Notes under the pieces: generated by a model
Database searches by the model: none
The model's input: the letters and a program-made list of their open reading frames with translations, nothing else
What the model was told of the DNA's origin: nothing
Program-made: the position numbers and the translations under genes
Assembly (NCBI RefSeq): GCF_017353515.1
Contig: NZ_JAFMPY010000023.1
Location: 1 to 64,000, forward strand
Length of the DNA stretch: 64,000 nt
Reading direction: 5' to 3'
Source: Jiella sonneratiae
GTDB taxonomy: Bacteria; Pseudomonadota; Alphaproteobacteria; Rhizobiales; Rhizobiaceae
Shown here: positions 1 to 64,000 of the stretch, piece by piece
Position numbering within the stretch: position 1 is the first letter of the stretch
Layout of the letters: each line of letters begins with the position of its first letter

Positions 1-2
1 GC

Positions 3-251
3 TATCACAAGTCGCACGACCTGAACGTTCCCGGCAACATCACCATCGTCGAACTGCCGCCATACGCCCCCGAACTCAACCCGGTCGAGAACGTCTGGCA
101 GTATCTGCGCCAGAACAAACTCGCCATCACCGTCTTCGACGACTATGCCCACATCGTCGACGTCTGCTGCGATGCATGGACATTCTTCGCACGAGACCCG
201 CCAACCGTCGCATCAATCACCCGACGATCATGGGCACAGGTCAAGGGTTAG
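3..251 (+). mobile_element. IS630-family transposase, C-terminal end (5' part outside window)
   Basis: An open frame enters from the left edge and ends at TAG 249-251, giving 82 residues of the DDE endonuclease end of an IS630/Tc1-type transposase. The diagnostic block is LPPYAPELNPVENVWQYLR (from about residue 17), with the final catalytic acid in NPVEN. The frame then continues normally to its stop, so the element's 3' end looks intact. The catalytic N-terminal part and left end lie outside the window, so activity cannot be judged. Its right end abuts a truncated antitoxin-like gene on the other strand, implying insertion into that gene. Confidence 0.85.
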
Positions 252-425
252 GACGGTTGGTATCACATGCCCCGGTTCGCGTGGTGCAACCCACGCCGCC
301 TCCGCCCAGAATGCGTCAGCGAGATCGGGACCTTCAGGCGCGTTGGGCTCATGATGGAGTTCCCCCGCCTCCATCATTGCCTCGATCTCGTCGAGCGTTG
401 CTCGTCTGGTATCGGGCCCGCTCAT
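228..425 (-). pseudogene. BrnA/DUF4415-like antitoxin, 3' end lost to the IS630 element
   Basis: A 65-codon frame starts at ATG 425 behind a good AGGAGG site. Its first ~50 residues, MSGPDTRRATLDEIEAMMEA onward through APEGPDLADAFWAEAAWVAP, resemble the N-terminal half of DUF4415/BrnA-type antitoxins. The family normally continues into a ribbon-helix-helix segment (K-S-V-x-L-R-x-D, then a helix). Here that is replaced by unrelated residues that run into the IS630 3' end. I infer disruption by the insertion. No BrnT-type toxin lies next to the start, where an FAA hydrolase gene sits instead, so it was either orphan or had its partner on the far side of the IS. The family assignment rests on pattern recognition only. 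Confidence 0.6.
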
Positions 426-458
426 GTCGGCCTCCTGTTAAGACGCGGTGGGTGACAA

Positions 459-1142
459 TTACACCACCCGCACCTCCAACCGCCCGACCCCCGCGATCTC
501 ACCGACCAGGCGGTCGCCGCGATGCACCGCGCCGACGCCGGCCGGCGTGCCGGTCATGATCAGGTCGCCCGGCGCGAGTTCGAACAGGCCGGACAGGTGG
601 GCGATGACCTCGCCGGTCTTCCAGATCATCTGCGCGAGGTCGCCGCTCTGCCGCATCTCGCCGTTCACCGACAGCGTGATGGCTCCGGCGGACGGATGGC
701 CGATGGCCGATGCCGGCACGATCTCGGTGATCGGCGCGGATTTCTCGAAGGCCTTGGCGATCTCCCAGGGCCGGCCGAGCTTCTTTGCGCCCGCCTGCAG
801 GTCGCGCCGCGTCATGTCGAGCCCGACGGCATAGCCGAAGACGTGGTCGAGGGCGGCTTCGGCGGCGATGTCTGTGCCGCCCTTCGCCAGCGCGACGACG
901 AGTTCGATCTCGTGGTGGACGTCCTCGGTCGCCGACGGGTAGGGGAACTCGCCGGTGAGAACCAGATTGTCGGGATTCTTCTGGAAGAAGAACGGCGGTT
1001 CCTTGTCCGGATCGTGCCCCATCTCGACGGCGTGGTCGGCGTAGTTCCGCCCGACGCAATAGATCCGCCGCACGGGAAACGCGTCGCTGGTGCCGCGGAT
1101 CGGCAGCGTCGGGATCCAGGCGGGAGGGAAGGCATAGGCCAT
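459..1142 (-). CDS. Fumarylacetoacetate hydrolase (FAH) family protein
   Basis: A 227-residue enzyme of the FAH superfamily, close in size to fumarylpyruvate hydrolase and related 2-oxo-acid hydrolases or decarboxylases of aromatic catabolism. Seen in sequence: the N-terminal YCVGRNYADHA block (~29-38), the metal-binding HHEIELVVAL (E78, E80), the acid in YAVGLDMTRRDLQ (D109), and the C-terminal MTGTPAGVG loop. The ATG start at 1142 has GAGG about 9 nt upstream. The superfamily acts on diketo acids with Mg2+ or Mn2+ in the cytoplasm. The exact substrate cannot be read from sequence and no pathway neighbours are present. Confidence 0.85.
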   Translation of the reverse strand: MAYAFPPAWIPTLPIRGTSDAFPVRRIYCVGRNYADHAVEMGHDPDKEPPFFFQKNPDNLVLTGEFPYPSATEDVHHEIELVVALAKGGTDIAAEAALDHVFGYAVGLDMTRRDLQAGAKKLGRPWEIAKAFEKSAPITEIVPASAIGHPSAGAITLSVNGEMRQSGDLAQMIWKTGEVIAHLSGLFELAPGDLIMTGTPAGVGAVHRGDRLVGEIAGVGRLEVRVV

Positions 1143-1339
1143 GAACGTCGTCCTCTTCGGCAGCCGTGGCGGCGGGATCTGCCCTGCGGCCGCGATCGTC
1201 CGCGATCCGACGGCTGCATTGTGACCGAGCCCGCGCTCCGTGCGGCCTGCCTAGCGCCATAAGATGCCGGCGGCAATCGCCGTGACGGCGCAAGCTCCGT
1301 CCCGCCGCCGCTTTCAGTCCCCTCGGAGCGGCTTTCGCC

Positions 1340-2197
1340 TCAGCGGTTCTCGCGCCACCAGATGTAGAGGCCCGAGCCGACGAGGATGAGGGCGCCGACG
1401 GCGGTGGTGAGGTGCAGGGGATCGCCGAAGACGACGACGGTCAAAATGCTCGCCGCCAGCACCTGGATGTAGAGGAACGGCGACAGCAGCGAGGCCGGCG
1501 CATAGGCAAAGCCGCGCACCAGCAGGAAATGCGCGAGCGAGCCGGTGCAGCCGATCGCCACCATCAGGGCGACCGCCGTCGGGCTCGGCGTCTCCCATGT
1601 CGGAAGCGCGATGGCGCTGAGGACCACGGCGCCGGGGGCCGAGGTGTTGAACATGGTCGATGCGGAGTCCTCGCGGCCGGAAAGCCGCCGGGTCAGCAGG
1701 AAGTAGCAGGCGTTGAAGACCGCGGCGAGGACGACGAGGAAGAGCCGCGGCTCGATGGAGGCGAGACCCGGCCTGATGATCACCAGCATGCCCGCGAAGC
1801 CGGCGGCGACCGCGCCGATCCGGTGGACGCCGATGCGCTCCTTGAGAAAGATCACCGAGAACACGGTGACGAGGATCGGCCCGAAGAAGATCACCGCCGT
1901 CGCGTCGGCGAGCGGCACATAGGCGAGTGCGGCATACATCAGCGAGGTCGCCGAGAGCAGGCACAGCCCGCGCAGGATCTGCAGGACGGGATGCGACGTC
2001 CTGAGGAAGGCGGTGCCGCGCGTCGCCGAGAGCGCCGTCGCCATGATCGTCGTCTGGAAGACGTAGCGGCCCCACAGCACCTGCACCAGGGGAACCAGCC
2101 CGGTGAGCGTCTTGCCGATGGAATCCTGCACCGCGAAGGTGCAGCCGGCCGCCAGCGTGAACAGGATGCCGGCGAGGAGCGTCGAGTAGCGGGGCAA
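1340..2197 (-). CDS. DMT superfamily (EamA) transporter
   Basis: A 285-residue, very hydrophobic protein with about ten predicted membrane helices arranged as two EamA repeats (roughly 5-135 and 150-282), ending in the polar tail WWREN. This is the standard size and layout of drug/metabolite exporters such as RhaT/YdcZ/EamA relatives. A TTG start at 2197 follows AGGA at about 8 nt. Because the sequence is hydrophobic from the first residues, a few codons either way would not change the topology. Substrate unknown. It lies just beyond the likely terminator of the pspA unit and may be transcribed separately. Confidence 0.85.
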   Translation of the reverse strand: MPRYSTLLAGILFTLAAGCTFAVQDSIGKTLTGLVPLVQVLWGRYVFQTTIMATALSATRGTAFLRTSHPVLQILRGLCLLSATSLMYAALAYVPLADATAVIFFGPILVTVFSVIFLKERIGVHRIGAVAAGFAGMLVIIRPGLASIEPRLFLVVLAAVFNACYFLLTRRLSGREDSASTMFNTSAPGAVVLSAIALPTWETPSPTAVALMVAIGCTGSLAHFLLVRGFAYAPASLLSPFLYIQVLAASILTVVVFGDPLHLTTAVGALILVGSGLYIWWRENR

Positions 2198-2218
2198 GAG
2201 GCGGGTCCTGCAAACGAC

Positions 2219-2241
2219 GGCCCCGGCCGGGGGCCGGGGCC
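2219..2241 (-). terminator. GC-rich hairpin downstream of pspA
   Basis: A perfect inverted repeat, GGCCCCGGCC with its complement and a 3-nt loop, lies about 50 bp after the pspA-like stop on the minus strand. The T-tract after it is weak, so it is a probable rather than certain rho-independent terminator. It could also act for transcription from the other side. Confidence 0.5.
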
Positions 2242-2292
2242 TTGTGTCTCGTCGCTGCGGCCGCCGCGTGCGGCCGGATGCGGAGAGCCGGA

Positions 2293-3039
2293 TCAGGCGT
2301 CCTTCGGCCGTTCGAGGCCGAGCGGATCCTTCGGAGCCGAAAGCGACGGGGAGGAGCTCGTGCCCATGATCTGCGCGAGGACGTCGTCGGCCGACTGCGA
2401 CTGGCCGCCGATGCCGGCCGCCAGCAGCTGCCGGTCGAGATCGGAGCCGGATTCGAGCGCGGCGAGCTCGGCGCCGGCCTCGAGCCGGCCATGCTGCATC
2501 TCCTGCTTCTTGCGGATCCGATCGAGCGAATCCATCGCGTTGCCGAGCTTGGAATTGATGCCGGACTGCGAGGTGGCGATCGCCGACTGCGCCTTGATCA
2601 GCGACTCGTTGGCCTTCACGTTCTCGACCTCGCGGCGCATCTGCTGGATGCGCTGCTCGGTGTCCTGGACCGCCTTGATCATCTGCTGCTGGCGCAGGCC
2701 GAGCTTTTCGAGCTCGGCCTCGTCGCGGCTCGCCTCGGTCCGGGTCTTGGCGATCCGGTCGGCGAGGCCGCGGGCGAGATCCTCGCGGCCCGCCTGCAGG
2801 GCCGCGCGGGCGCTGTCGGTGTCCTTCTGTTCCTTGGCGCGGGCCTCGTCGACCCGCCGCTGCAGCGACTTGTTGGAGGCCATGATGCCGGCGAGGTCGG
2901 AGCGCGCCCGGCGCAGGGCGTTTTCCGCGTCGCGGATCTCCTGGTCGAGAATGCGCAGCGCCTGGGTGTCGGCGACGGTTTCCGCCGCCTCGTTGACGCC
3001 GCCGCGCACCGCGGTGAAAAGCTTGTTCCAGACACTCAT
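2293..3039 (-). CDS. PspA/IM30 family protein (YjfJ-like)
   Basis: A 248-residue protein starting MSVWNKLFTAVRGG, with one long heptad-rich alpha-helical region (about 25-200) full of E/R/K/Q/A, typical of PspA/IM30/Vipp1 (ESCRT-III-like) proteins. These oligomerise on the inner face of the cytoplasmic membrane during envelope stress. The C-terminus (from ~205) is a flexible Ser/Pro-rich tail. ATG 3039 overlaps the stop of the DUF2170 gene by ATGA, so the two are translationally coupled. The DUF2170-PspA pair equals E. coli yjfI-yjfJ, and the rest of that set is read divergently from 3618. Named YjfJ-like rather than PspA because no PspBC or PspF is nearby. Confidence 0.88.
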   Translation of the reverse strand: MSVWNKLFTAVRGGVNEAAETVADTQALRILDQEIRDAENALRRARSDLAGIMASNKSLQRRVDEARAKEQKDTDSARAALQAGREDLARGLADRIAKTRTEASRDEAELEKLGLRQQQMIKAVQDTEQRIQQMRREVENVKANESLIKAQSAIATSQSGINSKLGNAMDSLDRIRKKQEMQHGRLEAGAELAALESGSDLDRQLLAAGIGGQSQSADDVLAQIMGTSSSPSLSAPKDPLGLERPKDA

Positions 3040-3467
3040 GCGCCGAACTCCCCGTTCTTCCAGGACTCGATCATGTTGGCGGCGTCCACCGCATTGGCCG
3101 CCAGCACGGCCACTTCCTCGATCATCTCGTCGGCGCTGGACTGCGCCGACAGGGAGCCGAACAGCTCGTAATATTCCTTGCCGCCGATGGTCGTGATGCC
3201 GAAGGTCGACAGCGGCACCAGCTTGTGGGTGGAAAGGATCATCCGTTCGAAGGCCTCGCGGCGCGGCACATCGTCCGCGGGCGTCAGGATGACGCTGGCG
3301 AGAACCTGGTCGCCGCCGGCGGCGACGAGCACGTCCAGGTCGCCCTTGTCCTTCAGGGTCACGCGGATGACGTCGCCGGTCTCGACCACGGTCACGTCGA
3401 CGTCGCCCAGCTCTTCCGGATCGGAAGCGAAGAGCTCGGTCAGGCTGGCAAGATTCCACTTTTCCAC
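3036..3467 (-). CDS. DUF2170 family protein (YjfI-like)
   Basis: A small acidic cytoplasmic protein of 143 residues (start MEKWNLASLTELF). I chose GTG 3467 because GAGGGA sits about 5 nt upstream; a TTG seven codons earlier (3488) lacks a ribosome site. Notable stretches are the beta-rich V-T-V-V-E-T-G-D-V-I-R-V core and STHKLVPLSTFGIT, typical of DUF2170, the family of E. coli YjfI. No enzymatic motif is known; the family co-occurs with PspA and DUF2491/DUF350/DUF1190 genes. It is first in a two-gene unit with the pspA-like gene. Function is inferred from context: part of a membrane-stress module. Confidence 0.82.
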   Translation of the reverse strand: MEKWNLASLTELFASDPEELGDVDVTVVETGDVIRVTLKDKGDLDVLVAAGGDQVLASVILTPADDVPRREAFERMILSTHKLVPLSTFGITTIGGKEYYELFGSLSAQSSADEMIEEVAVLAANAVDAANMIESWKNGEFGA

Positions 3468-3617
3468 TGGGTTTCCCTCGGTTGCCAAGGTTCGCGTCGC
3501 GGTTCTACATCACCGCATGGGGCCTGTCCAAACGGTTTTGCCCCCGTCCCGGGTCAATGTTGACCTTAGGGAATAAATCGCCGCATAAACGCCGAAACCG
3601 CTCGTCCGGGAAGCTCT

Positions 3618-4676
3618 GTGCCACTGTTCTCGCGCTATCTTCGCCGCTTCTACGTCGCTCTCGCCGAGCTGACATGGGGAGCGATTCTGGCGCTCGCAAT
3701 GGCCCATCTCCTGGCGAGCTGGCTGTTCATGGCGCTCGCCGGCGAGGCCGACTTCGTGTCGCGGCCGATCGATTTCGTCTATTACTACATCGTCACCGCC
3801 ACGACGGTCGGCTACGGCGACCTGTCTCCGGCGAGTTCGGCGGGGCGCCTGGTCGCCGCCTTCTTCGTCCTGCCGGGCGCCATCGCGATCTTCACCGCCG
3901 TCCTCGGCAAGCTCCTCTCGGCGGTCGGCAACATCTGGAAGGGCCGCATGAAAGGTCTCGGCAATTTTCACGATCGTAGCGGGCACGACGTCGTCATCGG
4001 CTGGCACGAAGGCACGACCCGCCGGCTGCTCGAGCTCATCGTCGCCGAGCGGCCGGACGGCGAGGCCCCGACGATCCTCGTCGCCAAGGATCTCGAGCAG
4101 AACCCGATGCCGGAGAAGATCGACTACGTCAGGGTGGAGCGGCTGGCCGATCCGGCGGGGCTCGAGCGGGCAGGGGCGCCGCAGGCCCGCGCGGTCATCG
4201 TCCGCGGCGCCAGCGACGACGAGACGCTGGCCGCCGCCCTCGTCGCCTCGACGATCTGCGCCAGTGCCCATGTCGTCGCCTATTTCGACTTCGACACGAC
4301 GGCATCGATCCTCAACCGGCAGAATCCGCGCATCGAGACGGTGACCTCGCTGTCGTCCGAGCTGATGGTGCGCGCCGCCCGCGATCCCGGCTCTTCCGTC
4401 GTCGCCAACCTCCTGCTTTCCGCCGGCAAGCGGGACACGGCCTATTCCGTCAAGGTTCCCGAGGGTCTGCCCGCCTTCGCCTACGAGACGGCGCTCGGCC
4501 ATCTCAGACGCCGCTACGCCGTGACGCTGGTCGGCATGGCCCGTCACGGAAATGTCGACCTCAACTGCCAGGAATCGATCGAAATCCAATCCGGCGACGT
4601 GCTTTACTACATCGCCGACCACAGGCTCGATCCCGGCCGCATCGTCTGGGACGCCTTCGCCAGGGAGAGCGCATGA
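3618..4676 (+). CDS. Two-TM potassium channel with RCK/TrkA-N domain
   Basis: A 352-residue protein starting at GTG 3618. Two hydrophobic helices (about 14-40 and 74-100) flank a pore loop with the exact K+ selectivity filter TVGYGD (63-68). A cytosolic Rossmann-like RCK domain follows from ~120 (GHDVVIGWHEGTTRRLLELI) to about 250, then a further regulatory segment ending in an RCK_C-like QSGDVLYYIADH. Its last codons overlap the DUF2491 start (ATGA 4673-4676), so it heads the operon DUF2491-DUF350-DUF1190-ATP-grasp. A channel is not part of the E. coli yjf operon. Here it probably couples membrane stress to K+ efflux or membrane potential (inference). Confidence 0.88.
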   Translation: MPLFSRYLRRFYVALAELTWGAILALAMAHLLASWLFMALAGEADFVSRPIDFVYYYIVTATTVGYGDLSPASSAGRLVAAFFVLPGAIAIFTAVLGKLLSAVGNIWKGRMKGLGNFHDRSGHDVVIGWHEGTTRRLLELIVAERPDGEAPTILVAKDLEQNPMPEKIDYVRVERLADPAGLERAGAPQARAVIVRGASDDETLAAALVASTICASAHVVAYFDFDTTASILNRQNPRIETVTSLSSELMVRAARDPGSSVVANLLLSAGKRDTAYSVKVPEGLPAFAYETALGHLRRRYAVTLVGMARHGNVDLNCQESIEIQSGDVLYYIADHRLDPGRIVWDAFARESA

Positions 4677-5335
4677 TCTTCTCGTTGTTCGGGGGCAGGG
4701 ACAAGGCCGCAGACCTTCCGGCAGAGCGCGGGCCCCTCGGCGTCGCCATCGGCGGCGCGATCGACATCGACACGCTCGCCCTCGAGGCCGACGTCGCCGG
4801 CGCGGCGCCGGGCATGGAACTGCCGCGCGGCGGAACCTTCATCGTCGTCGCCTATGGCGAGGCGCGGCTCGACGGCGAGACCGTGCTGTCGCGCTACTAC
4901 GACGAGGACGACCGGCTGCTGCAGGCCCTGTCGGCGACGGGCAAGCCGGGCGATGCGATCAGCGACATCAGCATCTACGCCTCCTGGGACAGCGTCGTGC
5001 CGGCGGGCCGGGCCGAATGGGACCGCTGGGCCGGACGCTCCGGCATCATCGGCCAGCCCACCTACGACGCCGACGGCATCCTCTTCGAGCGATACTGGGG
5101 CGAGGGCGACGGCCGCGCCGACCTCGTCGAGTTCGTCGAGGACGTCGACGACGGCGAGGCGGTCCGCTCGATCCACCAGACCTGCATGCTCTACGCCCGC
5201 CCGCTCGGCCGGGCGCAGGAGATGCTGCTGATCAACATCGAACGCGACATCGCCGAACGGTCCAGCCGCGAGGGCGGCTCGGTGGAGTTCATGCTCGGCT
5301 ACGGTCTCTCGCCGGCCGACGTCAGACGCGTGTGA
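4673..5335 (+). CDS. DUF2491 family protein (YjfK-like)
   Basis: A 220-residue soluble acidic protein. Features typical of the family are the N-terminal LGVAIGGAIDIDTL, the central FIVVAYGEARLDG, the RYYDEDDRLLQ block and the late HQTCMLYARPLG segment followed by EMLLINIERD. It is the counterpart of E. coli YjfK. No catalytic motif is recognised. Start ATG 4673 overlaps the channel stop by 4 bp, which makes coupled expression with the channel very likely. A 150-bp gap separates it from the DUF350 gene, but all following genes are on the same strand and belong to the same conserved set. Confidence 0.85.
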   Translation: MIFSLFGGRDKAADLPAERGPLGVAIGGAIDIDTLALEADVAGAAPGMELPRGGTFIVVAYGEARLDGETVLSRYYDEDDRLLQALSATGKPGDAISDISIYASWDSVVPAGRAEWDRWAGRSGIIGQPTYDADGILFERYWGEGDGRADLVEFVEDVDDGEAVRSIHQTCMLYARPLGRAQEMLLINIERDIAERSSREGGSVEFMLGYGLSPADVRRV

Positions 5336-5487
5336 GACGGCCGCGCCGTCCTGGCGGTCCGATGCCGACATTCGGTTCCGTCCCGTGGGGACCGGAATGT
5401 CGAATTCAATCCACCGAGGCGGCCGGGTCGCGGGGCAAGAAACCAGGATGCGGGGGCGCTCGCCGCCGCGCGAAAAGAGGGATTTGA

Positions 5488-5889
5488 ATGTTCGGATACG
5501 TCGCGGGCCTGCCGGCCTTTCTCGCCTATTTCGTCCTCGGCCTCGTTCTCTACGGGGTCTTCGCCCTCGTCTACACGGCGATCACCCCGCACAAGGAATT
5601 CGCCCTCATCCGCGAGGGCAACGTCGCGGCCGTCACCGCCTTTGCCGGAACGATCCTCGGATTTTCCCTGCCGCTCGCTTCGGCGGCGGCGAATTCGGTG
5701 TCGATCTTCGATTTCATCATCTGGTCGGTGATTGGCGCGATCGCCCAGCTCCTCGCCTTCTACGTCGCCTCGTCGACGATGAAGGGGCTCGCCGACCGCA
5801 TCACCCGCGGCGAAATCGCGGCCGGCGTCTGGGGCGCCGCCGTGGCACTTGCGGTCGGCATCCTCAACGCCGCCTGCATGACCTATTGA
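5488..5889 (+). CDS. DUF350 family membrane protein (YjfL-like)
   Basis: A 133-residue integral membrane protein with four predicted helices (about 5-30, 50-70, 77-97, 110-132) and short loops, the standard DUF350 size and topology; E. coli YjfL is the relative. The loop ITPHKEFALIREGNVAAV after helix 1 is family-typical. ATG 5488 lies a few bases after an AGAGGGA stretch. It sits 10 bp before the DUF1190 gene. DUF350 proteins recur with PspA, DUF2491 and glutathionylspermidine-synthase-like genes, suggesting a membrane component of that stress system; the biochemical role is unknown. Confidence 0.87.
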   Translation: MFGYVAGLPAFLAYFVLGLVLYGVFALVYTAITPHKEFALIREGNVAAVTAFAGTILGFSLPLASAAANSVSIFDFIIWSVIGAIAQLLAFYVASSTMKGLADRITRGEIAAGVWGAAVALAVGILNAACMTY

Positions 5890-5899
5890 GGAGGCGGGG

Positions 5900-6487
5900 A
5901 TGAAGAGACGCTTCACGAGACGCACCCCGCCGATCCTCACCCTCGGCACCATCGCGGCGACGGGCATGGTGCTCTACGGCTGCGGCGACGACCAGCCGAA
6001 GGAGATGGTCTTCTCGACGCCGCAGCAATGCGCCGATGCCGGCGTCGACATGCAGATCTGCGAGGCCGAGTACCAGCAGGCGCTGCAGAAGCATCTCACC
6101 GACGCGCCGCACTATGCCAGCCTGCAGGAATGCGAGGCGGCGATGGGCGCCGGCCGCTGCTTCCAGGCCGGCAATCCCGGCAACCAGAACGCCGCCGGCC
6201 AGACGAGCGGCTCCGGCACCGGCTTCTTCGTGCCCTTCATGACCGGCTATTTGGTCTCTTCGGCCATTTCGAGCCTGTCGAACTACTCCGCCTATCGCGA
6301 CTATCGCTACAGTTCCGGCTACGTCTCGACCCCGATCTACACCAACCGCGCCGGCGACACGCTGACCAGCACGGTGGAGGGCGGCAAGTCGGTGAGCCGG
6401 CCGGTCAACGTCAACACCCGGACGGTCTCCCGTTCGGGCTTCGGCGGCCGCTCCTCGTCGCGCGGCGGCGGCTTCTTCGGTGGTTGA
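5900..6487 (+). CDS. DUF1190 family secreted lipoprotein-like protein (YjfM-like)
   Basis: A 195-residue protein with an N-terminal hydrophobic segment preceded by KRRFTRRTPP and ending VLYGCG, a plausible lipobox with Cys 28. The mature part has paired cysteines (QQCADAGVDMQICEAEY, LQECEAAMGAGRC) that could form disulfides, a Tyr/Ser-rich middle, and a Gly/Ser/Arg-rich C-terminus ending FFGG. This is the DUF1190 arrangement seen in E. coli YjfM/YgiB. The start is 10 bp after the DUF350 stop with GAGGAGG upstream. Likely in the periplasm or anchored to a membrane. Its partner in this family is usually the ATP-grasp enzyme encoded next. Confidence 0.85.
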   Translation: MKRRFTRRTPPILTLGTIAATGMVLYGCGDDQPKEMVFSTPQQCADAGVDMQICEAEYQQALQKHLTDAPHYASLQECEAAMGAGRCFQAGNPGNQNAAGQTSGSGTGFFVPFMTGYLVSSAISSLSNYSAYRDYRYSSGYVSTPIYTNRAGDTLTSTVEGGKSVSRPVNVNTRTVSRSGFGGRSSSRGGGFFGG

Positions 6488-6556
6488 GGGCCCGGTCCAG
6501 CCTTCCGGCCTTTCCGCCGGGGCGTTCCCCGCAGTGTGCTGCGGCCGGGGCCGCCG

Positions 6557-7714
6557 ATGAAACGGATCGCCATCCCCGAGCGCGAGAACTGGCGCGAGGC
6601 GGCCGAAGCCGTCGGCTTCGGCTTCCACGAGATGTACGGCGAGCCCTACTGGGTCGACGACGCCGCCTACGCCTTCTCGCTCGCCGAGGTGGAGGAGGCC
6701 ATCGAGGCGCCCTCCCAGGAACTGCACGACATGTGCATGGACCTCGTCGCCGACGTCGTCCGCGACGAGGAGGCGCTCGAAAAGCTCAAGGTTCCCGACG
6801 CGATGCGCGACCTCGTCGCCGCCTCCTGGCGGCGCGGCGACCGGCATCTCTACGGCCGCTTCGATCTCGCCTATGACGGCACCGGGCCGGCCAAGCTCCT
6901 CGAATACAACGCCGACACCCCGACCTCGATCTTCGAGGCGGCGTATTTCCAGTACAACTGGCTGACCGACAACGTCGCACGCGGCGTGCTGCCGGAAGAT
7001 GCCGACCAGTACAACTCGATCCAGGAGGCGCTGGTCGAGGCCCTCGCGACCTTTTCGAAAGAGCCGATCTTCCATTTCGCCGCCTGGACCGAGAGCGACG
7101 AGGACCGCGGCACCGCCGCCTATCTGATGGACTGTGCCGTCCAGGCCGGCCACCGCACCAGCCTCCTCGACATTCGCGAGATCGGCGTCGACGCCGACGG
7201 CCGCTTCACCGACACCGAGGACCGGGTGATCGACCTCCTGTTCAAGCTCTATCCCTGGGAGGACATGCTGCGCGAACCTTTCGCAAAGCACCTTGCGACG
7301 GCGGGGGCGACCATCGTCGAGCCGCCCTGGAAGACGATCCTCTCCAACAAGGGTATCCTGCCGCTGCTCTGGGACCGGCATGCGGGGCATCCGAACCTGC
7401 TGCCGGCCTTCTTTGCCGACGAACCCCAGGCCGCGAGCCTCAGGGACGCCGTGAAGAAGCCGCTGTTTTCGCGCGAGGGCGAGAACGTCGAGGTGCTGAA
7501 GGACGGCGAGCGGGTCGAGCTCACCGAGGGCTCCTACGGCAGCGAGGGCCATGTCGTGCAGGAACTCACCCGGCTGTTCGAGGCCGGCGGCGCCTATGCC
7601 GTCCTCGGGTCGTGGATCGTCGGTGACCGGGCCTGCGGCCTCGGCATGCGCGAGGACCGGTCGCCGATCACCCGCAACCTGTCGCGCTTCGTGCCGCACA
7701 TCATCCTGGAGTGA
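6557..7714 (+). CDS. Glutathionylspermidine synthase-like ATP-grasp protein (YjfC-like)
   Basis: A 385-residue protein equal in length to E. coli YjfC/YgiC, containing only the synthetase (ATP-grasp) half of glutathionylspermidine synthase and no amidase half. Diagnostic blocks: LLEYNADTPTSIFE, PWKTILSNKGILPLLW, then the C-terminal GSWIVGDRACGLGMRED and SRFVPHII. The family ligates an amine to a carboxylate using ATP; the substrate of the YjfC/YgiC branch is not established. ATG 6557 gives the family start MKRIAIPERENW. It is the last gene of the module; pairing with DUF1190 (as in E. coli ygiB-ygiC and yjfM-yjfC) suggests the two work together at the envelope. Confidence 0.88.
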   Translation: MKRIAIPERENWREAAEAVGFGFHEMYGEPYWVDDAAYAFSLAEVEEAIEAPSQELHDMCMDLVADVVRDEEALEKLKVPDAMRDLVAASWRRGDRHLYGRFDLAYDGTGPAKLLEYNADTPTSIFEAAYFQYNWLTDNVARGVLPEDADQYNSIQEALVEALATFSKEPIFHFAAWTESDEDRGTAAYLMDCAVQAGHRTSLLDIREIGVDADGRFTDTEDRVIDLLFKLYPWEDMLREPFAKHLATAGATIVEPPWKTILSNKGILPLLWDRHAGHPNLLPAFFADEPQAASLRDAVKKPLFSREGENVEVLKDGERVELTEGSYGSEGHVVQELTRLFEAGGAYAVLGSWIVGDRACGLGMREDRSPITRNLSRFVPHIILE

Positions 7715-8151
7715 CGCGCAGCACCTGCCGGATCGCAGGGCCGATGCTCGGGGCGCTTGCCCGGCGGCCGGCTCGCCGCGCGGCCCCCGGTGCCCGTCAC
7801 GCAGTCGCCGCATGCGCTTGGCTTTTGTGACGTAACGGAAATTTCTTGTCGCGGCTGTCCCGGCGCGGTATCACCTGAGACAGTGCCGTCGCCGCTGCGG
7901 CCGGTGACCTTTGCCCGAAGACGGGCGGGTTTCCCGGTCGTCGGCTATTCGGACGGCATTTCGGGTGGCGCCGCAAGAAGCGTCCGCGGAGAGGCAATTC
8001 GCTGTGTCTCCGGCCCTGGCCGCATCGGTCGTCGCGACCGAGGCAGCCGGCCCGGCCGGTGTGACGGACCCGTCGCCTTCGATCCGCCGTCTGCGGACAA
8101 CGAAGGGGGCGGGCAGGGGCATCCCAGCAACGATTCACAGGCCTCGACACG
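7715..8151. other. Intergenic region, no gene recognised
   Basis: About 440 bp between the ATP-grasp gene and the SEL1-repeat gene. Frames open here lack recognisable families and ribosome sites. It presumably holds the promoter of the downstream gene, but I see no confident -35/-10 pair or operator. Confidence 0.4.
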
Positions 8152-10992
8152 ATGACCATCCATACCCGTACCCGCCGACTGGCGCTTCTCGCCGGCGCCG
8201 CGTTTCTCGCTTTTGCGGTCCCGGCCAATGCCGACCAGATCGTCGCCCAGGCCGCAGCGGACTGCCGCGACGCCAAGGACCATTTCGAGATCGCCCGGCA
8301 GATCAACACGCCCGAGGCCTATCAGGCGCATATCGACGCCTTCGGAACCTGCCCCTATGCGAGTTTCGCGCGGATCCTGAAGGGCCAGCTCACCAAGGAT
8401 TCCGCCGCCTCCGCGCCGCAGCCTTCGGGCGGAGCCGCCGGCGCGGGCGGTGCCGTACCGCAGGACGGCGGATCGGCCATGCAGGCCGAGCCGCAGCCGC
8501 AGCCGCAGCCGACGGACGGCGGCCAGGCCTCGCCGAACGTCGCCGAGGACCCGTTCTCGGGCGCCGGTGCGGGTACCGGGGGAGCCGCCGGCGGGGCGGC
8601 CGCGGGCGGCGACGGCGAACCGCGGCCCGTGCCGATCCCGGAACCCGATACCGACATCGCCGCGCCGGCGGGCGGCACCCCCGCCGGCGATGCCGCGACG
8701 TCGGGCGATGCGGCCTCCGGCAATGCGCCGGCCGCCGGGCCGCAGGCGCCGACGGGCGACGCCAAGCTCCTCGCCGACACGCTGGTCGACCGGCTGAACG
8801 CCCTGGAGGGGCCGCCGAGCGCCAGCGGGCCGCGGGTGCGCTACGATTCCGCCGTGCTCGACCAGGGCGATCTCTTCATCACCAATCTGCGGCTCACCAA
8901 GGACGACGGCCAGCCGAACTGGAGCGGCTTCGTCGCGCCCTCCGCCGTCGTCCTCAAGCCGAAGATCGAGCCGGACGGCACCTTCACCGCCAATTCGATC
9001 TTCATGACCAAGGCGAGCATCCGGGCGACCGAACAGAACGGCCCGAACGACAGGGTCGCGACGATCTCGTCGATCTCGATCCTCGACCCGCGGCTCGCGG
9101 CGGTCGGCGCGGCGCCGGCGAGCGACAGCCTCGGCCCGGTCGACATGCGCGGTCTCGACGTCCGCTCGGTCGTCGGCTTCGCCCCGACCGGCGAGATCCT
9201 GAAGATCGCGGCGATCCAGCTGACGACCAACGGCGTGTCGGACGGCCTGCCGCAGTCGGCGACCTTCGCCGTCAAGAACCTCGCCTTCACGCCGGAGCAG
9301 ATGGCGACGCTCTCCGGCGCGAGCCTTGCCGATTTCGAGGGGCTGGGGCCGGATTTCTTCGACTTCACCTTCACCACCACGATGCGGCGGGACACGGCGG
9401 CCCGCAACCTGAAGCTCACCGAGGCGGTCGCGATCGGCAACGAGGGCAGCCTGACGCTGTCGACGGGGCTCGCCAACTTCACCCCCGCCGACATCCGCTC
9501 CGTGATCGCCGCGGCCAATCCCGCCGCGCTGCTCGGCGTGAGCGCGACGCTGGAATCGGCCGATCTCGCCTTCGTCAACACCTCCTTCGTCGACAAGATG
9601 ATCAAGGTCGTCGCGCGCCAGCAGAACATCGACCCGCCGCTGTTCAAGGCGGCGATCCCGACGGCGGCGCGCGACGCCGTCAAGGGCGCCACCGGCAACG
9701 ATCCGCTCGCCGAGGCGGTGGCCGACGCGCTGCGGCAGTTTCTCGACGATCCCCGCTCGATCCGCCTGTCGGTGAAGCCCGCCCAGCCGGCGCCGATCGT
9801 CGGCACGGCATTCCAGATCGCCGGCTCGCCGGATCCCGTCGCCGGCATGGCGATGCTTCAGCCGAGCCTGTCGGTGAACGACGGTCCGCCGGTTCTGCTG
9901 CCGCTGGGCGAGCCCGGTGTGCCGGGGGCGTCCGGCGCCGATCTCGGCCCGACCGTTCCGGACGGTGCGCCGAACGACACCCCGCCGGCCGGCGGCGGAA
10001 CGCCCGACGCCACGGCGACGCCCGTCGATCCGCTGCCGCTGGTCCCGACGCCGGACGGCCAACAGCAGGATGCCCTTTCGGTCCCCGTCCCGGTGCAGCC
10101 GGAGACCCCCGGCCGCAATGCGGCGACGGCGGGCGTCATTGCCGACTGCGACCGGCTTGCCGCCGATTCCGACGACCCGACGAAGCCGGCGGACGTCGCC
10201 GGGGTGAAGGGGCCGACCGACATCGACGTCAAGCAGGCGCTGCCGGCCTGCGAGGCGGCGCATCGCCTCGCTCCGGACGATGCGCGGATGACCTTCCAGC
10301 TCGGGCGGACCTACCAGGCCGCCGGCCGGGACGACGACGCTGCGCGGCTCTACCGCGAGGCTGCGGATGCCGGCCAGCCGGTCGCCCAGTACGAACTCGC
10401 GCTCGCCTATTACGACGGCCGCGGCGTCACCGCGGATCCCACCCAGGCCGTCGAGTGGCTGCAGAAGTCCTCCGACGCCGGCAACGGCTTCGCCAAGTAT
10501 TTTCTCGGCATTGAGAAGGTGAACGGCACCTATCTCGCCCAGGACTATCCCGGCGCCTATGCGCTCTTCCAGGATGCTGTCGCCTTTGGCGTTCCGGAGG
10601 CCCTGGTCGAGCTCGGCAAGATGGAATACAGCGGCCAGGGCGTGCCGGAGAACTACGCCAAGGCCTTCGACTACTATCGCCAGGCGGCCCAGAAGGACGT
10701 CGCCGGCGGCTACTTCTACGTCGGCTTCATGAATGCCTTCGGCATCGGTGCGGACGGCGCGACGCCGCTCGACGCCGCGACCAACATGATGAAGGGACTG
10801 GCCGAGGGCTACGCCGACGCGGAGGAGCTCATCGTCACCAACAGTGCCCAGATCTTCGAGCCGCCGGTCCGCCAGGCGATCCAGGACTATCTGCGCACCG
10901 AGGGCTTCTACCAGGGACGCAGCGACGGCGTCTTCGGCCCGGCGACGCTACAGGCGATCAACGCCTGGCGCACCTCGGCCCCCCGAGGCTGA
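8152..10992 (+). CDS. Secreted SEL1-repeat protein with C-terminal peptidoglycan-binding domain
   Basis: A 946-residue exported protein. Layout: signal peptide 1-25 (cleavage near AVPANA-DQ); a short Cys-containing helical domain (~30-80); a long Pro/Ala/Gly/Asp-rich low-complexity linker (~85-205); a domain of unknown type (~205-590) rich in beta pattern (VLDQGDLFITNLRLTKDDG); a second low-complexity linker (~590-660); then SEL1/TPR-like repeats (~705-880, e.g. LAYYDGRGVTADPTQAVEWL); and a peptidoglycan-binding-1 type end (~905-940, GRSDGVFGPATLQAINAW). SEL1 proteins scaffold protein-protein contacts; the last domain suggests a periplasmic, wall-associated role. The central ~385 residues match nothing I recognise. 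Confidence 0.8.
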   Translation: MTIHTRTRRLALLAGAAFLAFAVPANADQIVAQAAADCRDAKDHFEIARQINTPEAYQAHIDAFGTCPYASFARILKGQLTKDSAASAPQPSGGAAGAGGAVPQDGGSAMQAEPQPQPQPTDGGQASPNVAEDPFSGAGAGTGGAAGGAAAGGDGEPRPVPIPEPDTDIAAPAGGTPAGDAATSGDAASGNAPAAGPQAPTGDAKLLADTLVDRLNALEGPPSASGPRVRYDSAVLDQGDLFITNLRLTKDDGQPNWSGFVAPSAVVLKPKIEPDGTFTANSIFMTKASIRATEQNGPNDRVATISSISILDPRLAAVGAAPASDSLGPVDMRGLDVRSVVGFAPTGEILKIAAIQLTTNGVSDGLPQSATFAVKNLAFTPEQMATLSGASLADFEGLGPDFFDFTFTTTMRRDTAARNLKLTEAVAIGNEGSLTLSTGLANFTPADIRSVIAAANPAALLGVSATLESADLAFVNTSFVDKMIKVVARQQNIDPPLFKAAIPTAARDAVKGATGNDPLAEAVADALRQFLDDPRSIRLSVKPAQPAPIVGTAFQIAGSPDPVAGMAMLQPSLSVNDGPPVLLPLGEPGVPGASGADLGPTVPDGAPNDTPPAGGGTPDATATPVDPLPLVPTPDGQQQDALSVPVPVQPETPGRNAATAGVIADCDRLAADSDDPTKPADVAGVKGPTDIDVKQALPACEAAHRLAPDDARMTFQLGRTYQAAGRDDDAARLYREAADAGQPVAQYELALAYYDGRGVTADPTQAVEWLQKSSDAGNGFAKYFLGIEKVNGTYLAQDYPGAYALFQDAVAFGVPEALVELGKMEYSGQGVPENYAKAFDYYRQAAQKDVAGGYFYVGFMNAFGIGADGATPLDAATNMMKGLAEGYADAEELIVTNSAQIFEPPVRQAIQDYLRTEGFYQGRSDGVFGPATLQAINAWRTSAPRG

Positions 10993-11133
10993 GGTGCGGC
11001 CGAGGCGCGGCAGCGCCCCGCCCGGCGTCTGCCGCGCGATGCCGGTCGCGCCGACGGCCGCCCTACCACGACGCCCGTTTGTGCCTAGCTTTCCCGGAGA
11101 ACCGCAACGTGACCGACAGGCAGGATGACGAGC

Positions 11134-12114
11134 ATGGCAAAGGCGCGACTGGCGATCGATCCGCAGGCATTCGATCCGGAAAGCACCGATCCCGAGCTCG
11201 TCAAGCTGGCCGAATGGCTGCGCACTGAACATCGCCAGCGCCCGGACCCCTGGTCGCTGCCGCTCGACAAGGTCCGCCAGGCACGAAAGGAGGGGAAGGG
11301 CATCTTCCCCTACGCCCCGCGGGACAAGGCGGCGGAGACCCTGATCCATCTGGGCTCGGCCGGCCGCGAGATCCCGATCCGGATCATCCGTCCCTCTAAC
11401 GGCGCGACCCGCGGCAGCTTCCTTCACCTCCACGGCGGCGGCTGGGTTTTCGGCGGCGCCGAGGAATCCGATCCGCGGCTGCGCCAGCTGGCGGACGCGA
11501 CCGGGCTGACGGTCGTGTCGGTCGAATATCGCCTGGCGCCGGAGCATCCGTTTCCGGCGGCGCCGGACGACTGCGTCGACGTCGCCCTGGCGCTCGCCAA
11601 CGGCCATCTGCCGGCCCCGCGCGGCTATCTCGCCATCGGCGGCGAGTCGGCCGGCGCCCACCTCGCGGTGCTGACGCTGATCCGTCTGCGCGACGACTAC
11701 AAGCTCCGCCCCTTCGGCGCGGCGCTGCTCGTCGCCGGCTGCTACGACCTTTCTCTGACGCCGAGCGTCCGGGCGGCGGGCGAGGACAGGCTGGTTCTCA
11801 ACACCGACGACATCAAGGAGTTCGTGCTGCGCTTCGTGCCGGACAGCTACCCGCTGAAGGACCCGCGGGTCTCGCCGCTCTACGCCGACCTCGAAGGCCT
11901 GCCGGCGGCGCGCTTCAGCTGCGGCACCCGCGACCTCCTCCTCGACGACACGCTGTTCATGGCGATGCGCTGGTTCGCCGCGGGCAATCCGGTCGAACTG
12001 CATCTGACCAATGGCGGCGTCCATGTCTTCGAGGCCTTCGGCGGCGAAGCCGGAAGGAAATCGCTGGAAGGCATGGAGGCTTATCTTCGCGAGCGGATCG
12101 ATTTTCCGGCCTGA
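11134..12114 (+). CDS. Alpha/beta hydrolase, hormone-sensitive lipase (HSL) family esterase
   Basis: A 326-residue enzyme with the HSL-family oxyanion motif HGGGW at 100-104, nucleophile elbow GGESAG (Ser 172) and a C-terminal histidine in GGVHVF (H297); the triad acid is probably in the CGTRDLLLDD block (~264-272). These cytoplasmic carboxylesterases hydrolyse short acyl esters; substrate unknown. The start is taken at ATG 11134 because AGGA lies 8 nt upstream; an in-frame ATG at 11125 has no room for a ribosome site. It stands alone, with no obvious operon partners. Confidence 0.87.
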   Translation: MAKARLAIDPQAFDPESTDPELVKLAEWLRTEHRQRPDPWSLPLDKVRQARKEGKGIFPYAPRDKAAETLIHLGSAGREIPIRIIRPSNGATRGSFLHLHGGGWVFGGAEESDPRLRQLADATGLTVVSVEYRLAPEHPFPAAPDDCVDVALALANGHLPAPRGYLAIGGESAGAHLAVLTLIRLRDDYKLRPFGAALLVAGCYDLSLTPSVRAAGEDRLVLNTDDIKEFVLRFVPDSYPLKDPRVSPLYADLEGLPAARFSCGTRDLLLDDTLFMAMRWFAAGNPVELHLTNGGVHVFEAFGGEAGRKSLEGMEAYLRERIDFPA

Positions 12115-12435
12115 GCGCGCGCCGCGCGGCGGCAAAGCTTGCGGTTTCCTTGCGGCGGTGGCGATAGAAGGTGCCTTTCCGGTTGCCGGCCAAGCAACTT
12201 CCAGGCCGGCGAACGGCCCTTATGAAGCCTTGCGAATCAATCGCTTGCCGGGCCGAACCGATGTGTCGTTCACGCCGCGTTAACGAATAATCGGCATGAA
12301 GGACGAGAAAAACTTCGGCATTGTCATTTTCGTGCCGCAGTTCTACGCAAGCTGACGCTGAGAAGAGCGGTTCCGAATGTACGGTCCGACCAGGGGAAGG
12401 GTCGGCCGCGATTTTCGGTCGTAGGGGGATGCCAG
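12115..12435. other. Intergenic region upstream of DUF882 gene
   Basis: Roughly 320 bp with no convincing gene. It turns locally AT-richer around 12230-12345 (for example CGTTAACGAATAATCGGC), where a promoter for the downstream gene is likely, but no clear consensus is visible. Confidence 0.35.
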
Positions 12436-14067
12436 ATGTTCGGAAGAACTCTCGGCGCCGGGCGTACGGCCCTGCGTCTTGCCACCATCGTCGCCGTGAC
12501 CCTGATCGGGGCTGCGGTCGCGACCGGCGCTGCGGCCGAGACCCGGACGCTGAAATTCTTCAATCTCCACACCCGTGAAAAGGCGTCGTTCGACTTCAAG
12601 GTCAACGGCCGCTACGACTCCGGCGAGTTGAAGAAGATCAACTGGTTCCTCCGGGACTGGCGCAAGGCCAAGGCGACGACCATGGATCCGCGCCTGCTCG
12701 ACCTGATCTGGGAAGCCTATCGCCAGTCCGGGTCGAACGGCTACATCAACGTCATCTGCGGCTACCGCTCGCCGGCCACCAACGAGATGCTGCGTTCGCG
12801 CTCCTCGGGCGTCGCCAAGCAGAGCCAGCACACGCTCGGCCGGGCGCTCGACTTCTACATCCCCGACGTGCCCTTGAAGAAGATGCGCGAGATCGGCCTC
12901 AAGATGCAGGTCGGCGGCGTCGGCTACTATCCGCGCTCCGGTTCGCCCTTCGTCCATTTCGACGTCGGCAACGCCCGGCACTGGCCGCGGATGAGCCGGC
13001 GCGAGCTTCTTGCCGTGTTCCCGAACGGCAATACCGTCCACGTGCCGTCCGACGGCAAGCCGCTGCCCGGCTACAGCCAGGCGCTCGCATCCTACAAGGC
13101 GCGCCGTGGCCAGTCCGAGATCCAGGTGGCGAATGCCGGTTCGTCGCGCTCCTCGGGTGGCGGCAAGTCGCTGATCGCCATGCTGTTCGGTGGCGGCGAC
13201 TCGGCCGAGGCGGCCGAGGACGAAGCCGATGTCGCGGCGCCGACCGAGGCCCCGGCGCGGGCCGCCCCGGTTCAGGCCAAGCCCGAGGCACAGGTGCAGG
13301 TGGCAGCGGTGGTGCCGCAGCCGCGCCCGGCCCGCAATCTGCCGGCCGGCGTGAGCGTCCCCGTCGCAGACGGCTTCGACGTCGGCTCGCCGGCCGCTGC
13401 GGCGACGCAGGTCGCGACGCTCGAGGCGGCCCGCGTGCCGGTTCCGACCTTCGCGGCGAGAGCCAAGGCGACTCCCGCCGAAACGAACGTTTCCGGTGAA
13501 GTGGACGCTCTCGTTGCCGCCCTCGAAGCGCCGAAGCCCGAGACGGTCGCGAGCGGCCAGCTCGCCTTCGCGGTGCCGACCCCGACCGATCGCCCGAATT
13601 TCGCTGCGCTGCTGAAGCGCGGCGCCACGGCGGAAGCGCCGGCTGCCGACGACGCGTCGACCGCGCTGAGCGCGCTCGCCGCCGTCGATCGCGGCGCGGT
13701 TGCGGCCGTCGTCCCGGCGAACCGGCCGGCGGCTGGAGCGGCGGCGGAGAGCAAGCCGCGGCTGCGCAACGCCTCGTTCTCGAGCGAGCCGAAGCCGGCC
13801 CGCAAGCCGGCGCGGTCGGTTGAAATCGCCTCCGACGACGGGTCGATCGAGGCCGAGATCCTTGCCGGAAAGGGCGGCCGGGTCGTCCGTCCGGGCGCCG
13901 GCGCCGGCCGGAGCCAGGAGACGATCTCCTCGCGCATCGCCATCGCTTCGCTCACCTCGGCGCCGCGGACTTCGGGCGGCGAATTCGTCGGCCATCCGAG
14001 CGGCGAACTCGGCCAGGCGCTTCGCGCCCGCGGCTTCACCCTTGTCGACGTCCGCTACGGCGACTGA
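12436..14067 (+). CDS. Secreted DUF882 (M15-like) murein peptidase
   Basis: A 543-residue exported protein. Signal peptide 1-35 (ending GAAAET), then a DUF882/YcbK-type peptidase domain (~38-190) with the M15 zinc motif: H132 and D139 in QHTLGRALD and H174 in FVHFDVG. GYRSPATNEMLR (109-120) is the usual preceding block. Domains of this type cut or trim peptidoglycan peptides in the periplasm. The remaining ~350 residues are a low-complexity Ala/Pro/Val-rich tail, probably a wall-spanning linker, without a recognised domain. ATG 12436 follows a GGGGGA ribosome site. The extended tail is typical of rhizobial members of the family. Confidence 0.85.
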   Translation: MFGRTLGAGRTALRLATIVAVTLIGAAVATGAAAETRTLKFFNLHTREKASFDFKVNGRYDSGELKKINWFLRDWRKAKATTMDPRLLDLIWEAYRQSGSNGYINVICGYRSPATNEMLRSRSSGVAKQSQHTLGRALDFYIPDVPLKKMREIGLKMQVGGVGYYPRSGSPFVHFDVGNARHWPRMSRRELLAVFPNGNTVHVPSDGKPLPGYSQALASYKARRGQSEIQVANAGSSRSSGGGKSLIAMLFGGGDSAEAAEDEADVAAPTEAPARAAPVQAKPEAQVQVAAVVPQPRPARNLPAGVSVPVADGFDVGSPAAAATQVATLEAARVPVPTFAARAKATPAETNVSGEVDALVAALEAPKPETVASGQLAFAVPTPTDRPNFAALLKRGATAEAPAADDASTALSALAAVDRGAVAAVVPANRPAAGAAAESKPRLRNASFSSEPKPARKPARSVEIASDDGSIEAEILAGKGGRVVRPGAGAGRSQETISSRIAIASLTSAPRTSGGEFVGHPSGELGQALRARGFTLVDVRYGD

Positions 14068-14146
14068 TCCGGAAAAGCTCCCGGCGAGCATGTCTGCGAG
14101 CTGGGCGGCCTGCCGGTGACAGCCGTCGCGCCTGCATCAGCCGCTC

Positions 14147-14324
14147 TGATACGAGATCCGCTCGGTCAGAACGGGCTCGTATCAAGCCCGCGCGGCGAAT
14201 GAGCGTCTTTGTTTCCGGCATCACGAAGTGATCTGCCGGAGACCGTATGAGAGGCGGCTTGCCGAAGACTCTCCGGCGGATCGAATCGAACGATACGTCA
14301 ACGGCCCCGCCTTGCGGCGGGGTC
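14147..14324. repeat. Cluster of inverted repeats in the long mucR upstream region
   Basis: Three structures lie close together: TGATACGAG (14147-14155) with its exact complement at 14176-14184; GATCTGCCGGAG (14230-14241) facing its near-complement at 14271-14282; and a compact hairpin GGCCCCGCC/GGCGGGGTC with a TTGC loop (14303-14324). None has a downstream T-run, so they are not classic terminators. They could be decayed interspersed repeats or structured RNA. Confidence 0.45.
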
Positions 14325-14962
14325 ATGCCGTTCGGGCGGAAGCCTTCGTCGGGGCCGCCGTCGCGATGCCGGTGATCGCCGGTCGGCACGCTCTTTCCAA
14401 CGCCACCGGGCCGATTGCCGGCACGGCACGCCGGGCACTGGCGTTTCCGGGGCCTGCTGCGGGTATCGCCGCCTTCGGCGGACCGCCTCCGATGGATGAA
14501 GGGTAGCAGGCGGGGCCGCGACCCGGGGCATTGCGTCCCGCCGGGAATTGCGGTGGCCGCCCGCGACGAAACGTTCCCGTCAAGCCATCGCCATTCGCCC
14601 CCCTCCTGCCGCACCGGCACTCCGCCCATGCCACTCCACTGGTCGACCTGACATCGGAGCCCGGTGAGCGCCCTGCCTGCATTGGCGGGCACCGCCCCGA
14701 CAGCGGCCACGCAACAGACCCTGCGACCGCGACGATGAATGAAAACGTCATCGACGATTTGCGAAAGCTGAATCTCCTCTGCAATTGTTGGCAGCCGACG
14801 TAAATTCCAGAAACGAATCAATTAACTTTTGGAAAGACGCCCCTTGGTTGCATGAGCTCAGCGAACGCGACCGGTCTTCGACATGGCCGATCGGCTCTTG
14901 CAGCGCTGCTCAAGGTGGATTTTGCTTGTGATGTCCCCCGGTTTTCGAGCCTGCTTGGGCCT

Positions 14963-15016
14963 GAATTCTGAAAAAACAGAAATTCGCTATTGACAGCAAG
15001 TAAATCGGCATAAATA
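14963..15016 (+). promoter_or_regulatory. Candidate mucR promoter and operator-like palindrome
   Basis: A TTGACA hexamer (14990-14995) is followed 15 bp later by TAAATA (15011-15016), a sigma-70-like pair with a short spacer. Immediately upstream is an AT-rich palindrome, TTCTG-AAAAAA-CAGAA (about 14965-14980). Ros/MucR proteins are known to bind AT-rich sites and repress their own genes, so this could be the autoregulatory site; that is inference. Confidence 0.35.
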
Positions 15017-15144
15017 CAGGGCAACAAGGCACAGCAATGGTTCTCGTGCTCCCGCGCGCCCAGTGGTGGTCGGCAGTGCTCTCCCGCTCGGCGCGCGAAC
15101 TAGTTTTATGACACTGCCGTGATATCAAACGATCGGGTGATAAA

Positions 15145-15570
15145 TTGGATCAGATCGAGGCCATCGAAAACAACGAGATGCTCATGGAGCTTACGGCTGA
15201 GGTCGTCGCTGCCTATGTGAGCAACAATTCTCTGCCCGTTTCAGAGCTTCCGGCGTTGATCTCGGACGTCTATGGGGCGCTCGGGCGGACCACCTCGGCG
15301 CCGGCGGCGCCGCAGGTCGAGAAGCCGAAGCCGGCGGTTCCGGTCAAGAAGTCCGTGACGGACGACTACATCATCTGCCTGGAAGACGGCAAGAAGTTCA
15401 AGTCGCTGAAGCGCCACCTGATGACCCACTACAATCTTTCGCCGGAAGAGTACCGCGAGAAGTGGGATCTGGCGGCCGACTATCCGATGGTGGCGCCGAA
15501 CTACGCCGCGGCGCGTTCGCGTCTCGCCAAGCAGATGGGTCTCGGTCACAAGCGCCGTCGCGGCCGCTGA
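15145..15570 (+). CDS. mucR: MucR/Ros family zinc-finger transcriptional regulator
   Basis: A 141-residue regulator of the alphaproteobacterial Ros/MucR family, which controls exopolysaccharide, motility and virulence or symbiosis genes. The N-terminal oligomerisation part reads [20 protein letters not shown]; the prokaryotic zinc finger has C78-x2-D81-x9-H91-x3-H95, exactly the MucR spacing. The basic C-terminus (GHKRRRGR) contacts DNA. The start is TTG 15145, preceded by GGGTGA at 5 nt; the first ATG lies at residue 12, inside the conserved N-terminal block, so the TTG is needed for a full-length protein. Monocistronic, likely autoregulated. Confidence 0.93.
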
Positions 15571-15593
15571 GGCAACGCGGCGCCGGCCTCGGA

Positions 15594-15638
15594 GCACGAT
15601 GCCGAAAAGCGGAATCCGGTTTTCGGACGATATCACGC
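15594..15638. repeat. Rhizobial-type intergenic palindrome after mucR
   Basis: CCGAAAA (15602-15608) and TTTTCGG (15620-15626) face each other around GCGGAATCCGG, flanked by GCACGAT and ATATCACGC. This resembles the short palindromic element scattered through Hyphomicrobiales genomes. Its position 24 bp after the mucR stop means it may also serve as the transcription end. Confidence 0.6.
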
Positions 15639-15976
15639 GCATTCAGCAAGAAAGTGCAGGGGTAGGAGCGAAGCTTGCCTCGTCCCGCACTGAAAAGCGC
15701 GGCGCCCGGCGCCGCACGAAACGCAGGACCGCGTCGACCGCTATCTCGTCGCCCTGATTGCGCCCTCCGGCGCTGAAGGGCGCGTCGCATCCGATGCGGC
15801 GGCATCGTCGTGAAGGACTTGAGGCCCGGCGGGTTTGCCCACTGGGCCTTCGTCGTTTCGACGTCCGGCGATCCCGGCACCTCCCGACATCGCAAGCCAA
15901 CCGGCGGGACCTGCGCATGGCAGGCACAGGCGACGTCCGGCCTGTGCGAGGATGAACGTCACCACCAGACCCGGCG
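15639..15976. other. Intergenic region between mucR and SGNH gene
   Basis: Convergent gap without a recognised gene. It contains two small inverted repeats: AGTGCAGGG facing CCCGCACT (about 15651-15710) and GCGCCCT/AGGGCGC (15760-15783). Neither is followed by a T-run, so terminator function is uncertain. Confidence 0.35.
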
Positions 15977-16789
15977 TCAGGCGCGGCCGAGCACGTAGTT
16001 GACGAGGTGGTTGGCGTAATAGGCGTAGCCTTCTGCCGAGGCGTGGAAACCGTCGCGGGAAAAGCCCGCCGGTTCGACGCGGGGCAGGGTGGTCGCGACG
16101 ATCGCGCCGCGCTCGGCGCAGAGCCGCGCGCCGATCTTCCGGACGATCCGGGCGCGCAGTTCCAGGACGTAGGCGAGGCCGCGCGGCAGCGCCGGGACGC
16201 GCTTCAGGTCCACCGGCGGCGACCAGACGATCCGCGCCTCGGGCCACTTTGCCCTCAGCGCATAGAGAAGCCCGCCGAAACCCCGCTTGAAGCGGCGCCC
16301 GCCATGGAAGTTCTTGGCGTCGTTGGTGCCGATCATCAGGACGATGTGGGTGAACGCCTCGCGGGCGAGATTGGGCACCACATGGTCGCGGATCTCCGCC
16401 GAGACGGCCGAGTTCGCGCCGACCGCACGCCAGAACACCGGCAGGCCGGTCAGTGCGACGATCCGCTCGGCGAGCTTCGGCCCGAGCGAATCGTCGATCC
16501 GCTCGACGCCGACGCCGGCCGCCGAGGAATCGCCGATGACGAGCAGCCTGACGGCCGCCTCGCGGGCCGCCTCCGGGCCCAGAAAGCCGCTGGTCCGGCC
16601 GGCGGGCGGACGCATCCGTTCGATGCGGCGACGCGCCTGGACGCCCTGCCAGACATAGACCGGCAGGAGCAGCCAGGAGACCAGGCCGGTCTTGAACGAC
16701 GCGGCGAGCCCCCCGGGGTCGAACTCGCCGGAGAGATCGCGGAGCGAGCCCGGTGGACCGCCGGAAAACTCAGTCTGCGGTGTCATCAT
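15977..16789 (-). CDS. SGNH/GDSL-type hydrolase
   Basis: A 270-residue esterase-type protein. SGNH blocks in order: GDS with nucleophile S88 ([11 protein letters not shown]), the Gly block and Asn in VGANS, GTND, and the C-terminal DGFH carrying the catalytic Asp and His. A single hydrophobic helix near 35-50 ([12 protein letters not shown]) precedes the domain, so it may be membrane anchored with the catalytic part outside. ATG 16789 overlaps the pgk stop (ATGA), so it is coupled to pgk. Family members deacylate lipids, sugars or peptidoglycan; which one is unclear. The pairing with a glycolytic gene looks like shared expression rather than a pathway. Confidence 0.85.
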
Positions 16790-17979
16790 GCCTTGAGGAC
16801 CTCGACGCCGGGCAGAGACTTGCCCTCCATCCATTCCAGAAATGCGCCGCCTGCCGTCGAAACATAGGTGAAATCGCCCGCGACGCCAGCCTGGTTGAGG
16901 GCCGCGACGGTGTCGCCGCCGCCGGCGACGGAGACCAGCCCGCCGGCCTTGGTCAGCTTCGCGGCATGGCGGGCGGCGGCGGCCGTCGCCGCGTCGAAGG
17001 GCGCGATCTCGAAGGCGCCGAGCGGGCCGTTCCAGACCAGCGTCTTCGCCCCGTCGAAGCATGCCTCGATGGCCTCGACGCTCTTCGGGCCGGCATCGAG
17101 GATCATCGCGTCCTGCGGCACCGCGGTCACCGGCACCACCTCGTTTGCGGCGCCCGCCTTGAATTCGCGGGCAATCACCGCGTCGACCGGCAAAAGAATG
17201 CGGCAGCCGGCCTTCTCTGCCGCCGCCATGATCTGGCGGGCGGTGTCGGCGAGGTCGTGTTCGCAGAGCGACTTGCCGACGGCGACGCCGTTCGCGGCGA
17301 GGAAGGTGTTGGCCATGCCGCCGCCGATCACCAGCGCGTCGACCCGGGCGACGAGATTTTCGAGAAGGTCGATCTTGGTCGAGACCTTGGCGCCGCCGAC
17401 GACTGCCACCAGCGGCCTTGCGGGGCTGCCGAGGCCCTTTTCCAGCGCCTCGATCTCGGCCTGCATGGTCCGCCCGGCATAGGCCGGCATGTGATGGGCG
17501 AGGCCCTCGGTGGAAGCGTGGGCGCGGTGGGCGGCGGAAAACGCCTCGTTGACATAGAGGTCGCCGAGCTTGGCCAGCGCCGCGACGAAGTCGGGATCGT
17601 TCTTCTCCTCGCCGGCGTAGAAGCGGGTGTTTTCCAGAAGCAGGATCTCGCCGTCCTTCAGGGCCGCGACGGCGGCCTCGGCCACCGCGCCGATGCAGTC
17701 CTCCGCGAAGGCGACGGGCCTGCCGATCATCTCGGCAAGGACGGGAACGATCGGCTTCAGCGACATCTGGGCGTTCGGCTTGCCCTTCGGGCGTCCGAAA
17801 TGCGCCAAAAGCACGACCCGGCCGCCCTTCGTCGCGATCTCGCGGATCGTCGGCAGCACGCGCTTAATGCGGGTCTTGTCCGTGACGAACGCGTCCTTCA
17901 TCGGAACGTTGAGGTCGACGCGCAGGAGCACGCGCTTGCCCTTCAGGTCGGCGTCGTCGAGGGTCTTGAACTGCGTCAC
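16786..17979 (-). CDS. pgk: Phosphoglycerate kinase
   Basis: A 397-residue cytoplasmic enzyme of glycolysis/gluconeogenesis that interconverts 1,3-bisphosphoglycerate + ADP and 3-phosphoglycerate + ATP. Landmarks: [12 protein letters not shown] (substrate loop), [34 protein letters not shown], the hinge, [12 protein letters not shown] and the nucleotide loop GGGDTVAAL. The start is GTG 17979 ([15 protein letters not shown]) with GAGGAG about 8 nt upstream; reading further upstream adds non-conserved residues. Length is normal. Unlike many bacteria, no gap or fba gene is adjacent on the visible side. Confidence 0.96.
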
Positions 17980-18121
17980 GGAAATTCTCCTCAAGGGTCT
18001 GTCGGGCGAGCGGGACGGGCGCCCGGCGGGCACCCGTTCGACGCTCACATGGTCGGTCGGCGTCCGGCTTCGTAGCCTTCCCGGCAAAGAGCGTCCAGAC
18101 GAGGCGCCGCGGACGAGCCTG

Positions 18122-19930
18122 TCAGTCGTTCCTGCCCTTCGCCCCGACCAGCCGGCGCAGCGCCGCGACGAAGTCCCGGCGGCTGAAGAACAGCGGGATC
18201 TGGCTGCCGCGGCCGCTTTCCGGCACCAGCGACAGGCCGGCGGCGACGACGGCGCCGTCGAGGCCGGTCTGGCGGACGATCAGCTCCACCGGCGCGGCGG
18301 CGACGCGGTCGCCATATTCGGCCTCGCCGCCGAGCCGGGCGACCATCAGCTCGGAGATCGTCATCGCCGCCTCGTCCGGCTGGAGCCGCACGCCGTAGGC
18401 CTCGGCAAGGCCGATTGCCTTGGCGCCCGGGTCGACCGAGAACTCGCCAAAGAATTCCGCATCGTCGGGGCTGACCTGCGCCGGCCGCGCGAAGAGCCGG
18501 TCGAGCAGCGGCGGATAGCGCGGCGAGAGAAACAGGAAGACGTAGTCGCCGGGCTTCAGCCGCCCGGCATATTGATAGGCCATCGAGCGCCCCTCGCGGA
18601 TCACCAGCGACGGCCGCGCCCAGCGCGGGATCCGCTCGCCGCGGGCGACCGGGCTTCCGGCGGCGACGCGGTAGGACAGGAGCTCGTGGTCGGGATTGCC
18701 CGGCAGTTCGAGCTCGTATTTCTCGATGACGCCGGTGCGCGGCGGCACCACGAGGCCGAGGCGCCGCGCCACGGCGGCGATGGTCCAGCCCTGCACCAGC
18801 AGCGAGGCGAGGACGATGATGAAGGCGGTGTTGAAGAACAGCCGCGAATCGTCGAGCCCGCCGATCAGCGGCACGATGGCAAGCAGGATCGAGACGGCGC
18901 CCCTCAGCCCCACCCAGGAGACGAAGGCCATCTCGCGGCGCTGGAAGTCGAAGGGCAGCAGGCACAGCCAGACGGCCAGCGGCCTTGCGACGAAGATCAG
19001 GAAAGCGGCGAGCGCCAGGGCCGGCCAGAGGATGTCGGCGAACTGCGACGGCGTCGCCAGAAGCCCGAGGATCAGGAACATGACGATCTGGGCGAGCCAG
19101 GTCAGCCCGTCCTGGAAGCGCTTGACCGCGGCGGTGTTGGAGAGCCCGGCATTGCCGGCGTAGAGCCCTGCGACATAGACGGCGAGGAAGCCCGAGCCGC
19201 CGAGCGCCCCGACCGCCGCGAAGACGCAGAGCGCGAGGCTCAGCGTCACGATCGGCAGCAGCCCCTTGTCGATGGCGAGCCGCCGGATCACCCCGGCGAT
19301 GGCCATGCCGCCGAGAAAGCCGCCGAGAAGGCCGATCGCCATCTGCGCCAGAAGCCCGAGCGCCACCTCCGCGCCGATGGCGTCGACGCCCGACCCGGCG
19401 CGGATCGTCTCGACCAGCGCGACGGTCAGGAAGATCGCCATCGGATCGTTGGTGCCCGATTCGATCTCCAGCAGCGAGCGGACGCGGTCGCGGATGGTGA
19501 TGCCGCCGACCCGCAACAGGAAGAACACCGCCGCCGCGTCGGTGGAGCCGACGATGGCGCCGAGGAGCAGCCCCTCGACCAGCGGCAAGCCGAGGAGGAA
19601 GGTCGCGGCGACGCCGAACAGCGCGGAGGTCAGCAGCACGCCGAGCGTCGCCAGCGTGATCGCCGGCCCCGCCGCCTGGCGGAAGGCCGAGATGCGGGTG
19701 CCGAAGCCGGAATCGAACAGGATGATGGCGAGCGCGATCGTCCCGACGAAATAGGCGAGCCCGGCATTGTCGAAGTCGATGCCGATGCCGTCGACCCCGG
19801 CGAGAAGGCCGATCGACAGGAACAGGAGCAGCAGCGGGGCGCCGAACCGGAAGGCGAGCAGGCTGGAAAAGGCGGCGACGACGATGAGGACGGTGCCGAC
19901 GAGAATCAGGACATACAGGGATTCCAGCAT
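18122..19930 (-). CDS. nhaP2: Potassium/proton antiporter, CPA1 family (NhaP2/CvrA-like)
   Basis: A 602-residue inner-membrane antiporter. About twelve helices span ~5-390; the ion-binding motif region is [13 protein letters not shown] and [13 protein letters not shown] (the ND pair of electroneutral CPA1 exchangers). The C-terminal ~200 residues are cytosolic, with a TrkA_C/RCK-C-like domain ([15 protein letters not shown]) and an acidic CorC-HlyC-like end. This is the NhaP2 (YcgO/CvrA) architecture, which expels K+ in exchange for protons and protects against K+ excess. ATG 19930. It stands next to the AT-rich island, and the base composition changes sharply just upstream of its start. Confidence 0.9.
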
Positions 19931-20236
19931 CGGCTGCGGCGGGTCTCTCGGTCTGGCGGGGATGGGGCGGCAGCCGCGCCGCCGGGAGAGGATCTAGGGG
20001 AGTTCGGGAGGATGGGTACAGAAGGTGTGGGAAAAAGAAACGAGCGGGTGTGGGGTTTGGGTAGCGACGCTAAAGGACTATGCGCAGATGTCGGCTGGCT
20101 TTTAAATTCTGATCAATCGAGTCGGCACTAAGACCCCTGTGCCAGCACAGCCGCTGAAGCCACTGACGAGTTCCATTACGGTCGAGCATCGAATGCCCGT
20201 GTTAGAATTTTTTTTGCGACGCGCTCAATTCGATCG

Positions 20237-20266
20237 TTGCCGATGTCTCTGCATTTCGCTTATTGT
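20237..20266 (+). promoter_or_regulatory. Candidate promoter of the island operon
   Basis: TTGCCG (20237-20242) and TATTGT (20261-20266) are separated by 18 bp, about 25 bp upstream of the first island gene. The match to a sigma-70 promoter is moderate. Confidence 0.3.
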
Positions 20267-20291
20267 GCTCATTAAAGGGCAAGGTATTTAG

Positions 20292-21446
20292 ATGGCTACA
20301 CCCAACGCACCCGGAATATTTCTTATTGCCAATTCAATATTCCCTTACGGCTATGATGCAGTAAAAATACTAGCGTTACCTAATGGTTCTAGATATAGAG
20401 CGCGATTTGATCAGCATTTTGTTTCGGAACAGGTGAGAAGAGATTTTCATGGTCTGAAACAGAGAAAAGGAAGCTATTGCTTCAGAGATTATGAGAGCGG
20501 TTTAATAATTCCCCTCAGGAATATCACAATTGACGAAATATACCTTGTCGGATCCGTGTTTTATATTGGATACTCCGTAGACGAGATTTACGAGTTCCCG
20601 CAGGATGAGGAGCGTCTTGAGGGACAGATAGCTGAGTTCAACGAATTACTGCGAAAAAGTGTTAAACTAAACAACGATGCTCCAGGAAGAGATTTATACC
20701 CACTCGTGCTGATGGCCAATGCCGAGGTTAGATTCTCCGACGATGTTGAGACAATTAAAGAAGAGTATGACCAACAAATAAGGAGATGGGCTTCTATAGT
20801 TAGGCGTCTAGGTAAATTTAAATACTTGCAGTATGTACCTTTCCCTAGGGTCGTAGGAATTAGAGTGCTGAATAAAGGGGGATTCCAAAAAGTCACAAAT
20901 AACATGACTCTCGTGGGTAAAACCGACTATGAATTGCAATTGATGCACATGCTACAGTCGGACTCTTCTATTCCTCACAGTATAAACGAGAAAAGAACTG
21001 ATCGAGAAGATAAATTCAAAGAAAGGGCATCATACGAAATAATGATAGTGGGTGAATCTGCGGTATTTTCTCTGCAAAGACCTAGCGCCAGGATGACGGG
21101 ATCGTATGATGTTAATACATTTGTTTTTCGTACTGCAGACATATCAAGTCGCATACCGGCTCACTTAACAATCGATTATGGGGAGAAGCCGGATAGTCTC
21201 GATAGATTAGACACATCTCTCAACTTTTTTGTGTACGTTAAGCCATCGATTAGATTTCCCATAATTTCGATAGTGGGCCTTTTCGTATTCGGTGCGATAT
21301 ATATGATCCCCAACGTATTGCCGACGTTACTACAGGGGGATAACTTTTCGGCGAGAACCGTTCAAGACCTCTCTCTTGTTGCAATCTCGCTGACTGCTTT
21401 CGACGTAATCGGTAGAATTAACAAATTTATCTTGAGCCGAAAATGA
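20292..21446 (+). CDS. Unknown protein with C-terminal membrane segments, island gene 1
   Basis: A 384-residue protein I cannot assign to a family. Residues ~1-310 look soluble and mixed alpha/beta (IFLIANSIFPYGYDAVKIL at the start; a charged helical stretch ~100-175; a beta-rich part ~205-310). The C-terminus has a clear hydrophobic helix (~322-341) and a second weaker one (~357-376), a hairpin that would anchor it in the inner membrane, followed by the basic FILSRK. ATG 20292 has AAGG about 8 nt upstream. Its stop overlaps the carbamoyltransferase start (ATGA), so the two are made together. No enzyme motif is seen. The soluble-domain-plus-two-helices layout resembles membrane effectors in bacterial conflict systems, but that is only an analogy. 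Confidence 0.75.
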   Translation: MATPNAPGIFLIANSIFPYGYDAVKILALPNGSRYRARFDQHFVSEQVRRDFHGLKQRKGSYCFRDYESGLIIPLRNITIDEIYLVGSVFYIGYSVDEIYEFPQDEERLEGQIAEFNELLRKSVKLNNDAPGRDLYPLVLMANAEVRFSDDVETIKEEYDQQIRRWASIVRRLGKFKYLQYVPFPRVVGIRVLNKGGFQKVTNNMTLVGKTDYELQLMHMLQSDSSIPHSINEKRTDREDKFKERASYEIMIVGESAVFSLQRPSARMTGSYDVNTFVFRTADISSRIPAHLTIDYGEKPDSLDRLDTSLNFFVYVKPSIRFPIISIVGLFVFGAIYMIPNVLPTLLQGDNFSARTVQDLSLVAISLTAFDVIGRINKFILSRK

Positions 21447-23551
21447 TTATCGCGGGTTGTAATCAGGCCTACACCTCGTACTCCAAATCGCTGCCCGATG
21501 GCGGCATCGCGGTTATCCAAAACAACAATCTATCATTTGCCATTGCTGAAGATCGTTTGACTCGTAGGAAGGGGAGTGGAGGGTTCTCGGCAGCGCTAAA
21601 TTACTATAAAACAAATATTGCAAAGCGTGGCGAAATATTTGACGATTTAGTTTTGTCCTCTTGTTGCGACTACTCGACATCTTTTATATTTGGGAACCTT
21701 CCGAGTAAAAAGATTACAAGATGTGGTCACCACCGCTCCCATGCGCTTGGAGCTGCCGCGTGGTCAGGCTTCAACCGGGCAATAGTGCTTGTCATGGATA
21801 GCGGAGGTGACGTTCTTGAAAGTGTTGTTGATGGTAAATGGTGGCTGTCTAAGAGAGAGCAGCACAGCATTTTCCTGATTGACGGCAATGAGATCCGGTT
21901 GCTCGCCAGACACGCTGAGGATCCTGGTGCAATTGGTTTCGGCGAGATCTTCCGCGCGATGACATACTTTCTCGGCTGGCACGGCGCACGTTACGCTGGA
22001 AACACTATGGCTGCGGCAGCACTGGCGCCTGTCAGAAATCAATTATCAGGATTTCATTTCTTTGAACATTCCGGTACTGAGTTTGTTTTTCCTTTGGGCA
22101 ATGACCCAGAAAAAAATGGGAGATTAATTAACGACCTTTTAGAGAAAAACAATATCTTTGGCTTCGATCAAAGGGCGCCCGACAGTCCGTTCAGTCCAAA
22201 GCATTTCGGAATAGCCGCGTGGCTCCAGTCAGAACTTGATAGATATGTTGAGCTAATCGCAGCCCAGTATTGTGCTATGTATGAAACTGAGAATTTCATT
22301 CTCTCAGGTGGCGTTGCCTACAACTGCGTATCGGCAGGGAGGCTTCAAAAGAAGTACCCACGGTTGAATGTATTTGTTCACCCAGCTTCAGGCGACGTTG
22401 GCCAGTGCCTCGGCAATGCCATCGACGGGTATTTACGCAGTACGGGCAAGATCTTACGGTTGCCAAAACAAGGTGTAGATTTGGGCGGAAAATATCGGAT
22501 GTCTCCACAGCGGAAGACGCGGATGGCCGCACTTTCTACGTCAGATTGCGACGATCCAAGGTTCACTCACCTCTCTCTAGCGCTAGCGGCGGGTAAGGTT
22601 TGTGCTTTGTTCAATGGCCGAAGCGAATTCGGGCCTCGGGCACTGGGTTTTAGGAGCATATTGGCGGACGCTACATATCCGGTCTCACGTGCTCGACTGA
22701 ATGAAATTAAGTCTCGAAATTACATGATGCCGGTCGCGCCCGTAGTACGAATTGAAGACGCGGCTGTTTACTTTGATATGGCTGGCGCTTCGCCTTACAT
22801 GGCAAAAACTGCTCCAATTCGAGATAATTACAAAAATATTATTGCATCTTGCTCGCAAGGTCATGGTTGGGCTCGCGTTCAGACCGTGTCACGGGCTGAA
22901 AATGAAGCTTTACATCGAATCCTTTCTGCGTTTTCGAGGGCGGGTCGCGTACCAGTGTTACTCAACACAAGCTTAAACGGTCCGGGGGAGCCAATCGTTG
23001 AAAGTATAGACGACTTATTGAGTTGGTGCGAGCGCATTCACATTGATTTCGTTTGGCTCAACGGTCGGCTTTATACGATGAATCCTGCGAAGGCTGAGGC
23101 GTTCCCGTTCTCCCGATCTAAGTTCGCTGAACTGATAGACTCGAACTATGACCCTATTGAACTGCAAGAGCGTTTGGAGATTATTTTTCCACACATTGCG
23201 GTTCGGAAACGTAGGCGCTTGTTGCTTCGTTCGGACTACGTACGTTGGGTTCAAGAGGGTAGGAAGACAACGACTGTTCGTTTTCGGGCTGGTTGCGTTG
23301 AAGTCCCCGCGGAAACATCTCTGCCGCTTTTCGCGTCCAACCGATTTGAAAGCTTTGCTGAAGGTGAGACACTAGAAATAGGAGAAGTCTTTTTCACGAG
23401 GGCTACATATAAGCGGTTTTCGGAGCTCGACGAGGGTGACGCAGTGGCCGATGGATTTCGTTCTGAGGCCGAGTTGAAAAATACGCTCCAACAAATTTAT
23501 CCAGCGCTTACCGGCGAAAGCATGGTATCTATCTTTGACATATCCATTTGA
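21443..23551 (+). CDS. NodU/TobZ-family carbamoyltransferase fused to an ASCH domain
   Basis: A 702-residue protein. Residues 1-~345 form the Kae1-like carbamoyltransferase N domain: HHRSHA with metal-site H96/H100, DSGGD (119-123), LSGGVAYNC (287-295) and HPASGDVGQCLGNA (313-326). Residues ~380-545 form the C (YrdC-like) domain: GRSEFGPRALGFRSILAD (392-409), GHGWARVQ (473-480), LLNTSLNGPGEPIV (507-519). Residues ~590-702 add an ASCH domain like E. coli YqfB: GRKTTTVR (606-613) keeps the Lys and Thr (K608, T611), with an acid near D670 and LKNTLQQIYPA. The family transfers carbamoyl from carbamoyl phosphate to hydroxyls of nucleosides, sugars or antibiotics; YqfB deacylates N4-acetylcytidine. 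The usual MGLAPYG block is diverged (AGNTMAAAALA). Inference: modifies a nucleoside or nucleic acid. Confidence 0.85.
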   Translation: MIIAGCNQAYTSYSKSLPDGGIAVIQNNNLSFAIAEDRLTRRKGSGGFSAALNYYKTNIAKRGEIFDDLVLSSCCDYSTSFIFGNLPSKKITRCGHHRSHALGAAAWSGFNRAIVLVMDSGGDVLESVVDGKWWLSKREQHSIFLIDGNEIRLLARHAEDPGAIGFGEIFRAMTYFLGWHGARYAGNTMAAAALAPVRNQLSGFHFFEHSGTEFVFPLGNDPEKNGRLINDLLEKNNIFGFDQRAPDSPFSPKHFGIAAWLQSELDRYVELIAAQYCAMYETENFILSGGVAYNCVSAGRLQKKYPRLNVFVHPASGDVGQCLGNAIDGYLRSTGKILRLPKQGVDLGGKYRMSPQRKTRMAALSTSDCDDPRFTHLSLALAAGKVCALFNGRSEFGPRALGFRSILADATYPVSRARLNEIKSRNYMMPVAPVVRIEDAAVYFDMAGASPYMAKTAPIRDNYKNIIASCSQGHGWARVQTVSRAENEALHRILSAFSRAGRVPVLLNTSLNGPGEPIVESIDDLLSWCERIHIDFVWLNGRLYTMNPAKAEAFPFSRSKFAELIDSNYDPIELQERLEIIFPHIAVRKRRRLLLRSDYVRWVQEGRKTTTVRFRAGCVEVPAETSLPLFASNRFESFAEGETLEIGEVFFTRATYKRFSELDEGDAVADGFRSEAELKNTLQQIYPALTGESMVSIFDISI

Positions 23552-23599
23552 TACGGAAAGGATTCTATTATTTGGCGTCGGTAAGTCTTATAAAATCTT

Positions 23600-23713
23600 A
23601 TGAATGTTAATGAAAGTGTAATTGCACGCCCAGACCCCGGCGGTGTTGCGGCAATTTATGCAGGTGGCCGCTGTTCTGTTTTAGCTTATGACAGCCTAAT
23701 ATGCTGTCCCTGA
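23600..23713 (+). pseudogene. Short cut-off frame at the right edge of the island
   Basis: ATG 23600 opens a 37-codon frame (MNVNESVIARPDPGGVAAIY onward) ending at TGA 23713, just where the composition returns to host-like. The first residues read like the start of a protein, then end at the boundary, so this may be the stump of a third operon gene. No ribosome site is clear and no family is recognised; it could be chance. Confidence 0.3.
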
Positions 23714-24300
23714 AGAAAGATATCCCCACCCCCTCGCGCCGCCCGTATGATTCCCCGACCGCCGGCTCACGGAACGGGCACGAATGATCACCGGGATCGT
23801 TCGGGGGCCGGCGGGCGGTGTCCGCGGCGGTGCGCTCTTCCGGAGGGTGCCCGTCCCGGACGGCTGCGAGGCGCCGCTGGCCCCTCCTCGACTATGCGGG
23901 GGGTGCGGATCGGTCCGCTTGACCGGAGGCATTCGGGAAGCGCCAGCCGCCATCGCGACGACCCGTCCCCGCCGCGGCAGCGGCGGGGTGGCCTTGAAAG
24001 GCAGCGGGTGGAAGCGATGCATTCGCAAGGCCGTGAGCGCACCGCGCGGGATGCCGGAGGCGGACCGTAGAAACAAAAGTTCGGAGGGTCTGCCTCCGGC
24101 ATCCCGCCGCCCGCCGACAGGAGCGAGGCGGGCGAAACGACGCTCCATCCCTTCGCGGCTTCCCGCCGGCGGGGCGGTGTTCGCGCGTCCATCGCCCAAA
24201 AGGCCCGCCGCCAAAAGGCGGAAGGCCTCTTCCCGACGCGCTGCCTGCGGCGGGCGCTCCCGGCGCGAGGGTAGAGGGGCGGGACGATACGGCCGCCGTC
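23714..24300. other. Intergenic region with inverted repeats, no gene recognised
   Basis: About 590 bp of high-GC sequence downstream of the TRAP operon (convergent with the island). Frames are open on both strands but low-complexity (Arg/Pro/Gly-rich) and lack ribosome sites. It contains the hairpin at 24048-24105. Confidence 0.4.
24048..24105. repeat. Long hairpin (19-bp arms)
   Basis: GGGATGCCGGAGGCGGACC (24048-24066) faces its complement at 24087-24105 with a single mismatch and a 20-nt AT-richer loop. The arms would form a stable stem in RNA. It is probably an interspersed palindromic repeat; it may also end transcription of the TRAP operon, whose last stop is about 195 bp away. Confidence 0.6.
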
Positions 24301-25656
24301 CTAGCCGTACACCGCCTCGGGCAGCCAGGTGATGATCTCGGGGAAGACCATGCAGAGGACGAGGCCGGTGAGCTGGATCAGCAGGAAGGGGATCGCCGCC
24401 TTGAAGATGCGGGTCATCGGGATTTCCGGCGGGGCGACGCCCCTCAGATAGAACAGCGCATAGCCGAAGGGCGGCGACAGGAAGCTCATCTGCATGTTGA
24501 CGAGATAGAGGACGCCGAACCACAGCACCAGCTCGTCCGGCCCGTCGAGACCGAAGCTCGCCGCGCCGAGCTGCTTGATGATCGGCACGAAGATCGGCAC
24601 GCAGAGGAGCAGGATGCCGACCCAGTCGAGGAACATGCCGAGGAAGATCAGGATCAGCTGCATGAAGATCAGGATGCCCCACGGCCCGAGACCCATGCCC
24701 TGCATGGCGCCGGCGACGAACTGCTGGCCGCCTTCGAGGACGTAGAGGCCGACGAAGATCGTCGCGCCGAACATGATCCAGATGACCATGGCGGTGGCCT
24801 TGAGGGTGGTGAGGCAGGCGCCCTGCACCGTCGGCCAGTCGAGCTTCCTGTGGATCGCCGCGACGATGAAGGCGCCGAAGGTGCCGATGCCGGCCGCCTC
24901 GACGGGCGTCGCGACGCCGGAGAAGATGACGCCGAGGACGACGACGATCAGCGCGATCGGCGCCGACATCTTCGACATCACCCGCACCTTTTCGCGGAAC
25001 GAGATGCGCTCTTCCGGCGGCGCCGGCGGCCCGAGCTCCGGATTGATGTAGGAGCGGGCGACGACGTAGAGGACGTAGAGGCCGGAAAGGAGGAGGCCCG
25101 GAAACACCGCGCCGATGAAGAGTTCGCCCACCGACTGTTCGGCGACGACCGCGTAGATGATCGCGAGGATCGACGGCGGGATCAGGATGCCGAGCGTGCC
25201 GCCGGCCATGATCGAGCCCATGGCGATCTCGGGATTGTAGTGCCGCTTCAGCATGGCGGGGAGCGCGATGATGCCCATCGTCACCACCGCCGCGCCGATG
25301 ACGCCGACCATCGCGGCGAGCACCGTCGAGGCGATGATGGTGGCGGCCGCGAGCCCGCCCTTCACGCCGCCGAGCACCTTGTAGATGACGTCGAACATGT
25401 CGTTGATGATGCCGGCCCGTTCCAGCATCGCCGCCATGAAGATGAACAGCGGGATTGCCGAGAGCTGGTAGTTGGTCATCAGCGGGAAGATGCGCGACGG
25501 CACGATGTTCAGCGTCTGCCAGTCGCCGAGAACGAACAGGAAGACGCAGGCGAGCCCGCCGGTGACGAAGGCGAGCGGCAGGCCGGCCATCAGAAGCAGC
25601 AAGAGGCTGCCGAACATGATCAGCGTCAGCCAGCCGATTTCGATTTCGAGACCCAT
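24301..25656 (-). CDS. TRAP transporter large permease (DctM)
   Basis: A 451-residue membrane protein with about twelve helices, the standard DctM size. Typical blocks: the early LTLIMFGSLLLLLMAGLPLA, the central IGAAVVTMGIIALPAML and GGTLGILIPPSI, and the late GLGPWGILIFMQLILIFLGM and GVAPPEIPMTRIFK. It forms the Na+-driven translocation channel of a TRAP uptake system. ATG 25656 is 3 bp from the small-permease stop. Last gene of the operon. The transported compound cannot be deduced from the permease; organic acids are usual. Confidence 0.92.
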   Translation of the reverse strand: MGLEIEIGWLTLIMFGSLLLLLMAGLPLAFVTGGLACVFLFVLGDWQTLNIVPSRIFPLMTNYQLSAIPLFIFMAAMLERAGIINDMFDVIYKVLGGVKGGLAAATIIASTVLAAMVGVIGAAVVTMGIIALPAMLKRHYNPEIAMGSIMAGGTLGILIPPSILAIIYAVVAEQSVGELFIGAVFPGLLLSGLYVLYVVARSYINPELGPPAPPEERISFREKVRVMSKMSAPIALIVVVLGVIFSGVATPVEAAGIGTFGAFIVAAIHRKLDWPTVQGACLTTLKATAMVIWIMFGATIFVGLYVLEGGQQFVAGAMQGMGLGPWGILIFMQLILIFLGMFLDWVGILLLCVPIFVPIIKQLGAASFGLDGPDELVLWFGVLYLVNMQMSFLSPPFGYALFYLRGVAPPEIPMTRIFKAAIPFLLIQLTGLVLCMVFPEIITWLPEAVYG

Positions 25657-25659
25657 CGG

Positions 25660-26892
25660 TCAGGCCTTTCCGGGAGAGCTGGGGACCCCGGTCGCCAGGG
25701 TGCGGAAGTCCTGGACGAGCTTGGCGACGCCCTGGAGGAGAATGAGAAAGGCGCCGACGACGATCGCCCATTTGAACGGCCAGTAGGCGAGCTGCCACTC
25801 GGTGAAGGAGACCTCGTCGACCCGCGTCGCGTCGGCCGCGAAGATCCAGCCGGTGACGAGAAGCACGCCGGCGAAGATGAAGAAGAACACCACCGTCAGG
25901 ATGTCGGCGAGGGCTTTCCGCCGTGGCGACAGCGGCGCGTAGAAGACGTCGACGCGCACGTGGCTCTCGGTCAGCATCGCATAGGCGCCCATGATCAGGT
26001 ACTGCATCCCGAACATGAGATACATGCCCTCGTGGGCCCAGTTGGTGGGCGAGTTGAAGACGTATCGCGCGACGACTTCGTAATAGTAGACGAAGACGGC
26101 GATGACCGCCCAGTAGGAGACGAATTCGCCGGAGTAGAACGACAGCCTGTCGATCCAGCCGGCCCAGCCGGAGGAGACGGTGGCGCGGTCCTTGAGGAAC
26201 TCGCCGGAGAGTTCCGGCAGCGGTTCCTCGTCCTCCCCGGCCTTGTCCGCCAGCCGCGCATTGGCGCGGCGCACCAGCACCGGCAGCAGGAGGGCGTCGA
26301 TCGCCATCAGGACGAGGATCGCGGCGAAGGCGACGAAGGCGACGGTCTCCCAGAACGCCCGGTCGCCGCCCGCCCGGTCGGCGATCGCCTGCTGTTCGGC
26401 AAGGTCGGCGCGGGCGGCCTCCACCCGGTCGCGGGCGCCGGCGAGGCGGCGCTCCTCGCGCTGCAGCCGCCGTTCGGCCGCCTTCTTGGTGAACGAGCCC
26501 TCTTCGGCCGCCGCCACCTGGCTCCGAAGGTCGGCGAGCGACCTGTCGGCCTCGGCGAGCCGCGGCTCCTCCCGCTCGATCGTGCCCTTCGAGACGCGCA
26601 CGATGTTGGTGGCGTTGGAATAGTCCGCGCGGGCCTCGCGCTGATGCGCGTTGGCGAAGAGGATCGCGCCGAAGAGCGGCAGGAACAGAAGGCCCCACAG
26701 GATGCTCTTCAGGTAGAACCGATGCAGCCCCAGCATCCCGCCGGTGACGAGGACGAAATAGGCGAGGGGAAGGGAGTAGAGGCGTCTGCCGCCGCCTCGC
26801 CCGCGCCGCGCCATGATCATCGCGACGACGGGGAAGGCGACGAGCATCGCCCAGTACAGCCAGTGCGGCAGTACGAAGGTCAGGCTCGGCAT
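25660..26892 (-). CDS. TRAP small permease (DctQ) with N-terminal TM2 domain and coiled coil
   Basis: A 410-residue protein, far longer than the usual ~160-200. The C-terminal part (~235-400) is a normal DctQ: four helices with YEVVARYVFNSPTNWAHEGM and MLTESHVRVDVFYAPLSPRRK. In front lie a hydrophobic start, a TM2-like hairpin (~38-80) with GGMLGLHRFYLKSILWG, a charged coiled coil (~85-175, many E/R/A repeats), and another helix (~180-205). ATG 26892 has AGGA about 9 nt upstream. TM2-type hairpins occur in many membrane proteins of unclear role. The extension may give the transporter a sensory or assembly part (inference). Middle gene of the operon. Confidence 0.85.
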   Translation of the reverse strand: MPSLTFVLPHWLYWAMLVAFPVVAMIMARRGRGGGRRLYSLPLAYFVLVTGGMLGLHRFYLKSILWGLLFLPLFGAILFANAHQREARADYSNATNIVRVSKGTIEREEPRLAEADRSLADLRSQVAAAEEGSFTKKAAERRLQREERRLAGARDRVEAARADLAEQQAIADRAGGDRAFWETVAFVAFAAILVLMAIDALLLPVLVRRANARLADKAGEDEEPLPELSGEFLKDRATVSSGWAGWIDRLSFYSGEFVSYWAVIAVFVYYYEVVARYVFNSPTNWAHEGMYLMFGMQYLIMGAYAMLTESHVRVDVFYAPLSPRRKALADILTVVFFFIFAGVLLVTGWIFAADATRVDEVSFTEWQLAYWPFKWAIVVGAFLILLQGVAKLVQDFRTLATGVPSSPGKA

Positions 26893-27045
26893 CGGGGTCT
26901 GTCCTGGGTGGGAAGAGGCGGGCAGGTCCTGCCCGGAAGATGCGCGCCGGCAGTCTTCCATGCTCCGGCTGAAACGGGAGGGCCCGCTTCTGGAGCATGG
27001 CGCGCGGCCGGCGCGCCGGATCGGTCACTCGCAGTCGCCTGCCGG

Positions 27046-28158
27046 TCAGAGGTTGGTCAGCTCCAGCCCCTCGAGCAGGCTCGGCTCGACATAGCCCAAC
27101 GACCCGGACTGCATGTAGTCGAGCTGGATCTTGAAGATCCGGGCGGCATTCTTGTCCTTGTTCGCCCAGTTGAACCAAATCGGCACCGCGACCTCGGTCA
27201 TCAGCGCGACGTCGTCCTGGGTCAGGCGGGTCACCTCGGTGCCGTCGGCCTCGAACTTCTTCCAGGCCTCCTGATTGGCCTTCTGGATCGCCGCATGGTG
27301 CATGTCGGAATAGACGTGCGTCTCCATCTCGACGAACTGCTTCATCTCGGGCGACAGCTTGTTCCAGGCGTCCATGCCCACCGTCAGGTCCATCAGGTCG
27401 ACCGGCTGGTAGAGCGACATAAAGCCGGGAGGGCCCATCGAGATGTATTTGGTCACCTGGCTGAAGCCGAGGGCGTAGTTCACCGCCGGGCCGGTATAGT
27501 CGGCGACGTCGATCGTGCCCTTTTCCAGCGCCGGGAAGATCTCCGAGCCGGGCAGGACGGTGGTCTTGGCGCCGAGCGCCTGGAACACCTCGGCGACCAT
27601 GCCGCCGGGCAGCCGCATCTTGCGATCGCGGAAATCGTCGATCGAGCGGATCGGGACCTTGGAGTGGATGATGTTGGCGTCGTGCTGGATCGGGCCGACG
27701 AAGTGCATGCCCTGCGCGGCATAGAGCTCGCGGGCTATCTCGAGGCCGCCGAGGCCGTAGTAGAAGGTGTCGAACTCGTGCGGATTCCTCAGGCCGAGGG
27801 GATAGGAGGTCAGGAAGACGGCCGCCGGGATGATGCCCTGCGCATAGATCGTGAACGGATTGACGGCTTCGAGCACGCCGTTCTTCACCGCGTCGAAGAG
27901 CTGGAAGTCGCCGACCACGTCGTTCGCGCCGAAGGGCGTGAATTCCAGCTGGCCGGAGGTCTTCTCCTTGATGCTCCCGCACCATTCCTTGAAGGTCTGC
28001 AGCCCGATGCCGCCGGGCCAGGACGTCTGGACCCGCCAGGTGGTCGTCTCGCCGGCAGCGCGCGCCACGTGCGGTGCTGCAAGCGTTGCCGCAACTGTTC
28101 CTCCGGCCAGAACGGATCGGCCGAGAAACGCCCTGCGATCAATGTGTTGCTTCGCCAA
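27046..28158 (-). CDS. TRAP transporter substrate-binding protein (DctP), Tat-exported
   Basis: A 370-residue periplasmic binding protein, first gene of the TRAP operon. It has a twin-arginine signal (DRRAFLGRSVLAGG, cleavage near ARA-AG ~35). DctP landmarks: KMRLPGGMVAEVFQALGAKTT with the ligand-binding Arg, LEKGTIDVADYTGPA, and a KYISMGPPGFMS loop. It resembles the carboxylate-binding members; the ligand is not fixed by sequence. The start is TTG 28158 with GGGAGG about 5 nt upstream. The region upstream carries a long-range inverted repeat that may be an operator. Confidence 0.9.
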   Translation of the reverse strand: MAKQHIDRRAFLGRSVLAGGTVAATLAAPHVARAAGETTTWRVQTSWPGGIGLQTFKEWCGSIKEKTSGQLEFTPFGANDVVGDFQLFDAVKNGVLEAVNPFTIYAQGIIPAAVFLTSYPLGLRNPHEFDTFYYGLGGLEIARELYAAQGMHFVGPIQHDANIIHSKVPIRSIDDFRDRKMRLPGGMVAEVFQALGAKTTVLPGSEIFPALEKGTIDVADYTGPAVNYALGFSQVTKYISMGPPGFMSLYQPVDLMDLTVGMDAWNKLSPEMKQFVEMETHVYSDMHHAAIQKANQEAWKKFEADGTEVTRLTQDDVALMTEVAVPIWFNWANKDKNAARIFKIQLDYMQSGSLGYVEPSLLEGLELTNL

Positions 28159-28172
28159 TATCGCCTCCCTTT

Positions 28173-28283
28173 ACAACGATTCGAAGCGCGTCTCCTCCCG
28201 GCTTCGACATCGATGATCGGAGAGTAGAGGGATATTCGTGGCGAGCGCAACCTCGTTTCGACTGAGGCGCGTCGAATCGTTGT
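28173..28283. promoter_or_regulatory. Paired inverted sites upstream of the TRAP operon
   Basis: ACAACGATTCGAAGCGCG (28173-28190) is repeated in inverted orientation as GCGCGTCGAATCGTTGT (28267-28283), about 75 bp apart. The first copy lies just upstream of the dctP ribosome site. Such a spaced pair fits two operators for one regulator, possibly with looping. No regulator gene is adjacent, so its identity is open. Confidence 0.45.
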
Positions 28284-28348
28284 AGGAGAAATAGTCAGAC
28301 GGAATGAAAAACCCGGCCGAAAGGTCTGGCGTTGCAGGGCGGCGCGTC

Positions 28349-28382
28349 TGCGGACCTGCGGACCTGCGGACCTGCGGGGCTG
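28349..28382. repeat. 8-bp tandem repeat
   Basis: The octamer TGCGGACC occurs three times in a row plus a degenerate fourth copy. It is in non-coding DNA beyond the BMP gene; no function is evident. Confidence 0.6.
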
Positions 28383-28431
28383 GGGGGGCGCCGATCCTGC
28401 CGCCCCGCCGCCGGGGCGCCCCGGACGCGCG

Positions 28432-28464
28432 AAAAAGGCGCCGCCGGACCTGCCGGCGGCGCCT
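28432..28464 (-). terminator. Rho-independent terminator of the BMP gene
   Basis: On the minus strand a perfect 12-bp stem (AGGCGCCGCCGG with its complement, 5-nt loop) is followed directly by five T residues. It lies about 125 bp after the stop of the BMP-type binding-protein gene, whose transcript it should end. Confidence 0.8.
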
Positions 28465-28590
28465 CGAAATCGGACGGGAGCGCCCTGAAACCCTATCCCG
28501 AAACGCGATCGAGTCGCCGCAATTCCGGACGCTCTGCGCGCCACATCAGGCGGAACCGACCGGGGCCTTTCGGCCGCCGGCCGCCGCTCC

Positions 28591-29586
28591 TCAGTAGGGG
28601 CAGCTCGAATCGGTCGTGTAGTCGTGGACCTTGATCTTGCCGGAGATGATGTCCTGTTTGGCGGTTTCCGCCGCCTGCTTCATCTCGTCGGTGATCAGGT
28701 CCTTGTTGTATTCGTCGAGGGTATAGCCGACCCCGTCCTCCTTCAGACCGAGGGTGACGACGCCCGACGTCCACTTGCCTTCCTTGGCATCCTCGAACGC
28801 GTCATAGACGGCGTTGTCGACGCGCTTGACCATCGAGGTCAACACGTGGCCGGGGAACAGCGCGTCCTGGTTCGAATCGACGCCGATGCCGTATTTGCCG
28901 GCGTCGGCCGCCGCCTGCAGCACGCCGATGCCGGTGCCGCCGGCGGCATGGAAGATGACGTCGGCGCCCTTGTCGATCTGCGCCTTGGCGAGTTCGCCGC
29001 CGCGCACCGGATCGTTCCAGGCAGCACCCGTCGTCCCGGTCATGTTCTCGTAGACGGTGGCGTCCTTCGCCACAGACTTCACGCCGCCCTTGTAGCCGCA
29101 GCCGAATTTCGAGATCAGCGGGATGTCCATGCCGCCGACGAAGCCCACCTCGTGGTCGTCGGACTTCATCGCCGCGAGCACGCCGACAAGATAGGAGCCC
29201 TCTTCCTCCTTGAAGAGGATCGAGCGGACGTTCGGCAGGTCGACCACCGCGTCGATGATCGCGAACTGCGTGTCGGGATATTCCTTGGCGACGGCCTCGA
29301 GCGCCGCGGCCTGGCTGAAGCCGACCGAGATGATCGGGCTTGCGCCGTCGCGGGCGAAGCGGCGCAGCGCCTGCTCGCGCTGGGCGTCGTTGACGATCTC
29401 GAACTCGCGATAGTCCGTTCCGGTGTCCTTCTTGAACTTCTCGGCGCCGTTATACGCGCCTTCGTTGAAGGATTTGTCGAACTTGCCGCCGAGATCGTAG
29501 AGGATCGCCGGCTTGAAGTCCGCGGCCGAAGCGGCGGTGGCTGACAGGAGGGTGGCGGCGAGTAGTCCGGCCAGGAAGTGTCTCAT
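28591..29586 (-). CDS. BMP family (Med/PnrA-like) ABC transporter substrate-binding protein
   Basis: A 331-residue periplasmic protein with a Sec signal (MRHFLAGLLAATLLSATAAS, cleavage ~A21). BMP landmarks: LYDLGGKFDKSFNEGAYNG, ISVGFSQAAALEAVAKEYPD, VGFVGGMDIPLISKFGCGYK, FHAAGGTGIGVLQAA and GVDSNQDALFPG. Members bind nucleosides or purines for ABC uptake (established for PnrA; inferred here). The start at ATG 29586 precedes the signal directly. No ATPase or permease gene is adjacent, so it either serves a transporter encoded elsewhere or works alone. A strong terminator follows. Confidence 0.9.
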   Translation of the reverse strand: MRHFLAGLLAATLLSATAASAADFKPAILYDLGGKFDKSFNEGAYNGAEKFKKDTGTDYREFEIVNDAQREQALRRFARDGASPIISVGFSQAAALEAVAKEYPDTQFAIIDAVVDLPNVRSILFKEEEGSYLVGVLAAMKSDDHEVGFVGGMDIPLISKFGCGYKGGVKSVAKDATVYENMTGTTGAAWNDPVRGGELAKAQIDKGADVIFHAAGGTGIGVLQAAADAGKYGIGVDSNQDALFPGHVLTSMVKRVDNAVYDAFEDAKEGKWTSGVVTLGLKEDGVGYTLDEYNKDLITDEMKQAAETAKQDIISGKIKVHDYTTDSSCPY

Positions 29587-29805
29587 CGATGTCTCGGTCC
29601 CTGTTGGCGAGAGAGCTCGCGGGGTTTCGCGTCGCGAGGTGGAGCCTCGCCTGCGCCCGACGGCGGGCGGCGGCAGACCCCGCGCCGCCGGTGACAGTGG
29701 CACGGCAGCCGCCGCGTTTGAAGTGAAATTGCAGCCGTCGAAAAAACGGGCCGGGGAAAGCCTCAGCCTTCGCCCGACCCGATGAGACGGATCCGTTTCG
29801 CCCGG

Positions 29806-30477
29806 TCAGGCGGCCGGGACGTTCTCCACGCCGACGGGGCAGGAGATGCCGGTGCCGCCGACGCCGCAGTAGCCGCCGGGATTCTTCGCGAGATACTGCT
29901 GGTGGTAGTCCTCGGCGTAGTAGAATTCCGGCGCCGGCAGGATTTCGGTGGTGATCGTGCCCTTGTGGCCGGCCTTTGCGAGGGCCGCCTGGTAGCGCTG
30001 CTTCGAGGCCTGTGCGGCTTCGGCCTGCGCATCGGAAGAGGTGTAGATGCCGGAGCGGTACTGGGTGCCCATGTCGTTGCCCTGGCGCATGCCCTGGGTC
30101 GGGTCGTGGCCTTCCCAGAAAAGCTTCAGCAGCCCGTCATAGGAGATCACCTTCGGGTCGTAGACGACGAGCACGACCTCGTTGTGCCCGGTCTGGCCGG
30201 TGCAGACCTCCTGATAGGTGGGATTGGGCGTGACGCCCGCCGCATAGCCGACGGCGGTGACGAAAACCCCCTTGGCCTGCCAGAACTTGCGCTCGACACC
30301 CCAGAAGCAGCCCATGCCGAACATCGCCGTTTCCAGACCGTCGGGGAACGGACCCTTCAACGGCTGGTGGAGCACGAAATGCTCCGAGGCGGTCGGGATC
30401 GCCTGGCTGCGTCCCGGCAGGGCCTCGCCGGCTGCCGGCAGCTTCATCTTCTTGGAAAACATGTCGAGAATGTACAT
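29806..30477 (-). CDS. msrA: Peptide methionine-S-sulfoxide reductase MsrA
   Basis: A 223-residue cytoplasmic repair enzyme that reduces the S-epimer of methionine sulfoxide. The catalytic motif is GCFWG with C57, followed by [35 protein letters not shown], and the [18 protein letters not shown] block. Two further cysteines near the C-terminus ([13 protein letters not shown]) are the recycling pair. The ATG at 30477 is well placed 5 nt after AAGGAGG. Length is normal for the long MsrA type. Monocistronic; a small membrane-protein gene lies upstream on the same strand. Confidence 0.95.
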
Positions 30478-30618
30478 GGAACCTCCTTCGGGAGCAGGTC
30501 GGACCGGCGGGCGGCGGAGCCTGTCGCGGCGGATGCCTCCCGCGCCGGCGACGATCCCTCGCGCCTCAATGTCGGGCGCACAGCCGTCTCGTTCAAGCCG
30601 CGCGGCCCGGCCGCCCGA

Positions 30619-30909
30619 TCAGGGTGTGCGGCGAAGGCTGCGGACCCGACGTCGGCCGCGGTGGCCGAGGAGCAGGAGAACGAAGCCGATCGCGCCGCAG
30701 GTGAGCGACATCGACCACGTGCCGACCACGGCGATCGTGCGACTGCCGGGGGCGGCGCTCTGGAGGACGAGCCCCATGGAGGTGAGGGCCTCGTCGATGG
30801 TGACGAGCTGCGTCGCTTCGTCGGCGAGCGAACGGGCGATGTCGCCGACCGCAAAGACGATGCCGACGGCAAGGACGATCAGGCCGAGAGCCCTGAACAG
30901 AAGATGCAA
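30619..30909 (-). CDS. Small two-helix membrane protein, unknown function
   Basis: A 96-residue protein starting at TTG 30909, with AAGGA 8 nt upstream. Two hydrophobic helices (about 3-22, LLFRALGLIVLAVGIVFAVG, and 63-84, WSMSLTCGAIGFVLLLLG) flank a polar periplasmic or cytosolic loop; the end is very basic (RGRRRVRSLRR). It resembles a conserved uncharacterised family of short rhizobial membrane proteins. It is divergent from the universal stress protein gene and about 140 bp upstream of msrA on the same strand. Confidence 0.65.
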   Translation of the reverse strand: MHLLFRALGLIVLAVGIVFAVGDIARSLADEATQLVTIDEALTSMGLVLQSAAPGSRTIAVVGTWSMSLTCGAIGFVLLLLGHRGRRRVRSLRRTP

Positions 30910-31135
30910 CGATTCGATCCTTCTTCGATGCGGGTGCGTTCGGGCGGTCGATGGCGATGCGACGGAACGACCGACCCGCGAAGACCCGCAAGAAGTGCCG
31001 GATCGTGCCACGGATGCCAAGGCCTCGCCGCCGTCTGCCGCCAGCACCCGGCGCGGGCAATGGTGGCGAGGCGGGGCGACGGCGCCGGTTTCCTGGCTGG
31101 TGCCCGGCGGCCGAACCGCGCGCCGAAACGCACGC

Positions 31136-31149
31136 TTGACTTCGATCAA
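31136..31149 (+). promoter_or_regulatory. FNR/FixK-type site TTGA-N6-TCAA
   Basis: TTGACTTCGATCAA is a full match to the core of FNR/FixK/ANR sites. It is centred about 68 bp before ATG 31211. If used as a class II activator site at about -41.5, transcription would start near 31184 and give a ~27-nt leader before the stress-protein gene. Low-oxygen activation is inferred. Confidence 0.6.
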
Positions 31150-31210
31150 GACGGAGCGTCGCATGGACCTGCTAAGTCCTCCGGCGAACACGATCACGGG
31201 AGATGCGGTC

Positions 31211-32101
31211 ATGGCCATGCGAAGCGAAGCCAACCTTGAGACGGAAGCGCGGACGCATGCGCCGGCGGCCGCCATCGCCGATTTCGCGGTGTTCCTGGCC
31301 GGCGGAGACGCTGACGAGCCGGCGATCGCCTATGCCGAGACGCTCGCGAGCGGCTTCGGTGCGCATCTCGACTGTCACCTCCTCAACCACATCCCGGTTC
31401 CGATCCTCGCGACCGCTCCCGGGTCGGAGGTGCTCGCCGCGGAGTTCGCCCGGCAGGGCGAAGCGGTCGGCGACAAGCTGGAGGCGGCCCTGCGCCGGCG
31501 TCTCGAGCGGGTCGCCGTCCCGTGGGAACTGCGGCGCTCCGACGGAACGCTCGGCGAACTCGCCTACGCGGTCGCCCGCCAGAGCGGCCTCGTCGACGTC
31601 GTCGTCCAGTCGCAGCAGTCGGTGACGCAGGCCAAGGACATGTCGCTGTTCGAGGCGATCCTGTTCGAGGCGCGCGCGCCGGTGCTTCTGGTGCCGCCTT
31701 CCGCCGCCGAGCTGAACGCGGTTCCCGCCACGGTGTTCGTCGCCTTCCGCGACACGCCGGAATGCGCCCGGGCGATCGCCGCGGCGCTGCCGTTCCTGAA
31801 GCGGGCCGACCAGGTGATCCTCGCGAGCGTTGCCGAGGAGGGCGCGGCCGAGCAGCGCGGCCTCGAGCCGATGAACGACATGGGCCGCCATCTCGCACGC
31901 CACGGCGTGGCGCTGGAGATCCGCGAGATCGCCGCCTGGAAGAGCCCGGCGGAAGGCCTGCTCAAGGAGGCCGAAGCGGTCGGCGCGGAGCTTTTGGTCG
32001 CCGGCGCCTATGGGCATTCGCGGCTGAGGGAATATCTTCTCGGCGGTGTGACGCGGGAACTGATCCGCCATGCCGCCCTGCCGATGCTGATGGCCCACTG
32101 A
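31211..32101 (+). CDS. Universal stress protein (tandem UspA-like)
   Basis: A 296-residue cytoplasmic protein. The N half (~15-150) is a weakly conserved Usp domain (DFAVFLAGGDADEPAIAYAE ... DVVVQSQQS); the C half (~160-295) ends with the nucleotide-loop signature VAGAYGHSRLREYLLGGVTR, the ATP-binding type. ATG 31211 is chosen because GGGAG lies 8 nt upstream and because the FNR-type site would place transcription after the alternative ATG 31163. It precedes the acyl-CoA synthetase gene by 130 bp on the same strand, and both may be expressed under oxygen limitation. Confidence 0.88.
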   Translation: MAMRSEANLETEARTHAPAAAIADFAVFLAGGDADEPAIAYAETLASGFGAHLDCHLLNHIPVPILATAPGSEVLAAEFARQGEAVGDKLEAALRRRLERVAVPWELRRSDGTLGELAYAVARQSGLVDVVVQSQQSVTQAKDMSLFEAILFEARAPVLLVPPSAAELNAVPATVFVAFRDTPECARAIAAALPFLKRADQVILASVAEEGAAEQRGLEPMNDMGRHLARHGVALEIREIAAWKSPAEGLLKEAEAVGAELLVAGAYGHSRLREYLLGGVTRELIRHAALPMLMAH

Positions 32102-32231
32102 GGGCGATCACCGATCATCTCCGGCGCGGGAAGGCCAGCTCTGACGGTCTTTTCGCCCGGGCACCACGGGGAGGCGACCGACATCGACGCGAGGCGGGCG
32201 GGGAGGGCCCGTCGGAGAGGAAGGGATCGCC

Positions 32232-34919
32232 ATGAGCATCCGGAACTTCGACGCCCTGTTCCGCCCCCGCTCGATCGCCCTGATCGGCGCGAGCAACAAG
32301 CCCGGCTCGGTCGGCAACGTGATCGCCCGGAACCTCCTTGCCGGTGGCTTCGTCGGCCCGGTGATGCTGGTAAACCCGCACGAGACGACGATCGAGGGCC
32401 AGCCGGTCGCCAACCGCATCGACCGGCTGCCGCAATGCCCGGAGCTTGCGATCGTGGCGACACCGGCCGCCGCGGTACCGGGCGTCGTCGCCGAGCTCGG
32501 CGAAAGGGGCTGCCGCGCGGCGGTCGTCATCAGCGCCGGTCTGAGCAGGCCCGGCCGGACCGGCAAGCCGCTGTCGCAGGAGATGCTCGACCACGCGTGG
32601 CCGCATCTGATGCGCATCGTCGGCCCGAACTGCCTCGGCCTGATCTCGACGCCGGCCGGAGTCAATGCGAGCTTCTCGCATCTGATGCCGGCGCCCGGCG
32701 ACATCGCCCTCGTCAGCCAGTCCGGGGCGATCGCCACCGCGATCCTCGACTGGGCGGCCGAGCGCCGGATCGGCTTCTCGCACGTCGTCTCGCTCGGCGA
32801 CATGAGCGACGCCGACTTCGGCGACCTGCTCGACTTCCTGTCGACCGACCGCCACACGCGCGCCGTGCTGCTCTATGTCGAGAACATCACCTTCGCCAAG
32901 AAGTTCATGTCGGCCGCGCGGGTGGCCTCCCGCGCCAAGCCGGTGCTGGTCATCAAGTCCGGCCGCAGCGCCGAGGGGGCGCGGGCGGCGCAGTCGCACA
33001 CCGGCGCGATGGCGGGATCCGACCTCGTCTACGACGCCGCTTTCCGGCGCGCCGGCGTCCTTCGGGTCGCGGCGCTTGAGGATCTGTTCGAGGCGGCGGC
33101 GATGCTGAGCACCGGCATCCGCATCGGCGGCGACCGGCTGGCGATCCTGACCAATGGCGGCGGCGCCGGCGTCCTCGCCGTCGACTGGCTGGAGTCGCTC
33201 GGCGGCCGGCTCGCCGAGATAAGCGAAGCGACGCGCGCGCGCCTCGACGCGGTTCTGCCGCCCACCTGGTCGCGCGGCAACCCGGTCGACATCATCGGCG
33301 ACGCGACGCCGGAGCGCTATCGCGCGGCCCTCGACATCCTCGTTTCCGACCGCGCCGGCGACGCGGTGCTGGTCATCAACTGTCCGACGGCGGTCGCCGA
33401 CAATATGGCGGCGGCAAAGGCAGTCGTCGGCGTCGCCAAGGCCCATCCGCGCTTTCCGGTACTCGCCAACTGGCTCGGCGGTATCACCGCCGGGCCGGTG
33501 CGCGCCGAACTCGCCCGGGAGCGGATCCCGAGCTTCGAGAGCCCGGAGGACGCGGTTCGCGCCTTCACCCACCTCCTCGACTACCGGCGCAACCAGGCGA
33601 TGCTGATGGAGACGCCGGCCGCCGGCGTCATCATCCGTGCGCAGGAGGTCGCCGACGCCAACCGGGTCATCGACGGCGCGATCGCCGACGACCGGACGAC
33701 GCTCAGCGAGTGGGAGGCGAAGGAGATCCTCCGCCTCTTCGGCATTCCGACGGTGCCGACGCATTTCGTCGAAACGCCGGAGGCGGCAGCGCGAGCGTGC
33801 TCGACCCTCGGCGGCGCGGGCGTCCTGAAGATCGTCTCGCCCGACATCACCCACAAGTCGGACGTCGGCGGCGTGCGGCTCGACATTCCCTCGGCCGCGG
33901 CGATGCTCGACGCCGCCGAGACGATGATCGCGGCGGTCGGGCAGGCCCGGCCGGGCGCCCGCATCGACGGTTTCACCGTCCAGCCGATGGTCCGGCGCAG
34001 CGACGGCCACGAGCTGATCGCCGGCATCGCCCGCGACCCGACCTTCGGGCCGGTGATCCTCTTCGGCCGCGGCGGCAAGGAGGCCGAGATCATCGGCGAC
34101 CGGGCCGTCGGCCTGCCGCCCCTGAACTCGGCGCTGGCCCGGCAGACGATCGAGCGGACGGCGGTCGCCAAGCTCCTGCAGGGTTTCCGCGACGTACCGC
34201 CGGTCGACATGGAGCGGCTGACCGACACGCTGGTGCGGCTGTCGGAACTCTCGGTGCTGCTGCCGCGGGTGCGCGAACTCGACATCAATCCTCTGGTCGC
34301 CGACGAGAACGGCGTGATCGCGCTCGACGCCCGCATCGCCGTCGGCGCCTCCGCCGGCGGCGCCGGTCCCGCACCCGCCATCCGCCCCTATCCGCGCGAA
34401 CTCGAGCGGGACATCACCCTGCGCGACGGCACCGTCTTCCGCCTGCGACCCATCCGGCCGGAGGACGAAGCGCCGCTCGCCGCAATGGTCATGGCCTGCG
34501 AGCCGGAGGATCTGAGGCTCCGCTTCATGGCGCCGATGAAGGCCTTCCCGCACGAGACGGCGGCGCGCTTCACCCAGATCGACTACGACCGCGAGATGGC
34601 GCTGATCGCCGTCGGCCCGTCGGCCGCCTACGGGGAGGGCCCGATCTACGGCGTGGTGCGCATCGTCGCAGATCCCGAGAACGAGGCCGCCGAATTCGCC
34701 GTCCTCGTGCGCTCCGACATGAAGGGGCGCGGCCTCGGCTACACGCTGATGTCGGCGATCCTCGATCATGCGCGTGCCCGTGGGCTGTCGCGCATCTACG
34801 GCGAGATCCTGCGCGAGAACGTCGGCATGCTGAAGCTCTCCCGCGACCTCGGCTTTTCGCCGGAGGCGACGGCGGACATCACCGACGTCGCGCATGTGTC
34901 CCTGCGGCTGAAGGCGTGA
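32232..34919 (+). CDS. ADP-forming acetate-CoA ligase with C-terminal GNAT acetyltransferase (PatZ/Pat-like)
   Basis: An 895-residue fusion. CoA-binding domain (~1-130, SIALIGASNKPGSVG); succinyl-CoA-ligase-like domain (~150-300) with the phospho-histidine loop SHTGAMAGSD (H256); a third subdomain; an ATP-grasp domain (~480-690: KIVSPDITHKSDVGGV, GRGGKEAEIIGDRAVGLPPL); and GNAT at ~720-895 (FRLRPIRPEDEAPL, VRSDMKGRGLGYTLM). Relatives either make acyl-CoA with ADP formation or act as protein lysine acetyltransferases that inhibit acetyl-CoA synthetase. The phospho-His is present here, so catalysis of the ligase reaction remains possible. ATG 32232 follows GAGGAAGGG. Neighbours (CrbSR-like pair, malate synthase) point to acetate metabolism. 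Confidence 0.9.
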   Translation: MSIRNFDALFRPRSIALIGASNKPGSVGNVIARNLLAGGFVGPVMLVNPHETTIEGQPVANRIDRLPQCPELAIVATPAAAVPGVVAELGERGCRAAVVISAGLSRPGRTGKPLSQEMLDHAWPHLMRIVGPNCLGLISTPAGVNASFSHLMPAPGDIALVSQSGAIATAILDWAAERRIGFSHVVSLGDMSDADFGDLLDFLSTDRHTRAVLLYVENITFAKKFMSAARVASRAKPVLVIKSGRSAEGARAAQSHTGAMAGSDLVYDAAFRRAGVLRVAALEDLFEAAAMLSTGIRIGGDRLAILTNGGGAGVLAVDWLESLGGRLAEISEATRARLDAVLPPTWSRGNPVDIIGDATPERYRAALDILVSDRAGDAVLVINCPTAVADNMAAAKAVVGVAKAHPRFPVLANWLGGITAGPVRAELARERIPSFESPEDAVRAFTHLLDYRRNQAMLMETPAAGVIIRAQEVADANRVIDGAIADDRTTLSEWEAKEILRLFGIPTVPTHFVETPEAAARACSTLGGAGVLKIVSPDITHKSDVGGVRLDIPSAAAMLDAAETMIAAVGQARPGARIDGFTVQPMVRRSDGHELIAGIARDPTFGPVILFGRGGKEAEIIGDRAVGLPPLNSALARQTIERTAVAKLLQGFRDVPPVDMERLTDTLVRLSELSVLLPRVRELDINPLVADENGVIALDARIAVGASAGGAGPAPAIRPYPRELERDITLRDGTVFRLRPIRPEDEAPLAAMVMACEPEDLRLRFMAPMKAFPHETAARFTQIDYDREMALIAVGPSAAYGEGPIYGVVRIVADPENEAAEFAVLVRSDMKGRGLGYTLMSAILDHARARGLSRIYGEILRENVGMLKLSRDLGFSPEATADITDVAHVSLRLKA

Positions 34920-35186
34920 AAGAACATGGGGATGGGCACGGCGCGGGCGGCCGATGGCGAAGTTGCCGGCAGGCGTCGCAGACGGCCGGTGCCGCGCCGG
35001 TCCGGGCCCGACCTTTGCGAATGCGAACGCCGCAAATCGGCAAAGGCCTTGGCCTGTCTGGGAAAATGCGGTTATTAACATTCCAGTCGCGGATCGGCGG
35101 GGCGCCGAATCCACAGGCCGGCCGGCCCGAAGACTGCCGTTGCGGTCGTCGGGATCCGGCGATCTGAATGCGAGCTGGAGGAGCGA

Positions 35187-35948
35187 TTGGACAAGACTGC
35201 CCACAAGATTCTCTTGAGGCGGTTGAGGCTGGTGGCCGAGATCGACGACGAAGACGAGGCGGCGCTGATGCAGCTCCCGGTGACAACCAGGGAGTTCGAC
35301 GCGGGCATCGACATCGTGTCGGAGGGCCAGACCGTCACCCAGTGCTGCATCCTGATCGACGGTTTCACCTATCGCTATCGCCACACGCTCGAAGGCAAGC
35401 GGCAGATCATCGCCTTCCACGTCTCCGGCGACATCCCGGACCTCCACAGCCTGCACATGTGCTACATGGACCACAGCTTCGCGGCGACGACGCGGAGCCT
35501 GATCGGCTTCATCTCGCATGACGCCGTGTGGAACCTCTGCATGCGGCGGCCGAACGTCGCGGCCGCGCTCTGGCGCGAGACGCTGATCGACGGGGCGATC
35601 TTCCGCGAGTGGATCGTCGGCCTCGGGCGCCTGTCGGGCCTTTCGCGCACCGCGCATCTCCTGTGCGAGATCGCCATGCGCATGCGCGCCGTCGGTCTCG
35701 CGCCCGAAGGCGTCTATCGTCTGCCGCTGACCCAGCACGAACTCGCCGATGCGCTCGGCCTGACGGTCGTCACCGTGAACCGCGTCCTCCGCGACTTGCG
35801 AATCGCCGGCCTCGTCGAGCGCGAGCGGTCGCGGATGACCATCCGCGACTGGCGGGGCCTCGCCCGACTGGGCGAGTTCGACGCGCGCTATCTGCACTTT
35901 CGCGTTCCCATCGCGATGATGCCGATCCCTCAGCCCGAGCGGGCGTGA
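35187..35948 (+). CDS. Crp/Fnr family transcriptional regulator
   Basis: A 253-residue regulator. Cyclic-nucleotide-binding-type beta roll at ~20-140 (IVSEGQTVTQCCILIDG ... FHVSGDIPDLHS) and a helix-turn-helix at ~190-215 (LTQHELADALGLTVVTVNRV). It lacks the N-terminal cysteine cluster of FNR, so it is not an Fe-S oxygen sensor. The recognition helix has V..NR where FNR has E..SR, so it probably does not bind TTGAT-type sites. TTG 35187 has GGAGGAG 5 nt upstream. It shares its overall layout with a second Crp-type gene at 48224. Target genes unknown; location between the acyl-CoA ligase and the CrbR-like gene suggests a role in carbon or redox control. Confidence 0.88.
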   Translation: MDKTAHKILLRRLRLVAEIDDEDEAALMQLPVTTREFDAGIDIVSEGQTVTQCCILIDGFTYRYRHTLEGKRQIIAFHVSGDIPDLHSLHMCYMDHSFAATTRSLIGFISHDAVWNLCMRRPNVAAALWRETLIDGAIFREWIVGLGRLSGLSRTAHLLCEIAMRMRAVGLAPEGVYRLPLTQHELADALGLTVVTVNRVLRDLRIAGLVERERSRMTIRDWRGLARLGEFDARYLHFRVPIAMMPIPQPERA

Positions 35949-36085
35949 CGCCGGGCACCGCCGTGTCGCCGCCCCGCCGGGCGGGTCGCGGCGCATTGGA
36001 CCGGCCGGCGCCCGGCAGCTTGGCAAAGGGCCAGGATACGCTAAAGCTGTCGCGAGACGACGCGCCCGACAGAGCACGACCAGAC

Positions 36086-36742
36086 ATGCGACCGCTTTTC
36101 ATCGTCGCCGACGACCACCCGCTGTTTCGCGGAGCGCTGAAGGAGATCCTGCGCTCGCTGCCCGGCGGGGCGGAGATCGTCGAGGCGGCGGACTTCGGCG
36201 AGGCGGCGGCGGCCCTCGACCGCCACGGCGACGCCGACCTGCTGCTGCTCGACCTCGCGATGCCCGGGACGAGCGGCCTGTCCGGCCTCGCCCTTTTGCG
36301 CGCCGAGCATCCCTCGGTGCCGATCGCGATCGTCTCGGCGAGCGAGGACAGCCTGATCGTCGCCCGCGCGCTCGATCTCGGCGCCTCGGGCTTCATCCCG
36401 AAGTCGGCCGGCTTCGACGAGATCCGCTCGGCGATCGAGACGCTGCTCAGGGGCGACGTCTGGCTGCCGCCGAACCTGTCGCTCGACGCGCCGGGCGACC
36501 CGGAGGTCAGCGAACTCATCGAACGGATGCGCAGCCTCACGCCGCAGCAGACCCGCGTCCTGGCGATGCTCGGACGCGGACTCCTCAACAAGCAGATCGC
36601 CTACGAACTCGGCGTCTCCGAGCCGACCATCAAGGCGCACGTCTCGGCGGTGCTCCTGAAGCTCGGCGTCGACAGCCGCACGCAGGCGGTGATCCGGCTC
36701 GCCAAGCTCGGCATCGATCCGCAGCGCGGCCTCGCGAACTGA
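36086..36742 (+). CDS. NarL/LuxR-type response regulator (CrbR-like)
   Basis: A 218-residue two-component regulator. Receiver domain 1-~125 with acids D9/D10 and phosphoacceptor D56 (LLLLDLAMPG), then a LuxR helix-turn-helix (~145-210: LTPQQTRVLAMLGRGLLNKQ, SEPTIKAHVSAVLLKLGV). It is convergent with the gene for a symporter-type hybrid kinase 250 bp away, the partner expected for CrbR, which activates acetyl-CoA synthetase genes in Vibrio and Pseudomonas. ATG 36086 begins the receiver directly. Here the natural targets would be the acetate-related genes in this block (inference). Confidence 0.88.
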   Translation: MRPLFIVADDHPLFRGALKEILRSLPGGAEIVEAADFGEAAAALDRHGDADLLLLDLAMPGTSGLSGLALLRAEHPSVPIAIVSASEDSLIVARALDLGASGFIPKSAGFDEIRSAIETLLRGDVWLPPNLSLDAPGDPEVSELIERMRSLTPQQTRVLAMLGRGLLNKQIAYELGVSEPTIKAHVSAVLLKLGVDSRTQAVIRLAKLGIDPQRGLAN

Positions 36743-36747
36743 TAACG

Positions 36748-36777
36748 ACGGGCGAAGACGCCGGCGCGTCCGCCCGT
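36748..36777. terminator. Hairpin between the convergent regulator and kinase genes
   Basis: ACGGGCG (36748-36754) faces CGCCCGT (36771-36777). It sits immediately after the response-regulator stop and could end transcription in that direction. There is no T-run, so the call is tentative. Confidence 0.35.
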
Positions 36778-36992
36778 TGAACACATCCGGATTGTCAATG
36801 CGGAGCCTACGGCTTGGTGAAAATCCAGATTTGGAACCAAGAGGCGTTTCCAATGCCTCGTTGCATGAGCCGGTGCAACGAAGCGCGGACCCGGCATGGA
36901 ACGAGCGGCCACGCCGGGGGAGGCGGGCGCAGGGCGGAAGAGGCAGAGGGCGGGCGGCACCGGCCGGCGTGGACCCCGGCGCCTGTCGGCCG

Positions 36993-39900
36993 CTATTCCG
37001 CCGCCTCGCGTCTCTGCAGCAGGCTCGCCATCGCCGCCCTGAGGGAGGCTGGCTTCACCGGCTTGGTCAGCACCTGCACCCCGAGCACTGCCGCGTCGTC
37101 GCGCAGCTTCGCCGAACGGTCGGCGGTGACGAGGATCGCGGGCAGCCCGTCGCCCAGCCGAAGCCGCAGGTCGCCGATCGCCCTGATCCCGTCGTCGCCG
37201 CGGTCGAGGTGATAGTCGACGAGGGCGACGTCCGGCCTGAAGCCGCCCGCCGAAAGGGCCTGCAGGGCCTCTGAAGGCGCGTTGAAGGCCTCGACGTGAC
37301 AGCCCCATCCGGACAGGAGCGTCTTCATTCCGTCGCGGATCGCGGCGTCGTTGTCGATGCACAGCACCTTCGTGCCGGCGACGGAGAGGCCGGGCTGGAA
37401 GCGCGGGGCGGCGGCGGGAAGCGCCGCCTCCGCCGCTCCGGTGGCGAGCGGCAGCGCGACGCGGAAGGAGGTGCCGCGGCCGTGGCGCGAGCGCGCCGAC
37501 AGCGGATGGTCGAGCACCCGGGCGATCCGGTCGACGATCGAGAGGCCGAGGCCGAGGCCCGATGCGGCGCGGGTGCCTTCGTCGAGGCGCACGAACTCCT
37601 CGTAGATGCTCTGCAGCTGGTCGTCCGGGATACCGATGCCGCTGTCGGCGACCTCGATCTCCACCCGGCCGGAGGCGCGGCGGCGCACCCCGACGACGAT
37701 CTTGCCCTGCCGCGTGTATTTCACCGCGTTGGAGACGAGGTTCTGCACCAGCCGCCGCAGGAGATGGCGATCGGAGCGGACGGTGACGCTCGTGCCCACG
37801 AAGCGCAGCGACAGGCCCTTTTCCTCGGCAAGGGGCCGCATGTCGGTCTCGATCTGTCTGAGCAGCGGCTCGAGACGGAACTCGGAGAGCTTGGCTTCCA
37901 TCCCGCCGGCGTCGAGGCGGGAGATGTCGAGCACCGCGCCGATGATCGCCTCGACCGCCTCCAGGGACGAGCCGATATGGCCGGCCAGTTCGGCGGCCGG
38001 CGAGCGGCCGTGCCGCTGTTCGAGGGCCGAGACGTAGAGGCGCGCGGCGTTGAGCGGCTGCAGGATGTCGTGACCGGCGGCGGCGAGGAACCGGGTCTTC
38101 GACAGGTTGGCCGCCTCCGCGGCGCGGCGCGCCTCGGCGAGGTCGCGGTTCGCCGCCGTCAGTTCGGCGGTCCGGCGGCGGACGCGTTCTTCCAGCGTCT
38201 CGTTGATCTCGCGCAGCGCCGCCGCCCGGCGCACCCGCTCGGTCATGTCCGAGACGGTCGCCACGATGCCGCCGTCCGGCATGGTGTTGACGCGCAGTTC
38301 GAGGGTGCGCTCGGATCGGGCGAGGGCGATCTGGCGCTCCGCCGGCGGCCGGGTGAGCTGGTCGAAGCCGGCCTCGTATTCCGAAGCGTCGATCTCGCCG
38401 TCGCGCAGGAGGTGGTCGAACACCGCGGTCAGCGGCGTTCCGACCTGGCCGAACTCTGCGGGAAGCCCGATCAGGTCGCGGAACTGGCGGTTCCAGAAGG
38501 TCAGGCGGAAGTCGCCGTCGAAGATCGCCAGTCCCTGGTCCACCTGATCGAGCGCGATGCGCAGGAGGTCGCGGTTGTACTGCAGCGCTTCCGATGCGTC
38601 GTCGAGGAGCTGCAGCGCGGTGCGGCTGGAATCCGAATGCCGCTCGAACAGCAGCGACAGCACCAGCCGCGAGGAGGCCGAGCCGATCGCCGAGGCGAGG
38701 AGCTGTTCGGAGAAGTTGACGGTGGCGGCGTCGGCGACGGCGGCGTCGTCGAGGTCCGCCGTGCCGTCGTTGCCGCGGGCAAAGCCCGCGAAGGCGCGGT
38801 CGGCGCGCTGGGCGCCGAGATAGCGCGCGATCGTCGCCTTGAGGTCGCCGACCCGCACGTCGGCCCGGGCGCGCCGGCCGGAACCTGCCGGAAAGCCGTC
38901 CCGGCCGGTGAAGACCGCGCCCTGGATCTTCTCCAGCGGCTTCGGCGGCCGGCTCAGCGAGCCGAGGACGACGGCCGAAAGGTTGACGGAGAGGCTGAGG
39001 ACGACGCCGAGAAGCAGCGGATCGATCGCCGGCGCGCCGTCGGCGCCGGTCAGCGAGGCGAGCGGCGGCGCGGCAAGGCCGAGGGCGGGCAGAAGCAGCG
39101 TCATGGCCCAGACGGTGATGCCTGCGGCAAGGCCGATCAGCGCGCCCCGCGCATTGGCGCGTTTCCAGTAGAGGCCGGCGAACAGCGCCGGCGCCAGCTG
39201 CGCGATCGCCGCGAAGGAGAGCAGGCCGATGGAGGCGAGGCCCGAGCCGTCCCCGGCGAAGCGGTAGTAGCCGTAGCCGAACAGGACGATGACGAGGATC
39301 GCCGAGCGCCGCACCTTGAGGATCAGCCGTGTCTCGTCGCCCGGGCTGCCGGCAGCGCGGCCGCGGCGCTTCAGCAGCACGGGCAGCACGAGGTCGTTGG
39401 AGATCATGATCGACAGCGCGACGCTGGCGACGATGACCATGGCGGTGGCCGCCGAAAGTCCGCCGACGAAGGCGACGACGCCGAGAAACTCCGCGCCGGC
39501 CGACAGCGGCAGGGCGATGACGTAGAGGTCGGCGTCGAATTGCGGCCCGAGACGCAGCATTCCGGCGACGGCGATCGGGATCACGAAGACGTTGATCGCC
39601 ACGAGATAGAGCGGAAACAGCCAGCGTGCCCGGCGGATCTCGCGCCGCGTGCGGTTCTCCACGACGGTCATGTGGAACTGCCGCGGCAGCAGCAGGACGG
39701 CGAGGGCGGACAGGCCGACGCTCGCCAGGAAGGAACCGCCGATCGGGGTCTCGAAGGCGGAGCGGACCGCCGGGCTGGCGGCCGCCGCGCGCCAGAGGTC
39801 GGCGGGTTCGAAGAGGAAGAAGGTCGCCCAGACGCCGACGACGCAGAAGGCGGCGAGCTTGATGACGGACTCCGTCGCCACGGCGAGGACGAGGCCGTCC

Positions 39901-40463
39901 TGATGCTCGGTGGCGTCGGCATGGCGGGTGCCGAAGAGGATGGCGAAGAGGCCGAGCACCGTCGCGATCAGCAGCGCGAGGTCGCCGAAGATCGGCGGGA
40001 CGTGCAGATCGGGCCGGTAGTGGAACACCAGCGTCGCGACGCTGGTCGAGATCGCCTTGAGCTGCAGCGAGATGTAGGGGACCGTCCCGATCAGCGCGAT
40101 GACGGTGGCGAGCGCGGCGACTTGCGGGCTCTTGCCGTAGCGCGAGCCGATGAAGTCGGCGACCGTGGTGATCTTCTCGGCCTTGGCGTGGCGCACGATC
40201 CGCTCGATGAAACCCGGCGCGAAGAGGAAGACGAGGATCGGGCCGAGATAGATCGCGAGAAACGCGAAGCCGTCCCGCGCCGCGGCGCCGACCGAGCCGA
40301 GGAACGTCCAGGAGGTGCAGTAGACCGCGAGCGACAGCGCGTAGACCGCCGGCCGGCTCGCCTCCGCCGGGCGCCGTGCGGCGCGCCGGTCGCCCCACCA
40401 GGCGACGGCGAAGAGAAGCAGCAGATAGACGACCGCCACGAGGGCGACGAGACCGCTGTGCAA
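36993..40463 (-). CDS. Hybrid histidine kinase with N-terminal Na+/solute symporter domain (CrbS-like)
   Basis: A 1156-residue membrane kinase. Residues ~1-470 form a sodium:solute symporter (SLC5/PutP) fold of about 13 helices; ~620-740 a PAS-like segment (YNRDLLRIALDQVDQGLAIF); a short coiled coil; HisKA with phospho-acceptor H798 (FLAAAGHDILQPLNAARLY); HATPase (~880-1010: NLVSNAVKYTRQGK, DSGIGIP, GLGLGLSIV); and a receiver (~1033-1150) with D1083 (VALVDYHLD). This is the CrbS architecture, known to control the acetate switch with CrbR. The TTG start (40463) has AAGGG about 7 nt upstream. It is divergent from malate synthase G, and its promoter region is shared. Confidence 0.9.
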   Translation of the reverse strand: MHSGLVALVAVVYLLLLFAVAWWGDRRAARRPAEASRPAVYALSLAVYCTSWTFLGSVGAAARDGFAFLAIYLGPILVFLFAPGFIERIVRHAKAEKITTVADFIGSRYGKSPQVAALATVIALIGTVPYISLQLKAISTSVATLVFHYRPDLHVPPIFGDLALLIATVLGLFAILFGTRHADATEHQDGLVLAVATESVIKLAAFCVVGVWATFFLFEPADLWRAAAASPAVRSAFETPIGGSFLASVGLSALAVLLLPRQFHMTVVENRTRREIRRARWLFPLYLVAINVFVIPIAVAGMLRLGPQFDADLYVIALPLSAGAEFLGVVAFVGGLSAATAMVIVASVALSIMISNDLVLPVLLKRRGRAAGSPGDETRLILKVRRSAILVIVLFGYGYYRFAGDGSGLASIGLLSFAAIAQLAPALFAGLYWKRANARGALIGLAAGITVWAMTLLLPALGLAAPPLASLTGADGAPAIDPLLLGVVLSLSVNLSAVVLGSLSRPPKPLEKIQGAVFTGRDGFPAGSGRRARADVRVGDLKATIARYLGAQRADRAFAGFARGNDGTADLDDAAVADAATVNFSEQLLASAIGSASSRLVLSLLFERHSDSSRTALQLLDDASEALQYNRDLLRIALDQVDQGLAIFDGDFRLTFWNRQFRDLIGLPAEFGQVGTPLTAVFDHLLRDGEIDASEYEAGFDQLTRPPAERQIALARSERTLELRVNTMPDGGIVATVSDMTERVRRAAALREINETLEERVRRRTAELTAANRDLAEARRAAEAANLSKTRFLAAAGHDILQPLNAARLYVSALEQRHGRSPAAELAGHIGSSLEAVEAIIGAVLDISRLDAGGMEAKLSEFRLEPLLRQIETDMRPLAEEKGLSLRFVGTSVTVRSDRHLLRRLVQNLVSNAVKYTRQGKIVVGVRRRASGRVEIEVADSGIGIPDDQLQSIYEEFVRLDEGTRAASGLGLGLSIVDRIARVLDHPLSARSRHGRGTSFRVALPLATGAAEAALPAAAPRFQPGLSVAGTKVLCIDNDAAIRDGMKTLLSGWGCHVEAFNAPSEALQALSAGGFRPDVALVDYHLDRGDDGIRAIGDLRLRLGDGLPAILVTADRSAKLRDDAAVLGVQVLTKPVKPASLRAAMASLLQRREAAE

Positions 40464-40643
40464 GGAGCGCCCTTTCGGCGTTCGGCGCCGGAAACCCGGC
40501 CGGCATCAACCTCTTGGCATCATCGCCACAGCCGCCGGACGAGCGCAAGGCCGCCGTGGCCGGCCTTTCCCGATTCGCCATTTGATTGACTTCCGGCCGG
40601 CCATGGCCGATCTGCGGACGGGAAGCACCGTTGGAGGAATTTG

Positions 40644-42824
40644 ATGCCGGAGATGATCGAAATTGGCGGGCTGAAGGTCGCGGAGAACCTGAAGCGCTTC
40701 ATCGACGAGGAGGCGTTGCCCGGGACGGGCATCGAGACGGAGGCGTTCTGGTCGGGCTTTTCGGACATCCTGAATTCGCTCGCCCCGAAGAACCGGGCGC
40801 TGCTCGCCGAGCGCGAGAGGCTGCAGACGGCGATCGACGAATGGCATCGCGAGCGCCGCGGCAAGCAGATCGACCAGAAGGCCTACCAGGCCTTCCTGCG
40901 GGAGATCGGCTACCTCTTGCCGGAGGGACCGGACTTCCGGATCGAGACCGAGAACGTCGATCCCGAGATCGCGCTCGTCCCGGGCCCGCAGCTCGTCGTC
41001 CCGCTGATGAACGCCCGCTACACGCTGAACGCGGCGAATGCCCGCTGGGGTTCGCTCTACGACGCGCTCTACGGCACCGACGCCATGGGCGACGCGCCGG
41101 AAGGCTCCGGCTACGACCGGGCGCGGGGCGCGCGGGTGGTCACCTGGGCGAAGGGCTTCCTCGACGGCGTCGCGCCGCTCGACCGCATCTCGCACATCGA
41201 CGTCGAAGCCTATTCGGTCGACGGGGAGACGCTGCTCGCGACCTATGGCGGCGGCCGGAAGGCCCGTCTGAAGAATCCGCTCGCCTTCGCGGGCTATCGC
41301 GGCGACCCGTCCGCGCCGCGCGCCATCCTCCTCAAGCACAACGGGCTGCACGTCGAGATCGTCGTCGACGAGACCCATCGGATCGGCAAGAACGACCGCT
41401 CCAAGGTCGCCGACGTCCTGATGGAATCGGCGGTGACGGCGATCTGCGACTGCGAGGATTCGATCGCCGCCGTCGATGCCGAGGACAAGACAGCGGTCTA
41501 CCGGAACTGGCTCCGCCTGATGCGCGGCGATCTGTCGGAGAGCTTCAAGAAGAACGGCGAGACGGTGACCCGCCGGCTCAATCCGGACCGGGAGTATCTG
41601 TCGCCGAACGCGACGCCCTTCACCCTGCCGGGCCGTTCCCTCCTCCTCGTGCGCAATGTCGGCCACCTGATGGTCAATCCGGCGATCCGGCTTTCCGACG
41701 GTTCGGAGGCGCCGGAGGGGATCATGGATGCGATGATCACGGCGATGATCGCGATCCACGATCTCAAGAAGACCGGCGGCATCCGCAATTCGCGTGCCCG
41801 TTCGATCTACGTCGTCAAGCCGAAGATGCACGGGGCCGAGGAGGTCGCCTTCGCGTCCGAGATCTTCGGCCGGGTCGAGGATGCCCTCGGTCTCGACCGC
41901 CACACCATCAAGATGGGCATCATGGACGAGGAGCGCCGCACCACGGTGAACCTCAAGGAGTGCATCCGGGCGGCCAGGCACCGGGTGTTCTTCATCAACA
42001 CCGGCTTCCTCGACCGCACCGGCGACGAGATCCACACCTCGATGGAAGCCGGGCCGATGGTCCGCAAGACGGTGATGAAGGACCGCACCTGGATCGGCGC
42101 CTACGAGGACTGGAACGTCGACGTCGGCCTCGCCTGCGGCTTCCGCGGCAGGGCGCAGATCGGCAAGGGCATGTGGGCCGCGCCCGCCAAGATGCACGAC
42201 ATGCTGGCCCAGAAGGTCGGCCATCCCCAGGCCGGGGCGAATTGCGCCTGGGTGCCCAGCCCGACGGCCGCAACGCTGCATGCGACGCACTATCACCGCG
42301 TCGACGTCCTCGCCTGGCAGGAGGCGATCGCCGCCAAGGGGCGGCGGGCGCTGCTCGCCGACGTCCTGACGATCCCGCTCGCCAACCGCGCCAACTGGCC
42401 GGAGGAGCAGATCAAGGCCGAGATCCGCAACAACGCGCAAGGCATCCTCGGCTACGTCGTGCGCTGGATCGACCAGGGCATCGGCTGCTCGACGGTGCCG
42501 GACATCAACGACGTCGGCCTGATGGAGGATCGCGCCACCTGCCGCATCTCCTCCCAGCACCTCGCCAACTGGCTGCACCACGGCGTCGTCTCGCGGGACG
42601 AGGTGATGCAGGCGATGCAGGAAATGGCGGAAAAGGTCGACCAGCAGAATGCCGGCGACCCGAATTACGAGCCGATGGCCGGCCATTTCGACGAGTCGAT
42701 CGCCTTCAAGGCGGCTTGCGACCTCGTCTTCGAGGGGCGCGTGCAACCGTCGGGCTACACCGAGCCGATCCTGCACCGGCGCCGGCTGGAGAAGAAGGCG
42801 CAAGGCTCGGGCCGGACAGCCTGA
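40644..42824 (+). CDS. glcB: Malate synthase G
   Basis: A 726-residue cytoplasmic enzyme that condenses glyoxylate and acetyl-CoA to malate in the glyoxylate bypass and glycolate use. MSG landmarks: [52 protein letters not shown], the Mg site region [28 protein letters not shown], and the C-terminal [18 protein letters not shown]. Length matches the G isoform (~720), not the short A form. ATG 40644 is 6 nt after GGAGG; a TTG one codon earlier is less likely. Divergent from the CrbS-like kinase, fitting acetate-responsive control. A terminator follows. Confidence 0.96.
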
Positions 42825-42873
42825 CCGGCCGCTTTTCGACGACAAGTTCCACTGGGTGGCCGTTTGCCTTGGC

Positions 42874-42894
42874 GGGCGACGGCCGCCCTTTTTT
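42874..42894 (+). terminator. Rho-independent terminator of malate synthase
   Basis: A GGGCG/CGCCC stem with a 5-nt loop is followed at once by six T residues, about 50 bp after the glcB stop. This is a conventional intrinsic terminator. Confidence 0.75.
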
Positions 42895-43136
42895 GTTTCG
42901 CAATCGAGTGCGGCCATGTCGAGGCGTCGCAGGCATCAGTTGCGATTTTAATCTGTTAAATATTATCAAGTTTATCGTGCGCGCGGCTGTGTCACACTGA
43001 CGCATTGCCCCCATTGTTGTTCTCGGAAATTATGTCAGGCTAACGAATCGGATGTGCGGCGCCGGCCCACAACCTACCGAAAATTCGACAGGCACAGCGT
43101 TATTTTGGCATGAAGAAGATGAATGAAGGTCGACAG

Positions 43137-43655
43137 ATGCCAAAGCAGATCTCGAATAATTCACTTGGCTTTCTACTTGTCGACGTGGCGCGCCTGTTTC
43201 GGCAGGAATTCGAGCGGGCGGTGGTCGAAGCCGGTCTGTCGCTGACGCCGGGAGAAATCCGGGCGCTGATCTACGTCTGGCGGTACGAGGGATCCCGCCA
43301 GGCGGTTCTCGCCGAGCGCATGGGCGTCGAGCCGATGACGATGTCGGCCTATCTCGACCGGCTCGAAGGTCGCGGGCTGATCGCCCGGATGGTCGACAAG
43401 AACGACCGCCGCGCCAAGGTGGTGACGACGACCGATGCGGCCGCCAACGTCTTCGAGGAGATCCGGCCCGTGGCGATGGCGATGTACGATCGCCTGGTGA
43501 GCGGCTTCACCGAAGACGAGCGCGAACTCGTCAACCAGCTGCTCACCCGCATCCGGCAGAACCTGACCAGCGATCCGTTGCCGGTCGGCGACGATCCGGT
43601 GCTTTCCCCCCACCAGGAGGGCAAGCAGGTGGCGCCGCTCTATCGCACCGCCTGA
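43137..43655 (+). CDS. MarR family transcriptional regulator
   Basis: A 172-residue winged-helix regulator (start MPKQISNNSLGFLLVDVARL). The MarR core covers ~8-145: LSLTPGEIRALIYVWRYEGS, recognition helix AERMGVEPMTMSAYLDRLEG, and the wing GLIARMVDKNDRRAKVV. ATG 43137 has GAAGG 8 nt upstream; an ATG at 43110 is in frame but has no ribosome site. The region upstream is AT-rich, as expected for its promoter. An MFS efflux gene follows 150 bp later on the same strand, the classical MarR-regulator/efflux-pump pairing. Confidence 0.88.
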   Translation: MPKQISNNSLGFLLVDVARLFRQEFERAVVEAGLSLTPGEIRALIYVWRYEGSRQAVLAERMGVEPMTMSAYLDRLEGRGLIARMVDKNDRRAKVVTTTDAAANVFEEIRPVAMAMYDRLVSGFTEDERELVNQLLTRIRQNLTSDPLPVGDDPVLSPHQEGKQVAPLYRTA

Positions 43656-43801
43656 CGGCGCGACCGGTCCGCAGGCTCTCCCTCCGCCCGGCGTCTGGCG
43701 TGCGGCGCTTTTCGCAGGCGCGGGAAGTCTGTAAGGAATCCTGAGCAACGTCATCCGCCGCACGGTTTCCTTTGATCTCCCACACATCGCCCGCCTCCCG
43801 C

Positions 43802-45073
43802 ATGTCGGAGGGCCGCACGAGCCTGATCGGCGGTTGCCTCGTTGCCATCGGCCCGATGTCGCTCGCCCTCTACACGCCGGCGATGCCGACGCTGGTGGCC
43901 GAATTCGCCACGTCCGACGCGATGGTGAAGCTGTCGCTGGCACTCTACTTCGCCGGCTTCGCCCTGACGCAGCTCGTCTGCGGCCCGATCTCCGACGCCT
44001 TCGGCCGCCGCGTCGCGACCATCGCCTTCATGGCGATCTACCTTCTCGGATCGATGATCGCGGTGTTCGCGCCGACGATCGAATTCCTGATCGCCGCCCG
44101 CCTGCTGCAGGGGATCGGCGCCTCGGTCGGCGTCGCCACAGCCCGGGCCATCGTCCGCGACCAGTTCACCGGCGAGGTGTCGTCCCGGATAATGAATACC
44201 ATCGGCATCATCCTGGCGATCGGGCCGGCGGTGTCGCCGACCATCGGCGGCCTGATGCTCGACGCCGCCGGCTGGTATTCGCTGTTCCTGCTGATGGCGG
44301 GCTTCGGCCTTGCGGTGATCGCGGTGACGCTGCTCTTCATGCGCGAGACGATCGTGCCGGATCCCGCCCGCATCCGCCCGGCCGCGATCGCCTCGGCCTA
44401 TGGCCAGCTCCTCCGCAACCGGCACTTCCTGGCGACGAGCATCACCGTCGCGGGCTCGGTCGGCGCGCTCTATACCCTCGCCACCGTCCTGCCCTTCGTG
44501 CTGATCGACGTCGCCGGCCTCACCCCGACGCAATACGGCATCGGCATGCTGGCGCAGTCCGGCAGCTTCCTCGCCGCCTCGATCGCGGCGCGCTTCCTGA
44601 TGGGGCGGCTCGGGGCATACCGGCTGGTGCCGATCGGCCTCGTTCTCGTCGGCATCGGGGCCGTGGGGATGGCGGTGTCGATCGCCGTCCTGCCGATCGG
44701 CTATCTGTCGATCATGGGGCCGGTCGCCTTCTACGCCTTCGGCATCGCGCTGGTGATGCCGGCGATGACGACGGCCTCGCTCGCCCCGTTCCCGCACATG
44801 GCCGGCGCCGCGGCGGCGATGATGGGCTTCATCCAGATGGGCTCCGGGCTTCTCGGCGGCGCGATCTGCGCCCTGATCGGCGAGCCGATCCTGGCGACGC
44901 AGATCGTCGTTCCCGCCCTCGGCGCCGTCGCGATCGCCGCCTATCTCGTCTATCGCAGCCATCCGCATCTCGCCGAGCCCGAGCCGCGGCCGGAGGTCGT
45001 CGCGCCGTCGCTGATCCGCGAGGGGCGGGGCAGGGCGACCGCGGACGCCATCGAGGACGAATCGGCGAATTAG
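43802..45073 (+). CDS. MFS drug transporter, Bcr/CflA type
   Basis: A 423-residue exporter with twelve predicted helices. Typical Bcr/CflA features: start helix LIGGCLVAIGPMSLALYTPA, motif A in the loop QLVCGPISDAFGRRVATI, QGIGASVGVATARAIVRD and GLMLDAAGWYSLFLLMAGFG. The C-terminal ~30 residues are polar. I take ATG 43802; an in-frame TTG at 43772 would add ten residues, and neither has a strong ribosome site. Likely controlled by the adjacent MarR protein. Substrate unknown; drug or metabolite efflux is the family role. Confidence 0.87.
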   Translation: MSEGRTSLIGGCLVAIGPMSLALYTPAMPTLVAEFATSDAMVKLSLALYFAGFALTQLVCGPISDAFGRRVATIAFMAIYLLGSMIAVFAPTIEFLIAARLLQGIGASVGVATARAIVRDQFTGEVSSRIMNTIGIILAIGPAVSPTIGGLMLDAAGWYSLFLLMAGFGLAVIAVTLLFMRETIVPDPARIRPAAIASAYGQLLRNRHFLATSITVAGSVGALYTLATVLPFVLIDVAGLTPTQYGIGMLAQSGSFLAASIAARFLMGRLGAYRLVPIGLVLVGIGAVGMAVSIAVLPIGYLSIMGPVAFYAFGIALVMPAMTTASLAPFPHMAGAAAAMMGFIQMGSGLLGGAICALIGEPILATQIVVPALGAVAIAAYLVYRSHPHLAEPEPRPEVVAPSLIREGRGRATADAIEDESAN

Positions 45074-45163
45074 GCGCGGTCACGGTCGCGTTTGTCGCGG
45101 CGACTGGCTAACCTGCCGACGCGGCGCTGCTTCGGGCGGCGCATCCAACGGCTGGAGGTCGCC

Positions 45164-46258
45164 ATGTCCACGGATCACGATCGGCTGCGCATCGCGGTGC
45201 TATTCGGCGGCCGTTCGGCCGAACACGAGGTTTCGGTGCGCTCGGCCGCCAACGTGATGGCGGCGCTCGACGCCAGCCGCTACGATCCGGTCCCGGTCTT
45301 CGTGACGAAAAGCGGGCGATGGCTGCTCTCGCGCTGGCAGGCAAAGCGGCTGGAGACGCCCGACACCGGCACCGAGCTCTGTCTCGTCCCCGGCGGAAGG
45401 GGGCAGGCCCTGTCGATCTCTGAAGGCGGGACGGCCGGCCCTCTGCCGGCGATCGACGTCGTCTTTCCCGTTCTCCACGGGCTTCCCGGCGAGGACGGCG
45501 CGGTGCAGGGGCTCTGCGAGGTGGCGATGGTGCCGCTCGCCGGCTGCGGCATTCTCGGTTCGGCGACGGCGCTCGACAAGGACGTCGCCAAGCGCCTGCT
45601 TGCCGCCGCCGGCATCCCCGTCGCCCGCGCGGTGACGATCCGTGCAGAGGCCCGGCCGGCCTTCGCCGCGGTCGAGGCTGCGATCGGCCTGCCGATCTTC
45701 GTCAAGCCGGCGCGCCAGGGCTCGTCGGTCGGGGTCGCGAAGGTGAGAACGAAAGCCGAGTTCGACGCGGCCCTCGACGAAGCCTTCCGGCACGACCGGG
45801 TGGCACTGGCAGAGGAATTCGTCGCCGGTCGCGAGATCGAGCTCGCCGTCCTCGAAGCGCCGGACGGCAGCCTCTTCGTCTCCCGCCCCGGCGAGATCGT
45901 GCCGGCAAAAAGTCACGGCTTCTACAGCTACGACGCCAAATATGTCGATGCCGACGGCGCGGCCCTGATCGTGCCGGCCGAACTCGACGGGGCGATCGAA
46001 GAGGCGCTGCAGGACCTCGCCGAACGCGCCTTCCGGGCGCTCGGCTGCGACGGGATGGCGCGGGTCGACTTCTTCGTGACGTCGGACGGGCGGATGCTGG
46101 TCAACGAGCTCAACACCATCCCCGGCTTCACCGACATCAGCATGTATTCAAAGGTCATGGCGGCGAGCGGCGTCTCCTATCCCGAGGTCATCGACCGGCT
46201 GGTGGCGCACGGCCTGAAGCGGGCAGGCGTCGAAAGCCCGCTCTTCGCCGGCATCTGA
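45164..46258 (+). CDS. ddlA: D-alanine--D-alanine ligase
   Basis: A 364-residue ATP-grasp enzyme that joins two D-Ala for peptidoglycan precursor synthesis. Ddl landmarks: AVLFGGRSAEHEVSVRSA, FPVLHGLPGEDGAVQG, GILGSATALDKDVAKRLL, FVKPARQGSSVGVAKV, and the C-terminal GMARVDFFVT and NELNTIPGFTDISMY. It is of the long DdlA/VanA-related form. ATG 45164 is 5 nt after GGAGG. It lies away from the mur/ddlB/fts cluster, as DdlA genes generally do, so it is probably a second, stand-alone ligase. Confidence 0.93.
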   Translation: MSTDHDRLRIAVLFGGRSAEHEVSVRSAANVMAALDASRYDPVPVFVTKSGRWLLSRWQAKRLETPDTGTELCLVPGGRGQALSISEGGTAGPLPAIDVVFPVLHGLPGEDGAVQGLCEVAMVPLAGCGILGSATALDKDVAKRLLAAAGIPVARAVTIRAEARPAFAAVEAAIGLPIFVKPARQGSSVGVAKVRTKAEFDAALDEAFRHDRVALAEEFVAGREIELAVLEAPDGSLFVSRPGEIVPAKSHGFYSYDAKYVDADGAALIVPAELDGAIEEALQDLAERAFRALGCDGMARVDFFVTSDGRMLVNELNTIPGFTDISMYSKVMAASGVSYPEVIDRLVAHGLKRAGVESPLFAGI

Positions 46259-46289
46259 GGCTCGCGCTATCGCCGCCGCCTCGATCTTC

Positions 46290-46330
46290 GCCCTTGTGGG
46301 GGAGATGGGTGGCAACCCAGAGGGGGGTGC
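46290..46330. repeat. Copy of the CCTTGTGGGGGAGATG interspersed repeat
   Basis: Sequence CCCTTGTGGGGGAGATG then GGCAACCCAGAGGGGGG is a variant of the repeat found twice at 47720-47894. Elements of this shape (short GC hairpin plus CAGAGGGGGG) are widespread between genes in Hyphomicrobiales. Confidence 0.6.
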
Positions 46331-46425
46331 GGCGCGGAAAGGCGCGGCCCGGGGGCCCCGACTGCCGGCCTGCGTCTCACCACAAGGGCAGACATCGGCA
46401 GCGTCCGGGCATGGCAGGAGGGGAC

Positions 46426-47613
46426 GTGACGGCTGAAATCTCACCGAACGAAGCGCGCCGCATCGCGCTGACCGCCCAGGGCTTCAACGCGTCGGAGCGC
46501 GACCGCGCGGCGACGCCGCAGCGGCTGCGCCGGACGATCGGCGAACTCGGCCTCCTGCAGATCGACAGCGTCAACGTCCTCGCCCGGGCCCACTACCTTC
46601 CGCTGTTCTCGCGGCTCGGCAGCTACGACCGGACCGCCCTCGACCGGATCATGGTGGAGCGGCCGCGGCGCTTCTTCGAATATTGGGGCCACGAGGCCTC
46701 GCTTCTTCCCATCGACAGCCAGCCGCTGTTTCGCTGGCGGATGGAGCGGGCGCGGGCCGGCGACGGAATCTGGGGGCGGCTCCAGCCCTATGCGACGACG
46801 CTGCGGGGCGAGGCCGACGCGCTGCTCGAGCGGATCGCGCGGGAAGGCCCGCTGGCGGCCTCCGACATTGCCGAGGCCGTGGCGGAAAAAGGCATGTGGG
46901 CCTGGAGCGAGGCAAAGCAGGCGCTGGAATGGCTGTTCTGGTCGGGGCTCGTCGCCGCGACGCATCGGCGCGGCAGCTTCGAACGGGTCTACGACCTGCC
47001 TGAGCGCGTGCTGCCGCGCAGGGTACTCGACCTGCCGACGCCCGCCGCCGTCGACGCCCAGCGGGCGCTGATCGGGCGGGCGGCGAAGGCTCTCGGCATC
47101 GCGACGGCAGGGGATCTGCGCGACTATTACCGCCTGCCTGCCCCCGACATGGCGGAACCGCTCCGCCAGCTCGTCGAGGACGGGACGCTGACGCCGGTCA
47201 AGGTGCGGGGCTGGAAGCAGGAGGCCTATCTCCACGCCGGCGCCAAGGCCGGCCGCAGGCTCGCCGGCGCGGCGCTCGTCTCGCCCTTCGATCCCCTGGT
47301 CTGGCACCGGCCGCGCACCGAGCGGCTGTTCGGCTTTCGCTACCGGCTGGAGATCTATACGCCGCGCCACAAGCGCGAGCACGGCTATTACGTCCTGCCC
47401 TTCCTCCTCGACGGCGCCCTGGTGGCGCGGGTCGACCTCAAGGCCGACCGGGGATCCGGGACGCTCGTCGTGCAGCAGGCGAGCCTCGAGCCGGCCGCCC
47501 CGCCGCATGCCGTCGAGGCGTTGCTGGCGGAACTGCGGCGCATGGCGGCATGGCTGGACCTCGGCGACGTCGACGCGGCCGCGGTGGCGCGGCTGGGAAG
47601 GGAGGCGGGCTGA
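46426..47613 (+). CDS. YcaQ-like winged-helix DNA glycosylase (HTH_42 family)
   Basis: A 395-residue protein of the YcaQ/AlkZ family, DNA glycosylases that unhook interstrand cross-links and bulky alkyl adducts. Landmarks: N-terminal SPNEARRIALTAQGF, LGLLQIDSVNVLARAHYLPLFSRLG (the QxD-type active-site region), RRFFEYWGHEASLLP, GMWAWSEAKQALEWLFWSGL and the later SPFDPLVWHRPRTERLFGF. The start is GTG 46426, 4 nt after AGGAGG; ATG 46411 is less well placed. It is monocistronic, between DDL and a repeat-rich gap. Confidence 0.88.
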   Translation: MTAEISPNEARRIALTAQGFNASERDRAATPQRLRRTIGELGLLQIDSVNVLARAHYLPLFSRLGSYDRTALDRIMVERPRRFFEYWGHEASLLPIDSQPLFRWRMERARAGDGIWGRLQPYATTLRGEADALLERIAREGPLAASDIAEAVAEKGMWAWSEAKQALEWLFWSGLVAATHRRGSFERVYDLPERVLPRRVLDLPTPAAVDAQRALIGRAAKALGIATAGDLRDYYRLPAPDMAEPLRQLVEDGTLTPVKVRGWKQEAYLHAGAKAGRRLAGAALVSPFDPLVWHRPRTERLFGFRYRLEIYTPRHKREHGYYVLPFLLDGALVARVDLKADRGSGTLVVQQASLEPAAPPHAVEALLAELRRMAAWLDLGDVDAAAVARLGREAG

Positions 47614-47719
47614 AAGGGCGAACGGGCGGTGGAACGGAAGCCGGTTGGCTTGGCAACGGCCGCTCGGCCGGGCTCGGCTGCCGTGTCCGTCCAGGTCCGC
47701 CGATGCCGCGCCCTTTGCG

Positions 47720-47894
47720 CCCCCCTCTGTCCTGCCGGACATCTCCCCCACGAGGGGGGAGATCGACCCTGCGCGGATGCCTTCGCGGGCCATTCGACGC
47801 AGACCCCGGCGCGAACGTCTGCGTGGAGGAAACGGTCGCCAAAGCTTCCAATCTCCCCCCTTGCGGGGGAGATGTCCGGCAGGACAGAGGGGGG
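47720..47894. repeat. Two inverted copies of an interspersed rhizobial repeat
   Basis: Copy A (47720-47763) begins CCCCCCTCTGTCCTGCCGGA and continues ATCTCCCCC-ACGA-GGGGGAGAT. Copy B (47851-47894) is its near-identical reverse complement (ATCTCCCCCCTTGCGGGGGA ... CAGAGGGGGG). They face each other across 87 bp, so a transcript would fold into one long stem. No gene is recognised in 47614-48000; this looks like repeat insertion. Confidence 0.7.
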
Positions 47895-48002
47895 TAATCA
47901 GGCGCCGAGACTGCCGGAAGTATGGGCGGGCATGGTCAGCGCGTTTCCGGCTTCTGCCCGAGCGACGAGGGGCAGACGTGGCGTGATCGAAAGGCGCGGG
48001 AA

Positions 48003-48036
48003 ATTTGAAACAGAATACTATGATTCTGTTTCAAAT
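48003..48036. repeat. Perfect 14-bp palindrome, left border of AT-richer patch
   Basis: ATTTGAAACAGAAT (48003-48016), a 6-nt loop, then its exact complement (48023-48036). A close relative occurs at 49798-49826. The pair brackets the 1.8-kb AT-richer segment containing a Crp-type gene and two very small genes. Confidence 0.75.
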
Positions 48037-48193
48037 GCGAGGATCTTGCCGCTCTCCTCCTTGCAGCCAAAACCGACGCAGTAGGTCCTTATTATTCGAC
48101 CACGGTCGCCGACAAAGAGAGGCTGTCAGTCGCAAAAGACGAATGTAGACGCCTCCTTATTATCGTGGGTTAGTGCGTAGGCAGCCACACGCG

Positions 48194-48209
48194 TTCAAGG
48201 GAATTTGAA
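48194..48209. promoter_or_regulatory. Operator-like palindrome before the Crp-type gene
   Basis: TTCAA-N6-TTGAA is centred 22 bp upstream of ATG 48224. Its spacing (6) is that of Crp/Fnr sites, although the half-sites differ. It could be an autoregulatory site. Confidence 0.3.
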
Positions 48210-48223
48210 CGAGAGGAAGGGCC

Positions 48224-48982
48224 ATGTTCAATCCATTAATCCGCAAGCTGTCGATAGCGTCCGATTTCACCGAGTCCGACAATCGCGCTTTGAATGACGT
48301 GATCGTCGAGCCTCATTCAGTGGCGCCGAAGCAGGATATCATCCGCACTGGTGATCGGCCGGAGAATGTCCACCTCGTGATGGACGGCATTGCCTGCCGC
48401 TACAAGATCATGCCGAATGGTGACCGCCAGATCGTCGCATTCCTGCTGCCTGGTGACTTCTGCGACCTCCACGTTGCGATTCTAGGCGAGATGGATCACG
48501 GGATCGCCACGCTCTCGCCCTGCAAGATGATCGAAATTCCACGGACGACAATCAACGATCTGACGGAAAACTATCCGCGTATCACCCGCGCGCTGTGGTG
48601 GGCGACGCTCGTCGATGAAGCCATCTTGCGCGAATGGATCGCGGGCATTGGCCAGAGAATGGCAGACAAGCGGATCGCCCATTTATTCTGCGAACTCTAT
48701 CTTCGCCTGAAAACAGTGGGCCAGACAGAAGACCATAGCTTCACTCTGCCAATAACACAGCAGGAGCTTGCTGATGCATTGGGAATATCGATCGTTCATG
48801 CGAACCGAATGCTGATGGATTTGCGAACAAGAAATATAATGGTCATGCGTGGAAAGCATGTGAAGATATTAAATTATGATGCCTTGAAAGCGTTCGCTGA
48901 ATTTAGCCCAGATTATCTGCATCTCGAACGCCGCAGCGAGAATGGCAACGGACAGAGATCCGTGTCCGACAAGGGACGCTGA
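48224..48982 (+). CDS. Crp/Fnr family transcriptional regulator (second copy)
   Basis: A 252-residue regulator with a cNMP-binding-type roll (~20-140: IIRTGDRPENVHLVMDGIAC, FLLPGDFCDLHVAILG) and a helix-turn-helix (~185-212: ITQQELADALGISIVHANRM). It shares the arrangement of the 35187 gene (REWI.G.G, RIAHLFCE, LPITQQELADALG) and likewise lacks the FNR cysteine cluster and has V..NR in the recognition helix. ATG 48224 follows GAGAGGAAGG. Codon use is AT-richer than the flanking genes, suggesting recent arrival with the surrounding patch. Ligand and targets unknown. Confidence 0.88.
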   Translation: MFNPLIRKLSIASDFTESDNRALNDVIVEPHSVAPKQDIIRTGDRPENVHLVMDGIACRYKIMPNGDRQIVAFLLPGDFCDLHVAILGEMDHGIATLSPCKMIEIPRTTINDLTENYPRITRALWWATLVDEAILREWIAGIGQRMADKRIAHLFCELYLRLKTVGQTEDHSFTLPITQQELADALGISIVHANRMLMDLRTRNIMVMRGKHVKILNYDALKAFAEFSPDYLHLERRSENGNGQRSVSDKGR

Positions 48983-49059
48983 TACTGATGTTAATGCGCA
49001 GGCTCGCCCCGCCGATGTAGGCACAGCGGAACACCGTGCTCATGCAAAGGAAAGCCGTC

Positions 49060-49308
49060 ATGCCGCGCTATTTTTTCGACGTTGAAGATGCCAACGAGTT
49101 CATCCGAGACGAAGATGGTCATATTTGCGAGAGCGATGCACAAGTCCGCAAGGCCGCGATCGAAGCGTTGCCTGGCATGATCGGGATGCGCATTCCGGAT
49201 GGGGACACCCATAAAACGACTGTGAAGGTTCGGGATGAGGCAGGCGCCTACATCTATTCCGCCTCTCTGACGCTCGAAGCTGGCTGGATCGGGAAGCGCT
49301 CCCAATGA
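49060..49308 (+). CDS. DUF6894-like small protein
   Basis: An 82-residue protein starting MPRYFFDVEDANEFIRDEDG, the usual opening of a short uncharacterised family common in Hyphomicrobiales; the C half contains VRDEAGAYIYSASLTLE. ATG 49060 has AAAGGA about 9 nt upstream; ATGs at 49036 and 49042 are less likely. It sits in the same AT-richer patch as the Crp-type gene. No function is known for the family. Confidence 0.75.
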   Translation: MPRYFFDVEDANEFIRDEDGHICESDAQVRKAAIEALPGMIGMRIPDGDTHKTTVKVRDEAGAYIYSASLTLEAGWIGKRSQ

Positions 49309-49449
49309 ATGAATAGTTCACCCATCACGTATCAAAAGCCAGAGCCTACCGGCGTGGAGTGATTAGGTCCGATTTCCGGGAATTGTTAAATATGTGGTAG
49401 CGCACATTTTTGGTTGCCCCTACCAACTGGCTAAGTTGGAGGTAAACGC

Positions 49450-49707
49450 ATGATGCTTTCACCCAAGATGCTTACGGCTGAAGAAGCTGTTTTGCTTGAT
49501 CGACTTTTTCGCCACGGGCCACAGCAGCCGGAAAACCGGCAAGCGGCTCTCGCTCTTGTTGAAAAAGGCTTTGCCCGACAAGCCGGCCCGTTCGGAACTC
49601 TGGAAATCACAGAGTTCGGACGTCGCTCGGCGGGGATATACAAGATCGGTGATCCTGCACTCAACGATCATGCCGAAGGGCGAGATGCTGCCCCCGATAC
49701 GTTATAG
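49450..49707 (+). CDS. Small helical protein, unknown (possible winged helix)
   Basis: An 85-residue frame starting at ATG 49450, with GGAGG 7 nt upstream. Pattern LTAEEAVLLDRLFRHG ... ALALVEKGFARQAGPFGTLE ITEFGRRSAGIY fits a short winged-helix fold of the kind seen in tiny uncharacterised rhizobial proteins. It could be a DNA-binding accessory. Last gene before the right-hand palindrome. Confidence 0.55.
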   Translation: MMLSPKMLTAEEAVLLDRLFRHGPQQPENRQAALALVEKGFARQAGPFGTLEITEFGRRSAGIYKIGDPALNDHAEGRDAAPDTL

Positions 49708-49797
49708 TTCTATGTCCGGTGAGGTAGCCTTCAAAGGCGACAGGCCTTCGAGAGTGAGCCGATCGGGTGCGATCACCAAGAACATTTGTGCTCGGAT

Positions 49798-49826
49798 CTG
49801 AAACAGAATTCACAATTCCGTTTCAG
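49798..49826. repeat. 13-bp palindrome, right border of AT-richer patch
   Basis: CTGAAACAGAATT (49798-49810) and its complement with one mismatch (49814-49826), loop 3 nt. The arm core TGAAACAGAAT is shared with the palindrome at 48003. Confidence 0.7.
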
Positions 49827-49879
49827 CCGCCTCACGCTGGTCCCCGGTATCCCGAGGACCGGCCCGGGGCGTGCCCGTA

Positions 49880-50467
49880 TCACGCCGCCAAAACTACCGC
49901 CTCCTCCAGCACGAACCGCCCCGTCGGCGCGATGACGCCCGCCGCGCCGCCCAGCGCGCCCTCGACCAGTTCCAGCGCGAGGAGACGCCGCGGCTCGAAC
50001 GGGCCGGGCATGGCGAGCCAGCCGGTCTGTGCCGCCGAGAAGCCGAAGCGGCCGTAATATTCCGGGTCGCCGACGAGGATGATCGCACCGTGGCCGAGGC
50101 GCGCGGCCTCGGCCACGGCATGGCGCATCAGGAGGCTGCCGAGGCCGGTGCCCTGGGCATCCGGGGCGACGGCGAGGGGGCCGAGGAGGAGGGCGGGGAC
50201 GTTTGCGCCGTCCTGGCGGCCGGCGGTGATGTTCCACAGGCGAACCGTGCCGACGAGCGAGCCGTCGGGGCGGACCGCCGAAAAGGCGAGGCCCTCGGCC
50301 GGCAGGCGACCGGTGCGGATCTGCTCGGAGGACTTGCGGGTGCGGCCCGGGCCCATGGCGGCGTCGAGGAGGGCTTCGCGCGCCGGGACATGGGCGGCGG
50401 TTTCCTCGACGATCGCGGCGAAGGGGACGGCGTCGGCAAAGGCGGATGCGGAGACGAATGCGGTCAC
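49880..50467 (-). CDS. GNAT family N-acetyltransferase (YhbS-like)
   Basis: A 195-residue acetyltransferase. Acetyl-CoA-binding block LLLGPLAVAPDAQGTGLGSL (motif A with Q-x-x-G-x-G), followed by HAVAEAARLGHGAIILVGDP and EYYGRFGFSAA, typical of the YhbS/COG3153 branch. The start is GTG 50467 with GGAGG 5 nt upstream; longer readings add non-conserved residues. Substrate unknown. It lies on the same strand and about 185 bp downstream of the ornithine decarboxylase gene; in other Hyphomicrobiales a GNAT gene often follows ODC, so a shared polyamine role is possible. Confidence 0.85.
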   Translation of the reverse strand: MTAFVSASAFADAVPFAAIVEETAAHVPAREALLDAAMGPGRTRKSSEQIRTGRLPAEGLAFSAVRPDGSLVGTVRLWNITAGRQDGANVPALLLGPLAVAPDAQGTGLGSLLMRHAVAEAARLGHGAIILVGDPEYYGRFGFSAAQTGWLAMPGPFEPRRLLALELVEGALGGAAGVIAPTGRFVLEEAVVLAA

Positions 50468-50651
50468 GAGAACCTCCCGGAAAGCGGAGAAGGAGGCTGA
50501 AGGAATGCGTGCCGAGGGTCCGGCGCGCGGGCGGCTCGCCCGGCGCCTTGCTTCCCGCATCGTCGTGCCGGGAGCCTGCTTGCGCCGGGTCAGAGGGGCG
50601 TTCGTCGCCCCTCTCGTCGTCGACTGTGATGGACCAGGGTCACGGGCGGCC

Positions 50652-51785
50652 TCAGATCACGTAGGACCGCAGCGGCTCGAAGCCGTTGAAGGCGACCGAG
50701 GCGTAGGTCGTCGTGTAGGCGCCCGTCCCCTCGATCAGAAGCTCGTCGCCGACGGTCAGCGAGACCGGCAGCGGGTAGGGCGTCTTCTCGTACATGACGT
50801 CGGCCGAATCGCAGGTCGGGCCGGCGAGCACGCAGGGCTCCATCGCGTCGCCGTCGCGCGGCGTGACGATCGGATAGCGGATCGCCTCGTCCATCGTCTC
50901 GGCGAGACCGCCGAACTTGCCGATGTCGAGATAGACCCAGCGGTTCTCGTCGGTCTGCGACTTCCTCGAGACGAGCACGACCTCGGTCTTGATGACGCCC
51001 GCGTCGCCGACCATGCCGCGGCCCGGCTCGATGATCGTCTCGGGCAGCCGGTTGCCGAAGTGCCTGGTCAGGCTCTGGAAGATCGCCTGGCCGTAGGCCG
51101 CTGCCGCCGGAACGTCCTTCAGGTAGCGGGTCGGGAAGCCGCCGCCCATGTTGACGAGGGTGAGCACGATGCCCTTTTCGGCGAGCGCGTCGAAGACGGC
51201 CTTGGCGTCGGCGATCGCCGCGTCCCAGGCATTGGTGTCGGTCTGCTGCGAGCCGACATGGAAGGAGACGCCGGTCGCCCGGAGGCCGAGACGCGCCGCC
51301 TCGGTGAGGACGTCGACGGCCATCGCCGGGACGCAGCCGAACTTGCGCGACAGCGGCCACTCGGCGCCTTCGCCGTTGGTGAGGACGCGGCAGAACACCC
51401 GGGCGCCGGGCGCCGAGCGGGCGATCTTCTCGACCTCCTCGACGCAGTCGACCGCGAACAGCGACACGCCGAGCTGATGCGCCCGCGCGACGTCGCGCTC
51501 CTTCTTGATGGTGTTGCCGTAGGAGATGCGGGCCGGCGTCACGCCGGCATCGAGCGCCATCTCGATCTCGGCGACCGAGGCGCAGTCGAAGTTCGAGCCG
51601 AGCGAGGCGAGCAGCTTCAGGATCTCCGGCGCCGGATTGGCCTTGACGGCGTAGAAGATCGCCGAATCCGGCAAAGCGCGGCGGAAGGCGCGGAAGTTCT
51701 CCTCGACGACGTCGAGATCGACGACGAGGCAGGGGCCGTCGGGACGTCGGGTGGCGAGGAAGTCGGTGATGCGCTGGGTGACCAT
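50652..51785 (-). CDS. Ornithine/lysine decarboxylase, fold type III (eukaryotic-like ODC)
   Basis: A 377-residue PLP enzyme that decarboxylates ornithine to putrescine (some members also lysine to cadaverine). Seen: PLP-lysine K48 in FYAVKANP, HVGSQQTDTNAW, NMGGGFPTRY, the phosphate-binding EPGRGMVGDAG and the C-terminal active-site Cys in GPTCDSADVMYEK. Length is standard for the alphaproteobacterial form. ATG 51785 is preceded by GGAGG. A long structured leader upstream suggests polyamine-responsive control. A GNAT gene follows. Confidence 0.92.
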   Translation of the reverse strand: MVTQRITDFLATRRPDGPCLVVDLDVVEENFRAFRRALPDSAIFYAVKANPAPEILKLLASLGSNFDCASVAEIEMALDAGVTPARISYGNTIKKERDVARAHQLGVSLFAVDCVEEVEKIARSAPGARVFCRVLTNGEGAEWPLSRKFGCVPAMAVDVLTEAARLGLRATGVSFHVGSQQTDTNAWDAAIADAKAVFDALAEKGIVLTLVNMGGGFPTRYLKDVPAAAAYGQAIFQSLTRHFGNRLPETIIEPGRGMVGDAGVIKTEVVLVSRKSQTDENRWVYLDIGKFGGLAETMDEAIRYPIVTPRDGDAMEPCVLAGPTCDSADVMYEKTPYPLPVSLTVGDELLIEGTGAYTTTYASVAFNGFEPLRSYVI

Positions 51786-52180
51786 GGGAGCCTCCGAGGG
51801 ACCAAAAGGGGTCGACAGGGAGCGTGCGCAACCGCACTCCCGAACGGCGACAACGCCATTCGGTCGGACCGGTTTCGCGACGCGACTTCATCGGAAACCC
51901 GCACGACGAGGTGCGAGCGTTCCCGCTTCGTCTGCCATAGTTTGGAGGGCTTGAACCCGCCGCACTTCAGGCAAGGATGGTGTGCCTCTTCAGTATTCCC
52001 GGCTGTGGAGACCGGGAGAGACCAGAAAGGCCCGGACCGTCGTTGCTTCAAGGCGTCCTCGATATCGCGCGGCTCGCGAAATCGACTGGGTGTGTTACGT
52101 CCAGGTACCGTCCCGGCTACCCTCGCATCTGAGGACCGGGGGACGCCCACAGGCACGTGCGACATGGGGCAGGGCGTGAT
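51786..52180 (-). promoter_or_regulatory. Structured leader of the ODC gene (speF-type RNA candidate)
   Basis: About 400 bp upstream of ODC contain at least three hairpins on the transcribed strand: the last two are adjacent, at 51842-51861 (GAATGGCG/CGCCGTTC) and 51818-51841 (GGGAG-TGCG with CGCA-CG-CTCCC), the latter 32 nt before the start codon. The speF RNA motif is known upstream of ODC genes in alphaproteobacteria, and position and length fit. I cannot confirm the consensus by eye. Confidence 0.45.
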
Positions 52181-52311
52181 CTATGCCGAAGATTTGTCAT
52201 GCGCAAGGGGCTGCAGGACCTGCGGTTGATTTTTCGCCCCCGGCGATGAAGGAAGGGGGCGTGGGTGCGGATTTCCGGTCACTCCGGCAAGCTTGGAGCA
52301 AGCCCGAAGCC

Positions 52312-53277
52312 ATGGATACGCTGACGCGAATGCGGGCCTTCATCGCCGTGATCGAGAACGAGGGGTTTTCGGCCGCGGCGCGGAAGACCGGGCGCTCGAA
52401 GGCGCTCCTGTCGAAATACGTGCGCGAGCTCGAGGACGAGCTCGGCGTGCTTCTCATCAACCGGACGACGCGGCAGATCGCGCTGACGGCGGCAGGCGAG
52501 GTCTATGTGCGCCGGGCCGGTGCGATTCTCGCCGATCTCGAAAGCCTCAACGAGGAGGCGCGCGAGGCGACGGGCGAGGCGAAGGGGCGGATCCGCGTCT
52601 CGGCCGCGCGCACCTTCGGCGACGCCCAGCTCGGCCACAGCCTGGTCGATTTCGCCAAGGCCTTTCCCGACATCAGCATCGACATCCATCTCGACGACAA
52701 TTTCGTCAATCTGGTCGAAGAGGGCTTCGACGTCGCCATCCGCATGACCCGGCTGAACGATTCGGCGATGATCGCGCGCCGGCTCGCCTCCCTCGACTTC
52801 GCCATCGTCGCGAGCCCGGAGCTTCTGGCACGCGTCGGCCGGCCGGCGCATCCGAGCGAGATCGTCGACTTTCCGGCGGTGATCGATTCGAATTCCCGGA
52901 TGTTCTCGGTCTGGATGTTCAAGGACCCCGAATCGGGCGAGCAGATCTCGGTGAACGTCTCCGGCCAGTTCACCGCGAACAGCCCGGTGACCGTGCGTGC
53001 CGCGGCGCTCGCCGGTCTCGGCTTCGCACTGAGCCCCTCCTTCGTCGTCCGCGAGGACCTCGAGGCCGGGCGCCTGGTGACGGTGCTCGACGAATACATG
53101 TCGAGCGAGGCCGGCATCTACGCCGTTTTTCCGCATCGGCGCCACCTGCCGGCGCGGGTCCGCGTGTTCGTCGATTTCCTCGCCGAATGGTTCAAGAAGT
53201 GCAATCGGCGGAGCGGCGACGCGGACCTTCATAAGCCGGGCAATTCCGGTGCCGCGCGTTCCGACCGCGTGGCGTGA
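52312..53277 (+). CDS. LysR-type transcriptional regulator
   Basis: A 321-residue regulator. N-terminal winged helix 1-~60 (MRAFIAVIENEGFSAAARKT ... ALLSKYVRELEDELGVLLINRTTRQI), then a periplasmic-binding-like effector domain (~90-290: IRVSAARTFGDAQLGHSLVDF, VEEGFDVAIRMTRL). ATG 52312 begins the canonical MDTLTRMRAF. The C-terminal ~25 residues are extra and polar. It is divergent from the ODC leader region, so it might influence that gene, but it could as well act elsewhere. Effector unknown. Confidence 0.9.
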   Translation: MDTLTRMRAFIAVIENEGFSAAARKTGRSKALLSKYVRELEDELGVLLINRTTRQIALTAAGEVYVRRAGAILADLESLNEEAREATGEAKGRIRVSAARTFGDAQLGHSLVDFAKAFPDISIDIHLDDNFVNLVEEGFDVAIRMTRLNDSAMIARRLASLDFAIVASPELLARVGRPAHPSEIVDFPAVIDSNSRMFSVWMFKDPESGEQISVNVSGQFTANSPVTVRAAALAGLGFALSPSFVVREDLEAGRLVTVLDEYMSSEAGIYAVFPHRRHLPARVRVFVDFLAEWFKKCNRRSGDADLHKPGNSGAARSDRVA

Positions 53278-53368
53278 GGGCGCGCCGGAATTTTTGCGCG
53301 ACACCCGTTTCAAACCGCGGCTTTCATGCGAAACTCTCCCTGGGGCAGTTCTTCCAGGAGAGAGATCC

Positions 53369-53770
53369 GTGATCGTCTCGAGAGAAGTCGCGCGTCGGCT
53401 GCGCCGTGCCGCCGCCGTCTCCCCCTTGCTCCTCATGGCCGCGCTGCCCGCCCGGGCCGAGGCGCTGAGCTCCGGCCGGTTCACCGGCGTCAACGGCCAC
53501 GATGCCTCGGGGACGGTGACGATCGAGCGGCAGGCGGGCCGCGCCGTGCTGATGCTCGGCCCGGACTTTTCCTTCGACGGGGCGCCCGACCCCAAGGTCG
53601 CGCTCGGCAAGGGCGGCTACGACCCGAGGGCGCAGCTCGCGCCGCTAAAGAGCGACGAGGGCGCCCAGTCCTACGACATCCCGGCGAGCCTCGACGTGAC
53701 GGGCTACGACGAGGTCTGGATCTGGTGCGAGGAATTTGCCGTGCCGCTCGGCATGGCGAAGCTGAAGTGA
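53369..53770 (+). CDS. Secreted DM13 domain protein
   Basis: A 133-residue exported protein: signal peptide 1-30 (VSPLLLMAALPARAEA), then a DM13 domain (~35-130) with the family patterns SGRFTGVNGHDASGTV, FSFDGAPDPKVALG and the conserved YDEVWIWCEEFAVPLGMAKL near the end. The cysteine in the last block is a hallmark and has been proposed to take part in redox chemistry. The start at GTG 53369 has AGGAG 7 nt upstream. No functional partners are evident. Confidence 0.85.
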   Translation: MIVSREVARRLRRAAAVSPLLLMAALPARAEALSSGRFTGVNGHDASGTVTIERQAGRAVLMLGPDFSFDGAPDPKVALGKGGYDPRAQLAPLKSDEGAQSYDIPASLDVTGYDEVWIWCEEFAVPLGMAKLK

Positions 53771-53959
53771 GCCCGGCGCCCGCCGGCCGGCCGCGTCGGC
53801 CGGGCCGGCCCCCTTCCGGCCGAGCGGGGCGCCGCCATGGCCTTGCGCGGGACGGCCTTGCGCGGGATTGCCGCGTTGAAGGCAGCCCGCTCCTGTCGCA
53901 ATGATGACCGCGAAGTGCCCTTTACCGGTCGTTCAGATTCCTCGTGCCACGGTCGAGCC

Positions 53960-54472
53960 ATGCGCCATCGTCTCCTATCCGCCCTCTTCGCCGTCGCTCT
54001 TTCGGCCGCACCTCTGCCCGCCCTCGCCAAGGGAACCGGGCCGCAGGACGTCGCCTTCGACGCGGCGGCCGATCCGGGGTCGATCGTCATCCGCACCTCC
54101 GAGCGAAAGCTCTATCTCCTGACGGGCAACGGCCGGGCGCTTCGATACGACATCGCCGTCGGCAAGCCGAGCGAACAGTGGTTCGGGCGCAGCTGGGTGT
54201 CGATGAAGCGGCCGCGTCCGACCTGGATTCCGACCCCCGACATGCGGGCGAACAAGCCGAGCCTGCCGGAATCCGTCGGTCCGGGGCCGCACAATCCGCT
54301 GGGCGAACGGGCGATGAATCTCGGCTGGACGTCCTACCGCATCCACGGCACGAACTCGCCGCGCTCGATCGGTTCGGCGGCCTCGGCCGGCTGCTTCCGC
54401 ATGCGCAACGCCGACGTCAAGGATCTCTACGACCGCGTCCATGTCGGCGCGCAGGTCTATGTCGAACAATAG
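53960..54472 (+). CDS. L,D-transpeptidase (YkuD domain)
   Basis: A 170-residue periplasmic enzyme: signal peptide 1-23 (ending PALA-KG), then a compact YkuD domain. The signature is complete: H and GTN in YRIHGTNSPRSIG, followed by ASAGCFRM with the catalytic cysteine. Such enzymes make 3-3 cross-links in peptidoglycan or attach proteins to it. It has no LysM or PG-binding domain, the minimal form seen often in rhizobial genomes with many paralogues. Start ATG 53960 gives a clean signal peptide. Confidence 0.92.
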   Translation: MRHRLLSALFAVALSAAPLPALAKGTGPQDVAFDAAADPGSIVIRTSERKLYLLTGNGRALRYDIAVGKPSEQWFGRSWVSMKRPRPTWIPTPDMRANKPSLPESVGPGPHNPLGERAMNLGWTSYRIHGTNSPRSIGSAASAGCFRMRNADVKDLYDRVHVGAQVYVEQ

Positions 54473-54785
54473 GCCCTGATCCGGCGGGCCGGCCGGGGCG
54501 TCGTCGCGCCGGACCGGCCGCCGAGATGCCTTCCTGCGTGCGTCGCAGTCGCGTCCGCGCAGGCTCCGCCGCGCCAGCCGTGAAGCGTCGCTGCGGCCGG
54601 CGACCACGCGGCGCGCCTGTCCCCCGCAAGCGGAACGCGTGAGGGCTGCCAGCAGCCCACGGCGCGCGCTCGGACATCGAGGTCCGCGCAAGCTTTTCGT
54701 GCGAGGTCCGCCGGTGGCGGATCCGATCCACACTTCGGCCACTCTTCTCGGCTTCAGCACGAGGGTCGAAACCACGGGGGGCACG
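54473..54785. other. Intergenic region, nothing recognised
   Basis: About 310 bp of GC-rich sequence between the L,D-transpeptidase and DUF1007 genes. Several short GC palindromes are present near 54480-54530 but without a T-run. No gene or clear promoter is visible. Confidence 0.35.
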
Positions 54786-55454
54786 GTGATCGCAGGTCGC
54801 AACGCTTGGCTGGCGGGTCTTGCCGCGCTGTTCGCCGCCCCTTCGGCGGCCGACGCCCATCCGCACGTCTTCGTCGAGCCGCATGTCGAGATCGTCGGCA
54901 ACGCCGCCGGCGAGATGACCGCGATCCGCAACGTCTGGCGCATGGACGAATTGTTCTCGTCCTCCGTCGTCGTCGACTTCGACAAGAACGCCAACGGCAC
55001 CCTCGACCCGGACGAACTCGACGCCGTCGGCGAGACGGTCCGCAAGTCGATCGCCGAATGGAGCTTCTATTCCTTCGTCCAGCTGGACGGCAAGGACGTC
55101 GATCTCGTGCCGCCGGAGCGGATGCACACGCTGTTCGAGGACGGCCAGCTGATCTTCTTCTTCGAGATGCCGCTGAAACAGCCGATTGATCTTTCGCGCC
55201 ACAAGGTGAAGGTGTCGAATTTCGACGACAGCTTCTTCGTCGCCTTCGACTTCAAGGGCGCCGACGATTTCCAGCTGGTCGACCTGCCGGCGAATTGCCG
55301 CAAGAAGCTGCACGTGCCCGACGAGGACGAGGCGGCGAAGAACTGGATGAACACGATCGCCGGAATCGGCGCCGACGAGGCCGTGCCGCAGGACCAGGCG
55401 AACGCCTATGCGGACATTCTCGCGACGCGGCTGGAGGTCTCGTGCGCGGGGTGA
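54786..55454 (+). CDS. DUF1007 family periplasmic protein
   Basis: A 222-residue exported protein: signal peptide ending near AADA-HPH (~24), immediately followed by the conserved HPHVFVEPHVEI, a likely N-terminal metal-binding His stretch. Further typical features: RNVWRMDELFSSSVVVDFDK, an EF-hand-like DKNANGTLDPDEL (~66-78) and YSFVQLDGKDV. The family is encoded next to NicO/RcnA-type exporters and probably handles Zn, Ni or Co in the periplasm. The start is GTG 54786 with a GGGGGG stretch upstream. It overlaps the next gene by 13 bp. Confidence 0.87.
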   Translation: MIAGRNAWLAGLAALFAAPSAADAHPHVFVEPHVEIVGNAAGEMTAIRNVWRMDELFSSSVVVDFDKNANGTLDPDELDAVGETVRKSIAEWSFYSFVQLDGKDVDLVPPERMHTLFEDGQLIFFFEMPLKQPIDLSRHKVKVSNFDDSFFVAFDFKGADDFQLVDLPANCRKKLHVPDEDEAAKNWMNTIAGIGADEAVPQDQANAYADILATRLEVSCAG

Positions 55455-56581
55455 CCGGCCGGTCCGGCAAGGCGCGGGCGGATGGCGGGCCATCCGTGAT
55501 CATCGCACCCGCATTGATCCTTGCCGCGATGCTCTTCGTTGCGTTTCTTGCCGCCGAACCGGCGCTGGCGCGCTCCTCGATCGGCATCGGCACGTCGGAT
55601 CCGGTCGTCGCGCCGGGCAACGGCATGTTTTCGGCTCTGTTCCTGGAAATCGCGGCAAAGCAGCGGGAATTCTTTTCGGCGCTGCGCGAGGCGCTGATTG
55701 GGCTGAAGCGCGGGCAGGGCGCCTTCGTCTTCCTCGTCGGCCTGTCCTTCGCCTACGGCGTGTTCCACGCCGCCGGCCCCGGCCACGGCAAGGCGGTGAT
55801 CTCGTCCTACATGCTGGCGAGCCGGGCGGAGCTGAAGCGCGGCATCGTCCTTGCCGTCGCCTCGTCCCTCGTCCAGGCGGCGAGCGCCATTCTCGTCGTC
55901 GGCGCCGGCTGGTATCTGCTGCGCGGCACCGGCATCTCGATGACCGACGCGACCGACTGGCTGGAGATCGCGTCTTTCGCGATGGTGACCGTCTTCGGGC
56001 TCTACCTCCTCCTGCGTGCCGCGTTGCGGATCGGCCGCACCTACAATCCTGGTCGCCGGCTGGCCGCGCTGCTGCCGCGCACAGCGCAGCGGACCGGCGG
56101 CCCCACCGGCTCGCTCGCCTTCGCGGCGCCGGCTGAGCCGCGGAGGGCCGTGATGCCCGCGGCGACGGCGTTCCGGAAGGACGTCGTCTGCGATGCCGGC
56201 GTCGATGACTGCGACTGCGGCCGGCCCCACATTGCGAGCCCCGTGCAGCTGCGCCAGCCGCTGACCTTCAAGTCCGCCGCTGCGCTCGTCCTCTCGGTCG
56301 GGCTGCGGCCCTGCGCCGGGGCGATCGTCGTCCTCACCTTCGCGCTGCTGAACGAACTCTATCTCGGCGGTCTCGTCTCGGTCCTCGCCATGTCGCTCGG
56401 AACGGCGATCACCGTTTCGGCGCTGGCGACGCTTGCCGTCGCGACGCGGGGCGCCGTCGAGCGCGTCGGCCGCCACGCCCGCCGCGCCGCCCTCGTCGGC
56501 AACCTTCTGGAACTCCTCGGCGCAGCGCTCCTGACCCTTATCGGCATCGGCCTTCTCGGCGGCGCCCTGACGACGCTCTGA
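55442..56581 (+). CDS. NicO-type nickel/cobalt efflux membrane protein
   Basis: A 379-residue inner-membrane protein with six to seven helices. The family signature is HAAGPGHGKAVISSY (HxxxGPGHGK, ~107-121), and a second motif, GLRPCAGAIVVLTFALL, lies in the last third. Between them is a cytosolic loop with DDCDCGRPH, a possible metal-binding patch. The family exports Ni2+/Co2+ (RcnA) or related ions. The start is GTG 55442, 4 nt after GGAGG; GTG 55451 would overlap the previous stop by 4 bp and is the alternative. Coupled with DUF1007. Confidence 0.88.
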   Translation: MRGVTGRSGKARADGGPSVIIAPALILAAMLFVAFLAAEPALARSSIGIGTSDPVVAPGNGMFSALFLEIAAKQREFFSALREALIGLKRGQGAFVFLVGLSFAYGVFHAAGPGHGKAVISSYMLASRAELKRGIVLAVASSLVQAASAILVVGAGWYLLRGTGISMTDATDWLEIASFAMVTVFGLYLLLRAALRIGRTYNPGRRLAALLPRTAQRTGGPTGSLAFAAPAEPRRAVMPAATAFRKDVVCDAGVDDCDCGRPHIASPVQLRQPLTFKSAAALVLSVGLRPCAGAIVVLTFALLNELYLGGLVSVLAMSLGTAITVSALATLAVATRGAVERVGRHARRAALVGNLLELLGAALLTLIGIGLLGGALTTL

Positions 56582-56588
56582 GCGCTCC

Positions 56589-58725
<2,137 letters not shown>

Positions 58726-58806
58726 GGAGCGCCGGCACGCCCGGTCGATCGCCGATCGGCCGGGTCTGCCGCCAAGGTGACGTTTGCGACATCGCCGGAT
58801 GCGAGC

Positions 58807-58827
58807 GGGCCGCCCCAGGGGCGGCCC
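58807..58827 (+). terminator. Hairpin downstream of the TakP gene
   Basis: GGGCCGCCCC and GGGGCGGCCC form a compact stem, about 80 bp after the stop, followed by GATCTGTTT. The T-run is short, so confidence is moderate. Confidence 0.5.
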
Positions 58828-58909
58828 GATCTGTTTGGGGCTGTCGGAACCGTGCGCGATGTGCCGGCCTTTGTGGCCGAGCGGTCATGACCGACTGCAC
58901 GGCGGCCGG

Positions 58910-59848
58910 TCAGTCGCGTCGGCGGGAGCCGACATCGGCGCCCGCTTCGGCGCGCAGCGGCCGGCCGAGCCGTCCGGAAAGGTCCATGATGAACTGGTGG
59001 GCGACCCGGCCGGAGCGGCTGCCGCGGGTCGTCGCCCATTCCAGCGCCTGCCGTCGCAGGTCGTCCGGCGCGACCAGCTTCGCCAGGCCATAGGCCTCGA
59101 CATAGCCGTCGATCATCGCGAGATACTGGTCCTGGCTGCAGTTGTGGAAGCCGAGCCAAAGGCCGAAGCGGTCGGAGAGCGACACCTTCTCCTCCACCGC
59201 CTCGCCCGGATTGATCGCCGTCGAGCGCTCGTTCTCGATCATGTCGCGCGGCAGGAGATGGCGGCGGTTCGACGTCGCGTAGAACAGGACGTTGTCCGGC
59301 CGCCCCTCGACGCCGCCCTCGAGCGCCGCCTTCAGCGACTTGTAGGCGGTGTCGTCGTGATCGAAGGACAGGTCGTCGCAGAAGAGGAGGATGGGAAAGG
59401 CCGCCCTGACCAGCATCTGCATCAGGCCCGGCAGATGTGCGATGTCCTCGCGCGGGATTTCGACGAGCTTGAGGGGAGGGTGGCCGTCGCGCACCGTCGC
59501 TTCGTTCACCGCCGCGTGCACGGCCTTGACCAGCGACGACTTGCCCATGCCGCGGGCACCCCAGAGCAGCGCGTTGTTGGCGGGAAGGCCGGTGGCGAAG
59601 CGCAGCGTGTTGTCGAACAGGATGTCGCGCGAGCGGTCGATCCCCTTCAGAAGCACGATCGGCACGCGGTTCACCCGCTCGACCGGCTTGAGGCCGAGCG
59701 AGGGCTCGAAGACGAAGCAGTCCGCCGCGGCGAAGTCCGGCTCCGGCGCCGGGCGCGGGGCCAGCCGCGCGAGGCTCGAAGCGATCTGTTCGAGGCTCGC
59801 GGCGATCCGGCGGAGCGCGCCGTCTTCGTCTTCGTTCACATGCGTCAT
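58910..59848 (-). CDS. DUF815 family AAA-type ATPase
   Basis: A 312-residue cytoplasmic P-loop protein. Walker A GARGMGKSSLV (~93-103), Walker B ILLFCDDLSFD, then SLKAALEGGVEGRPDNVLFY and ATSNRRHLLPRDM, and a C-terminal AAA lid (GRVAHQFIMDLSGR). The N-terminal ~40 residues are a short helical region. This is the DUF815 family, widespread in Hyphomicrobiales next to yajC-secDF; function not known. The start is taken at ATG 59848 (MTHVNEDEDG); the ribosome site is weak. Divergent from yajC. Confidence 0.9.
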   Translation of the reverse strand: MTHVNEDEDGALRRIAASLEQIASSLARLAPRPAPEPDFAAADCFVFEPSLGLKPVERVNRVPIVLLKGIDRSRDILFDNTLRFATGLPANNALLWGARGMGKSSLVKAVHAAVNEATVRDGHPPLKLVEIPREDIAHLPGLMQMLVRAAFPILLFCDDLSFDHDDTAYKSLKAALEGGVEGRPDNVLFYATSNRRHLLPRDMIENERSTAINPGEAVEEKVSLSDRFGLWLGFHNCSQDQYLAMIDGYVEAYGLAKLVAPDDLRRQALEWATTRGSRSGRVAHQFIMDLSGRLGRPLRAEAGADVGSRRRD

Positions 59849-60116
59849 CGTCGATCCGTCGATAGAATTTCGCGCGCGCCGCTTGGAGGCCGGTCGCGCC
59901 GACCCGGGGCGGGCTCGGGCGGCGGTGCCCGCGGCGCAACCGACGTCATAGGCGCGGCCGCGACGCGCGGCAATTGTCGCGGCTTGTTGCATTGGCCTAG
60001 GTCGTTCGTATATTGCGGCCACGTCGCGGCGGGCCTGCCGCCGCGTTTCGTGCGACTTTTGGCGTGTCCCTTGGCCGCCACGTGCGAAGCATAACACTCT
60101 ACACGCGAGGTTGATG

Positions 60117-60458
60117 ATGTTCGTCTCCGAGGCTTTCGCCCAGACCGGTGCTCCGGCCGGCGGCGGGAGCGAGTTGTTGATCAGTATTCTCCCGTTCATC
60201 GCGGTCTTCGCGATCATGTATTTCCTCATCATCCGGCCGCAGCGCTCGCAGATGAAGAGGCGGGAGGAGATGCTGAAGAACATCCGGCGCGGCGACACGG
60301 TCGTCACCGGCGGCGGCATCGTCGGCAAGGTCACCAAGGTGCTCGACAACGGCGAACTCGAAGTGCAGATCTCCGACCAGGTGCGCGTGCGCGTCGTGCA
60401 GGGCACGGTCAGCGAGGTGCGCGTCAAGGGCGAGCCCGCGGCGGCGAACAACAAATAG
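60117..60458 (+). CDS. yajC: Preprotein translocase subunit YajC
   Basis: A 113-residue membrane protein, one helix (~19-38, LLISILPFIAVFAIMYFLII) followed by RPQRSQMKRREEML and a small beta domain (GDTVVTGGGIVGKVTKV). It joins SecDF and YidC at the SecYEG translocon. Three start-like codons are in a row (60111, 60114, 60117); ATG 60117 has AGG 6 nt upstream and gives the family start MFVSEAFAQ. Followed by secDF after 129 bp, the normal alphaproteobacterial order. Confidence 0.95.
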   Translation: MFVSEAFAQTGAPAGGGSELLISILPFIAVFAIMYFLIIRPQRSQMKRREEMLKNIRRGDTVVTGGGIVGKVTKVLDNGELEVQISDQVRVRVVQGTVSEVRVKGEPAAANNK

Positions 60459-60587
60459 TCAATTGCTTGAATGAACGTCAGATCCTGACGTAGAATCGCC
60501 GTCTTCAGCCGCCATCGCGGCCCGTCGGCGAAACATGCTGAAACCGGACCTGAGCAGGGCGCGAGGTCCGAACCTTCCGAGACCGCC

Positions 60588-63185
60588 ATGCTCTATTTCT
60601 CGCGCTGGAAGACGATTCTGATCTGGCTGACGGTCCTCGTCGGACTCGTCTACGCCGCGCCGAACGTTCTGCCGCGCAACGTCACCGATTCCCTGCCGGA
60701 ATTCTGGCCGAACAGGTCGGTGACCCTCGGCCTCGACCTGCAGGGCGGTTCCTACATCCTGTTGCAGATCGACCGCGACTCGCTGATCAAGGAGCGGCTG
60801 CAGGCGGTGCAGGACGAGGTCCGCCAGCTGCTGCGCAACGAGCGCATCGGCTATTCGGCGATCTCGGCGAACGAGCGCACGGTCACCGTGCGGCTTCGCG
60901 ATCCGGCGCAGGCCGACGCGGCGCGGGAGGCGTTGCGGCCGCTGACCCAGTCGATCTCGAGCGGCCTTCTCTCCGGCGGCGCGGTCTCCGAGGTGGCGCT
61001 CGCCGATCCGCAGCCGGGCGTCCTCACCGCATCGCTCACCGACGAGGGCGTCCGATACCGCGTCTCGACGGCGGTGACGCAGTCGATCGAGGTGGTGCGG
61101 CGCCGCGTCGACGAGCTCGGCACCACCGAGCCGGTCATCCAGCGCCAGGGCGACGACCGGATCATGGTGCAGGTGCCCGGCCTCGGCGATCCGCAGCGGC
61201 TGAAGGACCTGCTCAACCAGACCGCCAAGCTGACCTTCCAGCTCGTCGACCAGAGCGGCAATCCGGAAGAGGCCGCCCGTGGCGGCCGGGTGCCGCCGGG
61301 TGCCACGCTTCTCTACACCACCGACACGCCGGCGCGCCCGGTGCTCGTCAAGAACCAGGTCATGGTTTCGGGCGAGAACCTGACCGACGCCCAGGCCGGC
61401 TTCGACCAGCAGACCAACGAGCCGGTGGTCAACATCCGCTTCGACAGCCAGGGCGCCCAGCGCTTCGGCCGCGTCACCCAGGCGAATGTCGGCAAGCCCT
61501 TCGCCATCGTCCTCGACAACAAGGTGCTGTCGGCGCCGGTGATCCGCACGGCGATCCTCGGCGGCCAGGCGCAGATCTCGGGCTCCTTCACCGTCCAGAG
61601 CGCCAACGACCTCGCGGTGCTGTTGCGCGCCGGCGCCCTGCCGGCGACGCTCGACATCATCGAGGAGCGGACGGTCGGGCCGGGCCTCGGCGCCGATTCG
61701 ATCGCCGCCGGCGAGATCGCCGGGGTGATCGGCGCCATCGCCGTCGTCGTCTTCATGCTCGCGGCCTACGGCTTCCTCGGCATCATCGCCAATATCGCGC
61801 TCGCCGTGAACGTCGTCCTGCTGTTTGCCGTCCTCACGGTGATCGGCGCGACGCTGACGCTGCCCGGCATCGCCGGCATCGTGCTCACCATCGGCATGGC
61901 GGTCGATTCCAACGTTTTGATCTACGAGCGTATCCGCGACGAGCGGCGGCAGGGCCGCTCGGTGGTGCAGGCGATCGACATCGGCTTCCAGAAGGCGCTG
62001 GCGACGATCCTCGACGCCAACATCACCACGCTGATCGCCGCGGTCGTGCTGTTCTTCCTCGGCTCCGGCCCGGTCCGCGGATTTGCCGTCACCCTCGCCA
62101 TCGGTATCCTCACCACCGTCTTCACGGCCTTCACCCTGACCCGCTGGCTGGTGGCCGAGTGGGTGCGGCGCCGCCGCCCGCGCGAACTTCCCCGCGGCTA
62201 CTTCCGGCTCGTGCCGGAAGTCACCCGCATTCCCTTCATGAAGGTGCGGCTGAAGATCTTCGGCCTGTCGATGGCGCTCTGCCTCGCCTCGATCGTCTCG
62301 CTCTTCGCCATCGGCCCGAATTTCGGCATCGACTTCACCGGCGGCACGCTGATCGAAGTCCAGGCGAAGCAGGGTGAGGCCGACATCGGCGATCTGCGCT
62401 CGCGGCTCTCGGCCGCCGGCATCGCCGATCCTCAGGTGCAGGAATTCGGCACCAACCGCGAGGCGCTGATCCGCATCGGTTCTGCGGGCGACGTCTCCGA
62501 TTCCTCGCAGCAGGCGCTGGTCGACACGGCCAGCAAGGCCGTCGCCGCCGATTACGACGTCCGCCGTACCGAGGTGGTCGGGCCGACGGTGTCGGGCGAG
62601 CTCGCCTGGGCGGCGATCATCGGCGTCCTCGCCTCGCTGGTCGCCATCCTGATCTATGTCTGGCTGCGCTTCGAATGGCAGTTCGCCGTCGGCGCCATCG
62701 TCGCCACGGTCAACGACGTCATCCTGACGCTCGGCTTCATCACCGTGACGCAGCTCGACGTCAGCCTGTCGACTGTGGCGGCGATCCTGACGATCGTCGG
62801 CTACTCGCTCAACGACACCGTCGTCATCTACGACCGGGTGCGCGAGAATCTGCGGCGCTTCAAGAAGATGCCGCTCGGCCAGTTGCTCGACCTCTCCGAC
62901 AACGAGATGCTGTCGCGTACCACCATGACCTCGGCGACGACGATCCTGGCGCTCGCCGCGCTGTTCGTCTTCGGCGGCGAGGTGATCCGCTCCTTCGTCG
63001 CCTCGATGCTGTTCGGCGTGGTCATCGGCACCTTCTCGTCGATCTTCGTCGCGGCACCGATCCTGATCTTCTTCAAGCTGCGGCCGACCGATGCGGCCGC
63101 CGCCGCCAAGGCGGCGGACGACGCGGAGAAGGCCGAGGCCGAGGATCCGACGGAGCGCACGACGATCAATGCCGGGCGGGCATGA
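60588..63185 (+). CDS. secDF: Fused protein translocase SecD-SecF
   Basis: An 865-residue fusion of SecD (~1-530) and SecF (~545-845), twelve helices in all. SecD: GLDLQGGSYILLQID (D1 motif), the large periplasmic part with DDRIMVQVPGLGD, and GMAVDSNVLIYERIRDE in helix 4. SecF: NFGIDFTGGTLIEVQ and NDTVVIYDRVRENLR. These RND-type subunits use proton motive force to pull secreted proteins to the periplasm. ATG 60588. The polar C-tail (from ~845) is Ala/Glu-rich. The fusion form is common in Hyphomicrobiales. Confidence 0.96.
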   Translation: MLYFSRWKTILIWLTVLVGLVYAAPNVLPRNVTDSLPEFWPNRSVTLGLDLQGGSYILLQIDRDSLIKERLQAVQDEVRQLLRNERIGYSAISANERTVTVRLRDPAQADAAREALRPLTQSISSGLLSGGAVSEVALADPQPGVLTASLTDEGVRYRVSTAVTQSIEVVRRRVDELGTTEPVIQRQGDDRIMVQVPGLGDPQRLKDLLNQTAKLTFQLVDQSGNPEEAARGGRVPPGATLLYTTDTPARPVLVKNQVMVSGENLTDAQAGFDQQTNEPVVNIRFDSQGAQRFGRVTQANVGKPFAIVLDNKVLSAPVIRTAILGGQAQISGSFTVQSANDLAVLLRAGALPATLDIIEERTVGPGLGADSIAAGEIAGVIGAIAVVVFMLAAYGFLGIIANIALAVNVVLLFAVLTVIGATLTLPGIAGIVLTIGMAVDSNVLIYERIRDERRQGRSVVQAIDIGFQKALATILDANITTLIAAVVLFFLGSGPVRGFAVTLAIGILTTVFTAFTLTRWLVAEWVRRRRPRELPRGYFRLVPEVTRIPFMKVRLKIFGLSMALCLASIVSLFAIGPNFGIDFTGGTLIEVQAKQGEADIGDLRSRLSAAGIADPQVQEFGTNREALIRIGSAGDVSDSSQQALVDTASKAVAADYDVRRTEVVGPTVSGELAWAAIIGVLASLVAILIYVWLRFEWQFAVGAIVATVNDVILTLGFITVTQLDVSLSTVAAILTIVGYSLNDTVVIYDRVRENLRRFKKMPLGQLLDLSDNEMLSRTTMTSATTILALAALFVFGGEVIRSFVASMLFGVVIGTFSSIFVAAPILIFFKLRPTDAAAAAKAADDAEKAEAEDPTERTTINAGRA

Positions 63186-63189
63186 GCCC

Positions 63190-63573
63190 ATGCCCAAGGG
63201 AATCGAGATCCGCGAGGCCCATTTTCCGGGCCGCGCTCCGATCGAGGCCTATGGCAATGGCGGCTTCCGCTTCGCCTCGATGTCGCATCGCGGCTCGATC
63301 CTCTGCCTGCCATCCGGCATCTACGGCTGGTCGGCCTCGATCGGCGAGCCGTTTTCCGGCGAGCGGCTCGACATGGTGTTCGAGGAGGAGATCAAGTTTC
63401 TCCTGTTCGGCACCGGCCCCGACATCCGGCGCCTGCCCGCGGGGCTGAGGGAGCGGATGAAGCGGGCGGGGATTTCCTGCGACCCGATGTCGACGGGCGC
63501 CGCCGTCAGGACCTTCAACGTCATGCTGTCGGAGGGCCGGCCTGTCGGCGCGGCCCTCGTCGCGGTGGACTGA
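63190..63573 (+). CDS. Mth938-like domain protein (DUF498)
   Basis: A 127-residue cytoplasmic protein of the Mth938/NDUFAF3-like fold. Pattern: IEAYGNGGFRFASMSHRGS, FLLFGTGPDIRRLPAGLRER and DPMSTGAAVRTFNVMLSEGR, all typical. ATG 63190 is 4 bp after the secDF stop, so it is probably co-transcribed. The human relative helps assemble respiratory complex I; in bacteria the role is not proved. A squalene/phytoene synthase-like gene follows, whose human counterpart (NDUFAF6) is also a complex I assembly factor. Confidence 0.9.
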   Translation: MPKGIEIREAHFPGRAPIEAYGNGGFRFASMSHRGSILCLPSGIYGWSASIGEPFSGERLDMVFEEEIKFLLFGTGPDIRRLPAGLRERMKRAGISCDPMSTGAAVRTFNVMLSEGRPVGAALVAVD

Positions 63574-63710
63574 GCGCCGCCGCCTCAGGCGGATTGCCGG
63601 CTTCGCCACGGGCCGGACCGACGCGACAAACTATCGGCGAAACCGCTGCGGGAACCATTCGGGGCGATCGCCGGTCTTGTTCAGGCGACGAAACTCAGCG
63701 AGACGACCGG

Positions 63711-64000
63711 ATGGCTGCGAGCGACCCTGATGCCTGCCGCAACATCGTCGAGACCGGCGATCCCGACCGGGCGCTGTCGCTCGCCTTCGCGCCGCCGGCC
63801 GCGCGCGCCGATCTCGCGGCTCTCTACGCCTTCAACGTCGAGGTCGCGCGGGTGCGCGACCAGGTCAGCCAACCGCTTCCCGGCGAGATCCGGCTGCAGT
63901 GGTGGCGCGACGCCATCGCCGCAACGGCACCGGGCACCGCCGGGGAGCCGTCGCCGAACACAGGCACAGGCACAGGCACAGAGACGGGCGGGCCGGGCGA
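63711..64000 (+). CDS. Squalene/phytoene synthase family protein (3' end outside window)
   Basis: The first ~97 codons of a gene cut by the window edge. MAASDPDACRNIVETGDPDR, then LAFAPPAARADLAALYAFNVEVARVRDQVSQPLPGEIRLQWWRDAI is the conserved opening of the COG1562/NDUFAF6-type branch. The first catalytic DxxxD-like region of true synthases is weak (FNVEVARVRD), so it may not make squalene. The visible end is a repeat-encoded Thr-Gly run. It follows the Mth938 gene. Confidence 0.85.
   Translation, partial: MAASDPDACRNIVETGDPDRALSLAFAPPAARADLAALYAFNVEVARVRDQVSQPLPGEIRLQWWRDAIAATAPGTAGEPSPNTGTGTGTETGGPG
63957..63984 (+). repeat. Hexanucleotide tandem repeat inside the synthase-like gene
   Basis: The unit CAGGCA is repeated about four times (GGCACA phases), encoding TGTGTGTETG. 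Being a multiple of 3, length changes would not shift the frame. Confidence 0.65.

Follow-up and report, generated by a model that had tools for sequence, protein, structure and literature searches.

A foreign insert encoding a membrane protein and a carbamoyltransferase-ASCH fusion is probably an undescribed anti-phage system

Carbamoyltransferases of the family that includes TobZ and NodU act on sugar hydroxyls. Among defence systems, CBASS and Pycsar combine a nucleotide signal with a membrane effector. A carbamoyltransferase acting on 5hmC in DNA and RNA has also been described (PMC8670742). Among ASCH proteins, YqfB is reported to hydrolyse N4-acylcytidines (PMC6972931), BapA is reported to be a 5hmC glycosylase active in defence against T-even phages and has a predicted structure called ASCH-like (PMC13160076), and ZmASCH, as cited in the latter article, is a nucleic-acid binder that promotes the cleavage of RNA. 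The activities of YqfB and BapA thus tie ASCH folds to modified bases. Defence genes may occupy core-genome hotspots, in which cargo is swapped between fixed host flanks (described, for example, in PMC10250203). A literature search combining "carbamoyltransferase" with "anti-phage" returned no carbamoyltransferase defence system apparent by title, and one combining "carbamoyltransferase" with "ASCH domain" returned, as listed, only algal arginine metabolism.

The locus described here is a foreign insert at positions 20048 to 23712 of the window (the whole 64,000-nucleotide stretch of DNA that was analysed). Three congener loci, L049, L050 and L056, match the window on the left as far as 20047, 20019 and 20036 and again on the right from 23712, 23716 and 23713, respectively, which places the borders close to the 19990 and 23713 of the preliminary description. 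The insert lies between a host antiporter gene (18122 to 19930, minus strand) and TRAP transporter genes (24301 to 28158, minus strand). Its G+C content is 0.464 versus 0.682 in the rest of the window, falling along the sequence from about 0.70 to 0.44–0.55, and the third-codon G+C of its two genes is 0.41 and 0.48 versus 0.87–0.95 in five flanking host genes; the abrupt AT-rich block with foreign codon use that had been noted earlier is therefore real. As had also been noted, just two genes are complete within it. Gene 1 (20292 to 21446, plus strand; 384 aa) and gene 2 (21443 to 23551, plus strand; 702 aa) overlap by an ATGA at 21443 to 21446, which holds the stop codon of the first and the start codon of the second, and the other open reading frames of at least 90 aa contained in the insert are two short antisense frames (20588 to 20905 and 21764 to 22042). 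The overlap, together with the foreign codon use of both genes, suggests that they were acquired jointly and are co-expressed. Promoter-like sites are slightly more numerous than in shuffled sequences (8 versus 5.1, sd 2.0) and terminator-like sites fewer (1 versus 3.6). The insert has no Rfam match, and no relative of its DNA was found among plasmids.

The same site could be read in eight congeners. The gap between the host flanks is empty in two, holds cargo of host composition in three, and holds AT-rich cargo with the right border of the window in the remaining three. All three congeners with AT-rich cargo carry defence-type genes recognised by PADLOC or Pfam, namely SIR2_2 with nSTAND5 (genome G563), PDC-M30A with DUF5131 (PDC-M41B/M30B; genome G567), and SIR2_2, Ham1 and dNK (genome G568); of 10 control proteins, taken from the flanks or from cargo of host composition, none matches PADLOC at E 0.01. 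In some related species, then, the site accommodates cargo of defence type, in keeping with the defence context proposed in the preliminary description. Like the core-genome defence hotspots described elsewhere, it has fixed host flanks and swapped cargo; it differs from them in that its AT-rich cargo shares a right-border element. Because other genes of anti-virus type occupy the site in these relatives, the insert is probably an undescribed anti-phage system, and we consider a defence role for it somewhat more probable than not.

Gene 2 joins a carbamoyltransferase to an ASCH domain, as first described. Pfam places Carbam_trans_N at residues 89–327 (54.1 bits, cut-off 24) and Carbam_trans_C at residues 380–543 (E 1.3e-45, 155.4 bits, cut-off 27), and the carbamoyltransferase part as a whole, residues 89–543 by Pfam and alignment, corresponds to positions 21707 to 23071 on the plus strand. 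On these sequence matches gene 2 is assigned to the NodU/TobZ O-carbamoyltransferase family. It retains the near-invariant, family-conserved residues H96, H100, D119, D318, R399, N508, T509 and N512, which presumably have catalytic roles. It also deviates at 13 of 61 columns in which the other 43 sequences show 90% conservation or more, with K187N, N298A, R429M, H472Q and D474H among the changes, and it sits in the tree on a long branch of unsure placement. The NodU, TobZ and GdmN enzymes share both Pfam domains with gene 2 and differ in not having its C-terminal ASCH domain.

The family's habits raise the alternative that gene 2 encodes a passenger carbamoyltransferase acting on a sugar or other metabolite, with no part in defence and with an ASCH fusion that is accidental or regulatory. 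Several of the relatives of gene 2 whose surroundings were inspected have metabolic, polysaccharide or biosynthetic genes as neighbours, GdmN, the novobiocin enzyme and TobZ are among its relatives of solved structure, and the gap in three congeners holds non-defence cargo of metabolic type. That cargo, however, is of host composition and comes without the border element, the open reading frames of the insert include neither a glycosyltransferase nor any other gene of a pathway, and a metabolic enzyme has no obvious need of an ASCH domain or of a novel membrane protein. We regard a passenger enzyme as unlikely. The preliminary description had named an antibiotic or Nod-factor cluster as a finding that would speak against it, and the insert contains nothing of that kind.

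The 5hmC carbamoyltransferase belongs to the same superfamily as gene 2 and has weak similarity to it (E 1e-9, 47 bits). Both have a methionine at the arginine of the RPFAP motif, and both have lost the histidine and aspartate of the HVD motif. Gene 2 keeps the canonical G402 and R404, in contrast to C407 and T409 in the 5hmC enzyme, and so, with equivalence to TobZ judged by spacing, does not show the changes at TobZ G421 and R423 that mark the tested 5hmC enzyme. The RPFAP methionine had been considered as a mark of nucleic-acid enzymes; it is also carried by an ordinary bacterial carbamoyltransferase (genome G440), which weakens that proposal and makes the residue non-diagnostic. No thymidylate synthase homologue was noticed among the open reading frames at 15–29 kb of the window.

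The ASCH domain (Pfam PF04266) occupies residues 596–692, or positions 23228 to 23518 on the plus strand, with a score of 27.5 bits over a cut-off of 21.2 (E 5.2e-6). Its motif reads G606-R-K608-T-T-T611-V-R613, in which K608, T611 and R613 are spaced like Lys21, Thr24 and Arg26 of YqfB (PMC6972931). YqfB and BapA are themselves ASCH proteins; in gene 2 the domain is instead fused to a carbamoyltransferase. A structure prediction for the ASCH domain (43.5 pLDDT) was too poor for use, searches of solved structures with a profile and with the ASCH domain returned nothing, and a mixed alignment that misplaced the ASCH rows was left out of the results. Taken with the enzyme part, the domain tentatively points to a nucleotide or nucleic acid as substrate, an assignment we hold at a little below even odds. 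It might also suit a toxin-type abortive module in which the enzyme places carbamoyl groups on the ribose of tRNA or rRNA of the host, at its hydroxyls, the ASCH domain binds the RNA, growth stops on infection, and the membrane protein restrains or triggers the enzyme. The family's action on sugar hydroxyls, the RNA-related activity cited for ZmASCH and the location of an overlapping gene pair where relatives keep defence-type cargo all fit such a module. Two features of the pair count against it: the enzyme is the downstream gene, and gene 1 has no family match, hence nothing marks it as an antitoxin. We consider this toxin-type arrangement improbable.

Both the fusion and the gene pair are singletons within the material searched. 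No second carbamoyltransferase-ASCH fusion was found there, genome contigs and viral contigs included, and the fusion is absent from all nine congeners, which leaves no orthologue of gene 2 in them whose composition could be compared. Three matches met in the searches around the pair were rejected: a match in genome G072 (E 3.5e-4, one internal stop) was attributed to chance, the open reading frame list of that locus having no matching gene; an ASCH match in genome G599 is located in an open reading frame taken for an antisense frame; and a match in G440 reaching residue 634 through four TGA codons is an ordinary carbamoyltransferase with spurious read-on. With E values up to 1 allowed, both proteins return 0 families from PADLOC 2.0.0. 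Nor does either protein match a CD-NTase or cyclase family, and the likeness to CBASS and Pycsar is limited to the two-gene layout.

Gene 1 encodes a soluble N-terminal part followed by the two-helix C-terminal anchor that had been proposed. Hydropathy scanning places the two segments at residues ~320–341 (strong) and ~356–381 (weaker), corresponding to positions 21249 to 21434 on the plus strand. The protein has no match in Pfam, PADLOC or NCBIfam at E 1, a single non-significant match in PHROG (E 0.17), and no relative among plasmids, phages or viral contigs; in 385 genomes of the class it was found in its own genome only. A structure prediction (mean pLDDT 36.8) was too poor for use.

The sole relative found for gene 1 is a 380-aa protein in genome G608, the one genome matched among 297 searched (E 0.0012; 2e-6 by pairwise blastp), encoded directly 3′ of DruE1 and adjoining both DruE1 and DruD1. 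The two proteins are probably related, though distantly. The N-terminal part aligns with a z-score of 13.4, reached by none of 1000 shuffles, and the remainder gives only 1.6 to 2.9; the G608 protein likewise ends in two hydrophobic segments (327–351 and 348–380). A tblastn search with gene 1 over 100 loci, with a threshold of E 0.05, missed this relative, and a two-row alignment of the pair found no further relative in genome contigs or viral contigs. With the G608 protein as query, none was found among plasmids, phages or viral contigs, and a search in its own family returned 1 of 3, namely itself. No gene 1 relative was found in the stretches examined at five other DruE-like loci (L060, L061 and L065–L067, with flanks of about 1.5 kb in L060 and L061), so the G608 protein looks unlikely to be a Druantia component. 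The G608 locus has the DruE1 and DruD1 of Druantia type I; the insert, which consists of two genes with no PADLOC match, contains no Dru gene from DruA to DruE.

No carbamoyltransferase was found in the ~31 kb surrounding the G608 relative. Of the original interpretation, then, the foreign insert, the site, the domains and the anchor stand, the carbamoylated nucleoside product and the signal from enzyme to membrane protein are hypothetical, and adjacency of the two genes in other genomes is not borne out in the material searched. A relative that adjoins Druantia genes with no such enzyme nearby is also what would be expected if the insert held two separate defence genes side by side by chance, a stand-alone membrane protein and an independent carbamoyltransferase-ASCH enzyme. 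The ATGA overlap and shared foreign codon use speak against this, though the G+C contents of genes 1 and 2 are somewhat unequal (0.413 and 0.489), and we judge a chance pairing the least likely of the readings discussed.

The reading we prefer is that the insert is a rare anti-phage module that may use carbamoylation of a nucleotide or nucleic acid. It would have been acquired horizontally and housed in a cargo hotspot; its fusion enzyme would be an active O-carbamoyltransferase whose acceptor, held by the ASCH domain, may be a hydroxyl on a nucleotide, a modified base or RNA; and the gene 1 protein would be co-expressed with it and act as its partner in the inner membrane. We assign this combination, of an acquired anti-phage module, an ASCH-held nucleotide-type acceptor and a membrane partner, a probability of roughly 0.4. 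The gene 1 protein could either sense infection or act as an effector once the carbamoylated product appears, and the effector role is possible but by itself rather doubtful. More speculative, and on balance unlikely, is a full scheme of carbamoylation-based immunity, in which the ASCH-guided enzyme would mark a hydroxyl of phage or host nucleic acid, or produce a nucleotide messenger bearing a carbamoyl group, and the response would be executed or triggered by a membrane protein of a new, C-terminally anchored class. If the pair does defend, carbamoyl transfer would be added to the known immune chemistries, and its substrate would be directly testable.

The site and its border element offer a route to further unlisted defence genes in the genus. 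The element (23713 to 24300) occurs, complete or in part, in the window and in each of the three congeners whose cargo is AT-rich. Elsewhere the genome has four more partial copies; two of these sit in DNA of ordinary composition, and a type IIG restriction enzyme is encoded 0.85 kb away from one of the four, the copy on contig C14.

The insert extends from approximately 20048 to 23712 and contains two plus-strand genes, gene 1 (20292-21446, 384 aa) and gene 2 (21443-23551, 702 aa), which leave no room for an integrase and are joined by the ATGA overlap noted in the preliminary description. The AT-rich block and foreign codon use proposed there are also confirmed: the insert is sharply foreign in composition, with a G+C content of 0.464 versus 0.682, and third-position G+C is 0.41 and 0.48 in its genes versus 0.87-0.95 in five flanking host genes. 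The mean log synonymous-codon probability is -2.18 and -1.99 for the insert genes and -0.61 to -0.81 for host genes, a contrast somewhat flattered by the inclusion of the background host genes in their own background.

The host antiporter gene to the left of the insert (18122-19930, minus strand) was found in nine congeners, and the adjoining stretch was read in each. Gene 1 is missing from all nine stretches and gene 2 from all nine genomes. Eight sites are readable, that of G565 being left out as it stops at a contig end. In G570 and G569 the gap is almost empty, at 131 bp. In G564, G566, and G571 it is filled by 1.2-3.2 kb of DNA whose composition resembles that of the host (0.65-0.66 G+C), with a sulfotransferase gene in G564 (by Pfam) and oxidoreductase, regulator, and cytochrome-type genes in G566 and G571 (by ORF reading). 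Lower-G+C cargo is found in G567 (0.577), G563 (0.515), and G568 (0.561). These three have the same right border as the window, near 23713; on the left, their homology extends as far as 20019-20047, compared with 19930-19959 in the other six congeners. In G568 the border element (23713-24300 in the window) is present and the TRAP transporter genes, at 24301-28158 (minus strand) in the window, are not reached within 11 kb.

The G563 cargo is an 822-aa SIR2_2 and nSTAND5 protein with weak TPR matches. G567 carries, at L049:643-3463, a gene pair of PADLOC candidates, consisting of a 422-aa protein matching PDC-M30A, presumably TcmP-like, and a DUF5131 protein matching PDC-M41B (E 2e-100) and PDC-M30B (1e-94), as well as a 163-aa protein with weak matches only; the small gene accompanying the pair is DUF4145-like. 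The G568 cargo includes a SIR2-Ham1-deoxynucleoside kinase run (L056:4313-6059), an uncommon combination and a possible defence system; its SIR2_2 protein has 193 aa and adjoins insertion-sequence genes, and the gene is possibly cut short. A defence-family scan of ten cargo proteins, excluding the G568 transposase genes, gave clear matches for the SIR2-STAND protein, the G567 pair, and SIR2, weak ones for the 163-aa protein and the kinase (the latter in PADLOC), and none for Ham1, two small G568 proteins, and the G564 sulfotransferase. No match was obtained for ten control proteins (six window host proteins, three G566/G571 cargo proteins, and one G564 flank protein). Defence-type cargo occupies three of three lower-G+C sites, a small number.

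The border element has four more partial copies in the same genome. A type IIG restriction-modification enzyme (PADLOC E 0) is encoded 0.85 kb away from the copy on contig C14 (92% across 478 bases). The C26 copy (74%) lies 140 bp from a single AT-rich gene (L097:6844-8439), possibly a further unlisted defence gene, whose 531-aa product has an N-terminal hydrophobic stretch by eye. The C19 and C60 copies are short and lie within DNA of ordinary composition. The element could serve as a border for recombination or could simply be a repeat found between genes.

At an E cutoff of 1, gene 1 matches nothing in Pfam, PADLOC, or NCBIfam; its one PHROG match is non-significant. Hydropathy supports its C-terminal membrane anchor, with one clear segment at about residues 320-341 and a weaker one at about 356-381. 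Across three partly overlapping genome samples, it matched one of 296 other genomes (G608), one of 298 (G072, taken as chance), and none of 384. The G608 protein, the sole relative found, comes from a genome of the same taxonomic order and has 380 aa, 26% identity across 120 residues, and two hydrophobic segments at its end (327-351 and 348-380). The N-terminal parts align far above 1000 shuffles (z 13.4) and the remainder weakly (z 1.6-2.9); tblastn of gene 1 across 100 loci did not recover the relative. Homology of the two proteins is probable, not proven. An 86-aa ORF without a Pfam match (L057:1890-2150) overlaps the start of the relative and may be its partner.

The relative lies directly 3′ of DruE1 (PADLOC E 0) and DruD1 (E 2.9e-99) in a Druantia type I-like locus, in which a 402-aa protein further upstream (L064:2978-4186) is probably DruA, by gene order versus a plasmid record. 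Because it was not found by tblastn or among ORFs or annotations at five other DruE-like loci (L060, L061, and L065-L067, the first two extending only ~1.5 kb past DruE), it looks like a defence-island neighbour rather than a Druantia part. A Caspase-domain (Peptidase_C14) protein (L058:3042-5885) is encoded a few kb from these Druantia genes. No carbamoyltransferase was found around gene 1's relative (tblastn; stretches L057, L058, and L064). The adjacency expected in other genomes was not recovered there, nor was a second fusion found, and the link between genes 1 and 2 is based solely on overlap and joint acquisition. The location of the insert, its composition, and what lies next to the relative of gene 1 are best read as pointing to a defence role.

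The fusion described for gene 2 stands, with Carbam_trans_N and Carbam_trans_C followed by ASCH; solved relatives include GdmN, novobiocin carbamoyltransferase, and TobZ. H96, H100, D119, D318, R399, N508, T509, and N512 are retained in comparison with 43 other carbamoyltransferases, and the first four would correspond to metal or catalytic residues of TobZ and Kae1. The set comprises 42 enzymes from loci and the 5-hydroxymethylcytosine (5hmC) enzyme of PMC8670742. Gene 2 differs at 13 of 61 columns that are at least 90% conserved in the other sequences; the corresponding figures are 0-12 for the locus enzymes and, for the 5hmC enzyme, 23 of 64. Its sequence is that of a divergent family member, probably active, with unusual substitutions. 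Gene 2 and the 5hmC enzyme have in common a Met replacing the RPFAP Arg and the loss of the HVD residues. However, the changes of the 5hmC enzyme at the positions that spacing equates with TobZ G421 and R423 are absent from gene 2, and the Met also occurs in another bacterial enzyme; because of this, nothing groups gene 2 with the 5hmC enzyme.

At E 1e-20, 83 of the 289 genomes searched in the class contain a match to gene 2, its own genome counted; among the matches listed, only its own extends into ASCH, apart from a G440 match that is an artefact. Matches were also found in 313 plasmid and 138 phage records, none reaching 80% query coverage.

The ASCH motif GRKTTTVRF (residues 606-614) has the spacing of YqfB Lys21, Thr24, and Arg26, whose alanine mutants are all inactive (PMC6972931). 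G-x-K-T-x-T occurs in three of five aligned host-family ASCH proteins (L087, L089, and L091), two with the Arg. PMC11037411 discusses ASCH and related PUA-type domains in the role of modified-base readers, and PMC13160076 describes BapA as a 5hmC glycosylase of predicted ASCH-like structure that protects against T-even phages. The ASCH fusion is best read as pointing to an acceptor that is a nucleotide or nucleic acid. Among the papers listed, from a literature set lacking most subscription articles, we saw neither a carbamoyltransferase-ASCH protein nor a defence role of a carbamoyltransferase against phages reported.

A second lower-G+C block (0.52-0.58) lies at 48001-50000 of the window; within it are genes for a Crp-type regulator (48224-48982) and a DUF6894 protein (49036-49308).
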